The notes beneath the pieces were generated by a model. The model did no database searches and had not been told where the DNA came from. It saw only the letters and a list, made by a program, of their open reading frames with translations. Made by a program: the position numbers and the translations under genes. 43,624 nucleotides of DNA from an uncultured Lachnospiraceae bacterium (GTDB lineage: Bacteria; Bacillota; Clostridia; Lachnospirales; Lachnospiraceae), in contig CAMNGU010000008.1 of assembly GCA_946538525.1 (NCBI GenBank), positions 1 to 43,624 of the forward strand, written 5' to 3'. Positions within the stretch are counted from its first letter, which is position 1. Each line of letters begins with the position of its first letter. This document shows positions 1 through 43,624 of this stretch, piece by piece.

Positions 1-76
1 TGCACCCACGGTATATATTCATCCCATGCATGCCGTTATTACTTGTAAGAATTCCCTTCGCATCAACAAAATGCAT
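1..76 (-). CDS. SPL-family radical SAM protein, 5' end only
   Basis: The first 25 codons of a minus-strand gene that continues past the left edge of the window. It starts at ATG (74-76), 11 bases after an AAGGAG ribosome binding site at 88-93. The visible peptide begins MHFVDAKGILTSNNGMHGMN and ends IYRGC. That ending is the opening of the typical 'YRGCxHGCxYC' radical SAM cluster-binding stretch of spore photoproduct lyase-like (SPL) proteins, so the next residues beyond the edge should supply the other iron-sulfur cysteines. Family proteins use a 4Fe-4S cluster and S-adenosylmethionine; the substrate of these short SPL-like members is generally unknown. The call rests on a short but characteristic N-terminus. 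Confidence 0.72.
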   Translation of the reverse strand, partial: MHFVDAKGILTSNNGMHGMNIYRGC

Positions 77-216
77 CTCTTATCACTCCTTAGTCTCTTT
101 TCCAGAACTTCGCTTATCATTTCCCCAAATTGAATCTCGTAATTACTTTGACATTAAACATTTATTTGGAAATAGATTGTCATTTTGAAATCCTATATCA
201 GTATCATAACAAGCCT

Positions 217-240
217 AACATGACAACTGTATGTCATGTT
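217..240. other. Perfect hairpin between cbiL and the radical SAM gene
   Basis: AACATGACA at 217-225 is exactly complementary to TGTCATGTT at 232-240, with a 6-nt loop. It lies just downstream of the cbiL stop codon on the minus strand. The minus-strand continuation is not T-rich, so a terminator role is uncertain. It could equally be an operator for the downstream radical SAM gene. Confidence 0.35.
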
Positions 241-274
241 TCAAATATAATATTTTCACTTCTTTATCTCCCGA

Positions 275-934
275 TTACCTCACGACCACAACAGTAAAAT
301 ACCCAGCCTCATCAGGCATAGATTCAACACCATAACAAACCTTTTCATCGGGCATACCAAGGTTTTCAACCATATATACTGTCTTACCATTTTCCAGCGA
401 CTTATTCTTTATTTCTTTCAATCGACTTCCAGCTTTTAAAATGATAAGAGTACCATCAAATGTTATATATTCACCTGAAGTAATTATCACTTTGTCACGC
501 CCCAAAGATAGTGGAAGCTGTAATCTTGCACCAAACGCACTAAAGGAAGTTATCCCATTTATTATTTCTATATCATGTCCTTGCTCCTTGATTATTTCAG
601 CGATATAAAAAAATGTGGAATAAAATTCCGGATCCCCCAGCGTTAGAAAAGCCACATTTTTTCCTAACTTCAATTTATTAGATATTTCATTTGCCACTTC
701 CTGATGTGTTTTACTTAAATTCTCCATCTTCATGGGGAAATTGAGCAACATTATCTCCTTTGTAGAGATATCAGGACATACCTGCTTTGCTATCTGATAA
801 GCGATTCCCGGTTCGGAATTCTTTGCCGGGCAAGCAATAACATCTGCCATATCTATTGTTTTTACCGCTTTTATAGTAAGCATATCCGGATTTCCTGGAC
901 CGACGCCTACCGCATATAGTTTTCCTGTTATCAC
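275..934 (-). CDS. cbiL: Precorrin-2/cobalt-factor-II C20-methyltransferase
   Basis: A SAM-dependent tetrapyrrole methylase that methylates C20 of precorrin-2 or cobalt-factor II during cobalamin corrin-ring synthesis in the cytosol. The N-terminus KLYAVGVGPGNPDMLTIKA is the SAM-binding glycine-rich loop of the family. Further signatures are the central LTLGDPEFYSTF (typical of the C20 branch, CbiL/CobI) and a GITSFSAFGARL segment. Length (about 220 aa) fits the family. A TTG at 941-943 is only 2 nt from the AAGGAG site at 946-951, whereas GTG at 932-934 has an 11-nt spacing, so GTG is chosen. No other cob/cbi gene is present here, so it is isolated from its pathway. A 12-bp tandem repeat lies directly upstream. 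Confidence 0.85.
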   Translation of the reverse strand: MITGKLYAVGVGPGNPDMLTIKAVKTIDMADVIACPAKNSEPGIAYQIAKQVCPDISTKEIMLLNFPMKMENLSKTHQEVANEISNKLKLGKNVAFLTLGDPEFYSTFFYIAEIIKEQGHDIEIINGITSFSAFGARLQLPLSLGRDKVIITSGEYITFDGTLIILKAGSRLKEIKNKSLENGKTVYMVENLGMPDEKVCYGVESMPDEAGYFTVVVVR

Positions 935-981
935 TTTTTTCAATACTCCTTCTTCATCTTTTTATATTACTTTTTATACTA

Positions 982-1029
982 CGCTTTATATTCCGCTTTA
1001 TATTCCGCTTTATATTTCTATTTTATATT
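982..1029. repeat. 12-bp tandem repeat upstream of cbiL
   Basis: Four tandem 12-bp units of the form CGCTTTATATTC occupy 982-993, 994-1005, 1006-1017 and a degraded copy 1018-1029. Read on the minus strand each unit is GAATATAAAGCG. The array lies 30-80 bases upstream of the cbiL start, so copy-number changes could alter promoter or leader spacing (inference). Confidence 0.7.
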
Positions 1030-1166
1030 CCATTTTAATTAATTTTCTCAACCCAACATTATTATATCTAGTTACTATCCTAATTCCAACTTAATACACC
1101 TATATGATCACTTTTCCATCTTAATGCTCCTATATGACTATGTTTTAATTTCAATTATTTCATTAG

Positions 1167-1379
1167 TTATTTGCGAATAAAGCTATAGATACTTGTCCAC
1201 TAGAAGAGATTCAAGATGAGCAAATTAAAAGCTATGCATATAGAATGCAAGCTATATTGCTTATGAAACATGGAAAGAACGCCGTGACTTATACTGTCGA
1301 CGGCGTCCCTACAATTTTATCTAAATATTTTATTTTTCTCAGGGCTATCTGCAATATGATAGCCCTGTTTTATATTTAA
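1167..1379 (+). pseudogene. Possible remnant of an unidentified gene
   Basis: An open frame of 70 codons with no upstream start (a TAG immediately precedes it). The first ATG is at 1245-1247 and has no good ribosome binding site. The amino-acid content (acidic/basic alternation, CPLEEIQDEQIKSYAYRMQA) looks protein-like rather than random. Its last codons read through a perfect terminator hairpin, which suggests the true coding part ended earlier or is frameshifted. I do not recognise the family. It may be a decayed fragment, or chance. Confidence 0.2.
1340..1377 (+). terminator. Rho-independent terminator-like hairpin
   Basis: CAGGGCTATC (1340-1349) pairs perfectly with GATAGCCCTG (1358-1367) around an 8-nt loop, and TTTTATATTT follows on the plus strand. 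The orientation fits a plus-strand transcript, perhaps of the decayed frame upstream. It also lies just beyond the stop of the minus-strand HMA gene, where the minus-strand tail is poor. Confidence 0.6.
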
Positions 1380-1400
1380 TAGATTCATCATAATAAGAAA

Positions 1401-1766
1401 TTATAAAACCTTAGCCTCATAACCCATACTGCAGACAGCTGTAATTAACTCTTCATCAGAAATATCTCTTCCTAACTGAACTGTTGCCGTCTTCTTCTCA
1501 AGATTTACTTTTGCATTAACGCCTTCAATCCCATTTAGTTTATTCTGAACTCTGATACGACAATTATTACAACGCATTCCTTCAACATGAAGTGTTTTAG
1601 TAGCTATTACTTTGTCCAGTTTCTTTGGCTTTATAGCTTTCTCCGAATCTCCTCCACCACAACAAGCCCCCTGCCCCTTGAAATGTGGTATAGAATTCTT
1701 GATTGCAAAGAACAGAACCACAACTAAAATTATGACTATTATGATTGTTGAAATTGTCGACGACAT
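1401..1766 (-). CDS. Membrane-anchored heavy-metal-associated (HMA) domain protein
   Basis: A 121-aa protein likely to bind a soft metal ion at the inner face of the membrane. Residues 6-22 are a single hydrophobic helix. The following segment carries the CCGGG cluster (Cys35-36), reminiscent of FeoB-associated cysteine-rich membrane proteins. Residues 57-121 form an HMA (ferredoxin-like, CopZ/MerP-type) domain with the metal site GMRCNNC (Cys66, Cys69). The usual HMA partner, a CopA-type ATPase, is absent nearby. Start ATG has TAGGAG 12 nt upstream. The promoter carries a GTTAG-N6-CTAAC palindrome shared with the DUF3793 operon and half-shared with feoAB, so regulation by an iron- or manganese-responsive repressor is likely (inference). 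The metal cannot be decided from sequence. Confidence 0.8.
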   Translation of the reverse strand: MSSTISTIIIVIILVVVLFFAIKNSIPHFKGQGACCGGGDSEKAIKPKKLDKVIATKTLHVEGMRCNNCRIRVQNKLNGIEGVNAKVNLEKKTATVQLGRDISDEELITAVCSMGYEAKVL

Positions 1767-1839
1767 ATGGATATCTCCTAACTATTCATACAGCATATTA
1801 TTCTTAAAAACCTTGAATTCGCAAGGCGTAACAAACTTT

Positions 1840-1855
1840 GTTAGTTATGCCTAAC
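1840..1855. promoter_or_regulatory. Putative DtxR/IdeR-type operator at the HMA gene
   Basis: GTTAGTTATGCCTAAC is a palindrome with arms GTTAG/CTAAC and a 6-nt centre. It sits 74-89 bases upstream of the HMA start, just downstream of the predicted -10. The same pattern recurs at 9835-9850, and the minus-strand half ATAACTAA recurs over two other -10 elements. It matches 11 of 14 positions of the first part of the classic DtxR box (TTAGGTTAGCCTAA). The binding protein is inferred. Confidence 0.55.
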
Positions 1856-1867
1856 TCTTAGTATTTA

Positions 1868-1896
1868 AGTATAACTCAGTTCACCCTGGAATTCAA
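1868..1896 (-). promoter_or_regulatory. Sigma-A promoter of the HMA gene
   Basis: On the minus strand, -35 TTGAAT (complement of 1891-1896) and -10 TATACT (complement of 1868-1873) are separated by exactly 17 bases. Transcription would start near 1861 and enter the palindrome at 1840-1855. Confidence 0.65.
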
Positions 1897-1907
1897 GAAT
1901 TAAAGTA

Positions 1908-1946
1908 TATAAAAATCGGCAGGACCACATTTCCTGATCCTGCCGA
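1908..1946 (-). terminator. Terminator of the ABC exporter operon
   Basis: CGGCAGGA (1917-1924) pairs with TCCTGCCG (1938-1945), extended by one A-T pair. On the minus strand the stem is followed by ATTTTTATATA. It lies directly after the permease stop codon. Confidence 0.85.
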
Positions 1947-1951
1947 CAGTA

Positions 1952-4684
1952 TTACTCTCTATTCTTTAATATTTCTGCTGGTGTATACTTATCCAATCTC
2001 TTTACAAGTATCTTATTTATCACTAGATAAAGCAGAATAATAACAGCATATGTAATGAAGTAGAACTGCTTAGGTGTATTCAAATTTAATCCACAAGTTA
2101 CATTTGAAATCATAAATGGAAACATGGAATTCATAATAACCTTTGATAGCGGTAAAACTATAAGTGCACCTATTGCTATTACATAAAAATTCCCATCCAG
2201 ATAAAGCTTTCTAATCTCTTTTCTCCTATAACCAAACACCTTGATAAGCGAGATATTCTGCGCACTTCTATCTATCATAACCTTCATCATAAGATACATA
2301 ACTACACAGAAGATAACTGCCGAAGCAATAGACATAACATAGATCATAGGCATCATTAAGTCTGTAAATACAGTTGTACCCTTAACCACATCATCTCTAG
2401 TAGTTGTTGAATAAAGTCTTCCCGGATCAATATCCAGCTTCTTATCTGAGAAGAGCACATTATAGTAATCATCAGATTCACCCATCATATCTCTCATCTC
2501 ATCGATATCCATGAAGATGAAAAATCCTGCTGAATACTGAGTTATATCTTTAACTGAAAACGCGTATTTCATTTCCTTCTCATCATCAGTAACAACAAAT
2601 TCATCTCCCTTATGTAGTCCAAACTTTTCCGCAAATGCATTGGATATCACCACATCCATTTTGCTTTCACCTGTATCCACATCAAAGAATTTATTGTCAT
2701 CATCTATACCAAGAATCGTCACATCAAAGTTAAAGCCCATGGTTTTCATTTTACAAGTATAAGCATAGGCAGCCTCTGCATCCTTCGGTGCTTCCTTCTC
2801 CGGATACTTCAACGAATACATGTATTCATACTTAGTATCTGCCGCATAATCAATGGCTATATTACTACAAAGTGTATAACAATTAACAGCGATCATGAAT
2901 ACAAGAAGAGCAAGAAACATACCAAGGATTACAGCAACTGTAGATCTCATCTCTCTAAGCATCTGTCTTATTCTAAATGCCTTAACGAAATCCATCTTGC
3001 CAAGTTTTATTTTCTTATTTTTCCCCTGCTTAACTTCATTTCTAATAAGCGAAAGGGCGGTTCTACTGAGCTTCGATCTAATAACCAGCACATTTACTAT
3101 CACTGCCATAAGCGGTGGGCAAACCAGAGAATATACCCAAAGATATTTTGGTACACTAAATGAAAATACTGGAATAGAAAAATATTGATACGAGCTTTCG
3201 GCAATCATTGGCGCCATAATACCAGTAGATGCTATCAGAAGGCCAACTAATCCAGCAATAAATGTTACAACTACCGGAAGTGATATATAATGCAGAAGCA
3301 AGTCATTTCTCGTAACGCCCATAGAATATAGTGTTCCTATGATACTGCTTTCACTTTCAATAGAGTGAACCACAAATACAGAAATGACATATGCTAGAAG
3401 AATAAATATGATAGCACCTGCAATTATACCAACTTCTATATCAACAAGCTTATCATTCTTTGTTGCAAAGATTCGTGGATTATCTGCCCTCTTCAAGAAG
3501 GAAGTAAGATTAGATAAACTGAAATCAAATTCTTCCAGCGTATCATCCACTGCTTCATCCAGATCTGCAACGCCATCTGCCATATCATCAGAACCATCAT
3601 ATAGTTCCTCGACTCCATCAGTATATTCCCTAAGTCCATCCTTATATTCTTCAAGTTCAGATAACTGCTTTTTTGTGTCCTCCAGAGACATCTTCATCAT
3701 AGCGCTAGGACTGGCATCGATTAGTTTATCAAGTTCACTCTTATAGTTACTTTCTGTAAGCTCTACACTCATTCCATAACTACCAAGCGTCTTGGAGGTT
3801 TCTTCAAGATAAGAATCGAAAATTTCTGCAGTAGCATCATTTATATCATCATGATTTTCTGTAAGTTCATCCAAAGCATCTCTCACATCTTCAGTTGCAT
3901 CACGAAGTTCCTTAACTGCATCTCGGAGTTCTTCTTCCACCCCTCCTGTTCTATCCCAATATTCCTGGAACAGTTCATCATCAACCTGAGTTGCATCGAT
4001 TTTCAGATCTTTCAGATAATTCTTTAGATCCGCATCCTCTTTTCCGCCACCAAGTTTATAAGCATATGAATACTCCTCCGACTTCTGTATCTTACCGGAA
4101 TTTTTAAAATCCTCGTATGCTTCTTCTGTAATAAAAACCGGACCAAATGTCTTTGAATTGCAAGAGGTATCAGATATCTCTTTAAATGGTCCGTCATAAT
4201 CAGAGACAACCCCTATTCCGGAAATGTTATAGTTCACTCCAGCAATTTCAAAATCATCGCCAACCTCAAGATCATGCTCTTCAGCATATCTCTTCTCCAT
4301 AACAATATCATATTTATCTTTTGGTTCGTCCCCAGTGATATAATGTATCTTGTTTATCTTATCTCTAACCTTAAAAATCCTGACTGTTCCCCTAGCCTCA
4401 TCTTCCAGCTGATAATCATAGTAGAACTGTTCTTCAATATCTAATCCCATATCTTTTATATGATCTATCTCACTATCATTTAGAGGTACAAACACTTTAA
4501 ACTCACCGTCTTCAAGATTTGTTTTCTCTGCCATATCAACAGTTCCTCTTGAAAGAGTTTCTCCAGAGCCTACTATAGTTACCACAAGAAAGATACTCAT
4601 AGTGATCATTATGCCCAGCATAAAATATCGTACAAAATGTTTTCTAAGATTTCTGAAAACTCTTTTTCTAAGTACTCTTTGCAT
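1952..4684 (-). CDS. FtsX-family ABC transporter permease with extracytoplasmic coiled coil
   Basis: A 910-aa permease partnered with the adjacent LolD/MacB-type ATPase; such pairs export peptides, antibiotics or lipids, or act mechanically on envelope proteins. A first membrane helix spans about residues 17-40. A large outer domain follows (about 41-415), whose second half (about 240-395) is highly acidic with heptad-like coiled coil (runs such as DDMADGVADLDEAVDD). Then come an FtsX three-helix unit (about 415-560), a second outer domain (about 590-770) and a second FtsX unit (about 775-905). The start lies one base after the ATPase stop, with GGAGGA inside the ATPase end, so the two are translationally coupled. 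Operators for the nearby TetR suggest induction by a toxic ligand. The substrate is not predictable. Confidence 0.85.
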   Translation of the reverse strand: MQRVLRKRVFRNLRKHFVRYFMLGIMITMSIFLVVTIVGSGETLSRGTVDMAEKTNLEDGEFKVFVPLNDSEIDHIKDMGLDIEEQFYYDYQLEDEARGTVRIFKVRDKINKIHYITGDEPKDKYDIVMEKRYAEEHDLEVGDDFEIAGVNYNISGIGVVSDYDGPFKEISDTSCNSKTFGPVFITEEAYEDFKNSGKIQKSEEYSYAYKLGGGKEDADLKNYLKDLKIDATQVDDELFQEYWDRTGGVEEELRDAVKELRDATEDVRDALDELTENHDDINDATAEIFDSYLEETSKTLGSYGMSVELTESNYKSELDKLIDASPSAMMKMSLEDTKKQLSELEEYKDGLREYTDGVEELYDGSDDMADGVADLDEAVDDTLEEFDFSLSNLTSFLKRADNPRIFATKNDKLVDIEVGIIAGAIIFILLAYVISVFVVHSIESESSIIGTLYSMGVTRNDLLLHYISLPVVVTFIAGLVGLLIASTGIMAPMIAESSYQYFSIPVFSFSVPKYLWVYSLVCPPLMAVIVNVLVIRSKLSRTALSLIRNEVKQGKNKKIKLGKMDFVKAFRIRQMLREMRSTVAVILGMFLALLVFMIAVNCYTLCSNIAIDYAADTKYEYMYSLKYPEKEAPKDAEAAYAYTCKMKTMGFNFDVTILGIDDDNKFFDVDTGESKMDVVISNAFAEKFGLHKGDEFVVTDDEKEMKYAFSVKDITQYSAGFFIFMDIDEMRDMMGESDDYYNVLFSDKKLDIDPGRLYSTTTRDDVVKGTTVFTDLMMPMIYVMSIASAVIFCVVMYLMMKVMIDRSAQNISLIKVFGYRRKEIRKLYLDGNFYVIAIGALIVLPLSKVIMNSMFPFMISNVTCGLNLNTPKQFYFITYAVIILLYLVINKILVKRLDKYTPAEILKNRE

Positions 4685-4685
4685 C

Positions 4686-5387
4686 TTATAAATCCTCCAA
4701 TTCTGCTGCCGGTATTCTCTTCTCGTTTGTATAATGCTTTCCTATCTCCCCATCCTTTATATAGATAACTCTATGCACCATATCTTTTATAGAATTATTA
4801 TGCGTAACAATAAGCATAGTTGTTCCATACTTTGCATTTATCTTCTCAAGGAGAACCAATATATCCTTTGAAGTTTTCGAATCCAACGCACCTGTTGGCT
4901 CATCACACAAAAGAAGCTTTGGATTCTTGATAAGAGCTCTGGCTATTGCCGTACGCTGCTGCTGTCCACCTGATAACTGGGAAGGAAACTTATCTGCATG
5001 TTCCCTAAGTCCCAAAGTTTCCAATAATTCATCCATATCCAGCGGATCCTTGGTAAGATATCTGCATACCTCAATATTTTCTCTAACAGTAAGGTTTGGA
5101 ACCAGATTATAAAACTGAAAGATAAATCCTAATGTATCTCTACGATAATCAGAAAGAGCGTCCTTCTTAAGTCCTGCAATCTCCAGCCCATCCACTTTAC
5201 AAGAACCAGAATCTATATCATCCAGCCCGCCAATACAGTTAAGAAGTGTAGATTTTCCAGAACCAGATGTTCCCTGAATAACACACATTTCTCCTTGCTC
5301 CACTCCCACCGTAACGCCTTTTAATACCTGAACATAGCTGCCACCTTCTCCGTAGCTTTTCTTCAAATCTTTTACTTCAACATACAT
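4686..5387 (-). CDS. ABC transporter ATP-binding protein (MacB/LolD type)
   Basis: A 233-aa ATPase that powers the FtsX-type permease encoded directly downstream. It has Walker A GTSGSGKST (residues 39-47), ABC signature LSGGQQQRTAIARAL, Walker B LLLCDEPTGALD and the switch histidine in LIVTHN. The frame is open 29 codons further upstream, but that extension (MCLKMIIHFVL...) is unlike the family. ATG at 5385-5387 follows a good GAGAGG site, so MYVEVKDLKKSY is taken as the N-terminus. The discarded extension then becomes the 5' leader carrying the two TetR-type operators at 5472 and 5528. Confidence 0.9.
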   Translation of the reverse strand: MYVEVKDLKKSYGEGGSYVQVLKGVTVGVEQGEMCVIQGTSGSGKSTLLNCIGGLDDIDSGSCKVDGLEIAGLKKDALSDYRRDTLGFIFQFYNLVPNLTVRENIEVCRYLTKDPLDMDELLETLGLREHADKFPSQLSGGQQQRTAIARALIKNPKLLLCDEPTGALDSKTSKDILVLLEKINAKYGTTMLIVTHNNSIKDMVHRVIYIKDGEIGKHYTNEKRIPAAELEDL

Positions 5388-5471
5388 ATCTTTTTCCTCT
5401 CTCCTTCTAATATTCTTCAATCTTCTTATAAGTACGATCATAAGAACGAAATGAATTATCATCTTTAAACA

Positions 5472-5486
5472 CATAACATCGTTATG
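5472..5486. promoter_or_regulatory. TetR-type operator, copy 1 (exporter side)
   Basis: CATAACATCGTTATG, a 6+3+6 palindrome matching CATAACNNNGTTATG. It lies in the leader of the exporter operon, 85 bases upstream of the ATPase start. The same sequence occurs at three other places, all flanking the exporter or its TetR gene. Confidence 0.8.
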
Positions 5487-5527
5487 TTGAATTGTTTTTT
5501 ATTGGACGACCATATAGCCGCCCACAA

Positions 5528-5542
5528 CATAACATTGTTATG
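5528..5542. promoter_or_regulatory. TetR-type operator, copy 2 (exporter side)
   Basis: CATAACATTGTTATG, again the 6+3+6 palindrome, centred 56 bases (between five and six helical turns) from copy 1. I do not see a convincing -35/-10 pair between the copies, so the exporter promoter is left unassigned. Confidence 0.8.
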
Positions 5543-5558
5543 TGATTGTTATTTTTTT

Positions 5559-5581
5559 AGGTGAGATATAATATCCCACCT
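5559..5581. other. Hairpin between the TetR gene and the exporter operon
   Basis: AGGTGAGATA (5559-5568) and TATCCCACCT (5572-5581) form a stem with one mismatch. TTTT follows on the plus strand, but A-rich sequence follows on the minus strand. As a terminator it would therefore act on plus-strand transcripts, where no gene lies. Its role in separating the TetR gene from the exporter is doubtful. Confidence 0.35.
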
Positions 5582-5624
5582 TTTAAATCATTTATTACTT
5601 ACAATAGTTTTTAAAACTTATTTA

Positions 5625-6260
5625 CTAGGTATTATTAATTACTCCGAACCATCCACCTATTATATAACTGAACATGCCTTTAAGCTGCTTCAATGCTTCC
5701 TTCTCAGTTTTACAATGTGTAAGCAAATGAACAAAAATATCAACCTGATCATGGGCCATCCAATGAACAATGAACTTATCTTCCTTTGTCATCTGCTTCT
5801 TTGATTTATACCCCTTCATATTCCAGAACATATCAATATAATGTTTATTCATCATATCAGCGATATCATCAATTACATTTTCAAAACTGGAACCTTGAGC
5901 CTTGGTAATCAAGATTTCAAATTCTTCCTTATGCTTGAAAAGTATCTTAACAGCTTCTGTCGCTGCAGCCATATCATCTTCAAGATTCACCTTCATTCCT
6001 GGAGTGTAGCTATCTAATTCTTCAAGCTCAGCTGACATATGCTTTGCTAAATTATTTCTAAGTTCCAAGAGTGGTCCACCTACAACTCCTTTAAAGAGAT
6101 CATCTTTATCCTTAAAGAAAAAATACAACGCCCCGGTAGTAACTCCAGCCTCTTTACAGATATTTCTAAGAGATGCCTTCATATATCCCTTTTCACTGAA
6201 TTCTTTTTTGGCACTTGCCAAAAGTTTTTCGACAGTTTCTCTACTGTTATCATTTCCCAT
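5625..6260 (-). CDS. TetR/AcrR-family transcriptional repressor
   Basis: A ligand-responsive DNA-binding repressor, predicted to control itself and the ABC exporter downstream. The N-terminal helix-turn-helix (about residues 8-55) contains the family signature ASLRNICKEAGVTTGALYFFFKDKDDLF. The C-terminal 150 residues form the variable ligand and dimer domain. The frame is open back to 6305, but that start would lie over an operator and inside the promoter region. ATG at 6258-6260 (MGNDNSRETVEKLL) fits the family N-terminus and follows GGGTGGTG. Four copies of one palindrome, two at this promoter and two before the exporter, make the regulatory target clear. The inducer is unknown. Confidence 0.9.
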   Translation of the reverse strand: MGNDNSRETVEKLLASAKKEFSEKGYMKASLRNICKEAGVTTGALYFFFKDKDDLFKGVVGGPLLELRNNLAKHMSAELEELDSYTPGMKVNLEDDMAAATEAVKILFKHKEEFEILITKAQGSSFENVIDDIADMMNKHYIDMFWNMKGYKSKKQMTKEDKFIVHWMAHDQVDIFVHLLTHCKTEKEALKQLKGMFSYIIGGWFGVINNT

Positions 6261-6284
6261 ATTAGGCACCACCCACTCTATAAA

Positions 6285-6299
6285 AATAACACCGTTATG
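6285..6299. promoter_or_regulatory. TetR-type operator, copy 3 (TetR leader)
   Basis: AATAACACCGTTATG matches the operator pattern at all but the first base. It lies just downstream of the tetR-like promoter, inside the 5' leader, where bound repressor would block elongation. Confidence 0.7.
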
Positions 6300-6310
6300 T
6301 AACAAAACGA

Positions 6311-6340
6311 ATTATATACATAACAGTGTTATCTTGTCAA
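6311..6340 (-). promoter_or_regulatory. Consensus sigma-A promoter of the TetR gene with embedded operator
   Basis: On the minus strand, -35 TTGACA (6335-6340) and -10 TATAAT (6311-6316) are both perfect consensus, with an 18-base spacer. The spacer contains operator copy 4 (6319-6333, CATAACAGTGTTATC), so bound repressor would occlude RNA polymerase. Strong autorepression is expected. Confidence 0.85.
6319..6333. promoter_or_regulatory. TetR-type operator, copy 4 (between -35 and -10)
   Basis: CATAACAGTGTTATC, the fourth copy of the CATAACNNNGTTATG palindrome, lies entirely between the promoter hexamers of the TetR gene. Confidence 0.8.
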
Positions 6341-6395
6341 CTATTTTTTTTTAGACTTTCAGCTCTTTTTAGATTTTATTAAGTATTATTTTTTA

Positions 6396-7172
6396 TTATC
6401 CTAGTGCCACATCTAGCGCCATCATTAACGTAAACCCAACTGCAAACATTACTACACCAATATTCGAGTGCTCTCCCTCGGACATCTCAGGAATCAATTC
6501 CTCAATAACAACATACATCATAGCCCCTGCTGCAAAACTCAGTAGATAAGGCATGGCCGGTACAATAAGCCCGGCTGCAATAATTGTAAGCAGTCCACCA
6601 ATTGGCTCTACAGCCCCAGAAAGCACGCCATCCAGAAAAGCTCTACCCTTACTCTGTCCCTCAGCATGAAGAGGCATAGATATGATGGCACCCTCAGGAA
6701 AGTTCTGAATTGCGATGCCAAGAGCAAGTGCCAATGCACCACCAGCCGTAATTGTTGTATTCCCAGCAAGAAGCCCTGCATACACAACACCTACAGCCAT
6801 TCCTTCAGGAATATTATGAAGTGTTACCGCTAGTACCATCATAGTTGTTTTCTTAAGCTTAGCCTTCGGTCCCTCAGCCTTCTCAGCATTCATATGTAAG
6901 TGGGGTATCACGGAATCAAGCACTAGAAGGAATAAAATTCCTATCCAGAATCCTACACAAGCTGGAACAAATGATAACCTCCCCATGCCCTCAGACTGAT
7001 CCATAGCAGGAATAATAAGACTCCATATGGATGCCGCAACCATCACTCCACTGGCAAATCCCGTAAGCGCTCTTCGTACCATTTCGCCTAATTCTTTTTT
7101 CATAACAAAAACACAAGCGGAACCAAGGGATGTTCCTATAAAAGGAATCATTAGTCCCCAAAAAATCGTCAT
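6396..7172 (-). CDS. ZIP-family divalent metal transporter (ZupT-like)
   Basis: A 258-aa integral membrane protein with about eight hydrophobic helices that imports zinc or related divalent metals down their gradient. The two signature helices carry the transport-site motifs HNIPEGMAVGV and QNFPEGAIISMP, each followed or preceded by polar metal ligands (H, E, N). The loop HLHMNAEKAEGPKAK is the usual variable cytoplasmic histidine-containing loop between helices 3 and 4. The start follows AGAGGTGAT. The gene lies between the TetR cluster and enolase, and no shared regulation with either is visible. Metal specificity (Zn, Fe, Mn) cannot be set from sequence. Confidence 0.9.
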   Translation of the reverse strand: MTIFWGLMIPFIGTSLGSACVFVMKKELGEMVRRALTGFASGVMVAASIWSLIIPAMDQSEGMGRLSFVPACVGFWIGILFLLVLDSVIPHLHMNAEKAEGPKAKLKKTTMMVLAVTLHNIPEGMAVGVVYAGLLAGNTTITAGGALALALGIAIQNFPEGAIISMPLHAEGQSKGRAFLDGVLSGAVEPIGGLLTIIAAGLIVPAMPYLLSFAAGAMMYVVIEELIPEMSEGEHSNIGVVMFAVGFTLMMALDVALG

Positions 7173-7214
7173 TTCTTATCACCTCTTTTACGATTATTTC
7201 ACTGGAATATATAT

Positions 7215-7261
7215 AAATAAAAGGGAAACGGCATTATGAGCCACTCCTCTCATAATGCCGT
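7215..7261 (-). terminator. Terminator of the enolase gene
   Basis: ACGGCATTATGAG (7228-7240) and CTCATAATGCCGT (7249-7261) form a perfect 13-bp stem with an 8-nt loop. On the minus strand the stem is followed by TTCCCTTTTATTTAT. It lies 34 bases beyond the enolase stop. Confidence 0.85.
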
Positions 7262-7294
7262 GTATGTGAATAATATTTATGAAGTAGGATAATT

Positions 7295-8596
<1,302 letters not shown>

Positions 8597-8641
8597 TTAA
8601 TCTCCTTTGTATAAATGATATTTCCCCTAATCTTTTAGTAA

Positions 8642-8722
8642 ATTATAAGGATGAGTAAATGTGTGTTCAGCGTCAATCCATATCACTAAATTTTAGAAGA
8701 ATCATATGATTTACTCATCCTT
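8642..8722. repeat. 14-bp inverted repeat overlapping the likely enolase promoter
   Basis: AAGGATGAGTAAAT (8647-8660) and ATTTACTCATCCTT (8709-8722) are perfect inverted copies 48 bases apart, filling the gap between flavodoxin and enolase. A minus-strand -10 TATAAT (8642-8647) abuts one arm, with a weak -35 TGAACA 16 bases away. No T-run follows the stem, so it is not an ordinary terminator. A protein-binding site pair or structured leader is possible. Confidence 0.55.
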
Positions 8723-8739
8723 TATATCACAAAAAAACT

Positions 8740-9162
8740 TTATGCTAGAGCTCTTCCAAGATCTGCACAGTTTTCAAGTGCCTCATCATCAGGAGCATTG
8801 TTAGCCATAACACCGTCTGATACAAGATTTGCTCCTGCCGCGTTTGCCCTATCCTGCCAATCTCTCATCCACTGGCCATCTCCCCATCCATATGATCCAA
8901 AAAGGCCAATCTTCTTTCCACTAAGAGATCCTTCAAGCTCTGCAAACATAGGTTCAAACTCAGTTTCTTCCAGAACCTCTGCGCCCATTGCCGGGCATCC
9001 AAATGCTACCGCATCATAATCTGCAAGCTTTGAAGACGAAAACTCACCTGGTCCAAGATAGTCAACCTCTGCTCCCTTAGAAACAGCTGCTTCCCCAACC
9101 GCTTTAGCCATGGCGCCAGTATTACCTGTTGCACTCCAAAATACTACTGCTACTTTACTCAT
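8740..9162 (-). CDS. Flavodoxin
   Basis: A 140-aa FMN-binding electron carrier that replaces ferredoxin when iron is scarce. The phosphate-binding loop SATGNTGAM is at residues 9-17. The second FMN loop region AFGCPAMGAE and the GSYGWGDGQWM segment (third loop, with aromatic residues near the flavin) follow. Length matches short-chain flavodoxins. It lies downstream of the DUF3793 gene in the same direction, separated by 85 bases. Its expression is probably driven from the promoter at 9933-9961, which shares its architecture with feoAB; this fits iron-limited induction (inference). Confidence 0.93.
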   Translation of the reverse strand: MSKVAVVFWSATGNTGAMAKAVGEAAVSKGAEVDYLGPGEFSSSKLADYDAVAFGCPAMGAEVLEETEFEPMFAELEGSLSGKKIGLFGSYGWGDGQWMRDWQDRANAAGANLVSDGVMANNAPDDEALENCADLGRALA

Positions 9163-9202
9163 TATTTATCCTTTCCAGAGCATTGCTGCCCCTATTATTT
9201 AT

Positions 9203-9235
9203 TTATGAACAGCCACCACAACTGTTACATTTCAA
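9203..9235 (-). CDS. Possible 10-residue cysteine-rich peptide
   Basis: Between the DUF3793 and flavodoxin genes, a TTG start (9233-9235) lies 8 bases after AAAAGG and opens a frame encoding MKCNSCGGCS followed by TAA. Three cysteines in ten residues, with CxxC spacing, would suit metal or cluster binding. The ribosome binding site spacing is good, but a frame this short can occur by chance and the start is non-ATG. Treat as a candidate only. Confidence 0.25.
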   Translation of the reverse strand: MKCNSCGGCS

Positions 9236-9247
9236 AACATTAACCTT

Positions 9248-9808
9248 TTACACTGCAACAGCAAGACTCTCTAAATCAGTTCCTTCTGAATATCTTTTTA
9301 GATACTCCGCTGTACATATTTTATATCTGTCAAATGTGTCTCTTGCCTTCTTTTCGTCTCCATAGACTTTCCAGCATCCCACACATTTGCTGCATTCACC
9401 TTTATTTTCTATAAAACCTTTCACATCTTCTGGCGGATAGCCAAGAAAACAACCTATCTCATGTGGAAACCCACAACTGTCTGTAAAGGAACTAAGTTTG
9501 CTTATCAAGCAACTAATACAAGCATTTACATTTCCAGGTTCGTACCCTAACCCGGCAAGTATATTAGAGGTATCCTGATCACAGAGATCTTTCTCCAGGA
9601 AGGATGATCGATAAACGTAGATTAGAACCCTGTGATTTGAATACCTGGCTGGAAGTGCTTTAATCCCCTTTTTAACAAGCAACTTGTTAACCCTTCTAAT
9701 ATCCTTCACTACTTCTAATTTATCTTGATAAGTGCAGGTAAAAAGATTTGCCGTCTTAATTCCTGCTAGTGTTGGAGCACAAAACTCCACTATGCTATCG
9801 TCAAACAT
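9248..9808 (-). CDS. DUF3793 family protein
   Basis: A 186-aa cytosolic protein of unknown function that in Clostridia is typically encoded beside flavodoxin. Family features are the central HEIGCFLGYPPEDVKGFIEN and the cysteine-rich CSKCVGCWKVYGDEKKA, with another pair in ACISCL. The cysteines suggest binding of iron, a cluster or heme, but this is inference. It is first in an operon with flavodoxin. Its upstream region holds a sigma-A promoter, a palindrome and a leader hairpin that recur almost unchanged upstream of feoAB, so the gene is very probably part of the iron-limitation response. No enzymatic motif is recognised. Confidence 0.88.
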   Translation of the reverse strand: MFDDSIVEFCAPTLAGIKTANLFTCTYQDKLEVVKDIRRVNKLLVKKGIKALPARYSNHRVLIYVYRSSFLEKDLCDQDTSNILAGLGYEPGNVNACISCLISKLSSFTDSCGFPHEIGCFLGYPPEDVKGFIENKGECSKCVGCWKVYGDEKKARDTFDRYKICTAEYLKRYSEGTDLESLAVAV

Positions 9809-9834
9809 CTTACACTACACCACCTATAAATCTA

Positions 9835-9850
9835 GTTAGTTATATCTAAC
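9835..9850. promoter_or_regulatory. Putative DtxR-type operator in the DUF3793 leader
   Basis: GTTAGTTATATCTAAC, a GTTAG-N6-CTAAC palindrome, is identical at 14 of 16 positions to the one at the HMA promoter (1840-1855). It lies 27-42 bases upstream of the DUF3793 start. Confidence 0.55.
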
Positions 9851-9862
9851 CGTTGGGTTTTT

Positions 9863-9905
9863 AAAATGTGACAAACACAATTTGAGTTTGTATTTGTCAC
9901 ATTTT
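9863..9905 (-). promoter_or_regulatory. Leader hairpin shared with feoAB (copy 1)
   Basis: AAAATGTGACAAA (9863-9875) pairs perfectly with TTTGTCACATTTT (9893-9905) around 17 bases. With one mismatch the stem extends to 17 of 18 pairs. It begins about 21 bases into the predicted transcript. The arms and the flanking GGGTTTTTAAA are conserved at 18661-18711 before feoA, while the loop sequence differs. It may be an RNA leader element or a protein-binding site. Confidence 0.6.
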
Positions 9906-9932
9906 GCTGTTAGAGTAAACTTACCGTAATTA

Positions 9933-9961
9933 GTTATATCATACCACAATATATTAATCAA
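9933..9961 (-). promoter_or_regulatory. Promoter of the DUF3793-flavodoxin operon
   Basis: On the minus strand, -35 TTGATT (9956-9961), a 17-base spacer and -10 TATAAC (9933-9938). The -10 overlaps ATAACTAA, the half-site of the TTAG/CTAA palindromes, so a repressor bound here would block initiation. The feoAB promoter has the same layout. Confidence 0.65.
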
Positions 9962-10001
9962 GTACTTTTTTGCACTATTCCTAAAACTCCAACTAGAACA
10001 C

Positions 10002-10030
10002 TTGAAGTAAACATGAATATTTGGTATAGT
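10002..10030 (+). promoter_or_regulatory. Promoter of the phosphofructokinase gene
   Basis: -35 TTGAAG (10002-10007), a 17-base spacer and -10 TATAGT (10025-10030), followed about 55 bases later by AAGGAG (10085-10090) and the ATG. It is divergent from the DUF3793 operon. Confidence 0.7.
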
Positions 10031-10097
10031 ACCGTGGTGTGTGTTGTAACATTTTAAAGTTACTTGAAATACTAAAAACTAAATAAGGAGATAGCAC

Positions 10098-11324
10098 ATG
10101 AAAAATATCATAGTTGCTCAATCAGGGGGACCTACAACAGCAATCAACGCATCGCTGGTTGGGGTTATTAAAGGAGCGTTATCCAGTGGAGGCTATGATA
10201 AAGTATTTGGTTCGCTTTATGGAATAAGCGGAGTTTTAAAAGAGGAATTTATTCAGCTGGAAAATCTTAGTGATGAAGAGTTGCATCGTATCTACTCTAC
10301 TCCATCTAGTTACCTTGGATCCTGTAGATATAAAATGCCGGAAATCCATGAAGACTCTTCAATCTACGAAAAGATATTTGAGATACTGAATAAATACGAA
10401 GTTGCCGCATTTTTCTACATAGGCGGAAATGATTCTATGGATACCATTTCCAAGCTCGCCGAATATGGCAGCAGCATAGGTAGTGATATCCGATTTGCAG
10501 GTGTTCCTAAAACAATCGATAATGATCTTGTTGCTACTGATCATACACCTGGTTATGGATCGGCTGCAAAGTTTATAGTTGCATCAATGCTGGAGTTTGC
10601 ACATGATACATCCGTATACAAAACTCCAACAGTAACACTTATTGAAATCATGGGAAGAAATGCCGGTTGGCTTACTGCAGCAGCGGCACTTGCAAGAAAT
10701 GAGTATAGCGATATACCACAGCTTATATATCTTCCTGAAGTACCTTTCAGTACTGACAATTTCATCAAAGATGTAAAAGAAGTTTTGAAATCAACCAACA
10801 ATGTGGTCGTTGCAATCTCAGAAGGCTTACAAGATGCAGATGGTAATTACCTTTCAGCTACAAAAGCAGCATGCGATAAATTTGGCCATGCACAGCTATC
10901 TGGTGTTGGAAAGATTCTGGAAAATCTTGTGAAAGAAGAATTGGGAGTTAAATGCCGTTCTGTTGAAATCAATATCCTTCAACGATGCGCTGCTCATATG
11001 GCTTCAGCTGAAGACCTCGAAGAGTCTGAGCTGTTAGGAGAAAAGGCTGTTGAGTATGCCAGAGAAGGAAAAACCGGATATATGACAACAATAGTTCGTA
11101 CCTCCAATGAACCTTATGAATATAAGATCGAGCTGGCAAACCTTGACGGAATCGCTAATCAGGTTAAACAGGTTCCAAAAGAATGGATCAATCCATCAGG
11201 AAATGATGTTACTTCTGAAATGCTTGATTATGTTCGTCCTCTGGTATGTGGCGAAGTGGATATAGAATATAAAGATGGCGTTCCTGTATATGCAGATATT
11301 TCGCATCTTACTGGAGCCGTATAA
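10098..11324 (+). CDS. pfp: Pyrophosphate-dependent 6-phosphofructokinase
   Basis: Phosphorylates fructose 6-phosphate to fructose 1,6-bisphosphate in glycolysis; the donor is probably pyrophosphate, which makes the step reversible. At 408 aa it is longer than the 320-aa ATP enzyme. The donor-site motif GGNDS (109-113) has Asp112 where ATP enzymes have Gly. The catalytic motif PKTIDND (137-143) has Lys138 where ATP enzymes have Gly. These two residues are the accepted marks of PPi-dependent enzymes. MGRNAGW (185-191) binds the sugar phosphate. It has its own promoter and terminator. This is the only plus-strand operon between 1 kb and 42 kb. Donor specificity is inferred from the two residues. 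Confidence 0.93.
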   Translation: MKNIIVAQSGGPTTAINASLVGVIKGALSSGGYDKVFGSLYGISGVLKEEFIQLENLSDEELHRIYSTPSSYLGSCRYKMPEIHEDSSIYEKIFEILNKYEVAAFFYIGGNDSMDTISKLAEYGSSIGSDIRFAGVPKTIDNDLVATDHTPGYGSAAKFIVASMLEFAHDTSVYKTPTVTLIEIMGRNAGWLTAAAALARNEYSDIPQLIYLPEVPFSTDNFIKDVKEVLKSTNNVVVAISEGLQDADGNYLSATKAACDKFGHAQLSGVGKILENLVKEELGVKCRSVEINILQRCAAHMASAEDLEESELLGEKAVEYAREGKTGYMTTIVRTSNEPYEYKIELANLDGIANQVKQVPKEWINPSGNDVTSEMLDYVRPLVCGEVDIEYKDGVPVYADISHLTGAV

Positions 11325-11335
11325 AACTAATATAC

Positions 11336-11384
11336 AAAAATCCAAACCTAAGACTGATCACCAGCATAGGTTTGGATTTTTTAA
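11336..11384. terminator. Bidirectional terminator between pfp and tenA
   Basis: AAAAATCCAAACCTA (11336-11350) pairs with TAGGTTTGGATTTTT (11367-11381). T-runs follow the stem on both strands, so it can end pfp and the convergent thiamin operon. Confidence 0.9.
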
Positions 11385-11450
11385 TTTGTTTTTGATTTTT
11401 ATTTTGATTTCTTTTTCTTTGATTTTTCTTTGATTACTTTCATTTGATAT

Positions 11451-12104
11451 TTATTTATAAAGTGCATCCCACAATTCATTTTCGTAGATTGCACATTTTT
11501 CAAATATCTGACACATTTTCATGGTCTCAGTTTCACTGATGCCCGCACTTTGCTTATCTAGAATATCTATCCACATCTGGTTCGCATCCAGATAACTTTT
11601 ACAAGAGTAGGCTTCAAACCAGGATCTATATTTAGATTTTTCAATCTCTGCCGGATATCTGTCCTTAACTGTTTCGCCAATAAATGCATATAGCCAGGAG
11701 CACTGCAAAAGAGCTGTAAGTCCTCCCAGCAGCCCATATTCATCCAGACAGTTTTCCATATAATTCAGATAGTTAGAAATTGCAGGAAGTTCATTACTCT
11801 TTTCAATTTCCTCTTCTCGTATTCCCACTTTTTTAATGTTCGGAAGATGTACTCTCTCCGCCTCCTGAAGAGTTTCTTCAATTATCTGACTTAAAAACCT
11901 AGTAATATCCTCTTCCTTGGATAAACTTTTTATCTTACTTAGAATTTCCACATAATCCATTAAATAAAGGTAGTCCTGAAGAGTATAGTTACGGAATTTA
12001 CTATCCGCCAGAGTACCCTTTGCCATCTCTACAACAAAGGGTTTCTCAGCGGATTCTTTCCATAATTCTATAGTCTTTGAATAAAGTATTTCTGATAACT
12101 TCAT
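11451..12104 (-). CDS. tenA: TenA-family thiaminase II / aminopyrimidine aminohydrolase
   Basis: Predicted to hydrolyse formyl-aminopyrimidine or aminopyrimidine breakdown products of thiamin, giving hydroxymethylpyrimidine (HMP) for salvage. The all-helical fold is suggested by the whole sequence. Family landmarks are the active-site cysteine in LLQCSWLYAFIG, the aromatic/acidic LQDYLYLMDYVEI segment, and the C-terminal ENELWDALY helix with the conserved glutamate. A TTG two codons earlier is possible, but ATG at 12102-12104 has AGAGG at 8 nt. It is last in the TPP-riboswitch operon, which supports a role in supplying HMP to ThiD. Confidence 0.88.
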   Translation of the reverse strand: MKLSEILYSKTIELWKESAEKPFVVEMAKGTLADSKFRNYTLQDYLYLMDYVEILSKIKSLSKEEDITRFLSQIIEETLQEAERVHLPNIKKVGIREEEIEKSNELPAISNYLNYMENCLDEYGLLGGLTALLQCSWLYAFIGETVKDRYPAEIEKSKYRSWFEAYSCKSYLDANQMWIDILDKQSAGISETETMKMCQIFEKCAIYENELWDALYK

Positions 12105-12141
12105 GCGCAAAACCTCTGAACAAACATTTCACTAATCTGAC

Positions 12142-12846
12142 TTATTTCTCAGCAATTATAGCCACATAGCCGCCGCTCTTATATCCTTCAATAACTTCCT
12201 CAGGTTCCTCATTTGTATAAAGAGGATTCTTCACAAGAGTTTGATAGTATGAGAACTTGCTAAATCCAAGATTCTTTAATACTTCAATCTTGCTCTCTGT
12301 AGTATGCCATACACCTGAAGATGCAAGAGCAAGTGGATAAGGAAGTTCTGGCATAGCCCCCTCAAGATACTCATGATCATATGTATTAAGACTCTTTCCA
12401 AGTAAATACATAAATCCAAATGCGCTTTCTTTAGGTACATCCAGAAGAATAAGTTTTCCACCTTCCTTAAGAGCTTTTCGGCATTTATCATAAACAGGAG
12501 TCAGGTTCTCCATATAGCTGGAACTACCGTTGAAATAGATGATGTCATATTCATTATCTGGAAGATCTACATCTTCAATAAGTCCGAACTTTATAACATT
12601 TACTCCACGCTTAATAGCAATCTGGCCCATATCCTCTGATGGCTCAATTCCTTCAATATTTGAAGAATCGATATTACTTTCAAAGAGGCCGCTTCCGCAA
12701 CCTACAGAAAGAAGTTTCTTTCCGGAAATGTCACCGAGAACCTTTTTAAATAATTTTAACTCGCTGATGAAAAGGTTCTCATTCTTCATAAACCATTCAT
12801 CATATTTTGCTGCATAACCATCGAATTTCTGTTTTGTTTCACTCAT
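12142..12846 (-). CDS. Class I SAM-dependent methyltransferase of unknown substrate
   Basis: A 234-aa protein with the Rossmann methyltransferase motifs: motif I LSVGCGSGLFESNI (about 44-57), acidic motif EGIEPSEDM, and a post-I region IIYFNGSSSYMENL. The N-terminus KFDGYAAKYDEWF is common in UbiE/COQ5-like enzymes. Its position inside the thiamin salvage operon, 38 bases from tenA and 55 from thiD, implies a role in thiamin-related metabolism, or in dealing with a methylated or damaged vitamer. No such step belongs to the standard pathway. The start follows AAGGAG. Confidence 0.8.
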   Translation of the reverse strand: MSETKQKFDGYAAKYDEWFMKNENLFISELKLFKKVLGDISGKKLLSVGCGSGLFESNIDSSNIEGIEPSEDMGQIAIKRGVNVIKFGLIEDVDLPDNEYDIIYFNGSSSYMENLTPVYDKCRKALKEGGKLILLDVPKESAFGFMYLLGKSLNTYDHEYLEGAMPELPYPLALASSGVWHTTESKIEVLKNLGFSKFSYYQTLVKNPLYTNEEPEEVIEGYKSGGYVAIIAEK

Positions 12847-12901
12847 ATTTTTTCTCCTTAACGCAATTAAATTTTGATTTTCTTTTATTCAATATAAGCC
12901 T

Positions 12902-13702
12902 TTAGTTTTTAGACTCTGACTCCAAAATGGCATAATTATGGCAAAGTGGACCGCTGCCCTTTCCAAGATTCATCATTGCTGCCAGTGCACCGGAAATATA
13001 ATCCTTTGCATTCTTAACAGCATCATCTAGATTCTGGCCCTTTGCCAGGTTTGATGCGATGGCACTTGAAAGTGTGCATCCAGTACCATGTGTATTTGGA
13101 TTGTCGATTCTCTTTCCCTTGAACCATACATATCCACCATCACGATAGAGCAGGTCATTCGCATCATTTATCTGATGACCACCCTTACAGAGAACGTTGC
13201 ATCCAAACTTCTCATTTATGAGCTTTGCTGCCTGAATCATATCATCTTCATTCTTAATCTCCATACCGGACAGAACTTCTGCCTCTGGAATATTTGGAGT
13301 AATGACTTCAGCAAGTGGAAGAAGCTCCGCTTTGAGGGTTTCGATTGCGTCATCACTTATAAGCTTGGCTCCGCTAGTAGCTACCATTACCGGATCAACT
13401 ACTATATTCTTTGCTTCGTACTTCTTAAGCTTCTCTGCAATAGTTTTAATAAGTTCACTGGAGGAAACCATTCCGGTTTTAATTGCGTCAGGATAAATAT
13501 CTGTAAATATTGCATCCAACTGCAAAGACAGAAAATCCGGCGTCACCTCCATAATTCCTGTAACGCCGGTAGTATTCTGTGCAGTTAAAGCTGTGATAGC
13601 AGACATGGCATAAACACCATTTGCTGTCATAGTCTTGATATCTGCCTGTATACCGGCGCCTCCACTGGAATCGCTTCCAGCAATTGTTAATGCTGTGTTC
13701 AT
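12902..13702 (-). CDS. thiD: Hydroxymethylpyrimidine / phosphomethylpyrimidine kinase
   Basis: Phosphorylates HMP twice to HMP pyrophosphate, the pyrimidine half for ThiE. This is a ribokinase-fold enzyme with N-terminal ALTIAGSDSSGGAGIQADIKT, the conserved AQNTTGV segment, and the C-terminal anion-hole motif NTHGTGCTLSSAIA with the catalytic region GTGC. At 266 aa it has the usual length. A 110-base gap separates it from the HAD gene upstream; that gap contains a short repeated CTTAGATTA and no promoter that I can identify. ATG follows AGAAGG. Confidence 0.97.
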   Translation of the reverse strand: MNTALTIAGSDSSGGAGIQADIKTMTANGVYAMSAITALTAQNTTGVTGIMEVTPDFLSLQLDAIFTDIYPDAIKTGMVSSSELIKTIAEKLKKYEAKNIVVDPVMVATSGAKLISDDAIETLKAELLPLAEVITPNIPEAEVLSGMEIKNEDDMIQAAKLINEKFGCNVLCKGGHQINDANDLLYRDGGYVWFKGKRIDNPNTHGTGCTLSSAIASNLAKGQNLDDAVKNAKDYISGALAAMMNLGKGSGPLCHNYAILESESKN

Positions 13703-13812
13703 CTCATTTACCTTCTTTCTTAGATTACTCTCTCTTAGATTACACTTAGATTTCGCATTAATTTTATATAGCGATACAAAGTGGTGCCCCCAATGTAACG
13801 CTTTATTTTGTA

Positions 13813-14472
13813 CTAAACTAACCTAGCCTCATATATCTCAGGAAATTCTGTCATCTCTCTAATGTAATAATCACCTGAGTTCTTCACTCCTTCCTGATCA
13901 GGCTCACCCTTTGCGTCATATACGCCCACAGTCACATAGCCTGCAGCCTCCGCAGTTTTTAGAGCATATAGTGAATCCTCAAAAACCAAAGTTTCATCAG
14001 GAGTAGTTCCCATATATTCAGCCGCAATATTATAAATCTTAGGCGAATGCTTGCTCTCTCCAACTTCTGTGTTAGTAAATATCTTATCCAGATATTCCAG
14101 CATTCCATTTCTACCAAGAGCCTTCTCCACATGAAGTCGAGGACTGGATGTAGCCGCAACCATTTTCACGCCTTTCCCCTTCATATATTCCATAAGCTCT
14201 TTAGCTCCAGATTTAGGAAGCACTTCGTCAAAATAGAACTTTTCCAGCATTCCACTAATACCATCTAATACTTCTGCATCACTTTTATCCAGATGATAAT
14301 GCTCTCTTAAATACTCAGCCCCTTGTTCCATACTCATGGAGAAGAGTATCTCCTGCAATCCTTCTTCAGGCTGGGCACCAATACTTTTCAGGTATCTGGC
14401 CCCCAGATCATCCCAGATTCCCATGGAATCCAGCAGAACGCCGTCTATATCAAATATAATTCCCTTTATCAT
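13813..14472 (-). CDS. HAD-superfamily phosphatase in the thiamin operon
   Basis: A 219-aa beta-phosphoglucomutase-type HAD hydrolase (subclass I cap). Motif I is DIDGVLLDSM (residues 8-17), motif II ATSS, motif III lysine in SKHSPKIY, motif IV VFEDSLYALKTA. The ATG shares one base with the thiE stop (TAATG), so translation is coupled to thiE. Its place between thiE and thiD suggests dephosphorylation of a thiamin intermediate, such as thiamin phosphate or HMP phosphate, or removal of a damaged phosphate ester. The substrate cannot be read from sequence. Confidence 0.88.
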   Translation of the reverse strand: MIKGIIFDIDGVLLDSMGIWDDLGARYLKSIGAQPEEGLQEILFSMSMEQGAEYLREHYHLDKSDAEVLDGISGMLEKFYFDEVLPKSGAKELMEYMKGKGVKMVAATSSPRLHVEKALGRNGMLEYLDKIFTNTEVGESKHSPKIYNIAAEYMGTTPDETLVFEDSLYALKTAEAAGYVTVGVYDAKGEPDQEGVKNSGDYYIREMTEFPEIYEARLV

Positions 14473-15113
14473 TACGCTTCCACCATCTTAATAGTGGCTT
14501 CTTTCAGGTTCTCAGTCGCCTTCTTTATATCCTTCTGTCCATAGATTGCGCTGATAACTGCTATTCCACAGATTCCGTTACCGGCAAGTTCGCTAACATT
14601 TTCCTGTGTTATTCCACCAATGGCAATTACCGGAATTGATACAGCTTCACATATGGCCTTCAATGTGTCATGAGAAACCTCAGTGGCATCATCCTTTGAA
14701 CCAGTTGGAAATACCGCTCCAACCCCAAGATAATCAGCGCCTCTCTTCTCAGCCAGAACAGCCTCTTCAACTGTTCCAGCAGAAACTCCAACAATCTTGT
14801 CTGGTCCCAGCTTTGCTCGTACATCACCAGCTTCCATATCGCTCTGGCCTACATGTACTCCATCTGCATCAATTTCTTTTGCAATATCCACATTGTCATT
14901 AATTACAAATGGAACGCTATATTCCTTACAGAGTTTCTGAATCTCCTTTGCTTCCTGAAGAAATGATTCTTCGTCCAAATTCTTCTCTCGAAGCTGAATA
15001 AATGTTGCTCCACCCTCCAGGCTTTCTTTTACAACCTCATATAGAGTTCTTCCCTCAAGCCAATGACGATCAGTTACTGCATAAAGCAGCAGATCTTTCT
15101 TATCGCACTTCAT
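14472..15113 (-). CDS. thiE: Thiamin phosphate synthase
   Basis: Joins HMP pyrophosphate with hydroxyethylthiazole phosphate to give thiamin phosphate. This TIM-barrel protein shows LYAVTDRHWL, QLREKN, the pyrophosphate-binding DGVHVGQSDM and the phosphate loop GAVFPTGSKDDA, then IGGIT and IAVISAI near the end. The frame stays open 27 codons further, but ATG at 15111-15113 (MKCDKKDLLLYAVTD) has the right family N-terminus with AAAGGAAAG upstream. The gene therefore overlaps the end of thiM by 14 bases. The final 1-base overlap couples it to the HAD gene. Confidence 0.96.
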   Translation of the reverse strand: MKCDKKDLLLYAVTDRHWLEGRTLYEVVKESLEGGATFIQLREKNLDEESFLQEAKEIQKLCKEYSVPFVINDNVDIAKEIDADGVHVGQSDMEAGDVRAKLGPDKIVGVSAGTVEEAVLAEKRGADYLGVGAVFPTGSKDDATEVSHDTLKAICEAVSIPVIAIGGITQENVSELAGNGICGIAVISAIYGQKDIKKATENLKEATIKMVEA

Positions 15114-15921
15114 AATTTGCTTTCCTTTCAAGAGTCTCTTTATCCATATTGAAAATTGCATCGATGATACGATTACGATATGTTGAATTACCATCTTCCG
15201 GCTTCATATTATCCCAGCCGATTTCACCAGCAACTCCCATAGTACATACTGCAGCAGCTGCGCCTTCCAGAAGATTATCAGGATTTGCCACAAGGAATGC
15301 TGTCATCATTCCTGAAAGCTGACAACCTGTACCTGTGATTTTTCCCATTTCTGGACGACCATTTCTGATTACATAGCATTTCTCACTATCACTTACAAGA
15401 TCGATAGCTCCTGTTATTGCAACTATAGATCCGGATTCTTTTGCAAATTTTTTCACAAATGCCACTGCTGAATCAAGTGTATCTTCAGTAACAGCATCTG
15501 CCACATCTGCATCCACGCCCTTAGTAGTTCCACTACCCAGAGCAAGAGTCTTAATCTCGGAAATGTTACCTCTGATAACAGTGAACTTAATCTCCTTCAT
15601 AAGATTAACAGCTGTATCAGTACGAAGTTTCGATGCGCCCGCTCCAACAGGATCAAGAAGCACTTTATGATTCAACTCATTTGCCTTCTTTCCTGCAAGA
15701 AACATTCCCTTTATGCTGTTCTGATTGAGAGTTCCAATATTGATATTCAGACCTCCACAGATAGATGTGATATCCTCCACATCTTCAGGCTCATCTGACA
15801 TTATTGGACTTCCTCCACATGCAAGCAGAACATTTGCCACATCATTTACAGTTACATAGTTCGTAATGTTATGCACCAATGGTACTGTCTTACGAACATT
15901 TTCCAAACAATCACCTAGCAT
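15100..15921 (-). CDS. thiM: Hydroxyethylthiazole kinase
   Basis: Phosphorylates hydroxyethylthiazole salvaged from thiamin breakdown, supplying the second substrate of ThiE. Ribokinase-like signatures are LVHNITNYVTVND, GGSPIMSDEPED, DPVGAGAS and the anion-hole motif TGTGCQLSG. The frame opens at 15939, but the GGAAAGGAG ribosome binding site lies within those first codons. ATG at 15919-15921 (MLGDCLENVRKTV), 7 bases after AGGAG, is the likely start. It is the first gene after the TPP riboswitch. No thiC, thiG or thiH is present, so this operon is for salvage, not de novo synthesis. Confidence 0.96.
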   Translation of the reverse strand: MLGDCLENVRKTVPLVHNITNYVTVNDVANVLLACGGSPIMSDEPEDVEDITSICGGLNINIGTLNQNSIKGMFLAGKKANELNHKVLLDPVGAGASKLRTDTAVNLMKEIKFTVIRGNISEIKTLALGSGTTKGVDADVADAVTEDTLDSAVAFVKKFAKESGSIVAITGAIDLVSDSEKCYVIRNGRPEMGKITGTGCQLSGMMTAFLVANPDNLLEGAAAAVCTMGVAGEIGWDNMKPEDGNSTYRNRIIDAIFNMDKETLERKANYEVR

Positions 15922-15969
15922 TATCATTCTCCTTTCCAACTACTTAATAGCTTTTAGAAATGTATCAAC

Positions 15970-16016
15970 GAGAAACAAACAATAAGCAGATATACCGACG
16001 ATCGATATATCTGCTT
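15970..16016 (-). terminator. Riboswitch-controlled terminator before thiM
   Basis: AAGCAGATATA (15984-15994) pairs perfectly with TATATCTGCTT (16006-16016). On the minus strand ATTGTTTGTTTCTC follows. It lies between the TPP aptamer and thiM, where a ligand-dependent terminator is expected. Confidence 0.75.
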
Positions 16017-16042
16017 AGATTTCTTAGCTTCAAAGCAACTTT

Positions 16043-16126
16043 ATATCCCTTCGTTGGCATTATCCAAATCAGGTTTAAAGGGTCCAGAATATAATCCTGT
16101 TCTCAGCCTGTCACACAAGCTCCCCG
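16043..16126 (-). promoter_or_regulatory. TPP (THI-box) riboswitch aptamer
   Basis: Read on the minus strand it carries all conserved parts of the thiamin pyrophosphate aptamer in order: CGGGGAGC at the 5' stem, GGCTGAGA (the pyrimidine-binding CUGAGA), GGACCCTTTAAACCTGAT (the ACCUGAU core), and GGATAATGCC followed by AACGAAGGGA (the pyrophosphate-binding helix). It lies upstream of thiM with a downstream terminator. High TPP should therefore stop transcription of the salvage operon. Confidence 0.97.
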
Positions 16127-16139
16127 TTTTCTGCACTAT

Positions 16140-16167
16140 ATTATCACAATTCTATACTAAATGTAAA
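16140..16167 (-). promoter_or_regulatory. Promoter of the thiamin operon
   Basis: Minus strand -35 TTTACA (16162-16167), a 16-base spacer, and -10 GATAAT (16140-16145), ending about 14 bases before the aptamer. Confidence 0.6.
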
Positions 16168-16254
16168 TTGTATATTTTCATGAAAATCTTATTATTTTAG
16201 ACTTTTTTAGACTTTACCAGGCCACTCTATTCAGCCAATACTTCTTCTCCCTCA

Positions 16255-16295
16255 AGATAAGATTAAGGACCGCCATGTTCCCCACATGACGGCCC
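16255..16295 (-). terminator. Terminator of the feoAB operon
   Basis: GGACCGCCATGT (16267-16278) and ACATGACGGCCC (16284-16295) form a 12-bp stem with G-U pairs and a 5-nt loop. On the minus strand TTAATCTTATCT follows. The T-run is weak, but the position downstream of feoB fits. Confidence 0.6.
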
Positions 16296-16365
16296 ATTAT
16301 CAAAGGAGTTTATTATATATACAAATCCCATTATGAAGGATCATATATCGTATTAAACTAAATGC

Positions 16366-18369
16366 TTATGCCAACTTATATTCAACGGCAACAGCTTTAT
16401 TGTTGTGACGGATTATTCCAAACAGAATTGCCGCAAAGACAATTTCAAATATTAATCCGCCCACAAAGCCTGCGCCTAAAGCACCAGTTGTAATAAGTGT
16501 TCCAATCTGATATACAAGGAAACCAACTGTATATCCTGTTCCTAACTGAAGACCAATAGCACCCCAAAGCCACTTCTTGCTCTGCATCTCGGAATTCATA
16601 GCACCGAGAGCAGCAAAGCAAGGTGGTGTATAGAGGTTGAACATAAGGTATGCAAGTGCAGCAACCTTAGTTATACCCATTGCGACTGCAACAGCATTTC
16701 CCTCACCTATAAGTTCCAGCTCATCTGGATCTACAAGATTAGTAATAGCATAAACTGTTGCGATAGTTCCAACTACATTTTCTTTTGCAATAAATCCTGT
16801 GATAGCTGCTGCAGCTAACTGCCATGCTGCGATTCCAACGATAGGAATCAGGATATATGCAAATGGATTTGAGATAGATGCAAGTATTGATGTATCTTCC
16901 GCACCCTCTTCAACAACCTGGAACTGCCAGTTAAAGCTCTGCATTATCTGAACAACTGTGTTACATACAAGGATGATAGTACCAGCCTTGATGATATAAG
17001 CCTTTCCTCTCTCAAGCATTGAGAAAAATGCATACTTAAGACTTGGAGCCTTATATTCTGGAAGCTCAATAATGAAGAATGATTTTCTAAACTTTGCTGC
17101 TGTGATAGCTTTGATAAGAAGTGCACCAAGAAGTACCAGTGCTATACCAACCATATACGCTACCCAGCTAACCCATTTTGATTCTGGGAAAAATGCACCC
17201 GCAAAAAGTGCGATAACTGGAAGCTTTGCTCCGCATGGCATAAATGTTGCCAGCATTGCTGTAGCTCTCTTCTCTCTCTGATTACGGATTGTACGGCATG
17301 ACATAATAGCTGGAATACCACAACCTGTACCAATAATCATAGGGATAACAGACTTTCCTGAAAGTCCTACTCTCTTAAACAGTGGATCAAGAACTACTGT
17401 AGCTCTTGACATATAACCACAATCCTCAAGAAGAGCAATAAGGAAATACATTACCATAACAAGTGGAAGGAAACCTACAACAGCTCCTACACCACCAATA
17501 ATTCCATCAACCAGAAGTGCATAGAGCAGTGGATTAGCATCTGCCATCTTGTCGCCTACCCAACCCTGGAATGCCTCAATCCAGCCTACCAAAATGTCTG
17601 CAAGCCATGTACCAACTGTAGTCTGTGATACATAGAATACAGCCCACATGATAAGTGCGAAGATAAGAAGACCCAAAAATGGATTTGTTACTATCTTGTC
17701 TATCTTATCGCCTATGGTTCTATCCTTAGTGAGAGTCTTACGAACCTCAACTTCCTTAACTAACTTATTAACATATTCGAAACGGGCTCTATCTGCCTTT
17801 TCAACTTCCTCTTTATTCGTAAGATCAACTTTTCCTTCTGTATAAGGTGCCTTCTGGCCTTTACCCTTTAGCTCTGCAGCAGCTTTAACCACTTCCTTAA
17901 GTCCATCATCAGAAGTTGATACTGTCCTTATTACAGGACATCCAAGTTTCTGAGAAAGTTTTTCTATATCTATTTTATTTCCTTTTTTATCATTTACATC
18001 ACTCTTGTTAAGAGCTACAACTACCGGAATTCCAAGTTCCAAAAGCTGTGTTGTAAAGAAAAGGCTTCGGCTAAGATTTGTAGAATCTACAATATTGATG
18101 ATAGCATCAGGATTCTCATGCTTTACATAGCTACTAGTAATACTCTCTTCCGAAGTAAATGGGGACATGGAATATGCTCCTGGCAGATCGACAGCTATAA
18201 GATCCTTACCGCCATCTCCAACGCCATCAGTGTAATTCTTCTTGATAGGACTTTCCTTTTTGTCCACCGTAACTCCGGCCCAGTTACCAATTTTCTCCTT
18301 TCGTCCGGTGATTGCATTGTACATAGTGGTTTTACCACTGTTGGGATTACCCGTTAATGCGATTCTCAT
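16366..18369 (-). CDS. feoB: Ferrous iron transport protein B
   Basis: The GTP-dependent membrane transporter that imports Fe2+. The N-terminal G domain has G1 GNPNSGKTT (7-15), G3 DLPGAYSM (61-68) and G4 NKSD (121-124), followed by a GDI-like helical region. From about residue 230 it is a polytopic membrane domain with two Gate repeats, containing the conserved GCGIPAIMSCR and PCGAKLPV segments. Its 667 aa is in the normal range. It starts 12 bases after feoA behind AGGAGG, forming a two-gene operon under the shared iron-type promoter and leader at 18663-18767. Confidence 0.97.
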   Translation of the reverse strand: MRIALTGNPNSGKTTMYNAITGRKEKIGNWAGVTVDKKESPIKKNYTDGVGDGGKDLIAVDLPGAYSMSPFTSEESITSSYVKHENPDAIINIVDSTNLSRSLFFTTQLLELGIPVVVALNKSDVNDKKGNKIDIEKLSQKLGCPVIRTVSTSDDGLKEVVKAAAELKGKGQKAPYTEGKVDLTNKEEVEKADRARFEYVNKLVKEVEVRKTLTKDRTIGDKIDKIVTNPFLGLLIFALIMWAVFYVSQTTVGTWLADILVGWIEAFQGWVGDKMADANPLLYALLVDGIIGGVGAVVGFLPLVMVMYFLIALLEDCGYMSRATVVLDPLFKRVGLSGKSVIPMIIGTGCGIPAIMSCRTIRNQREKRATAMLATFMPCGAKLPVIALFAGAFFPESKWVSWVAYMVGIALVLLGALLIKAITAAKFRKSFFIIELPEYKAPSLKYAFFSMLERGKAYIIKAGTIILVCNTVVQIMQSFNWQFQVVEEGAEDTSILASISNPFAYILIPIVGIAAWQLAAAAITGFIAKENVVGTIATVYAITNLVDPDELELIGEGNAVAVAMGITKVAALAYLMFNLYTPPCFAALGAMNSEMQSKKWLWGAIGLQLGTGYTVGFLVYQIGTLITTGALGAGFVGGLIFEIVFAAILFGIIRHNNKAVAVEYKLA

Positions 18370-18381
18370 CTTTTCTTCCTC

Positions 18382-18594
18382 CTAAATCAATATTGCTGAC
18401 GCGAGTTCAGGGTCAATGTTATATCTGGCATCCTTAATGGAAACTACAAGATTTTTCTTTTTATCAACCACCGTTATTGTCTCGCCACTGTAGCATCCTA
18501 GCGAAAAAAGAAAACTCTTCATATCATCATCACCGAATGTGTCAACATCTTTAATTACATACTCCTTGCCAATCTCTGCTTCATTCAAATTCAT
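18382..18594 (-). CDS. feoA: Ferrous iron transport protein A
   Basis: A 70-residue SH3-like cytosolic partner of FeoB, thought to regulate its activity. Sequence features fit: NLNEAEIGKEYVIKDV at the start, a central LFSLGCYSGETITVV (the L-G-x-x-G-ETI stretch of the family), and IDPELASAILI at the end. A GTG at 18604-18606 overlaps the AGGAG site itself, so ATG at 18592-18594 (11-nt spacing) is preferred. It is first in the feoAB operon. Confidence 0.93.
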   Translation of the reverse strand: MNLNEAEIGKEYVIKDVDTFGDDDMKSFLFSLGCYSGETITVVDKKKNLVVSIKDARYNIDPELASAILI

Positions 18595-18662
18595 AATGTT
18601 ATTCACTCCTAAATTATAATAAGCTCCTTGTACAACAATTAACCCAATCTAACCTCAAGGGT

Positions 18663-18711
18663 TTTTAAATGTGACAAACGCCAGCATTTAAAGCATTTGT
18701 CACATTTAAAA
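18663..18711 (-). promoter_or_regulatory. Leader hairpin shared with the DUF3793 operon (copy 2)
   Basis: TTTTAAATGTGACAAA (18663-18678) pairs perfectly with TTTGTCACATTTAAAA (18696-18711) around 17 bases, the same spacer length as in copy 1 (9863-9905). The core ATGTGACAAA-N17-TTTGTCACAT is identical at both loci while the loops differ. It starts about 21 bases into the predicted transcript. GGTTAGAT follows in both leaders. Confidence 0.6.
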
Positions 18712-18738
18712 GTAGTTAATAATATTTTACTCTGATTA

Positions 18739-18767
18739 GTTATAGCATATATATTTGATATTTTCAA
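18739..18767 (-). promoter_or_regulatory. Promoter of feoAB
   Basis: Minus strand -35 TTGAAA (18762-18767), a 17-base spacer and -10 TATAAC (18739-18744), with ATAACTAAT over the -10 as at the DUF3793 promoter. A repressor half-site at the -10 is inferred. Confidence 0.65.
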
Positions 18768-18840
18768 GGATATTTTTATTTTTTTGTCCTTTTTTATCTT
18801 TTTTGTCTTTTTTTAGTTTCTTTATATTTTAAAAAATACG

Positions 18841-18879
18841 AAAAAAGGCAGATGCCACATAAACTGCGACATCTACCTT
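18841..18879 (-). terminator. Terminator of the acidic-protein gene
   Basis: On the minus strand AGGTAGATG pairs with CATCTGCCT (18846-18854 with 18870-18878, one G-U pair) and is followed by TTTTTT (18841-18846). Confidence 0.8.
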
Positions 18880-18921
18880 GGATTCGGATATTATGTTTGT
18901 TATCTCGAGACACTATGATTA

Positions 18922-19329
18922 CTATGCTCTTTTCACAAGTCCAACTAAGACTTCAGTGATTCCTCTATGTCTCTTTTCAACAGGTACAGGTTCTGGTGCA
19001 CGAACTTCCTCTGGCTCTGGTGCGGTGTATTCCTTGGTCTTAATCTTAAGTTCCGGTTTAAGATCTTGTTTTAGATCCTCTATAACTTCCTTCTTAACTT
19101 CTGGTTCAGCCACCTGCTCGATTCCAATATCTTCCAACGCTTCCATGAGCTTTTCGAAGTCATTATCTGCTATCTTATCTTCAACTTTATCGTCGACTTT
19201 ATTATCTATTTCAGATTCTTTCTCTTCTACTCGCTCTACCGTCTTCTCAACAACTGGAATCTCAAGACCTGAAGGTAGTTCGTCATCACTAATACCAAGC
19301 ATCACATCAATATCCATCTCATCGTACAT
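18922..19329 (-). CDS. Acidic low-complexity protein of unknown function under c-di-GMP riboswitch control
   Basis: A 135-aa protein I cannot place in a family. It has no cysteine, no tryptophan, no signal peptide and no membrane segment. An acidic N-terminus (MYDEMDIDVMLGISDDELPS) is followed by Glu/Lys/Asp/Val-rich helical or coiled-coil-like repeats (about 28-95) and a Pro-Glu linker (APEPEEVRAPEPVPVEK). It ends in a short basic, amphipathic helix (RHRGITEVLVGLVKRA). The two conserved-looking ends joined by a charged spacer suggest an adaptor or tether (inference). ATG follows GGGAGG by 7 bases. It is monocistronic, with its own promoter, a c-di-GMP-I riboswitch and a terminator. It lies directly downstream of the Ter locus. 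Confidence 0.75.
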   Translation of the reverse strand: MYDEMDIDVMLGISDDELPSGLEIPVVEKTVERVEEKESEIDNKVDDKVEDKIADNDFEKLMEALEDIGIEQVAEPEVKKEVIEDLKQDLKPELKIKTKEYTAPEPEEVRAPEPVPVEKRHRGITEVLVGLVKRA

Positions 19330-19358
19330 ACATTTACCTCCCTATAATGATACTAAGT

Positions 19359-19398
19359 AAAAAAAACATCAGATTTGGCTGTGCAGCCAACTCTGATG
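19359..19398 (-). terminator. Riboswitch expression-platform terminator
   Basis: CATCAGATTTGGCTG (19367-19381) and CAGCCAACTCTGATG (19384-19398) form a long stem with one internal mismatch and a 2-nt gap. On the minus strand eight T follow (19359-19366). Its first arm (TTGGCTGC on the minus strand) can alternatively pair with GCAGCCA in the aptamer 3' side, giving an antiterminator. Confidence 0.9.
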
Positions 19399-19412
19399 AA
19401 TTAATCATGTAA

Positions 19413-19480
19413 GTGCAACTGGCTGCCATATTAAAGGCCCTAATAGCTTTGCGTCGCCGGTTTTCACCGGTTTTGCCAAA
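19413..19480 (-). promoter_or_regulatory. Cyclic-di-GMP-I (GEMM-I) riboswitch aptamer
   Basis: On the minus strand the conserved blocks appear in order: GGCAAAACC, a CCGGT-GAAA-ACCGG hairpin with GNRA tetraloop, GACGCAAAGCTA (the ligand-binding core), AGGGCCT, and ATGGCAGCCAG. A terminator follows immediately, and pairing of the aptamer 3' strand with the terminator arm predicts an off-switch: c-di-GMP stabilises the aptamer and frees the terminator. The only gene controlled is the acidic protein at 18922-19329. Confidence 0.92.
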
Positions 19481-19496
19481 TATTTAACTTAATAAA

Positions 19497-19525
19497 ATTA
19501 TATTAAACTATGCAAGTAGCGTCAA
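19497..19525 (-). promoter_or_regulatory. Promoter of the c-di-GMP riboswitch transcript
   Basis: Minus strand -35 TTGACG (19520-19525), a 17-base spacer and -10 TATAAT (19497-19502). Near consensus, so constitutive initiation with control by termination is expected. Confidence 0.8.
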
Positions 19526-19598
19526 TAAAAAACCCCTTGACATATTAAACAAAAATGCGCATCGGGAGGCACTATTTTTCACAAAAGCTTTTTACGCT

Positions 19599-20648
19599 CT
19601 ACACATCAGAAAGGTTCTTTATCAGTCCGCAACATTTATAGTTTTCAAGATCACCTATTACAATCTCAACATTCTTTTCTTTCGCCAGCTGGAAAATATG
19701 AGCTAATTCAGGACTATCTTCATATTTCCTATCTACCACAACTTTCCAAGGAACTCTACGAAGTAAAACTCTGGTTGTCTCTCCTATTCCCGGCTTTATG
19801 AAATTCACATTGTCAATCTGATATTCTTTTGAAAGGTTAGATACATCCTTCTGAGCTTCTTTATCAGAAACCGGAGCAAGTGGTTCCAGATCAAACTTGA
19901 ACTTATCTATTATTGTATCAATAAATTCATAAGTTCTATCCTGATCAGCTAGCTCTCCATAATAAGCAGCACCATGGAAATCATCCTCGCCTATAATATC
20001 TGTTCTCAAAAATGTTCGGCTCACTAATCCACAAACTGTACAGTTAAGACATGAGCTTGGAATCATAATATCCTCATGAGTTCCACAAAGATCAGTAATA
20101 TATGCAGGATCTGCTAATACAGCAAGCTCATCAGAAACTCCATCAAAATTTCCTATTTCCTTTCTTAACTCCCTGTATATAACGCCTTTTCCAGTCCATC
20201 CATCAACAAACTGAATACTCTCAGGACTATGCTTACTCAAAATGTATTTCATGGCATTCTTGTCGATTCCTCTATCTCTAATAATAGAAATCGAATAATG
20301 CGGACAAGAAAAACCATATTTAGCTTTAATATATCTTTTGATCAGAACACCCACTGGTGAACCCGCTCTTGCTAAAGATACTATAACTACATCTTTTCCT
20401 TTTTTCTGGAGAATCAGCTCTGACACTCTAGCAACAGCATCAGCTGTAGATTGTCCAAAAACATTAAGGGCATTTTCATAAATCTCAATATATTTATCTG
20501 TAGGCTGATATTCCAACGGTAACATTTCCGAATAATGTGTACCAGTCTGTATTTTCTTCTCGCGTTCCTTTGTTGGTAAAGGTTCAACAAGTCCTGTTAT
20601 ATCCTTTAGTAAAAGTGTAATGTCATCCTCAATAAAACTGCTCTTCAT
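19599..20648 (-). CDS. StiP-type phosphoribosyltransferase-like protein of the Ter biosynthetic module
   Basis: A 349-aa protein resembling the family labelled 'cysteine protease StiP', which comparative genomics reinterpreted as a PRTase-fold enzyme of Ter operons. A Rossmann-like half carries SLARAGSPVG (91-100) and the signature FVDGWTGKG (147-155), the position of a PRPP-loop equivalent. A middle cysteine patch reads CLNCTVCG. The C-terminal 60 residues (GIGETTRVLLRRVPWKVVV to CCGLIKNL) look like the PELOTA-type RNA-binding appendage described for these proteins (family knowledge, moderate certainty). Its ATG directly abuts the TAG of the PRTase-TRSP gene, so the two are coupled. It is the last gene of the Ter operon. 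Substrate and product are unknown. Confidence 0.8.
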   Translation of the reverse strand: MKSSFIEDDITLLLKDITGLVEPLPTKEREKKIQTGTHYSEMLPLEYQPTDKYIEIYENALNVFGQSTADAVARVSELILQKKGKDVVIVSLARAGSPVGVLIKRYIKAKYGFSCPHYSISIIRDRGIDKNAMKYILSKHSPESIQFVDGWTGKGVIYRELRKEIGNFDGVSDELAVLADPAYITDLCGTHEDIMIPSSCLNCTVCGLVSRTFLRTDIIGEDDFHGAAYYGELADQDRTYEFIDTIIDKFKFDLEPLAPVSDKEAQKDVSNLSKEYQIDNVNFIKPGIGETTRVLLRRVPWKVVVDRKYEDSPELAHIFQLAKEKNVEIVIGDLENYKCCGLIKNLSDV

Positions 20649-21821
20649 CTATCCCTCTTTATATCTCCATCTTCCAAGGAATATATCCTTATTTCCCACA
20701 TCATCCAGAACACCGCAAAGATCTGCAAGTCCCTGGTTGTAATTCTCTGCATCAGTTAGAATTAAAACACCATCATATGCTTCTAAGTTATATATATATG
20801 TTTTTCTATCCAGGTCATAGAAGCTTCTGATCTGATATCTTTCTTTCAAAGGATATTCCTTAGAGTCACTAGCAACTATTGGACTTCTGGTTGTTGAATG
20901 AATCTTAACCTGATCAGCAACACCGGAATCTTCCAACATTTTACCAACAAAAATAGTAGCATACATAAATTCTTCTGTTCCTAAAACAAGGAATTTATTG
21001 TAATGATGATTCTTCAGCTTTGTAATAACTGAGTCAGCAAACTGCTGATTTTCTTTCTGATAATCTGAAAAATCTATTACACATCTAGGATTATGATGTG
21101 ATTCATAGCATATCTCATCAGTTAATGTTACAGACTCATTTTCTTCTTCTGTATGACACTCATGATGATATTCCTTATTGATAGGAACATTGATTATCTC
21201 GTCTTTCTTATATTCATAAGGAATACTTGCAAGGAATATACAATCTATACCATCTTCTGCCAGTTCATTTATTCTTTCACTTGGCATACTGTTGAGCATT
21301 GAAACAATACTGAACTTTACATTTTTTGTATTATAATTCTTTTTGATTGATTGAACCAGTTTATAGATAGTACTTCCTGTGGTTACTTCATCATCAACAA
21401 ATATGATTCTATCAACATTTTCAATACATTCTTCTAGTCCAGAAGATCTCAGCATCTGATCCTTTGCATGACTATGAGACTCTGTAAAATATAAGTAGCT
21501 TTCTTCTTCCTTATATTCTCTAGTTGTATTCTGATAATATTTAATATTCTTCAAATAGTAGCTTATAGCAGAAGCAACACCTGTTGCTGTTTCCGCAAAT
21601 CCAATGACATATAATCTATCATTTGGATAAGCTGTATTCACTTTATTAGCAAGAGCCTCACAGATTCTAAGGGTTTCTCTTGGATCTGATGGGATATGTT
21701 TGCCCTGCTTTGGATTTACATATAGATATGGTCTGATTGAATTATTATCTCTCTTAGCCAATCTAACCAAATCATCTATTGTAATATTTATTTTATCTTT
21801 TCCTGTATTAATCTCTTTCAT
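20649..21821 (-). CDS. Phosphoribosyltransferase with C-terminal TRSP domain (Ter module)
   Basis: A 390-aa protein whose N-terminal half is a PRTase with a classic PRPP-binding loop IIFVDDEVTTGST (139-151) and an upstream GFAETATGVA loop. The C-terminal region (about 255-390, with ERYQIRSFYDLDRKTYIYNL) corresponds to the TRSP domain that accompanies this PRTase in Ter operons. The family is predicted to attach a ribose phosphate to a base while making a nucleoside-like metabolite. A run of six 12-bp repeats, four of them containing a full or near Shine-Dalgarno sequence, fills the space before its ATG. It is coupled without a gap to the StiP-type gene. Confidence 0.85.
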   Translation of the reverse strand: MKEINTGKDKINITIDDLVRLAKRDNNSIRPYLYVNPKQGKHIPSDPRETLRICEALANKVNTAYPNDRLYVIGFAETATGVASAISYYLKNIKYYQNTTREYKEEESYLYFTESHSHAKDQMLRSSGLEECIENVDRIIFVDDEVTTGSTIYKLVQSIKKNYNTKNVKFSIVSMLNSMPSERINELAEDGIDCIFLASIPYEYKKDEIINVPINKEYHHECHTEEENESVTLTDEICYESHHNPRCVIDFSDYQKENQQFADSVITKLKNHHYNKFLVLGTEEFMYATIFVGKMLEDSGVADQVKIHSTTRSPIVASDSKEYPLKERYQIRSFYDLDRKTYIYNLEAYDGVLILTDAENYNQGLADLCGVLDDVGNKDIFLGRWRYKEG

Positions 21822-21826
21822 TTATA

Positions 21827-21898
21827 GAACTCCTTATAGAACTCCTTATAGAGCTCCTTATAAAATTCCTTATAGTACTCTTTATAAAACTCCATATA
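21827..21898. repeat. Six 12-bp repeats carrying Shine-Dalgarno-like sequences
   Basis: Six consecutive 12-bp units: 21827-21838, 21839-21850, 21851-21862, 21863-21874, 21875-21886 and 21887-21898. On the minus strand the unit is TATAAGGAGTTC. Three units contain AAGGAG, one AAGGAA, one AAAGAG and one ATGGAG. The first unit in reading direction supplies the last codons of the lyase gene (IYGVL and stop). The last lies 9 bases from the PRTase ATG. Confidence 0.9.
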
Positions 21899-22847
21899 TT
21901 TCTGCAAGAACCATTGTCTTGTATGCCCAGTTTATATGAGTCTTTACTTCATTCATCCTCTCTCCTGCAAAGCTCTTTCCAACCTGAAGACCTTTTTCAT
22001 CCCAATTCAGGATTTCCTTTGCATCTTCATAGTCCTTCTTTGAAACCTTAAGAGCCTCATTAACAACCTTAATCTGTTTTGGATGAATGACTGTCTTTCC
22101 AACAAATCCATTCAGTTTATCTAATTTAAGCTCATGTCGAAGACCAATCTTCCACTCATCATTGTCACTGGAGAAAAATTCCCAAACTGGTCCGGATACA
22201 ATATACTCTCTAGAAAATACAGTAAGTATATCTCCAAATAACTGAGAGATTGGAAGAATATCATATATTGTCTCATCATAATGTCTACGGGCAGAAAACT
22301 CATTTGAAAAATCATTTCCACCAACACGAACATTTAAAACATAGTCCTTAACTGCATCGATCTTTGCTTTGATTCCAACTAAAACATCATGTCTTGTTGA
22401 GTAATCAATAATATCTTTACTCTCAAGGATTGGCATCATATAAAATTTCTGTGAAGACTTATTGTTAATTTCTTCAACCGCCTTATTATATGCATCAGCA
22501 TTTCCAAGACTATATTTTGGAAAGATAAAGCCCTTTACTATTCCGAGGCTTTCTTTATTATTCTCATATAAGCGAAGCAGCTGCTCACTACTTCTAACAC
22601 GAATAAATATCATTGGCAGATAGAAATCTTTTTCCTTCTTTGCATCCGAAATAGTCTTTAGTGTTATACTCAGCTGTTCTTCTGCCATCTCAATACTATC
22701 ATCTGAAATTGTGTCCTCCAGGCATAATGCCAACGAATATGGACGGTCAAACTTTTCACTAATAACCGAATCTGCTACTTTTCTGTTTAATGCTGGTGAA
22801 TATAGCAGTGCACCAACACTGTACTTCATCTCAATATTGTCCATCAT
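21882..22847 (-). CDS. HpcH/HpaI-CitE-like C-C bond lyase of the Ter module
   Basis: A 321-aa TIM-barrel enzyme related to citrate lyase beta subunit and HpcH/HpaI aldolases, in the branch found in Ter operons. Landmarks are SLALCLEDTI (acidic metal/CoA-site region), IRVRSSEQL (conserved Arg), KGFIFPKYS, and GFVGKTVIHPKQI near the end, as in CitE-like lyases. It is predicted to cleave or form a carbon-carbon bond in the side chain of the unknown metabolite. Its final codons lie inside a 12-bp repeat array. The start is ATGATG (22845-22847 or the next codon), with AGGTGA and AAGGG upstream. No acyl-carrier or CoA-transferase partner is present, so it is not a citrate lyase complex. Confidence 0.85.
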   Translation of the reverse strand: MMDNIEMKYSVGALLYSPALNRKVADSVISEKFDRPYSLALCLEDTISDDSIEMAEEQLSITLKTISDAKKEKDFYLPMIFIRVRSSEQLLRLYENNKESLGIVKGFIFPKYSLGNADAYNKAVEEINNKSSQKFYMMPILESKDIIDYSTRHDVLVGIKAKIDAVKDYVLNVRVGGNDFSNEFSARRHYDETIYDILPISQLFGDILTVFSREYIVSGPVWEFFSSDNDEWKIGLRHELKLDKLNGFVGKTVIHPKQIKVVNEALKVSKKDYEDAKEILNWDEKGLQVGKSFAGERMNEVKTHINWAYKTMVLAEIYGVL

Positions 22848-22973
22848 CCCTTATAATTCACCTATAATTTTTCCCTTTCTTTTTTATTTTTCACAAAACA
22901 ACTTCTTTTCAATTATCTCTCTATCTATAACTTCTCTTTAAATAATTTTTCTTAGAATCTTTCTTATCAGTAA

Positions 22974-23738
22974 TTAGATTATCCCTCTCTCCTTCATATC
23001 GCATAGCTCTTTACAGATTCCATCAGACATAACGCTTTCCTCACTCCTAAGCCTATTCTTATTGGAAACCATTTCAAATATTTCAGATCCAGGAAATGCA
23101 AAATCTGCAACATCTAACATAGATATATCTAATATTCCATCACCGGCTGATAAAGTAGTCTCTTTCTCTCTTCTCTTCATGAATCTTTTAATAGCATTTC
23201 CCTTTGTTATGGCGTTGGCCAGAATATAAAACTTCTTTCCGACTACATGAAGATCCACCTTTGACAGATCCACCTGTTTTGACAGTTCATCACAAACCTC
23301 CTGTGGATCATGGTGTCTAAGTTTTGTATAACACATATATTTTTCTGGTCTATGGAGTGTTTCATCTTTACACAAAAAAGACAACTTATTGACAGCATCT
23401 TCTAAACAGTCATAACTGTCTTGTGCGAGGATTTGGGTCTCTTTAGACCACTCCTCGTCCTCAACACCATCAACAAGCAGTTTTCCACCATTACATACAA
23501 TTGCATATTTGTTAAAAAACTTTTTTACACATTCTATTCTAGTATATTGCTTTACTGTTCTCGTGGTAACCGGAACAATACTTAACCAATCCGCTGAAGC
23601 TAAAAAGTCATAAGTGTATTGAGTCATAAAACTCTGTTCTTTCCCATCTAGATGTTCAATAACAACTTTAGGTTTCGAAAGCTCCCTGTTATGCGAATAG
23701 ATTAGAGTATTATCCAGATCCGAAAATAAAATACTCAT
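22974..23738 (-). CDS. HAD-superfamily phosphatase of the Ter module
   Basis: A 254-aa HAD hydrolase of the Cof/sucrose-phosphatase-like type. Motif I is SDLDNTLIYS (Asp7 nucleophile, Asp9), motif II VPVTTRT, and motif III/IV SAGDGILDISMLDVADFAFPG. A mixed alpha/beta cap lies between. Members with this context are proposed to remove a phosphate in the Ter metabolite pathway. GAGG, 15 bases upstream, overlaps the end of the ATP-grasp gene, so the pair is coupled. The 126-base gap to the lyase gene downstream holds only a purine-rich strand without identifiable signals. Confidence 0.87.
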   Translation of the reverse strand: MSILFSDLDNTLIYSHNRELSKPKVVIEHLDGKEQSFMTQYTYDFLASADWLSIVPVTTRTVKQYTRIECVKKFFNKYAIVCNGGKLLVDGVEDEEWSKETQILAQDSYDCLEDAVNKLSFLCKDETLHRPEKYMCYTKLRHHDPQEVCDELSKQVDLSKVDLHVVGKKFYILANAITKGNAIKRFMKRREKETTLSAGDGILDISMLDVADFAFPGSEIFEMVSNKNRLRSEESVMSDGICKELCDMKERGII

Positions 23739-23751
23739 AAAATCATTAACC

Positions 23752-24753
23752 TCAATCTAATACGATTGGCTCTAAAGCCTGAGCAAGCATTTTCTCTTTG
23801 TGATCCCAATTCCAGGTCACTTCTTCGCCTGCTAATTTCTTAAGGGCCAGCTGAGGAATGTTCACGCCGCTTGCTTTGCAAGACATATGAATTCCTCCTG
23901 ACATTCTTGTATTAACCTCAAGAAAATATGGAATTCCATCAAGGTATTTAAACTGAATATTATAAGGACACTCCAGTCCAACCTTTTTCTGAAAATCATT
24001 ACATACTTTTATAATGTTCTCATCATATTCAAGCATCTCATACTTGGCATAGCCTTTTACACGAGGCAATGCAATAAGTCCTGATTCTGTATTAAGACAG
24101 TCAACACTAACCTCATCGCCAGATAAGTACGGCATTACCATAATAGGATCGAATTCTTCTTTTTCAGAAAGAGCTGCTATAACATCATCCAGAGTCATTC
24201 CTACACTCTGTGTTCTAAATAGTGATGCGTAGCCTTTTTTATTATTGTCTATAAGCCTAAAGCTCTGTCCGCCCTCATCCTTGACAAACTTAAAGCAAAC
24301 TCGATCATATTTTTCTGAAAGCTCTTCATACGCTTCCTCAAAGGCGCCTTCTGTATTTACAATACTGAATTCCGGAACGATTCCAATTTCATTTTCCTTA
24401 AAGAATTCATACGCCTTTTGTTTGTAATTAAATGTGGAAATGGTCGTTAGATCATCCAACATTACCTTGACCCCAAGTTTTTCAAACTTTTCTTTGTTCT
24501 TGCTTATTTCAAGCATCCCTCTCCTAGGTACGAAATACTGAACATCATGTTCTTTACAGAAATTCAAACAAAAATCAACGTAATTTCCATCCACGTGTGA
24601 TGGTTCCCTATACCATTCATCACACATCTTCATGATGACAGAGTATTCATTCTGATTGGTCCCAATAACATATGCATCCTCCCCATCTGCCTTAAATAAC
24701 TCAATGATATTATAGGCAGTACTGAACCAATGATTCATCCAAACTCTCTTCAT
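23752..24753 (-). CDS. ATP-grasp ligase of the Ter module
   Basis: A 333-aa ATP-grasp enzyme, the type found in Ter operons. An N-terminal pre-ATP-grasp Rossmann region (NHWFSTAYNIIELFKADG, then VPRRGM) is followed by the ATP-binding core with CFKFVKDEGGQSFRLI (about 165-180) and MVMPYLSGDEVSVDC. The metal/phosphate motif is FLEVNTRMSGGIHMS. Such enzymes join a carboxylate to an amine through an acylphosphate, so it probably builds an amide bond in the unknown metabolite. A TTG one codon earlier is possible, but ATG at 24751-24753 has GGAG at 7 bases. Confidence 0.88.
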   Translation of the reverse strand: MKRVWMNHWFSTAYNIIELFKADGEDAYVIGTNQNEYSVIMKMCDEWYREPSHVDGNYVDFCLNFCKEHDVQYFVPRRGMLEISKNKEKFEKLGVKVMLDDLTTISTFNYKQKAYEFFKENEIGIVPEFSIVNTEGAFEEAYEELSEKYDRVCFKFVKDEGGQSFRLIDNNKKGYASLFRTQSVGMTLDDVIAALSEKEEFDPIMVMPYLSGDEVSVDCLNTESGLIALPRVKGYAKYEMLEYDENIIKVCNDFQKKVGLECPYNIQFKYLDGIPYFLEVNTRMSGGIHMSCKASGVNIPQLALKKLAGEEVTWNWDHKEKMLAQALEPIVLD

Positions 24754-24822
24754 CAACAGTCTCCATTTACTCTATTAAATTTTTTGTTGATTTTACACCA
24801 ACTAATCTACCATTATACCAAT

Positions 24823-26034
24823 TTAACCAATAACTTCAAGACCATATTCTTCGCACAGTCTTTTAAGTCCCTCTCTATATCCGGAGCCGATACAGTTGAG
24901 TTTCCAGGCACCATTATGGCGGTAAATTTCAACAGCCACGATGGTCTTTTCAGTTTGTAGACCAGTTAGTAAAAATCTTTCCTGCTCAATACCATCAACC
25001 AGGAACCTGATATACGGATTCTCAACACACCTGAAAGTTTCCGTTACATCATCTCCATATATTGAATAGCAGATGTCGATTTTTTTAATAGATTCAGAAA
25101 CCTTATCTAAATGAACCGAGAAAAATGTTTCTGTACCAGTATCTGTCATAATAACAGCACCATCATCAGATACTTTGTTTCCCCAGAATATAAGGTCATT
25201 ATCACCATGTGTCTTTCCAAGATCATCTAATAAGAATACATAGCCATCAATATCAAACTGCTTTACTTTTTTGTCATAAGCCAGCTGAATCTTCACTTCA
25301 GAATTGGCACTATTTATCACAGTTCGCTGACCCTTTTTAAGGATATTCAGATTATTATCTTTAACATTTGGCGGCAGCAAATTAACTGTAAGACTGTCGT
25401 TAAATGAGTTCGCAAAATCTGCCTGTCCTGTTAATACACTGTCGTTATGTGCGGCAGCAGAATTCGTAGATTTCCCTCTTACGATAATCTCTCTGGTCAC
25501 CCTGCCCATCAGCAGAAGCTTAGCATAAATCAACACATCATCCCTTATTTCAGAGGTACTAAGTGCAATAACATTTTTACCCTTATTCAGCTGTTCCGGA
25601 ACAACCTTAATACAGCTGGCAGTACTGCTTATGGTGCAAGCCTCATCCACCATCAGTTCCAGAGAAAATGTGTTTGCCGTATCAGATTTAAATTCACCCA
25701 GATCAAATACCGATGGCAGGTCACTATCATCATTAGTGTATAAACCATCGCTAACTGTTCCATGAACAATAACATTTTTGAAAACAGTATCCTGCTTACA
25801 CTGAACCAAAGGTTTTACACATTTTTCTCTATCCTCTGCTTCAATACATAAGTTATTCAATTCTACATTATCGGATTGAATCCTGATATCCTCATTTTCA
25901 CGACACAGAATAACCGCTCCATTTCCATGTATCCTGCATGGGCGTGATATCACTAATGGAGCCAGATATATATCCTTTGTTAGATGACATTCATTATTTT
26001 GACAATTATCTAATTCTGCTTGTAAAGACTTCAT
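24823..26034 (-). CDS. TerD-domain protein with an extra N-terminal beta-rich domain
   Basis: About 403 aa in two parts. The C-terminal part (about 245-400) is a TerD domain: it has LKKGQRTVI, FDIDGYVFLLDD, NDLIFWGN and the terminal EIYRHNGAWKLNCIGSGY. The calcium site found in typical TerD ([13 protein letters not shown]) is replaced by TDTGTETFFS, so it probably does not bind calcium the same way. The N-terminal part resembles a parallel beta-helix start (SRPCRIHGNGAVILC, IRIQSDNVELNNLCIEA), then an unrecognised beta-rich stretch. GTG at 26044-26046 is an alternative start; ATG at 26032-26034 is preferred. It lies between the signalling and biosynthetic genes of the Ter operon. Confidence 0.8.
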   Translation of the reverse strand: MKSLQAELDNCQNNECHLTKDIYLAPLVISRPCRIHGNGAVILCRENEDIRIQSDNVELNNLCIEAEDREKCVKPLVQCKQDTVFKNVIVHGTVSDGLYTNDDSDLPSVFDLGEFKSDTANTFSLELMVDEACTISSTASCIKVVPEQLNKGKNVIALSTSEIRDDVLIYAKLLLMGRVTREIIVRGKSTNSAAAHNDSVLTGQADFANSFNDSLTVNLLPPNVKDNNLNILKKGQRTVINSANSEVKIQLAYDKKVKQFDIDGYVFLLDDLGKTHGDNDLIFWGNKVSDDGAVIMTDTGTETFFSVHLDKVSESIKKIDICYSIYGDDVTETFRCVENPYIRFLVDGIEQERFLLTGLQTEKTIVAVEIYRHNGAWKLNCIGSGYREGLKRLCEEYGLEVIG

Positions 26035-26075
26035 ATTTATTTCCACTACTATTCTTTAAATATTTTTAGATATTA

Positions 26076-27905
26076 TTAAATCATTCCCTTACCCTTCACC
26101 ACTCGAAGCCAACCTGGGAATTCATTAAGTAAACGACCATATAATTCATTATCCGGAACTGTCATGAAATCATCCAGCGCAAAGAAGTTTGCATTATCCA
26201 CATACCTTCCGCCCATTGAATCCAACTCTTCAAGAATGCCATATCCAGAACCGCCTACGCCTACAAACTGCCAGAATATTGGAAGTTTTGATGCCTTTGT
26301 AAGTAATTTCTTTATCTTATCGGCAGAACCAACTCCACCATCAGTTACAAATATTACATATGCCGGAAGCTTGCTCTTCTTATATTCATCAATAACCTGA
26401 TCCATTACTACTGGCTCGTTATTACCATATCCCAGCTTTTCCATAAGCTTTCTCCAATCATTCGGAACAGCTGTTTGATAATTTCCTAAATTTACAGAAT
26501 TCATTCTCTTTGGTCTTGAACCATAGTACCAGAAATCCAGTTCACCATCATCATCAAACTGAACAGCAAGCGGTAAAACATGATTCACTATTGCCTGAAC
26601 AGTTCCATTTGTATAACGGTTAATCATTGATCCGGAAATATCCATAACTAATGCTACTCTTGCTATAACATCCTGAATGTTATGTCTTTCCAGTTGCTCG
26701 TTAATTGGCTTTGCTAATGATACAAGCTGAGGTGCTCTCTCAGAAAGCTTCTTCTCAAGAGACACTTTCTGTACACCTTGAGGTGCATTCATTGGCCCTG
26801 GTCCCATTGGTCCTGGGTTCATCATGCCCTGGTTCATCTGTCCTTGATTCATTGGACCTGGTGACATTGGTCCCTGATTCATCTGTCCTTGATTCATTAG
26901 GCCTGGTGACATTGGTCCCTGATTCATCATTCCTTGATTTATTGGACTTGGTGACATTGGCCCCTGATTCATCTGACCTGGATTTGTTGGCCCCTGTACC
27001 ACTGGCCCCTGTACCACTGGCCCCGGATTTGTTGGTCCCTGTACAACTGGGCCTGGGTTTGTTGGCCCCTGTACAACTGGACCTGGATTTACTGGTCCCT
27101 GTACTACTGGACCTGGATTTGCTGGTCCCTGTACTACTGGGCCTGGGTTTGCTGGTCCCTGTACAACTGGACCTGGATTTGCTGGTCCCTGTACTACTGG
27201 ACCTGGATTTACTGGTCCCTGTACTACTGGACCTGGATTTGTTGGTCCCTGTACAACTGGACCTGGATTTACTGGTCCCTGTACAACTGGGCCTGGGTTT
27301 GTTGGTCCCTGTACAACCGGACCTGAATTTGCTGGTCCCTGTACTACTGGGCCTGGATTTGCTGGAGCAGGACTAGCTGCACTAGAATCAGTTTCTTCCT
27401 CTCCACCATAGTTTCTTAGCAAATCTCCTAATCCGCCATTAAAACCACGGGCGATTGCGTTAATTCTCCATGTATCTTTTCTGTATATCTCAACAGTTAT
27501 AATCGCTTTTTCCTGACTAAAATCCGAACCACTTAAGTTAAGGCTTAACGCAGTATTTCCATTTTGCTTAACTAAAAATGTATGTCCGCCGATCTGTCCC
27601 ATAGTACTGTTACCATCTATACTAACAGTAAATACCAGCTTCATAATACTTTGTGGAAGTTTTGATAATTCAATATCAAAATTAGCAGAGCTTCCAGAAC
27701 TTCTATAGGTTATCTCACCAGCAGGAGAACTAGTCTGATTGAAGAATACCATATATCTGTCATCAGACAACTGATCCGCCGAATCCACTCCAAAACAGCA
27801 AAAATCATACACTGCTGGACCTGAGATTCCCATCTCAACTTCGATCTTACTATTTAAATCCAAATACTTATCAAGTTTATCTCGCATCCCTCTTTGTAAA
27901 TCCAT
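26076..27905 (-). CDS. TerD / proline-rich repeat / von Willebrand A domain fusion
   Basis: A 609-aa cytosolic protein. Residues 1-170 are a divergent TerD domain (YDFCCFGVDSADQLSDDRYMVF, EIYRKDTWRINAIARGFNGG) lacking the acidic calcium motif. Residues about 180-380 are a linker: about 12 copies of the decapeptide PGPVVQGPxN, then MNQGPMSPG-type repeats. The C-terminal 200 residues form a vWA domain with MIDAS motif DISGS near residue 421 and TDGGVG later, followed by YGRLLNEFPGWL, like TerF-type proteins. The head domain is a close paralogue of that at 33988-35874. vWA with TerD suggests metal-dependent scaffold assembly (family proposal). The start follows AAGGAG. Repeat length is likely to vary between strains. 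Confidence 0.88.
   Translation of the reverse strand: MDLQRGMRDKLDKYLDLNSKIEVEMGISGPAVYDFCCFGVDSADQLSDDRYMVFFNQTSSPAGEITYRSSGSSANFDIELSKLPQSIMKLVFTVSIDGNSTMGQIGGHTFLVKQNGNTALSLNLSGSDFSQEKAIITVEIYRKDTWRINAIARGFNGGLGDLLRNYGGEEETDSSAASPAPANPGPVVQGPANSGPVVQGPTNPGPVVQGPVNPGPVVQGPTNPGPVVQGPVNPGPVVQGPANPGPVVQGPANPGPVVQGPANPGPVVQGPVNPGPVVQGPTNPGPVVQGPTNPGPVVQGPVVQGPTNPGQMNQGPMSPSPINQGMMNQGPMSPGLMNQGQMNQGPMSPGPMNQGQMNQGMMNPGPMGPGPMNAPQGVQKVSLEKKLSERAPQLVSLAKPINEQLERHNIQDVIARVALVMDISGSMINRYTNGTVQAIVNHVLPLAVQFDDDGELDFWYYGSRPKRMNSVNLGNYQTAVPNDWRKLMEKLGYGNNEPVVMDQVIDEYKKSKLPAYVIFVTDGGVGSADKIKKLLTKASKLPIFWQFVGVGGSGYGILEELDSMGGRYVDNANFFALDDFMTVPDNELYGRLLNEFPGWLRVVKGKGMI
26980..27366. repeat. 30-bp in-frame minisatellite coding for PGPVVQGPxN
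   Basis: Tandem 30-bp units with very few differences, coding for about 12 decapeptides plus a truncated 18-bp unit. The third-position changes (ACT/ACA/ACC, GGA/GGG) show recent duplication with light drift. A second, looser repeat of MNQGPMSPG coding follows to about 26790. Confidence 0.9.
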
Positions 27906-28034
27906 AACAATACTTCTCCTTCTTTACTAACACCACAATTACCGCAAAATTGCGCCAAATCCCTTAAATCAGATAATTAAGATAATTCATTTGATTCAGG
28001 TAATTCGGCGCAAATCATTTATATTTTTAGTCCT
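27906..28034. other. Intergenic hairpin within the Ter operon
   Basis: A 129-base gap between the kinase and the TerD-vWA genes. TTGCGCC (27950-27956) and GGCGCAA (28007-28013) are inverted copies enclosing an AT-rich 50-base loop. No T-run follows, so it may be an RNA processing or stability element. The AAGGAG of the next gene lies at the left end. Confidence 0.35.
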
Positions 28035-29516
28035 TTATTTTACTATTGATACTCCGACTAAATATCCATCCTCTTCATCTGCGATACGGAAAGACATACC
28101 ATCTTTAAGCTGTATAGCTTTTCCTGGAGCAACAATATTACCACTGGCAGAACGCATACTATTAATTCTTTGATTGATAAGTAACCATTCCCCATTAAAT
28201 TTCACTACATACGCCTGTAATTCACGATCTGCTTTTTCATCTGCAAAAACATTAGAAAATACATGCCACTGAAACAAAGGTATATTGTTATAAACAATCA
28301 GCTCATCATTTTTAACCCATTGTCCCTGTCTGCCTTTAAGTTCCTTATTGAAAGTAAACTTAACTATCTCATTGTTACTAACACGGTGACCACAGAAAGG
28401 ACAAACCGGATTATGAATATCATGCATTACAAACCATTTTGCAGAACAACTTGGATTCTCACATGGATATAAAAGATTCCATGTTTTAAGCAAGCCTTGT
28501 TCCCACTCCATAGCTGTTGGACGCTCTTTTGGAGAATGAAGTCCTGTTGAAAAAGCCTTTAGGAACAGTGATTCAAGATATGGTCCCAAATCATGTATTG
28601 TAACAGACAGATCATCAGGACGATTACTTTTATCGTTAGGATCTTCAATAAATACAGCCTGAGGTCCCATCAACAAAAAGTCCTCTTCTTCCGCTTCCAC
28701 ATCCGGAATATGTTTAGGTCCAATTAAAGGATGTCTTGTCAGAAGATACTCATAAATCAGCACCGCCATGGAATGCAGATCCGTTTCGATACACGGAAGC
28801 GCTCTACGCGGATCCCCGTAAGGATAGATCATGGTCTCTAAAACTTCTGGCGCAATATATCCTCTTGTACCAGCCACTTCCGGTGGAAATAGTCCTGGCA
28901 CAACCAATGAATCGATATCAATAACAACGCAGCTACCTGATTTAGGATCGATCAATACATTATTATTGGAAAGATCTGAATGTGCTAAACCTGCAGAATG
29001 CATTCTTCGGAGTGACCTTGCTAAAGATATTGCTATCATCATCATGGTCATAAAATTTCCAAGCTCAGCCGGACTTAAATACTTACGATTTCTTGATGTA
29101 AACCAATTACTCTTTTTATCTCTTCCTGATAAATCTAAGCCTTCTACTATAGAAGACTGAGAATCAAAAAAATAATTTGATGGATAAGATGGGCAAACAA
29201 CGCCAAACTCAGGCGCCACAACTATTGCTGTTGGCCAACAAAATCTTTCAGCATAGTACTTAGCTGATTCCTCTGTATTTCCTTTGGCTCCACCTGCTGC
29301 TTCGGACACAGTTGGATTGTACTTTCCAATGATTGAAGCAATTCGCTTCTGAATGTTTGGATCCATTCCCACCTCTGGATCATTGAAAAATTGTACAACA
29401 TAGCTTTTATCCGGTGAGAAGTAAGTATATTTCATACCTCCACGAGGTGGATCATCACTTATTACATATTCAATTTTAGTTCCATCAGCTAAAGTAGCTT
29501 CAGAAATTCTGTCCAT
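28035..29516 (-). CDS. Atypical protein kinase with zinc ribbon (Ter signalling)
   Basis: A 493-aa Ser/Thr-kinase-like protein. The catalytic loop is HSDLSNNNVLID (179-190, HSD in place of HRD), the metal motif is DID (200-202, in place of DFG), and APE is at 222-224 followed by the conserved ETDLHSMAVLIYEYL helix. A recognisable glycine loop is absent; Lys37 in DKSYVVQFF may be the beta-3 lysine. After the kinase domain comes a four-cysteine zinc ribbon (CENPSC ... CPFCGH, about 330-360). A beta-rich tail then ends GKAIQLKDGMSFRIADEEDG, which might be FHA-like. It pairs with the PP2C phosphatase upstream and the vWA proteins as the phospho-signalling part of the Ter system. Confidence 0.85.
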   Translation of the reverse strand: MDRISEATLADGTKIEYVISDDPPRGGMKYTYFSPDKSYVVQFFNDPEVGMDPNIQKRIASIIGKYNPTVSEAAGGAKGNTEESAKYYAERFCWPTAIVVAPEFGVVCPSYPSNYFFDSQSSIVEGLDLSGRDKKSNWFTSRNRKYLSPAELGNFMTMMMIAISLARSLRRMHSAGLAHSDLSNNNVLIDPKSGSCVVIDIDSLVVPGLFPPEVAGTRGYIAPEVLETMIYPYGDPRRALPCIETDLHSMAVLIYEYLLTRHPLIGPKHIPDVEAEEEDFLLMGPQAVFIEDPNDKSNRPDDLSVTIHDLGPYLESLFLKAFSTGLHSPKERPTAMEWEQGLLKTWNLLYPCENPSCSAKWFVMHDIHNPVCPFCGHRVSNNEIVKFTFNKELKGRQGQWVKNDELIVYNNIPLFQWHVFSNVFADEKADRELQAYVVKFNGEWLLINQRINSMRSASGNIVAPGKAIQLKDGMSFRIADEEDGYLVGVSIVK

Positions 29517-29548
29517 ATTAATTCCTCTATTAGTTCCTATTGAATTAA

Positions 29549-31198
29549 TTAAATCTTCGCAACAACAAGAGTTCTGTCATCAAATGATCCACGCTCAACA
29601 TAGTTATCAAGCCAGATTTTTAATCTTTCTGATAGATCATCTGTCTGCATTGCTTCTTTAACCTTTGCAGCTGCAAGTGATGCAATGTATTTTTTTGCCC
29701 ACAAATCCTCAAGAGTCATACCCATAGCACTTAAGATATCCTTTGTATAGTTGAGACCAACCATAACATCCTTATCATTTACCCATGGGAACTCTGTTGG
29801 TTCTGGTATATTCTTAATATCTTCAACTTGATCTGCGGAAAGATCACTTTCGGATGTCTCCACAATGCCTTCTAATATTCCATTAGCAATCATATCGAAG
29901 AAAAGTCTACGCATCTCAGTTTCATTTGGGAAATAATCATCTGCAACGCCATCACTCATAAGCATGATAACATCCGATGTTCCTCTTGAAATCTTTGTTC
30001 TTGACGCAAGACTTCCTGGCTCAAGAAGTTTCTTGTTAACAAGGAAATCTGTCTCTCCAGAGAAATCTCCGCTATCAGCTTCGCCCATGAGCTTAACTGA
30101 TTTTTCAAAGGCTCCCTTGGAGTCAATAAGCGCAATCATTCCATCACCAATCTGGCACGAAATTACTGTTGTTTCCTTTTCCTCTGATCCAGCAGAAATA
30201 CATACTGCGACCAAAAGAGTAGCCGAAAAATCTTTTAGACCAATCTCTCGACCTAACACATCCGAATAAGCCTTATCAGTATTCCTCTGATAATATGCAC
30301 TTTCAACGGAATTATATGCTATAACCATAGATTGCTGAACAACGCTCGCAATCTTCGTATATGCATCAATGCATTTTGGATCATCAATCTTAAGCGAAAT
30401 TGCTTTAAGAATATCCTCATCGCCATGAACTAATTCTGTAAGCGCTGCTTTTAGATAGCCCACAGCCGCCTTACATGCACATCTGGCTCCGATACGGGAA
30501 TACTTCTTTGAACCAGCACCATCTGAAACAGCGATGCAAGTAATGTTATCCATTACTACACTCTCGAACCAGTCATCGCCATTTGTACCTTCATGCTTAT
30601 GCTTCTTTCCACGAACTCGTGCACCAATAATTTCGGTATCTCCTACCTTTTCATACTTGGTCACATATTCTGGAAATGGCTCTGGCTCATTTTCAGGTAT
30701 TGGCTGATACTTCCACATATTTGCAGTTACACTCATAACATCCTGAGCACTTGCTTCTTCTGAAGCAGTCTCTGCTGTGGAATCCTCTGAAGAACCTCCT
30801 GCTTCCGCATCTGTTGAAACCTCTGCAGTAGCCTCTGTTGAAACCTCTGCAGTAGCTTCTGTTGAAGCCTCTGTCGAAGTCTCTATAGATTCATCTGTTG
30901 AAGTCTCCGTAGCAACTTCTGTGGTATCACTAGCTGATGCACTTTCGTCTGTAGAGTTACTCTCTGCAGCCGCATCAGCTGTCGCACTAACTTCAGTAGT
31001 ACCTTCAGCAGCTTTGGTTTCCTCAGAACCACTTTCATCTGCACTGTATTTCGCAGCAATTTCACCTGGTCTAGGCAACACAATTGTGTTAGTTAATACC
31101 ATTGTGGCTGGTTCATCTTCCAAATCCAAAAACTCTTCTTTTCTTTTTAATTCATCATCATTTTCATTTGATAAATTTGTATTCTCTGTATTATCCAT
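29549..31198 (-). CDS. PP2C-family Ser/Thr phosphatase with acidic low-complexity N-terminus
   Basis: A 549-aa protein. The first 170 residues are mostly Glu, Thr, Ala and Ser, with a drifting STEATAEV-type repeat. Just before them a TMVLTNTIVLPRPGE segment could be a phospho-threonine docking peptide (inference). The phosphatase domain (about 200-545) is of the PP2C_2 type: NGDDWFESVV, AVSDGAGSKKYSRIGARCA (metal-binding Asp), ISCQIGDGMIALID, VIMLMSDGVADDYF and a final FDDRTLVVAKI. It probably reverses the neighbouring kinase. The start follows GGAGAG and the gene lies 12 bases after the vWA gene. Confidence 0.9.
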   Translation of the reverse strand: MDNTENTNLSNENDDELKRKEEFLDLEDEPATMVLTNTIVLPRPGEIAAKYSADESGSEETKAAEGTTEVSATADAAAESNSTDESASASDTTEVATETSTDESIETSTEASTEATAEVSTEATAEVSTDAEAGGSSEDSTAETASEEASAQDVMSVTANMWKYQPIPENEPEPFPEYVTKYEKVGDTEIIGARVRGKKHKHEGTNGDDWFESVVMDNITCIAVSDGAGSKKYSRIGARCACKAAVGYLKAALTELVHGDEDILKAISLKIDDPKCIDAYTKIASVVQQSMVIAYNSVESAYYQRNTDKAYSDVLGREIGLKDFSATLLVAVCISAGSEEKETTVISCQIGDGMIALIDSKGAFEKSVKLMGEADSGDFSGETDFLVNKKLLEPGSLASRTKISRGTSDVIMLMSDGVADDYFPNETEMRRLFFDMIANGILEGIVETSESDLSADQVEDIKNIPEPTEFPWVNDKDVMVGLNYTKDILSAMGMTLEDLWAKKYIASLAAAKVKEAMQTDDLSERLKIWLDNYVERGSFDDRTLVVAKI

Positions 31199-31210
31199 AT
31201 AGACTCTCCA

Positions 31211-31858
31211 TTATGGTACAATCTGGAATCCCTGTGGTGGTGGTGGTAACTCTATTCCCTGTCCAGGAGCTGCATCAATGCTCTTTGATGTCATCTTAAT
31301 TGATCCTGATACCCAAGCGAAGAACTTAGCAAATTCTCCTGAAGAAAGGTTATTCATCATAACCACATTATCAGTTACCATCTTCAAATATGTAGTATCT
31401 GCATCTGCTCCAGCAGCACATGCAATAATATTCGCAATCTTCATATTCTTCAGTTCAGCAGCAGCTCTCTGGAAATCCACAACATCTGATGGTGCACCAT
31501 CTGTAAGAATAAATACTAATGGTCTCCAGTCACCCTTCTGAGTCTCTGTTGACTTACGAACTTCTTTATTAATACATTCCATTAATATATCCAAAGCTCT
31601 TCCGAACATAGTAGCACCGCTTGCCTTTAACTCAGGCTCTTTAAATAGCATGAGTTCAGTAAGTGCTGTCTCCTGTCTTGCTGTACTTGCAAATGTAATA
31701 ACTGAAAGATATGCTGTCTCAAGGGCCTGTGGATCACCTTTTAATTCAGTAACCAGTGACTTAATACCCTGCTTAACAGCTTCAATTCTCTCTCCAAGCA
31801 TTGAACCAGAACAATCTATTAAAAGATATACTGGTAATCTTCTTATATAATCTGACAT
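31211..31858 (-). CDS. terY: TerY-like von Willebrand factor A domain protein
   Basis: A 215-aa cytosolic vWA protein. The complete MIDAS metal site is visible: DCSGS (15-19), the threonine in SGATMFG, and LTDGAPSD. The C-terminus ends in a flexible PGQGIELPPPPQGFQIV. TerY proteins occur with PP2C phosphatase and kinase genes in Ter loci and are thought to act as metal-dependent assembly platforms. AAAGGA precedes the ATG. It follows a terminator, so it begins the second half of the Ter locus. I see no strong -35/-10 in the 120-base gap, and partial readthrough from the TerD operon is possible. Confidence 0.9.
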   Translation of the reverse strand: MSDYIRRLPVYLLIDCSGSMLGERIEAVKQGIKSLVTELKGDPQALETAYLSVITFASTARQETALTELMLFKEPELKASGATMFGRALDILMECINKEVRKSTETQKGDWRPLVFILTDGAPSDVVDFQRAAAELKNMKIANIIACAAGADADTTYLKMVTDNVVMMNNLSSGEFAKFFAWVSGSIKMTSKSIDAAPGQGIELPPPPQGFQIVP

Positions 31859-31896
31859 AAGCTTTCCTTTCTTAAACTTTTTTAAACTTAAAGATA

Positions 31897-31946
31897 GAAA
31901 AAAAGTGCCGCCGTCTCATCATATATATGCTTAAAACGACGGCACT
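31897..31946 (-). terminator. Terminator splitting the Ter locus
   Basis: AGTGCCGCCGT (31904-31914) pairs with ACGACGGCACT (31936-31946); on the minus strand the one mismatch becomes G-U, and TTTTTTT follows. T-rich sequence flanks the other side too. It separates the TerD genes from terY. Confidence 0.85.
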
Positions 31947-31979
31947 ATATTTTTTGTTTTCTAATCAGTCAGTATGATT

Positions 31980-32576
31980 CTACTTGAATTTATCAGCAAG
32001 AGTATGGATATCATCATCTCTTGTTCCCTGTCCAATAGCATTGAATTTCCAAACGCCATTATGTCGGTACAATTCTCCAAATACCATTGCTGTTAATCCA
32101 TCATAATTCTCTGACAGATTATATATGCACAGCTCTTGATTAGTATCAGCATCAAATATACGAATAAATGCATTCTTAATCATTCCAAAATGCTGCTTAC
32201 GCTTACTAGCCATATAAATATTGACTACAAATACTATCTTGTCACAATCTGCAGGTAATTTATCAAGTTCAACGGCGATCTGCTCGTCATCACCTTCGCC
32301 TTCACCTGTAAGATTATCACCCATATGTATAATCGCTCCACTAATGTGAGATAGGTTTCCGAAGTAAACCACATCATCCTTACGAGCAAGTCGTCCATTA
32401 GTGCAAACAATAGCCGAAGCGTCACAATCAATAGCATGAGGTGCATTTAAAGACAAAACTCGTTTTGCTGGTTTTTCAGCTTGATCCCAACCGAGACCTA
32501 CAACTACTCGTTTTAATGAACCACCATCTTGTTTCCTTAATTCGACCTTTTGTCCCTTTACTAAATCTACTGACAT
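31980..32576 (-). CDS. TerD-family calcium-binding stress protein (divergent copy)
   Basis: A 198-aa single TerD domain: N-terminal DLVKGQKVELRK, central [17 protein letters not shown] (calcium-binding acidic loop intact), and C-terminal FGELYRHNGVWKFNAIGQG. It differs from its two upstream neighbours in a longer first half (APHAIDCDASAIVC) and a shortened end (DDIHTLADKFK, without the usual GG-L-xx-LCxxFGV). TerD proteins bind calcium and confer resistance to tellurite, phage and other stress by an unsettled mechanism. It is the last gene before the terminator. The start follows AGAGGAT. Confidence 0.92.
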   Translation of the reverse strand: MSVDLVKGQKVELRKQDGGSLKRVVVGLGWDQAEKPAKRVLSLNAPHAIDCDASAIVCTNGRLARKDDVVYFGNLSHISGAIIHMGDNLTGEGEGDDEQIAVELDKLPADCDKIVFVVNIYMASKRKQHFGMIKNAFIRIFDADTNQELCIYNLSENYDGLTAMVFGELYRHNGVWKFNAIGQGTRDDDIHTLADKFK

Positions 32577-32603
32577 AAATATCTATCCTCTTCGTATCAA
32601 CTC

Positions 32604-33182
32604 TTAAACATTAACTCCAAAGTTTCTGCAAAGTGCTGCAAGACCACCTGAGAATCCACTTCCGATTGCGTTGAACTTCCACTCTCCTGAGTTTCTATAG
32701 ATCTCACCAACAACGATAGCTGTCTCAACAGAGAAATCCTCACCTAAGTCATAACGAATAACTTCTGTACCAGTGTTCTCATCTACGATACGGATATAAG
32801 CATTTGAAACCTGACCAAAGTTCTGGTTTCTTGAATCTGCATCATAAATTGTAACTGTGAAAGCAATCTTGCTGATGTTTGCAGGTACTAAGCTAAGATC
32901 AACCTTAATTACCTCATCATCACCTTCGCCCTCTCCAGTAAGGTTATCTCCTGTATGAGTAACAGCACCTGAAGAATGCTGTAAGTTACTGTAGAAGATA
33001 AAATCTGAATCTGAAAGAACCTTGCCGTTTTCATCTGTTAAGAATGCAGATGCATCAAGGTCGAAATCAGCTCCACCATCATACTTATTTGTATCCCATC
33101 CAAGACCTACAAGAAGCTTTGAAAGTCCTGGATTAGTTTTTGTAAGATCTACTTTCTGTCCTTTTGATAAATTTACTGCCAT
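32604..33182 (-). CDS. terD: TerD-family calcium-binding stress protein
   Basis: A 192-aa canonical TerD domain: [40 protein letters not shown], the calcium loop [13 protein letters not shown] (78-90), and the C-terminal [19 protein letters not shown]. It is closely related to the next gene upstream (same length, long identical stretches), so the pair arose by tandem duplication. Both have complete acidic sites. It is cotranscribed with the P-type Ca2+ ATPase and TerA-like fusion upstream. AGAGAGG precedes the ATG. Confidence 0.95.
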
Positions 33183-33255
33183 TTAAACTACCTCTCTTTC
33201 TCGCAAACAATTTTAAGCAATCAATAAATTCATACTCTATATTTACTCTATAGAT

Positions 33256-33834
33256 TTATACATTAACGCCAAAGTTTGTACATAAAGCAGCTAATCCACC
33301 CTGGAATCCGCTACCAATTGCGTTAAACTTCCACTCACCAGCATTTCTATAAAGCTCGCCAACGATAACAGCTGTCTCGATAGAGTAATCCTCACCAAGG
33401 TCATAACGGATAAGCTCTTCGCCAGTAGCTTCATTGATAATTCTGATGTAAGCGTTGCTTACCTGTCCAAAATTCTGATTTCTAATGTCAGCATCGTTAA
33501 TTGTAACAGTAAAATCGATCTTTGAGATCATATCTGGAACCTTGCTAAGATCTACCTTTAACTGCTCATCATCACCATCGCCTTCACCTGTAAGGTTATC
33601 GCCTGAGTGAATTACTGATCCAGAAGAATGTTCTTTGTTGTTATAGAATACGAAGTCTGCATCACTAGTTACTCTTCCCATGTCTGAGCAAAGAAATGCT
33701 GCTGCATCAAGGTCGAACTCTGATCCACCATCATACTTATTAACATCCCAGCCAAGACCTACGATAATCTTTGAGAGTCCTGGATTTGTCTTTGTAAGAT
33801 CTACTTTCTGTCCTTTTGATAAATTAACTGCCAT
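33256..33834 (-). CDS. terD: TerD-family calcium-binding stress protein
   Basis: A 192-aa canonical TerD/TerE-type protein with the calcium loop [13 protein letters not shown] (78-90), [10 protein letters not shown] and [19 protein letters not shown]. The frame opens six codons earlier (MRRYFK), but AGGAGG lies within those codons. ATG at 33832-33834 is therefore the start, giving the same N-terminus ([20 protein letters not shown]) and length as its downstream duplicate. A 153-base gap to the TerD-TerA fusion upstream is AT-rich and without clear signals. Confidence 0.95.
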
Positions 33835-33987
33835 TTTAAAATACCTCCTCATTATTTGTATTTTATGATTTTATATTTTTAATTATTTGCATAATTAATT
33901 TCGTTATTAAATATTTTACAAGTTATTTTATAAAACTTTTTACTCAAAATGTTTCTCTAAAACATTTCCAGTTATTTCTACTAGTTT

Positions 33988-35874
33988 CTACTTGGTTGAA
34001 CCAGCTGGGCCGATATCCATTACAACCTTGCCGTTTCTATAGCCTATTCTGTTTTCAGAATTCGGTGCACTGTACATTTCAAGCGCCACAGCTTCCAAAG
34101 CATCCTTTTCCTGACCAAAAACAATCTCACCGAAGCAAAGCGTATAACTACGCTCATTTGCACTGGTGTCTTTTGCAGGAATTTCGATGGTCTGATTTCC
34201 GTTTCGAATTCTTACATAAACTCCATATCTGTTAAATGAACCAGTTCCATTTTCAATTGCTGAATAAGAACTAACAGCTACAGATGCAATCTGTGGATCC
34301 CATTTAATAAAGATATGCTCTAATTCACCTGGGTTCTTAATATCGCCACCATGTCTAACAGCTCCATCAGGTGTAGAAAGAGCTTCGTCTCTATTAGCAG
34401 CTCCGATGTATATCTGTCTACCATCACGGTATCTAACCAGAGCTTTAAGATCATAATCCTTTCCAGCTGCTGCCCATCCACATTCAACAATGATTGGATC
34501 ATTGCTATTTGCTCTCTTGGTCAAAGATACTTTCTGACCTTTAGCAAGTGAAACCTTTTCAGTTTTCTGAACAGGAGCTGCTACTTGATTAAATCCACCT
34601 GGACCTACCTGGCCTCCTTGCCCTGCAGGTCCTTGGTTAAAATTTCCTGGGCCTACCGGACCTCCTGAATTACCTTGATTAAAATTGCCTGGACCTTGTG
34701 GACCTGTTGGTCCCTGTGGTCCCGCTGGAGCAGGGTTAGATGCTCCTGGTACTCCACTATATGGATTCATATTTGTCTGATTGAAATTGCCTGGGCCCTG
34801 TGGGCCTGTTGGTCCCTGTGGTCCTGCTGGCGCTGGACTTGGTGTTCCTGGCGCTCCACTATATGGATTCATATTTGTCTGATTAAAATTGCCCGGGCCC
34901 TGTGGACCTGCTGGTGCTGCCGCTGGCGCTGGGCTAGCTGCTGGCTGACCAAAATTGCTTGGTCCTGTTGGCCCCTGTGGTCCTGCTGGCGCTGGGCTAG
35001 CTGCTGGCTGACCAAAATTGCTTGGTCCTGTTGGCCCCTGTGGTCCTGCTGGCGCTGCCGCTGGTGCTGGACTAGCTGCTGGCTGACCAAAGTTACTTGG
35101 TCCTGTTGGTCCCTGTGGTCCTGCTGGTGCTGCCGCTGGTGCTGGACTAGCTGCCGGCTGACCAAAGTTACTTGGTCCTGTTGGTCCCTGTGGTCCTGCT
35201 GGTGCTGTCGCTGGTGCCGGACTAGCTGCTGGCTGACCAAAATTGCTTGGCCCCTGTGGTCCTGCTGGCGCTGCCGCTGGTGCCGGACTAGCTGCTGGCT
35301 GACCAAAATTGCTTGGTCCTGCTGGAGTAGCCGGTGCTGCAGGTGCTGCACTCTGACCACTAGCTTCTTCACCTCCATAATTGCGAAGAAGATCCGCCAA
35401 TCCACCGTTAAATCCACGAGCTATAGCATTGAATCTCCAAGAATCTTTTCTATATACTTCAATAGCAATGATGGCTTTTTCCTGACTGAAATCAGTTCCG
35501 CTGAGCTTTAAGTTTATAGCATTTGCTCCGTTCTGATTTACGCTAAAGGTAAAATTAGAAATATTACCCATGGTGCTATTGCCATCAATACTTACTGTAA
35601 ATACAAGTTTCTGAATACTTGCAGGAAGGCTATTCAAATTAACCTTGAATGTTGCATTGTTACCGTTCCCACTGTATGCAATCTCATTTTGAGGAGAAGT
35701 TACCTGATTGTAAAATACCATGTATCTATCATCTGATAACTTATCGTCAGCATCTACACCGAAACAACAGAAATCATATTCTCCAGGACCGCTGATACTC
35801 ATCTGAGCATCAATAGGCGCGCTTAGATTAACATATTTTTCAAGTTTGTCTCGCATTCCTCTGTTAATATCCAT
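33988..35874 (-). CDS. TerD / collagen-like repeat / TerA-like domain fusion
   Basis: A 628-aa protein. Residues 1-170 are a divergent TerD head (YDFCCFGVDADDKLSDDRYMVF, RFNAIARGFNGGLADLLRN) nearly matching that of the TerD-vWA fusion. Residues about 175-430 are repeats of SNFGQPAASPAP and GPQGPTGP, then GPGNFNQ units: a Gly-Pro-Gln-rich, collagen-like low-complexity linker. The C-terminal 190 residues (VSLAKGQKVSLTKRA, VECGWAAAGKDYDLKALVRYRDGR, FGEIVFGQEKDALEAVALEMYS) match the TerA-type relative of TerD. It is second in the operon, 36 bases after the Ca2+ ATPase. It may assemble with the vWA fusion through the shared heads or the sticky linkers (inference). Confidence 0.88.
   Translation of the reverse strand: MDINRGMRDKLEKYVNLSAPIDAQMSISGPGEYDFCCFGVDADDKLSDDRYMVFYNQVTSPQNEIAYSGNGNNATFKVNLNSLPASIQKLVFTVSIDGNSTMGNISNFTFSVNQNGANAINLKLSGTDFSQEKAIIAIEVYRKDSWRFNAIARGFNGGLADLLRNYGGEEASGQSAAPAAPATPAGPSNFGQPAASPAPAAAPAGPQGPSNFGQPAASPAPATAPAGPQGPTGPSNFGQPAASPAPAAAPAGPQGPTGPSNFGQPAASPAPAAAPAGPQGPTGPSNFGQPAASPAPAGPQGPTGPSNFGQPAASPAPAAAPAGPQGPGNFNQTNMNPYSGAPGTPSPAPAGPQGPTGPQGPGNFNQTNMNPYSGVPGASNPAPAGPQGPTGPQGPGNFNQGNSGGPVGPGNFNQGPAGQGGQVGPGGFNQVAAPVQKTEKVSLAKGQKVSLTKRANSNDPIIVECGWAAAGKDYDLKALVRYRDGRQIYIGAANRDEALSTPDGAVRHGGDIKNPGELEHIFIKWDPQIASVAVSSYSAIENGTGSFNRYGVYVRIRNGNQTIEIPAKDTSANERSYTLCFGEIVFGQEKDALEAVALEMYSAPNSENRIGYRNGKVVMDIGPAGSTK
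34600..35350. repeat. In-frame GC-richer repeats coding the collagen-like linker
   Basis: Imperfect tandem units of roughly 60-80 bp coding SNFGQPAASPAP...GPQGPTGP and a second type GPGNFNQTNMNPYSGAPG. The stretch is clearly richer in G and C than its surroundings. It is coding, in frame, and not a CRISPR array. Confidence 0.85.
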
Positions 35875-35910
35875 ATAATCACCCCGTTTGCTTTCTTTTG
35901 ACTTTTTGCG

Positions 35911-38577
35911 TTATTTCTTAGTAAATACCTTTCTGATTAAGTCAATTGGAATCATAGTGATTGCTATTGCAAATACGATTCCCCATCCAAGTACGCCAAA
36001 TGGTGTACAGCTGAACATTGAACCTATCCACTGGAATGGTGCCAATGGAACCAGTGCAGCATTTACTATTAATGCCTGTACTAAAACTATTGTTATCCAA
36101 ACACGCATAAATCCTGGATTATCTTTTAATCCCTTGAATATGCCGAAGCCCTCATCTCTTACATTAAATCCATTGAAGAGTGCTGCTACAACGAATAGTA
36201 CGAAATATGCTGTATGTAACTTATCTTCACTTCCAAAAAGATCCAAGAATATAGGCATCTTTAAGAAGCAAAAACTTACAACTGATAACCAAAGTGCCAT
36301 GATACCAATCTGAGCAGCCATAGACTTGCTGATAATACTTTCATCTCTGCGTCTTGGTGCCTCTTTCATGTACTTCTCATGAGCCGGCTCATTTCCGAGC
36401 ATTATAGCTCCCAAGCTATCCATAACCAGGTTAACGAATAACAGGTGAGTAACCTTAAGTGGTTCAACTACTCCGAAGAATGGGCTGAGTGCACTAACTA
36501 CAACGGCAGCCACATTGATTACCAGCTGGAACTTACAGAACTTCAGGATATTAATATAAATTGTACGACCATACAAAATGGCATCCTTGATAGATCTGAA
36601 GTTATCATCAATAATTACGATCTCGCCGGCTTCCTTAGCAGCTTCTGTACCAGAACCCATAGCGAAACCAACGTCTGCTCTCTTTAATGCAGGTGAATCG
36701 TTAACACCATCACCTGTCATACCTACAACAAGATTCATTTCCTGACATAATCTAACCATACGAGACTTATCAGTTGGTAATGCTCTTGCAATTACTCTAA
36801 TATCCTTAACAATCTTCTTAACTTCTTCATCACTCATAGCATTGAGCTGTGCAGAAGTTAAAGCACGATCTGAATCTGACTTAATAAGTCCAGCATCCTT
36901 TGCGATAGCAACAGCTGTCTCTAATCTATCTCCAGTGATCATTACAACCTGGATTCCAGCATCCTGAACTTCACGAATAGCTTCTTTAGCTTCTGTTCTA
37001 ACATCATCTCTTATTGCTACGAATCCAACGATTACAACATCGTCATTAATCTGACTCTCTGTAAATGGCTTCTCTGAATAACCAAATGCTAAAACTCTCA
37101 TGGCTCTTGAAGCATATTCATTTATCTTTTCATTTATTACATCAGGGTAAATGTCTACAACATTTCCGTCTGCATCCATACCCTTCTTAGCAACTGCAAG
37201 GAATTTCTCAGGAGCGCCCTTGTAGAATACCTGATTAAGTTCCTTAATCTCAGCCTGGCTGAACTTGTTAGCTGAGTTAAATCCCTGTGATAAACCAACT
37301 GTATAATCAGCACCCTTATCAGATGTTCCAGCCAGAGCCTTAAACTCTTCCTCACCAAGGAACTTCATAAGTGCCTGATCTGTTGCGTTACCACCAATGA
37401 TTCTATGCTCTCCATCGAACATTGATGCAGTGTTCTTACCAATAGCTATATTAACTAAAGACTTTGTCTTTCCATGCTCTTTAATCTTATCAAGTGGAAT
37501 ACTAGCTCCATCAGGAGTAAAGAATTCAACAACCTCAAGACTACCCTTTGTAATAGTACCTGTCTTATCACTAAAGAGAATATTTAATGATCCAGCAGTT
37601 TCAATACCAACAGCTTTTCTAACAAGGACATTATGATCAAGCATACGGCTTGTATTCTGCATCAATACAAGTGAAATCATAAGTGGAAGTCCTTCAGGAA
37701 CGGCACAAACGACGATTATGATTGCTAATGACACAGCCTCAATAACATTCAGCAAAATGTTACTCCAGCCTGTTGAAAAATAAGCACCAAAACCACCTGC
37801 TTTAAATATGAAATATGCCAGATAAAGAACTACTATTACAGCAGCTGATGCGTAACCAAATACAGATATCTGATTAGCAAGTTTTGACAATTTAACCTTC
37901 AGTGGTGAATCAGGTTCTTCTCCCTGCATATCCTCAGCCATCTTACCCATCATGGACTTAAGACCGACTTTACGAACATCCAGTACACCCTCTCCATCAA
38001 ATACAACAGCCCCTCTGAACAGAGAATACTTATCAACAAATGTATCACCTGTTAACTCCTCAGGGAATTCAGTATCTATTGATGTAGCAAATTTTTTGCA
38101 CTCCTCAGCTTCTCCATTAAGAACTGAGTTATCAACTCTTAAATCACCATCTACAAGAAGTCCATCAGCAGGAATCTTATCTCCTGACTGAAGAATAACC
38201 TTATCTCCAACAACAACATCATCTACTTCGATAACATTGATCATTCCATTTCTAAATACCTTACAGGTATCTTTCTTGGTACTATCCTTAAGCTCTCTAT
38301 ACTTTGTATCACTGGCTACAGCTGTCTTTGCTGTAACAAATGCTACGATAAGAATAGCAACTGCAGTACCGATTGGTTCGTAAATCTCAGCCTGTCCCAA
38401 GAAGAACATAACCAACATGATGACAACGATAGCCAAAAGAATTCTTATCATTGGATCGCTAAATGTTTCCTTAAATTCATCCCAAAATGTGGTTGGTTCC
38501 GAATCAGGAATTACATTTGAGCCATTTTTTTCTCTTGACTCACTTACTTCCTTGTCTGTCAATCCATTAAATTTCAT
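35911..38577 (-). CDS. Calcium-translocating P-type ATPase
   Basis: An 888-aa P2-type ATPase expected to pump Ca2+ out of the cytosol. Landmarks are the actuator motif LNGEAEEC (TGES equivalent), ion-site helix VPEGLP (293-298), phosphorylation motif SDKTGTITKG (Asp337), MITGDRLETA, and the hinge VGMTGDGVNDSPALK. A C-terminal six-helix domain has NLVMDSLGAIMLG. It is first in the TerD operon. The calcium-binding TerD proteins encoded next to it support a calcium role, and Ter loci commonly carry such a pump. GGAGGATG precedes the ATG by a normal distance. Confidence 0.94.
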   Translation of the reverse strand: MKFNGLTDKEVSESREKNGSNVIPDSEPTTFWDEFKETFSDPMIRILLAIVVIMLVMFFLGQAEIYEPIGTAVAILIVAFVTAKTAVASDTKYRELKDSTKKDTCKVFRNGMINVIEVDDVVVGDKVILQSGDKIPADGLLVDGDLRVDNSVLNGEAEECKKFATSIDTEFPEELTGDTFVDKYSLFRGAVVFDGEGVLDVRKVGLKSMMGKMAEDMQGEEPDSPLKVKLSKLANQISVFGYASAAVIVVLYLAYFIFKAGGFGAYFSTGWSNILLNVIEAVSLAIIIVVCAVPEGLPLMISLVLMQNTSRMLDHNVLVRKAVGIETAGSLNILFSDKTGTITKGSLEVVEFFTPDGASIPLDKIKEHGKTKSLVNIAIGKNTASMFDGEHRIIGGNATDQALMKFLGEEEFKALAGTSDKGADYTVGLSQGFNSANKFSQAEIKELNQVFYKGAPEKFLAVAKKGMDADGNVVDIYPDVINEKINEYASRAMRVLAFGYSEKPFTESQINDDVVIVGFVAIRDDVRTEAKEAIREVQDAGIQVVMITGDRLETAVAIAKDAGLIKSDSDRALTSAQLNAMSDEEVKKIVKDIRVIARALPTDKSRMVRLCQEMNLVVGMTGDGVNDSPALKRADVGFAMGSGTEAAKEAGEIVIIDDNFRSIKDAILYGRTIYINILKFCKFQLVINVAAVVVSALSPFFGVVEPLKVTHLLFVNLVMDSLGAIMLGNEPAHEKYMKEAPRRRDESIISKSMAAQIGIMALWLSVVSFCFLKMPIFLDLFGSEDKLHTAYFVLFVVAALFNGFNVRDEGFGIFKGLKDNPGFMRVWITIVLVQALIVNAALVPLAPFQWIGSMFSCTPFGVLGWGIVFAIAITMIPIDLIRKVFTKK

Positions 38578-38696
38578 ACATAATCATCCTCCGCCTTTAT
38601 TTCTTTATCAGCATCTTTATAGTACACATCACGAACCTTTCTGTTTCATTAAACCAACATTAATTTTTCATTAAAGTTATAATTTTAGTTTTTATT

Positions 38697-38715
38697 AAAG
38701 CTATATTATAGCTTT
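38697..38715. promoter_or_regulatory. 19-bp perfect palindrome upstream of the Ca2+ ATPase
   Basis: AAAGCTATATTATAGCTTT is a perfect palindrome about one base. Its centre holds TATAAT on the minus strand, and AAAGC is repeated on its right side (AAAGCTTTTA). It may be an operator over a promoter for the Ter operon. Confidence 0.45.
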
Positions 38716-38879
38716 TACTAAAGCTTTTAATTCAGGTTTATTTGAATCTCAGGTTCCGATTCTTTATGGTAAATCCAGACACTGATATGGATCTGGGGAC
38801 AATTATCACTTTCGCATATAAAATTATCCAAAAAACATCATAAATCCCCCAAAACCATACTTTTGACAGTACGATAATT

Positions 38880-38908
38880 ATTTTACAGCTTGCATAATTA
38901 GTTGTCAA
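38880..38908 (-). promoter_or_regulatory. Candidate promoter of the Ter locus
   Basis: Minus strand -35 TTGACA (38903-38908, perfect), a 17-base spacer and -10 TAAAAT (38880-38885). Confidence 0.6.
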
Positions 38909-38983
38909 TTTAATTAACGAATATGACAGTGTATTGATATTTTTAGACAATAATCTTCGGCATATTGCACAAAAACCATTTTT

Positions 38984-39877
38984 CTAATCTTTCAAATTCT
39001 GTAGGGAAAGTGTGATCGTAAAGCTTTCCTCATCCTGAGAAGCTTTAATATCTCCACCCATCATCTCAGCAAATCCTTTGCAAATATAGAGGCCAAGCCC
39101 CGCTCCACCATTTGAGCGTGCTGAATCCCCTTTTACGAACCTATTAAAAATATTGTCAGTATCAATCTTTGCTCCAGGATCAGTGATAATCTTCATCCGA
39201 GTCATACCATCCACTTCTGGAACAATCTTAAATTCCAGCCTTTTATCGGAATATCTCACCGCATTGGATATAAGATTCTGTATTATTCTGACCAACTTCT
39301 CCTTATCAGCATTTACATATATATTCTCGTCCGCCTGTTCAAAGGATGGCTCCAGGCCCTTTCTATCTATCTCAGGGCTCTCAGCCAGTATCTCTTCACA
39401 AATGATCTCGCAGAGATTTACTCTTTCCATATTGATATCAACCTGCTCAGAATCGATAAGCGAAATCTCAAAGAAATCATTTACCAATTTATTCAGATAT
39501 TTCGCCCTTTCCAGAGCAATCTCAATATTCTGTTCCACCTCTGCTTCATCCTCTGATCTCTGGGCTACCTGAAGGTAACCAATAATCGAAGTAAGAGGCG
39601 TTCTCATATCATGGGATATCATGGAGACAGATTCTTTCAGCCTGTCTTCCTCTTTCATAGTATCTATCTTAACCCGAAGGATTTCTTCATACAGTTTATT
39701 AACTTCTGTGATCATACTCTGAAGATCACCATCAACCAGTTCTATATTCATCTGGCGCCTATCCTCATTTTCTTTCATCTCCAAGGATATGTGGCGCATT
39801 TCCTTTTTTAGCAGAAGCAACCAGACAAACAAAAAGAGGACTAATGCTATAAGTACTGAAATAATCACATATAACAT
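38984..39877 (-). CDS. Sensor histidine kinase
   Basis: A 297-aa membrane kinase with a single N-terminal helix (about 2-24), no sizeable extracellular domain and no HAMP unit. A coiled stretch leads to the phospho-acceptor box SMISHDMRTPLTSIIG (His89). The N box is NLISNAVRYS and the glycine box is GGAGLGLYICK. The G1 position reads TDPGAKI rather than DxGxGI. Kinases with so little outside the membrane usually sense through a partner transporter, here the ABC pair encoded just upstream, as in BceS/BcrS-type and lantibiotic systems. It is last in the operon RR - ABC - permease - HK. AGGAGG precedes the start. Confidence 0.92.
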   Translation of the reverse strand: MLYVIISVLIALVLFLFVWLLLLKKEMRHISLEMKENEDRRQMNIELVDGDLQSMITEVNKLYEEILRVKIDTMKEEDRLKESVSMISHDMRTPLTSIIGYLQVAQRSEDEAEVEQNIEIALERAKYLNKLVNDFFEISLIDSEQVDINMERVNLCEIICEEILAESPEIDRKGLEPSFEQADENIYVNADKEKLVRIIQNLISNAVRYSDKRLEFKIVPEVDGMTRMKIITDPGAKIDTDNIFNRFVKGDSARSNGGAGLGLYICKGFAEMMGGDIKASQDEESFTITLSLQNLKD

Positions 39878-39919
39878 AACTAGTCCTCCTTTTATTTTTA
39901 TAGTTTTATGAACAAAGAT

Positions 39920-40642
39920 TTAATTTGATATATCTCTTTTATTAAATACGAATACATTAATACCGAATAATACTGCAAATGTTATTATCGCACATATTGC
40001 ACAAGGTATCAAATCAGAGCTTGTAGCACTCTTGGCAAAGCAGAAAAATGAATGTTCATAAATATAATTGCCTTTAAGATAATTTCTAAGAATATTTCCT
40101 CCTAGTGTTGAAACCACAACACCAATGATGGTTGACGCGAATACATTTTCACAGAGAAACGCAACCAGTACAAAGAATGAATTGTATGCAACAAACTGAA
40201 GCAAGACAACTCCAAGCCAGGCCAGATCACTCATACCAAAACCTTCAGTGGAAAATCCAAATTGCCTTCCATATTGAAGCATAGTTCCTATTACCAGCAC
40301 TAAATGGAAAATAGTAGTTAATACACTTGTAGCTATTATTTCAGAAAGTACGATCTTCCATCTTTTCACTCCGGTCACTATATGCCTATGAATTGTTCTA
40401 TTAGTAAAATCAATACCCACATACCAGGATATCAGCATCCCAAAAAGAAACGCAAAGGAACAGTCCTGAACTGAATCTATAAATCCATCGTGCATACAGC
40501 TATATCCCCAGTAGTCAATAGCCTCCTGACTTAACCCCTTACGAATCATATCTATAATAAGTATTATCATTACTATTATGCAGACATGAAAAGGAGTAAA
40601 TTTCTTCATCTTATATCTTTCGACTTTAAATACATTAAGCAT
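39920..40642 (-). CDS. ABC-2-type transporter permease
   Basis: A 240-aa protein with about six hydrophobic helices and the short polar N-terminus MLNVFKVERYKMKK typical of ABC-2/BcrB-like subunits. It overlaps the ATPase gene by 8 bases and therefore is translationally coupled. With the ATPase it probably forms an exporter or self-protection pump against a peptide or membrane-active antibiotic (family inference). It contains the usual helix-loop GMLISWYVGIDFTNRTIHRHI segment seen in this permease group. The substrate is unknown. Confidence 0.88.
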   Translation of the reverse strand: MLNVFKVERYKMKKFTPFHVCIIVMIILIIDMIRKGLSQEAIDYWGYSCMHDGFIDSVQDCSFAFLFGMLISWYVGIDFTNRTIHRHIVTGVKRWKIVLSEIIATSVLTTIFHLVLVIGTMLQYGRQFGFSTEGFGMSDLAWLGVVLLQFVAYNSFFVLVAFLCENVFASTIIGVVVSTLGGNILRNYLKGNYIYEHSFFCFAKSATSSDLIPCAICAIITFAVLFGINVFVFNKRDISN

Positions 40643-41558
40643 TTTCTTCCCCTCCTATAATTCCAATAAAGTACTCTTCCAGTGAAAGTTCCTTTTCTGA
40701 CAGTTCTGAAACAACTATTCCTGCCTTCAACAGATGCTCTGAAATCTCAGGCATTATCTCTCTCTTTCCATAAATCTTCATAGTATCATCAGATACCACT
40801 TTATAAGCTATTTCAGGAAAATGCTTTTCCAGGATTGTCACTGTTTCAGGAATGTTACTATCCTTAAGCAGAATATACTTGCTGCACTTATCTTCCAGTT
40901 CCTCATGTGTCGATGTTTCAATTATCTTGCCCTTACTTATAAAGATAAAATCCGTTGCCAGAAGATAAAGCTCAGACAGGATATGACTGGAAACGAAGAT
41001 CGTACACTCTTTCTCTTTATGAATACGCTTCAGCATGTTTCTCATTTCCACAATGTTTTTAGGATCAAGACCATTTATCGGTTCATCTAAGATAAGGAAC
41101 TGTGGATTTCCTACCATAGCCATGGCAACTCCCAGTCTTTGTTTCATACCCATGGATAGTTTCTTAGCTTTCTTGTTCTTCTCATTTTCAAGGCCAACCA
41201 GTTCAATAACTTTGTCTGTGGCTGACTCATCAGGATTACCAACCAAGACTCTCTGAAGTTCAACATTTCTCCAAACTGTATATCCTGGATAGAGATATGG
41301 GCTCTCGATCATGGTTCCCACATTTCTTCTCTTATTTTCTATATCAGATTCACTTTCCGCTCCCATCAGTGTGTAGTCACCGGAAGTCTGGTGGATAAGT
41401 CCTGCGATTATCTTCATAAATGTACTCTTACCTGCACCATTTTCTCCGATGAAACCATAGATGTGATTTTTCTTAAGGCTTATGCTCACATTATCAAGAG
41501 CATAAAATCCTTTATACTTTTTCGTAAGATTCCTTGTCTCAAGAATTACATCACTCAT
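40635..41558 (-). CDS. ABC transporter ATP-binding protein (BcrA-like)
   Basis: A 307-aa ATPase with Walker A GENGAGKST (38-46), Q-loop region, signature LSMGMKQRLGVAMAM, Walker B FLILDEPINGLDP and the switch region FVSSHILSEL. It also has the extra C-terminal 80 residues usual in drug and bacitracin-type (BcrA) ATPases. It is encoded between the response regulator and its permease, with 137 bases of regulatory sequence before it. That sequence carries two 12-bp direct repeats 20 bp apart. The start follows GAAAGGA. Confidence 0.92.
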   Translation of the reverse strand: MSDVILETRNLTKKYKGFYALDNVSISLKKNHIYGFIGENGAGKSTFMKIIAGLIHQTSGDYTLMGAESESDIENKRRNVGTMIESPYLYPGYTVWRNVELQRVLVGNPDESATDKVIELVGLENEKNKKAKKLSMGMKQRLGVAMAMVGNPQFLILDEPINGLDPKNIVEMRNMLKRIHKEKECTIFVSSHILSELYLLATDFIFISKGKIIETSTHEELEDKCSKYILLKDSNIPETVTILEKHFPEIAYKVVSDDTMKIYGKREIMPEISEHLLKAGIVVSELSEKELSLEEYFIGIIGGEENA

Positions 41559-41594
41559 TTTTTTGTTCCTTTCTCTTTTAGTGTTTCATCATGA

Positions 41595-41626
41595 TTTTGT
41601 TTTGATTGAGTCTGTTTTGTTTTGAT
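41595..41626. promoter_or_regulatory. Paired direct repeats upstream of the ABC genes
   Basis: TTTTGTTTTGAT occurs at 41595-41606 and again at 41615-41626, exactly 20 bp apart, i.e. on the same face of the helix. Such pairs are typical binding sites of OmpR-type response regulators. A possible minus-strand -10 (TATACT) lies just upstream at about 41635, so the repeats fall near the transcription start. Confidence 0.4.
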
Positions 41627-41695
41627 GATGCAAGTATATATAACGACATTAAAAGAATTATTCACCAATTCTAAAGAAAAACTAAAGAACCGCCC

Positions 41696-42361
41696 TTACT
41701 TTGAAAGGCGGTATCCCATTCCATAAACTGTATCTATATATGATTCATCAGTTATCTTCGCTATCTTCTTACGGAGATTACTCATGTGAACATTCATCGT
41801 ATTATCATCAGCCAGGTATTCATCACCAGTTATGCTCTCAAAGAGATTCCGCTTAGAGAAAACCTTATTGGGATTATTCAACATAAGTTCCAGAATGCTA
41901 TATTCCATAGAAGTGCAGGTCAACTCATTTTCACCCAGATAAACTCTCTTGGATTCCTTGTCCAGCCTCATTTCCTTATACTTCAGTTCAGTCTCAGGCT
42001 TTACTGCTCCAGTTCTTCTCAACACTGCTTCAATTCTAAGGATTACCTCATCCACATCGAAAGGCTTGCTGATATAGTCATCCGCTCCAATCCTTAGAAG
42101 CTCTATCCTGTTCACCACTTCATTCTTTGCAGAAAGAACGATGGCAGGTGTATTCTTCGTCTTTCTAAGCGTGGCCAGAAGTTCCTCCCCGGTTTTCTTT
42201 GGAAGCATCAGGTCCAACAGGATAAGTTCGTAGTCCTTATCCATAGCTTTTGCAAGTCCCTCTTCTCCGTCCTGTGCGCTGTCCACTTCAAATCCATTAT
42301 CCGAAAGAACCTTGCAGAGCAAGTTATTGATCATAATATCATCTTCGATTACAAGTATCAC
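41696..42361 (-). CDS. OmpR-family response regulator
   Basis: A 221-aa two-component regulator. The receiver domain (1-120) has the acidic pair EDD (6-8), phospho-acceptor Asp50 in LLDLMLP and the conserved lysine in SKPF. The winged-helix DNA-binding domain (about 125-221) has YSILELMLNNPNKVFSKRNLFESI and ends VYGMGYRLSK. The start is GTG (42359-42361), preceded by AGGGGG. It is first in the cluster that contains the BcrA-like exporter and the histidine kinase, and should activate or repress those genes in response to the transported compound. Confidence 0.95.
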   Translation of the reverse strand: MILVIEDDIMINNLLCKVLSDNGFEVDSAQDGEEGLAKAMDKDYELILLDLMLPKKTGEELLATLRKTKNTPAIVLSAKNEVVNRIELLRIGADDYISKPFDVDEVILRIEAVLRRTGAVKPETELKYKEMRLDKESKRVYLGENELTCTSMEYSILELMLNNPNKVFSKRNLFESITGDEYLADDNTMNVHMSNLRKKIAKITDESYIDTVYGMGYRLSK

Positions 42362-42601
42362 GGTTTTTCCCCCTGTATGTTTTTGATTTCTCTTAAATAA
42401 TCGCCTTTACTAACTCATTTAATTACCACTTTTGCTAATTCATTTTACATTATCCTTCCTATCCCTTCAACATCAACAAAGAAATAGAACTAATTCCAAT
42501 CACAACTGATGTATTTATTGACTTATAATACACCTTTTATCATAATAAATAACTGTAGAAAGGTTAAAAGTTTTTCATTCAACAGGAGGAAATAATACAA
42601 A
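42362..42601. other. Divergent intergenic region between the response regulator and AraC genes
   Basis: A 240-base AT-rich gap. A plus-strand TATAAT (42524-42529) without a good -35 and AGGAGG at 42584-42589 serve the AraC-type gene. Repeated CTAA/CTAATTCATTT fragments (about 42410-42450) lie on the response-regulator side. No RNA gene or coding frame is seen. Confidence 0.5.
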
Positions 42602-43510
42602 ATGAAAACTAAACTTTACACAGAATGTTCCTGGGAAGGTTGGGACAGGATTGTAGATATATATCCGGAAAGCGTTACTGCCTTACCTGAATATATAAAT
42701 GATGATTCTACATACAAGATTATAATTCTTGAAAAGGGAATTATTCAGATAACCACCGGCGGAGTCATCTGCGAAGCAAAGGCTCCTTCTCTCATTCTGT
42801 TGTCGCAGCATGACAAGATAAAAAATCGGATCATGCAGCCCATCAAGGCTCACATCTTATTCTTTAAGCCATCAGTTATCCGCGATGAGTTTTCATTTGA
42901 CCGTATAGATTCTGGCGAGTTCAAGAAAACCTATGGGCAGGCTATCTATCAGGATTACACATTGATACAATTCTTTACTGAATTCGAAAATATCAAGGAC
43001 CGCATCACTCCACTTCCACTAAATGGATTAATGCGCCTAAAGGAACTCTTTTCTTCTGCTGAAGTCCAGCTAAAGAGACAGCAGGATGGATTCTGGCCAT
43101 GTCGCAGCAGATCCTATCTGATGGAGATTCTCTACCTTATTGTCTTCTCATATTTGGATATAGATACTGCAAAGCCGGATAACACTGAATCTAATGATCA
43201 AATTGAATTCTCTAAAATATCTGAATACTTAAATGAACATATTGAAGAACAGATCACACTGGAAACCCTGACCAAAGAGTTTTCAATAAATAGAAATAAG
43301 CTTAACGAGTTATTCATGGAGCAGTCTTCTATGACCTGCATGAATTATCTTCTAAATCTAAGGATTGATCTTGCAAAAATCCTTCTAACTAAGACCGAAC
43401 TACAGATTAGCGAGATCAGTTCCCGTGTAGGCTATCCTGATTCCAATTATTTTACTAAGGTCTTTAAGAAGAGTACAGGAAAGACACCTTCTCAATATCG
43501 AAATTCCTGA
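42602..43510 (+). CDS. AraC-family transcriptional regulator
   Basis: A 302-aa regulator. The N-terminal 160 residues form a cupin-like sensor region (KIIILEKGIIQITTGGVICEAKAPSLILL, HILFFKP). The C-terminal 100 residues hold two helix-turn-helix motifs, with ISEYLNEHIEEQITLETLTKEFSINRNKLNELF and the AraC signature ISEISSRVGYPDSNYFTKVFKKSTGKTPSQYR. It is the second plus-strand gene in the window and stands alone. The likely target is outside the window to the right. AGGAGG lies 12 bases upstream of the ATG. Confidence 0.93.
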   Translation: MKTKLYTECSWEGWDRIVDIYPESVTALPEYINDDSTYKIIILEKGIIQITTGGVICEAKAPSLILLSQHDKIKNRIMQPIKAHILFFKPSVIRDEFSFDRIDSGEFKKTYGQAIYQDYTLIQFFTEFENIKDRITPLPLNGLMRLKELFSSAEVQLKRQQDGFWPCRSRSYLMEILYLIVFSYLDIDTAKPDNTESNDQIEFSKISEYLNEHIEEQITLETLTKEFSINRNKLNELFMEQSSMTCMNYLLNLRIDLAKILLTKTELQISEISSRVGYPDSNYFTKVFKKSTGKTPSQYRNS

Positions 43511-43574
43511 TTGTGCAGATATTACTATTTTAAATGCTGATAATTCTATATGAACTTTTTCAAAAACTGTATTA

Positions 43575-43618
43575 TGACATAAGTGTCAAAAGTCAAAATG
43601 CGTTCCTGCTTGCAGGAA
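43575..43618. other. Small inverted repeats at the right edge
   Basis: TGACATAAGTGTCA (43575-43588) is a 5-bp inverted repeat with a 4-nt centre, and TTCCTGCTTGCAGGAA (43603-43618) is a 7-bp stem with a 2-nt loop. They lie 65-108 bases beyond the AraC stop and may be operator or leader elements of the next gene. The window ends before this can be judged. Confidence 0.3.
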
Positions 43619-43624
43619 AAGCAT

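Follow-up and report, generated by a model that had tools for sequence, protein, structure and literature searches.

A compact c-di-GMP-I riboswitch, predicted to act as an OFF switch, precedes a lineage-specific gene for an acidic orphan protein in Lachnospiraceae

Riboswitches of class I for c-di-GMP are known from C. difficile, where they are described, at the level of an abstract, as OFF switches throughout (PMC6200980). In the transcript data excerpted from the same paper one exception appears, as the class I gene CD630_19900 goes up with c-di-GMP. Regarding the genes behind these switches, an excerpt of a review names five small hypothetical proteins, i.e. CD1424, CD1981.2, CD1990.3, CD2309 and CD3368.2 (PMC11477304). 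Thus, the view that an orphan target is unusual for this class, as expressed in a sequence-only reading of the locus described here, does not stand against the C. difficile examples in that excerpt. In the case of the Lachnospiraceae, including those of the rumen, a text search of the literature found no paper joining the family with a c-di-GMP-I riboswitch, and what was retrieved on c-di-GMP riboswitches and Butyrivibrio concerns, in the parts available, LytTR systems.

The window, i.e. the whole stretch of DNA that was analysed, comprises 43,624 nucleotides from an uncultured Lachnospiraceae bacterium. As in the C. difficile examples of the review excerpt (PMC11477304), to which it is likened by description, it contains a class I switch before a gene for a small hypothetical protein, for which no convincing relative was found beyond the genus. 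Altogether, this is a lineage-specific and well-supported target, although of an already known kind (an orphan gene behind a class I switch). Promoter, aptamer, terminator with antiterminator and one gene with its own terminator form a complete single-gene unit, with the following features:

19497..19525, minus strand: promoter TTGACG-17-TATAAT, with 11 of 12 consensus letters
19411..19487, minus strand: c-di-GMP-I aptamer in compact form (RF01051, 54.0 bits, cut-off 35)
19383..19426, minus strand: predicted antiterminator, GCAGCCA/TGGCTGC plus spacer ACTT/GAGT and ATGA/TCAT (in the folds of four of five leaders; 72/75 cells paired)
19359..19398, minus strand: intrinsic terminator belonging to the switch, ending in eight T (-17.5 kcal/mol, z -4.5; 65/65 cells paired in five leaders)
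19337..19342, minus strand: RBS GGGAGG, from the sequence (GGGAGG or TGGAGG before all five full-length copies)
18922..19329, minus strand: orphan gene, an ORF for a 135-aa acidic protein with its N-terminal 27 residues and C-terminal RGITEVLVGLV conserved
18845..18879, minus strand: terminator 3' of the orphan gene (-23.1 kcal/mol, z -7.1)

The near-consensus promoter that had been proposed is the sole exact match of its pattern in the window. When up to two mismatches are allowed, five matches are found against a chance mean of 5.6; hexamers resembling this promoter were seen by eye before the other full-length copies of the gene. At the opposite end, the second terminator (18879-18845) closes the unit, in agreement with the earlier claim of a switch dedicated to one gene.

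The presence of a c-di-GMP-I riboswitch with all GEMM-I blocks, as recognised from the sequence, is borne out by the covariance model RF01051, which matches 19411-19487 on the minus strand well above the gathering cut-off (E 6.2e-8 in the whole-window scan). The aptamers of the four other full-length gene copies score similarly with 51.2 to 55.3 bits. P2 carries a GAAA loop, and the GCAAAGC core is also present. At the ligand-contact places, which we take to be G20 and A47 by Vc2 numbering, a G and an A are found in the window as well as in all five orphan-gene leaders. Altogether, this RNA is almost certainly a c-di-GMP-I riboswitch, with c-di-GMP as its predicted ligand. Compared to the RF01051 riboswitches, the window aptamer shares the cut-off-level score, the GAAA loop, the core and the terminator platform; it differs in having a compact P3 with neither the distal hairpin nor the CCUAAG receptor side. 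In the Rfam alignment, CCUUUAAUAUGG takes the place of CCUAAG-hairpin-UAUGG, so that of the P3 receptor only the UAUGG half is kept. Searching all of Rfam gave two gathering-level matches in the window, the other one being a TPP riboswitch (16029-16136, minus strand, 67.1 bits), an ordinary one upstream of thiamine-type genes.

Behind the aptamer, the terminator consists of a hairpin at 19398-19367 followed by eight T at 19366-19359 (minus strand); it was absent from the output of a simple terminator scan. As had been pointed out, GCAGCCA of the aptamer (19426-19420) and TGGCTGC of the terminator arm (19389-19383) are complementary, and the alternative pairing (19426-19383) is even longer than the stretch named at that time. 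When the RNA of the five leaders was ended ahead of the lower 3' arm of the terminator, the antiterminator was contained in the lowest-energy fold of four of them, with the leader of genome G032 as the exception; in the full leaders, the lowest-energy folds form the terminator in all five cases. Over the five leaders, 72/75 cells (96%) of the antiterminator and 65/65 (100%) of the terminator were paired, compared to 11 to 44% in controls in which the partners were shifted by 1 to 3 columns; these controls favour the named structures, as the latter derive from one of the five leaders. Two-sided pair changes amounted to one in the antiterminator and two in the terminator, and these were matched by 102 and 83 of 500 shuffles, so that the covariation is only suggestive.

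As one strand serves both the aptamer and the antiterminator, binding of the ligand is expected to cause termination. At low c-di-GMP, the 3' strand of the aptamer would pair with the 5' arm of the terminator, RNA polymerase would read on and the protein would be made. When c-di-GMP is high, the aptamer would fold and retain its 3' strand, the terminator would form and the gene would be off. Aptamer and expression platform are mutually exclusive by predicted pairing, except that the lowest-energy fold of the G032 leader does not show this exclusion. The converse possibility is an ON switch, in which an arrangement stabilised by c-di-GMP blocks termination and expression rises, and the excerpted C. 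difficile data do contain one class I target that goes up with c-di-GMP (PMC6200980). However, the antiterminator requires the aptamer's own 3' strand and is thus excluded by a folded aptamer, which renders an ON switch quite improbable. The predicted direction is thus likely to be OFF, as the sequence-only reading had also proposed, and it agrees with the C. difficile class I switches as summarised in the abstract (PMC6200980).

To describe the distribution of the unit, a profile search (E <= 0.01) was carried out on 61 genomes of the genus. Matches were found in seven of them, and six were counted as carriers in these partly incomplete assemblies (the window's own genome is 80% complete): the own genome (G000), G005, G032, G042 and G050, plus G020 with a shortened copy. 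The weak matches in G055, a charged 352-aa ORF, and in G065 were left out of this count. Each of the five full-length copies, the window included, is preceded by a c-di-GMP-I aptamer, a terminator and an RBS, always in this order; homologues were thus found behind a GEMM switch in 5/5 full-length cases, while their surroundings, judged by eye and with Pfam, differ from locus to locus. The G020 copy misses the N-terminus, and no switch is visible in the short stretch upstream of it. A GGDEF gene lies immediately upstream in G050, and a GGDEF-like end was seen by eye near the G020 copy; as a functional link, such a neighbour was set aside because the neighbours at the other loci differ. In G005 (L015:7849-8810), three c-di-GMP-I aptamers are found inside 1 kb; the orphan gene follows one of them and a small HTH gene another, and the remaining one has no clear gene.

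In an RpoB tree with 37 rows, from which the own genome and G020 are missing as neither gave an RpoB match, three carriers group together with support, and G050 branches separately, next to G052. The carrier label needs two changes on this tree, which was equalled by 4 of 500 shuffles. The PFK of the window's genome shares 88-91% identity with its counterparts in nine genomes, four of them carriers (G005, G020, G032 and G042) and five non-carriers. As a whole, the distribution of the orphan gene is narrow and patchy, covering a few related bacteria. Beyond the genus, no convincing homologue was found: the order-wide search matched 3/392 genomes, namely the window's genome itself and two others whose weak matches lie inside frames of 718 and 504 aa, the family-wide search matched the own genome only (1/299), and neither viral contigs nor plasmids gave a homologue. 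A text search of the literature for two peptides from the protein found no paper containing them.

The sequence-only reading had further suggested that the protein acts on the adjacent Ter system. The Ter-type genes of the window end at 19599 and share the reading direction of the orphan gene, and this adjacency is what speaks for an adaptor that acts on neighbouring Ter proteins under c-di-GMP control. However, the Ter C-C lyase (PF15617) was found above cut-off in 5/61 genus genomes and in only two of the six carriers (G000 and G042), and it is adjacent to the orphan gene in the window only; in G042, the lyase lies on contig C37 and the orphan gene on C44. At the other full-length loci, four in number, 23 neighbouring ORFs were compared with Pfam and none belongs to a Ter family, and the four other PF15617-positive genomes have no c-di-GMP-I switch on the Ter contig among the matches listed. 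One G005 protein near the orphan gene (L015:10175-10591) looks TerB-like by eye and matches no Pfam family at E 0.01. The Ter adaptor is thus largely refuted and extremely improbable, and the Ter idea can be dropped for the orphan gene.

The orphan protein is acidic, with a net charge of -20 and 44% charged residues in its 135 aa. No match was found in Pfam at E 0.01, in PADLOC or in the PDB, and NCBIfam gave only matches far under the family cut-offs, in line with the earlier description of a charged protein with no recognisable domain. Two blocks are conserved: an N-terminal motif, MYDEMDIDxM..DEELPT, and the C-terminal RGITEVLVGLV, which is invariant in 6/6 copies although the codons differ. 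The linker between these blocks varies from 29 to 94 residues. Values of pN/pS were 0.23 to 0.50 over 27 N-terminal codons (six overlapping pairs) and 0, 0.18 and 0.09 over 13 C-terminal codons (three separate pairs), and such purifying selection at both ends indicates that the protein is made. A decaying or untranslated ORF, for which the RNA alone matters, would fit the narrow and patchy distribution and also the G020 copy with neither N-terminus nor visible switch. Since pN/pS lies far under 1 at both ends and the RBS is preserved in five genomes, such an ORF is very improbable. Altogether, the gene is a clean predicted single-gene target of c-di-GMP, small and alone, and its two conserved ends are precise baits. 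The proposal of a new c-di-GMP effector was an overreach, as it is the gene that c-di-GMP is predicted to control and nothing suggests that the protein binds it.

To obtain a structural view, AlphaFold2 was run on a five-row alignment and gave a model of low confidence (mean pLDDT 56.5) with helices at 57-67, 81-87 and 124-134. With the same low confidence, the protein may be mostly disordered with a C-terminal helix. This helix, RGITEVLVGLVKRA, has a hydrophobic moment of 0.55 and a charge of +2. Among 6017 14-mers from the 17 other proteins of the window, 20 were as extreme on both moment and charge; if only the combined helix score is considered, 231 of these 14-mers and one of the 17 other C-termini reach the same level. 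MinD carries an amphipathic C-terminal membrane-targeting helix, and the orphan protein is likewise predicted to end in a short cationic amphipathic helix. As a difference, the orphan protein has no predicted folded domain, and no profile match was found for it.

Only one further protein with the same N-terminus was found in the genus genomes, namely a 262-aa protein of G032 (L026:1501-2289), which shares 52 residues from Met1 (pairwise E 2e-6). A profile search of the G032 genome gave E 0.004 for it, and the independent evidence consists of this value and the pairwise one; in a further profile search the sequence was one of the six rows of the profile, so that its score there is not independent. 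No further protein with the same C-terminus rose above noise in the genus (best non-member E 0.27). In the G032 protein, KKKNK precedes a single long hydrophobic stretch, which is probably membrane-spanning; the N-terminus should therefore face the cytosol. The gene of this protein lies directly downstream of FeoB, and the orphan gene of the window also adjoins FeoB. No c-di-GMP-I switch was found on its contig among the matches listed.

Because this relative shares the N-terminus, we consider a docking peptide that would be held at the membrane by either a transmembrane segment or an amphipathic helix. In the orphan protein, the C-terminal cationic helix would lie against the cytosolic side of the membrane, tethering the disordered protein, the linker of 29 to 94 residues would hold out the N-terminal docking peptide for a partner, and c-di-GMP would thus remove a docking site at the membrane. 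From its sequence features, the protein has close to an even chance of being such a membrane tether, while binding of its C-terminus to a protein rather than to the membrane is nearly as likely. The combination of an OFF switch with a membrane tether bearing an N-terminal docking peptide is the best overall explanation, predicted tentatively and still somewhat short of an even chance.

A soluble two-ended linker under the same OFF switch, with its ends binding proteins or each other and the helix off the membrane, is possible but has clearly less than an even chance. The invariance of RGITEVLVGLV in 6/6 copies with varying codons is stricter than a membrane helix requires and fits a protein partner, and AlphaFold2 gave no fold for the remainder of the protein. 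On the other hand, amphipathicity and cationic flanks fit a membrane helix, and the sole relative with the same N-terminus carries the hydrophobic, probably membrane-spanning stretch. An unlikely variant is a riboswitch-gated decoy tether, in which the orphan protein would replace or compete with a membrane protein sharing the docking peptide, as in G032. In this variant, c-di-GMP would add or remove a docking site at the membrane through the one OFF switch, and could so rearrange the location of proteins in bacteria that have no flagella, with no c-di-GMP-binding protein involved.

The CheY-docking motif of the FliM/CheZ type, which we take to be EIDALL, was also considered for the N-terminus. 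A FliM- or CheZ-type docking peptide was ruled out, as FliM (PF02154) is found in 0/61 genus genomes, compared to 4/14 known genomes in the control search. At the same time, c-di-GMP-I matches occur in at least 53 of the 61 genomes; flagellar motility therefore cannot be the target of c-di-GMP in this genus.

Regarding the other switches of the genus, 73 from relatives were read among the matches listed, a choice biased toward short aptamers. The gene behind each was chosen by a simple script that missed some starts, and class names (prepilin, secreted, zinc ribbon) were given by eye, apart from the genes run against Pfam. The genes include eight prepilin-like ones and many secreted-looking proteins. 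A further c-di-GMP-I match in the window's own genome, its second (L002, 37.5 bits), also precedes a prepilin-like gene. A small HTH protein of about 70 aa recurs behind the switches at eight loci in seven genomes (L070, L079, L080, L087, L095, L102, L109 and L015:8870-9100). One of these, run against Pfam, gave HTH_17 with 22.3 bits, under the cut-off of 27; a c-di-GMP-controlled DNA-binding regulator is possible. Behind the switches at L064, L075, L076, L107, L106 and L084, a PP2C phosphatase, a PASTA kinase, STAS, FHA, SPFH with zinc ribbon and a TerB-like protein were found, the latter weak and below cut-off. c-di-GMP may thus steer Ser/Thr phospho-signalling in the genus. With HTH, PP2C, kinase and FHA genes also lying behind switches of the genus, there is nothing unusual here either about a target that is orphan or cytosolic.

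Variation was also detected within the aptamers themselves. At the place of G20, the 73 aptamers (L015-L018 and L061-L120) have 44 G, 28 A and one other base. In the available part of one paper, a G20A change enables cGAMP binding by a class I switch (PMC7288161), and part of the 'c-di-GMP-I' switches of the genus might sense another dinucleotide. Compact aptamers of 76-78 nt make up 50 of the 73 read, with the distal P3 hairpin replaced by caps like CCUGUAAAAUGG or CCUUUAACAUGG. Wherever read, their P2 loop is GAAA-type or near, and the short P3 cap is a possible alternative tetraloop receptor. The switches before prepilin-like genes (L118, L119, L120 and L069) have P2 loops GUGA, GUAA and GCGA, not GAAA, together with another P3, and a joint change of loop and receptor is possible in these switches.
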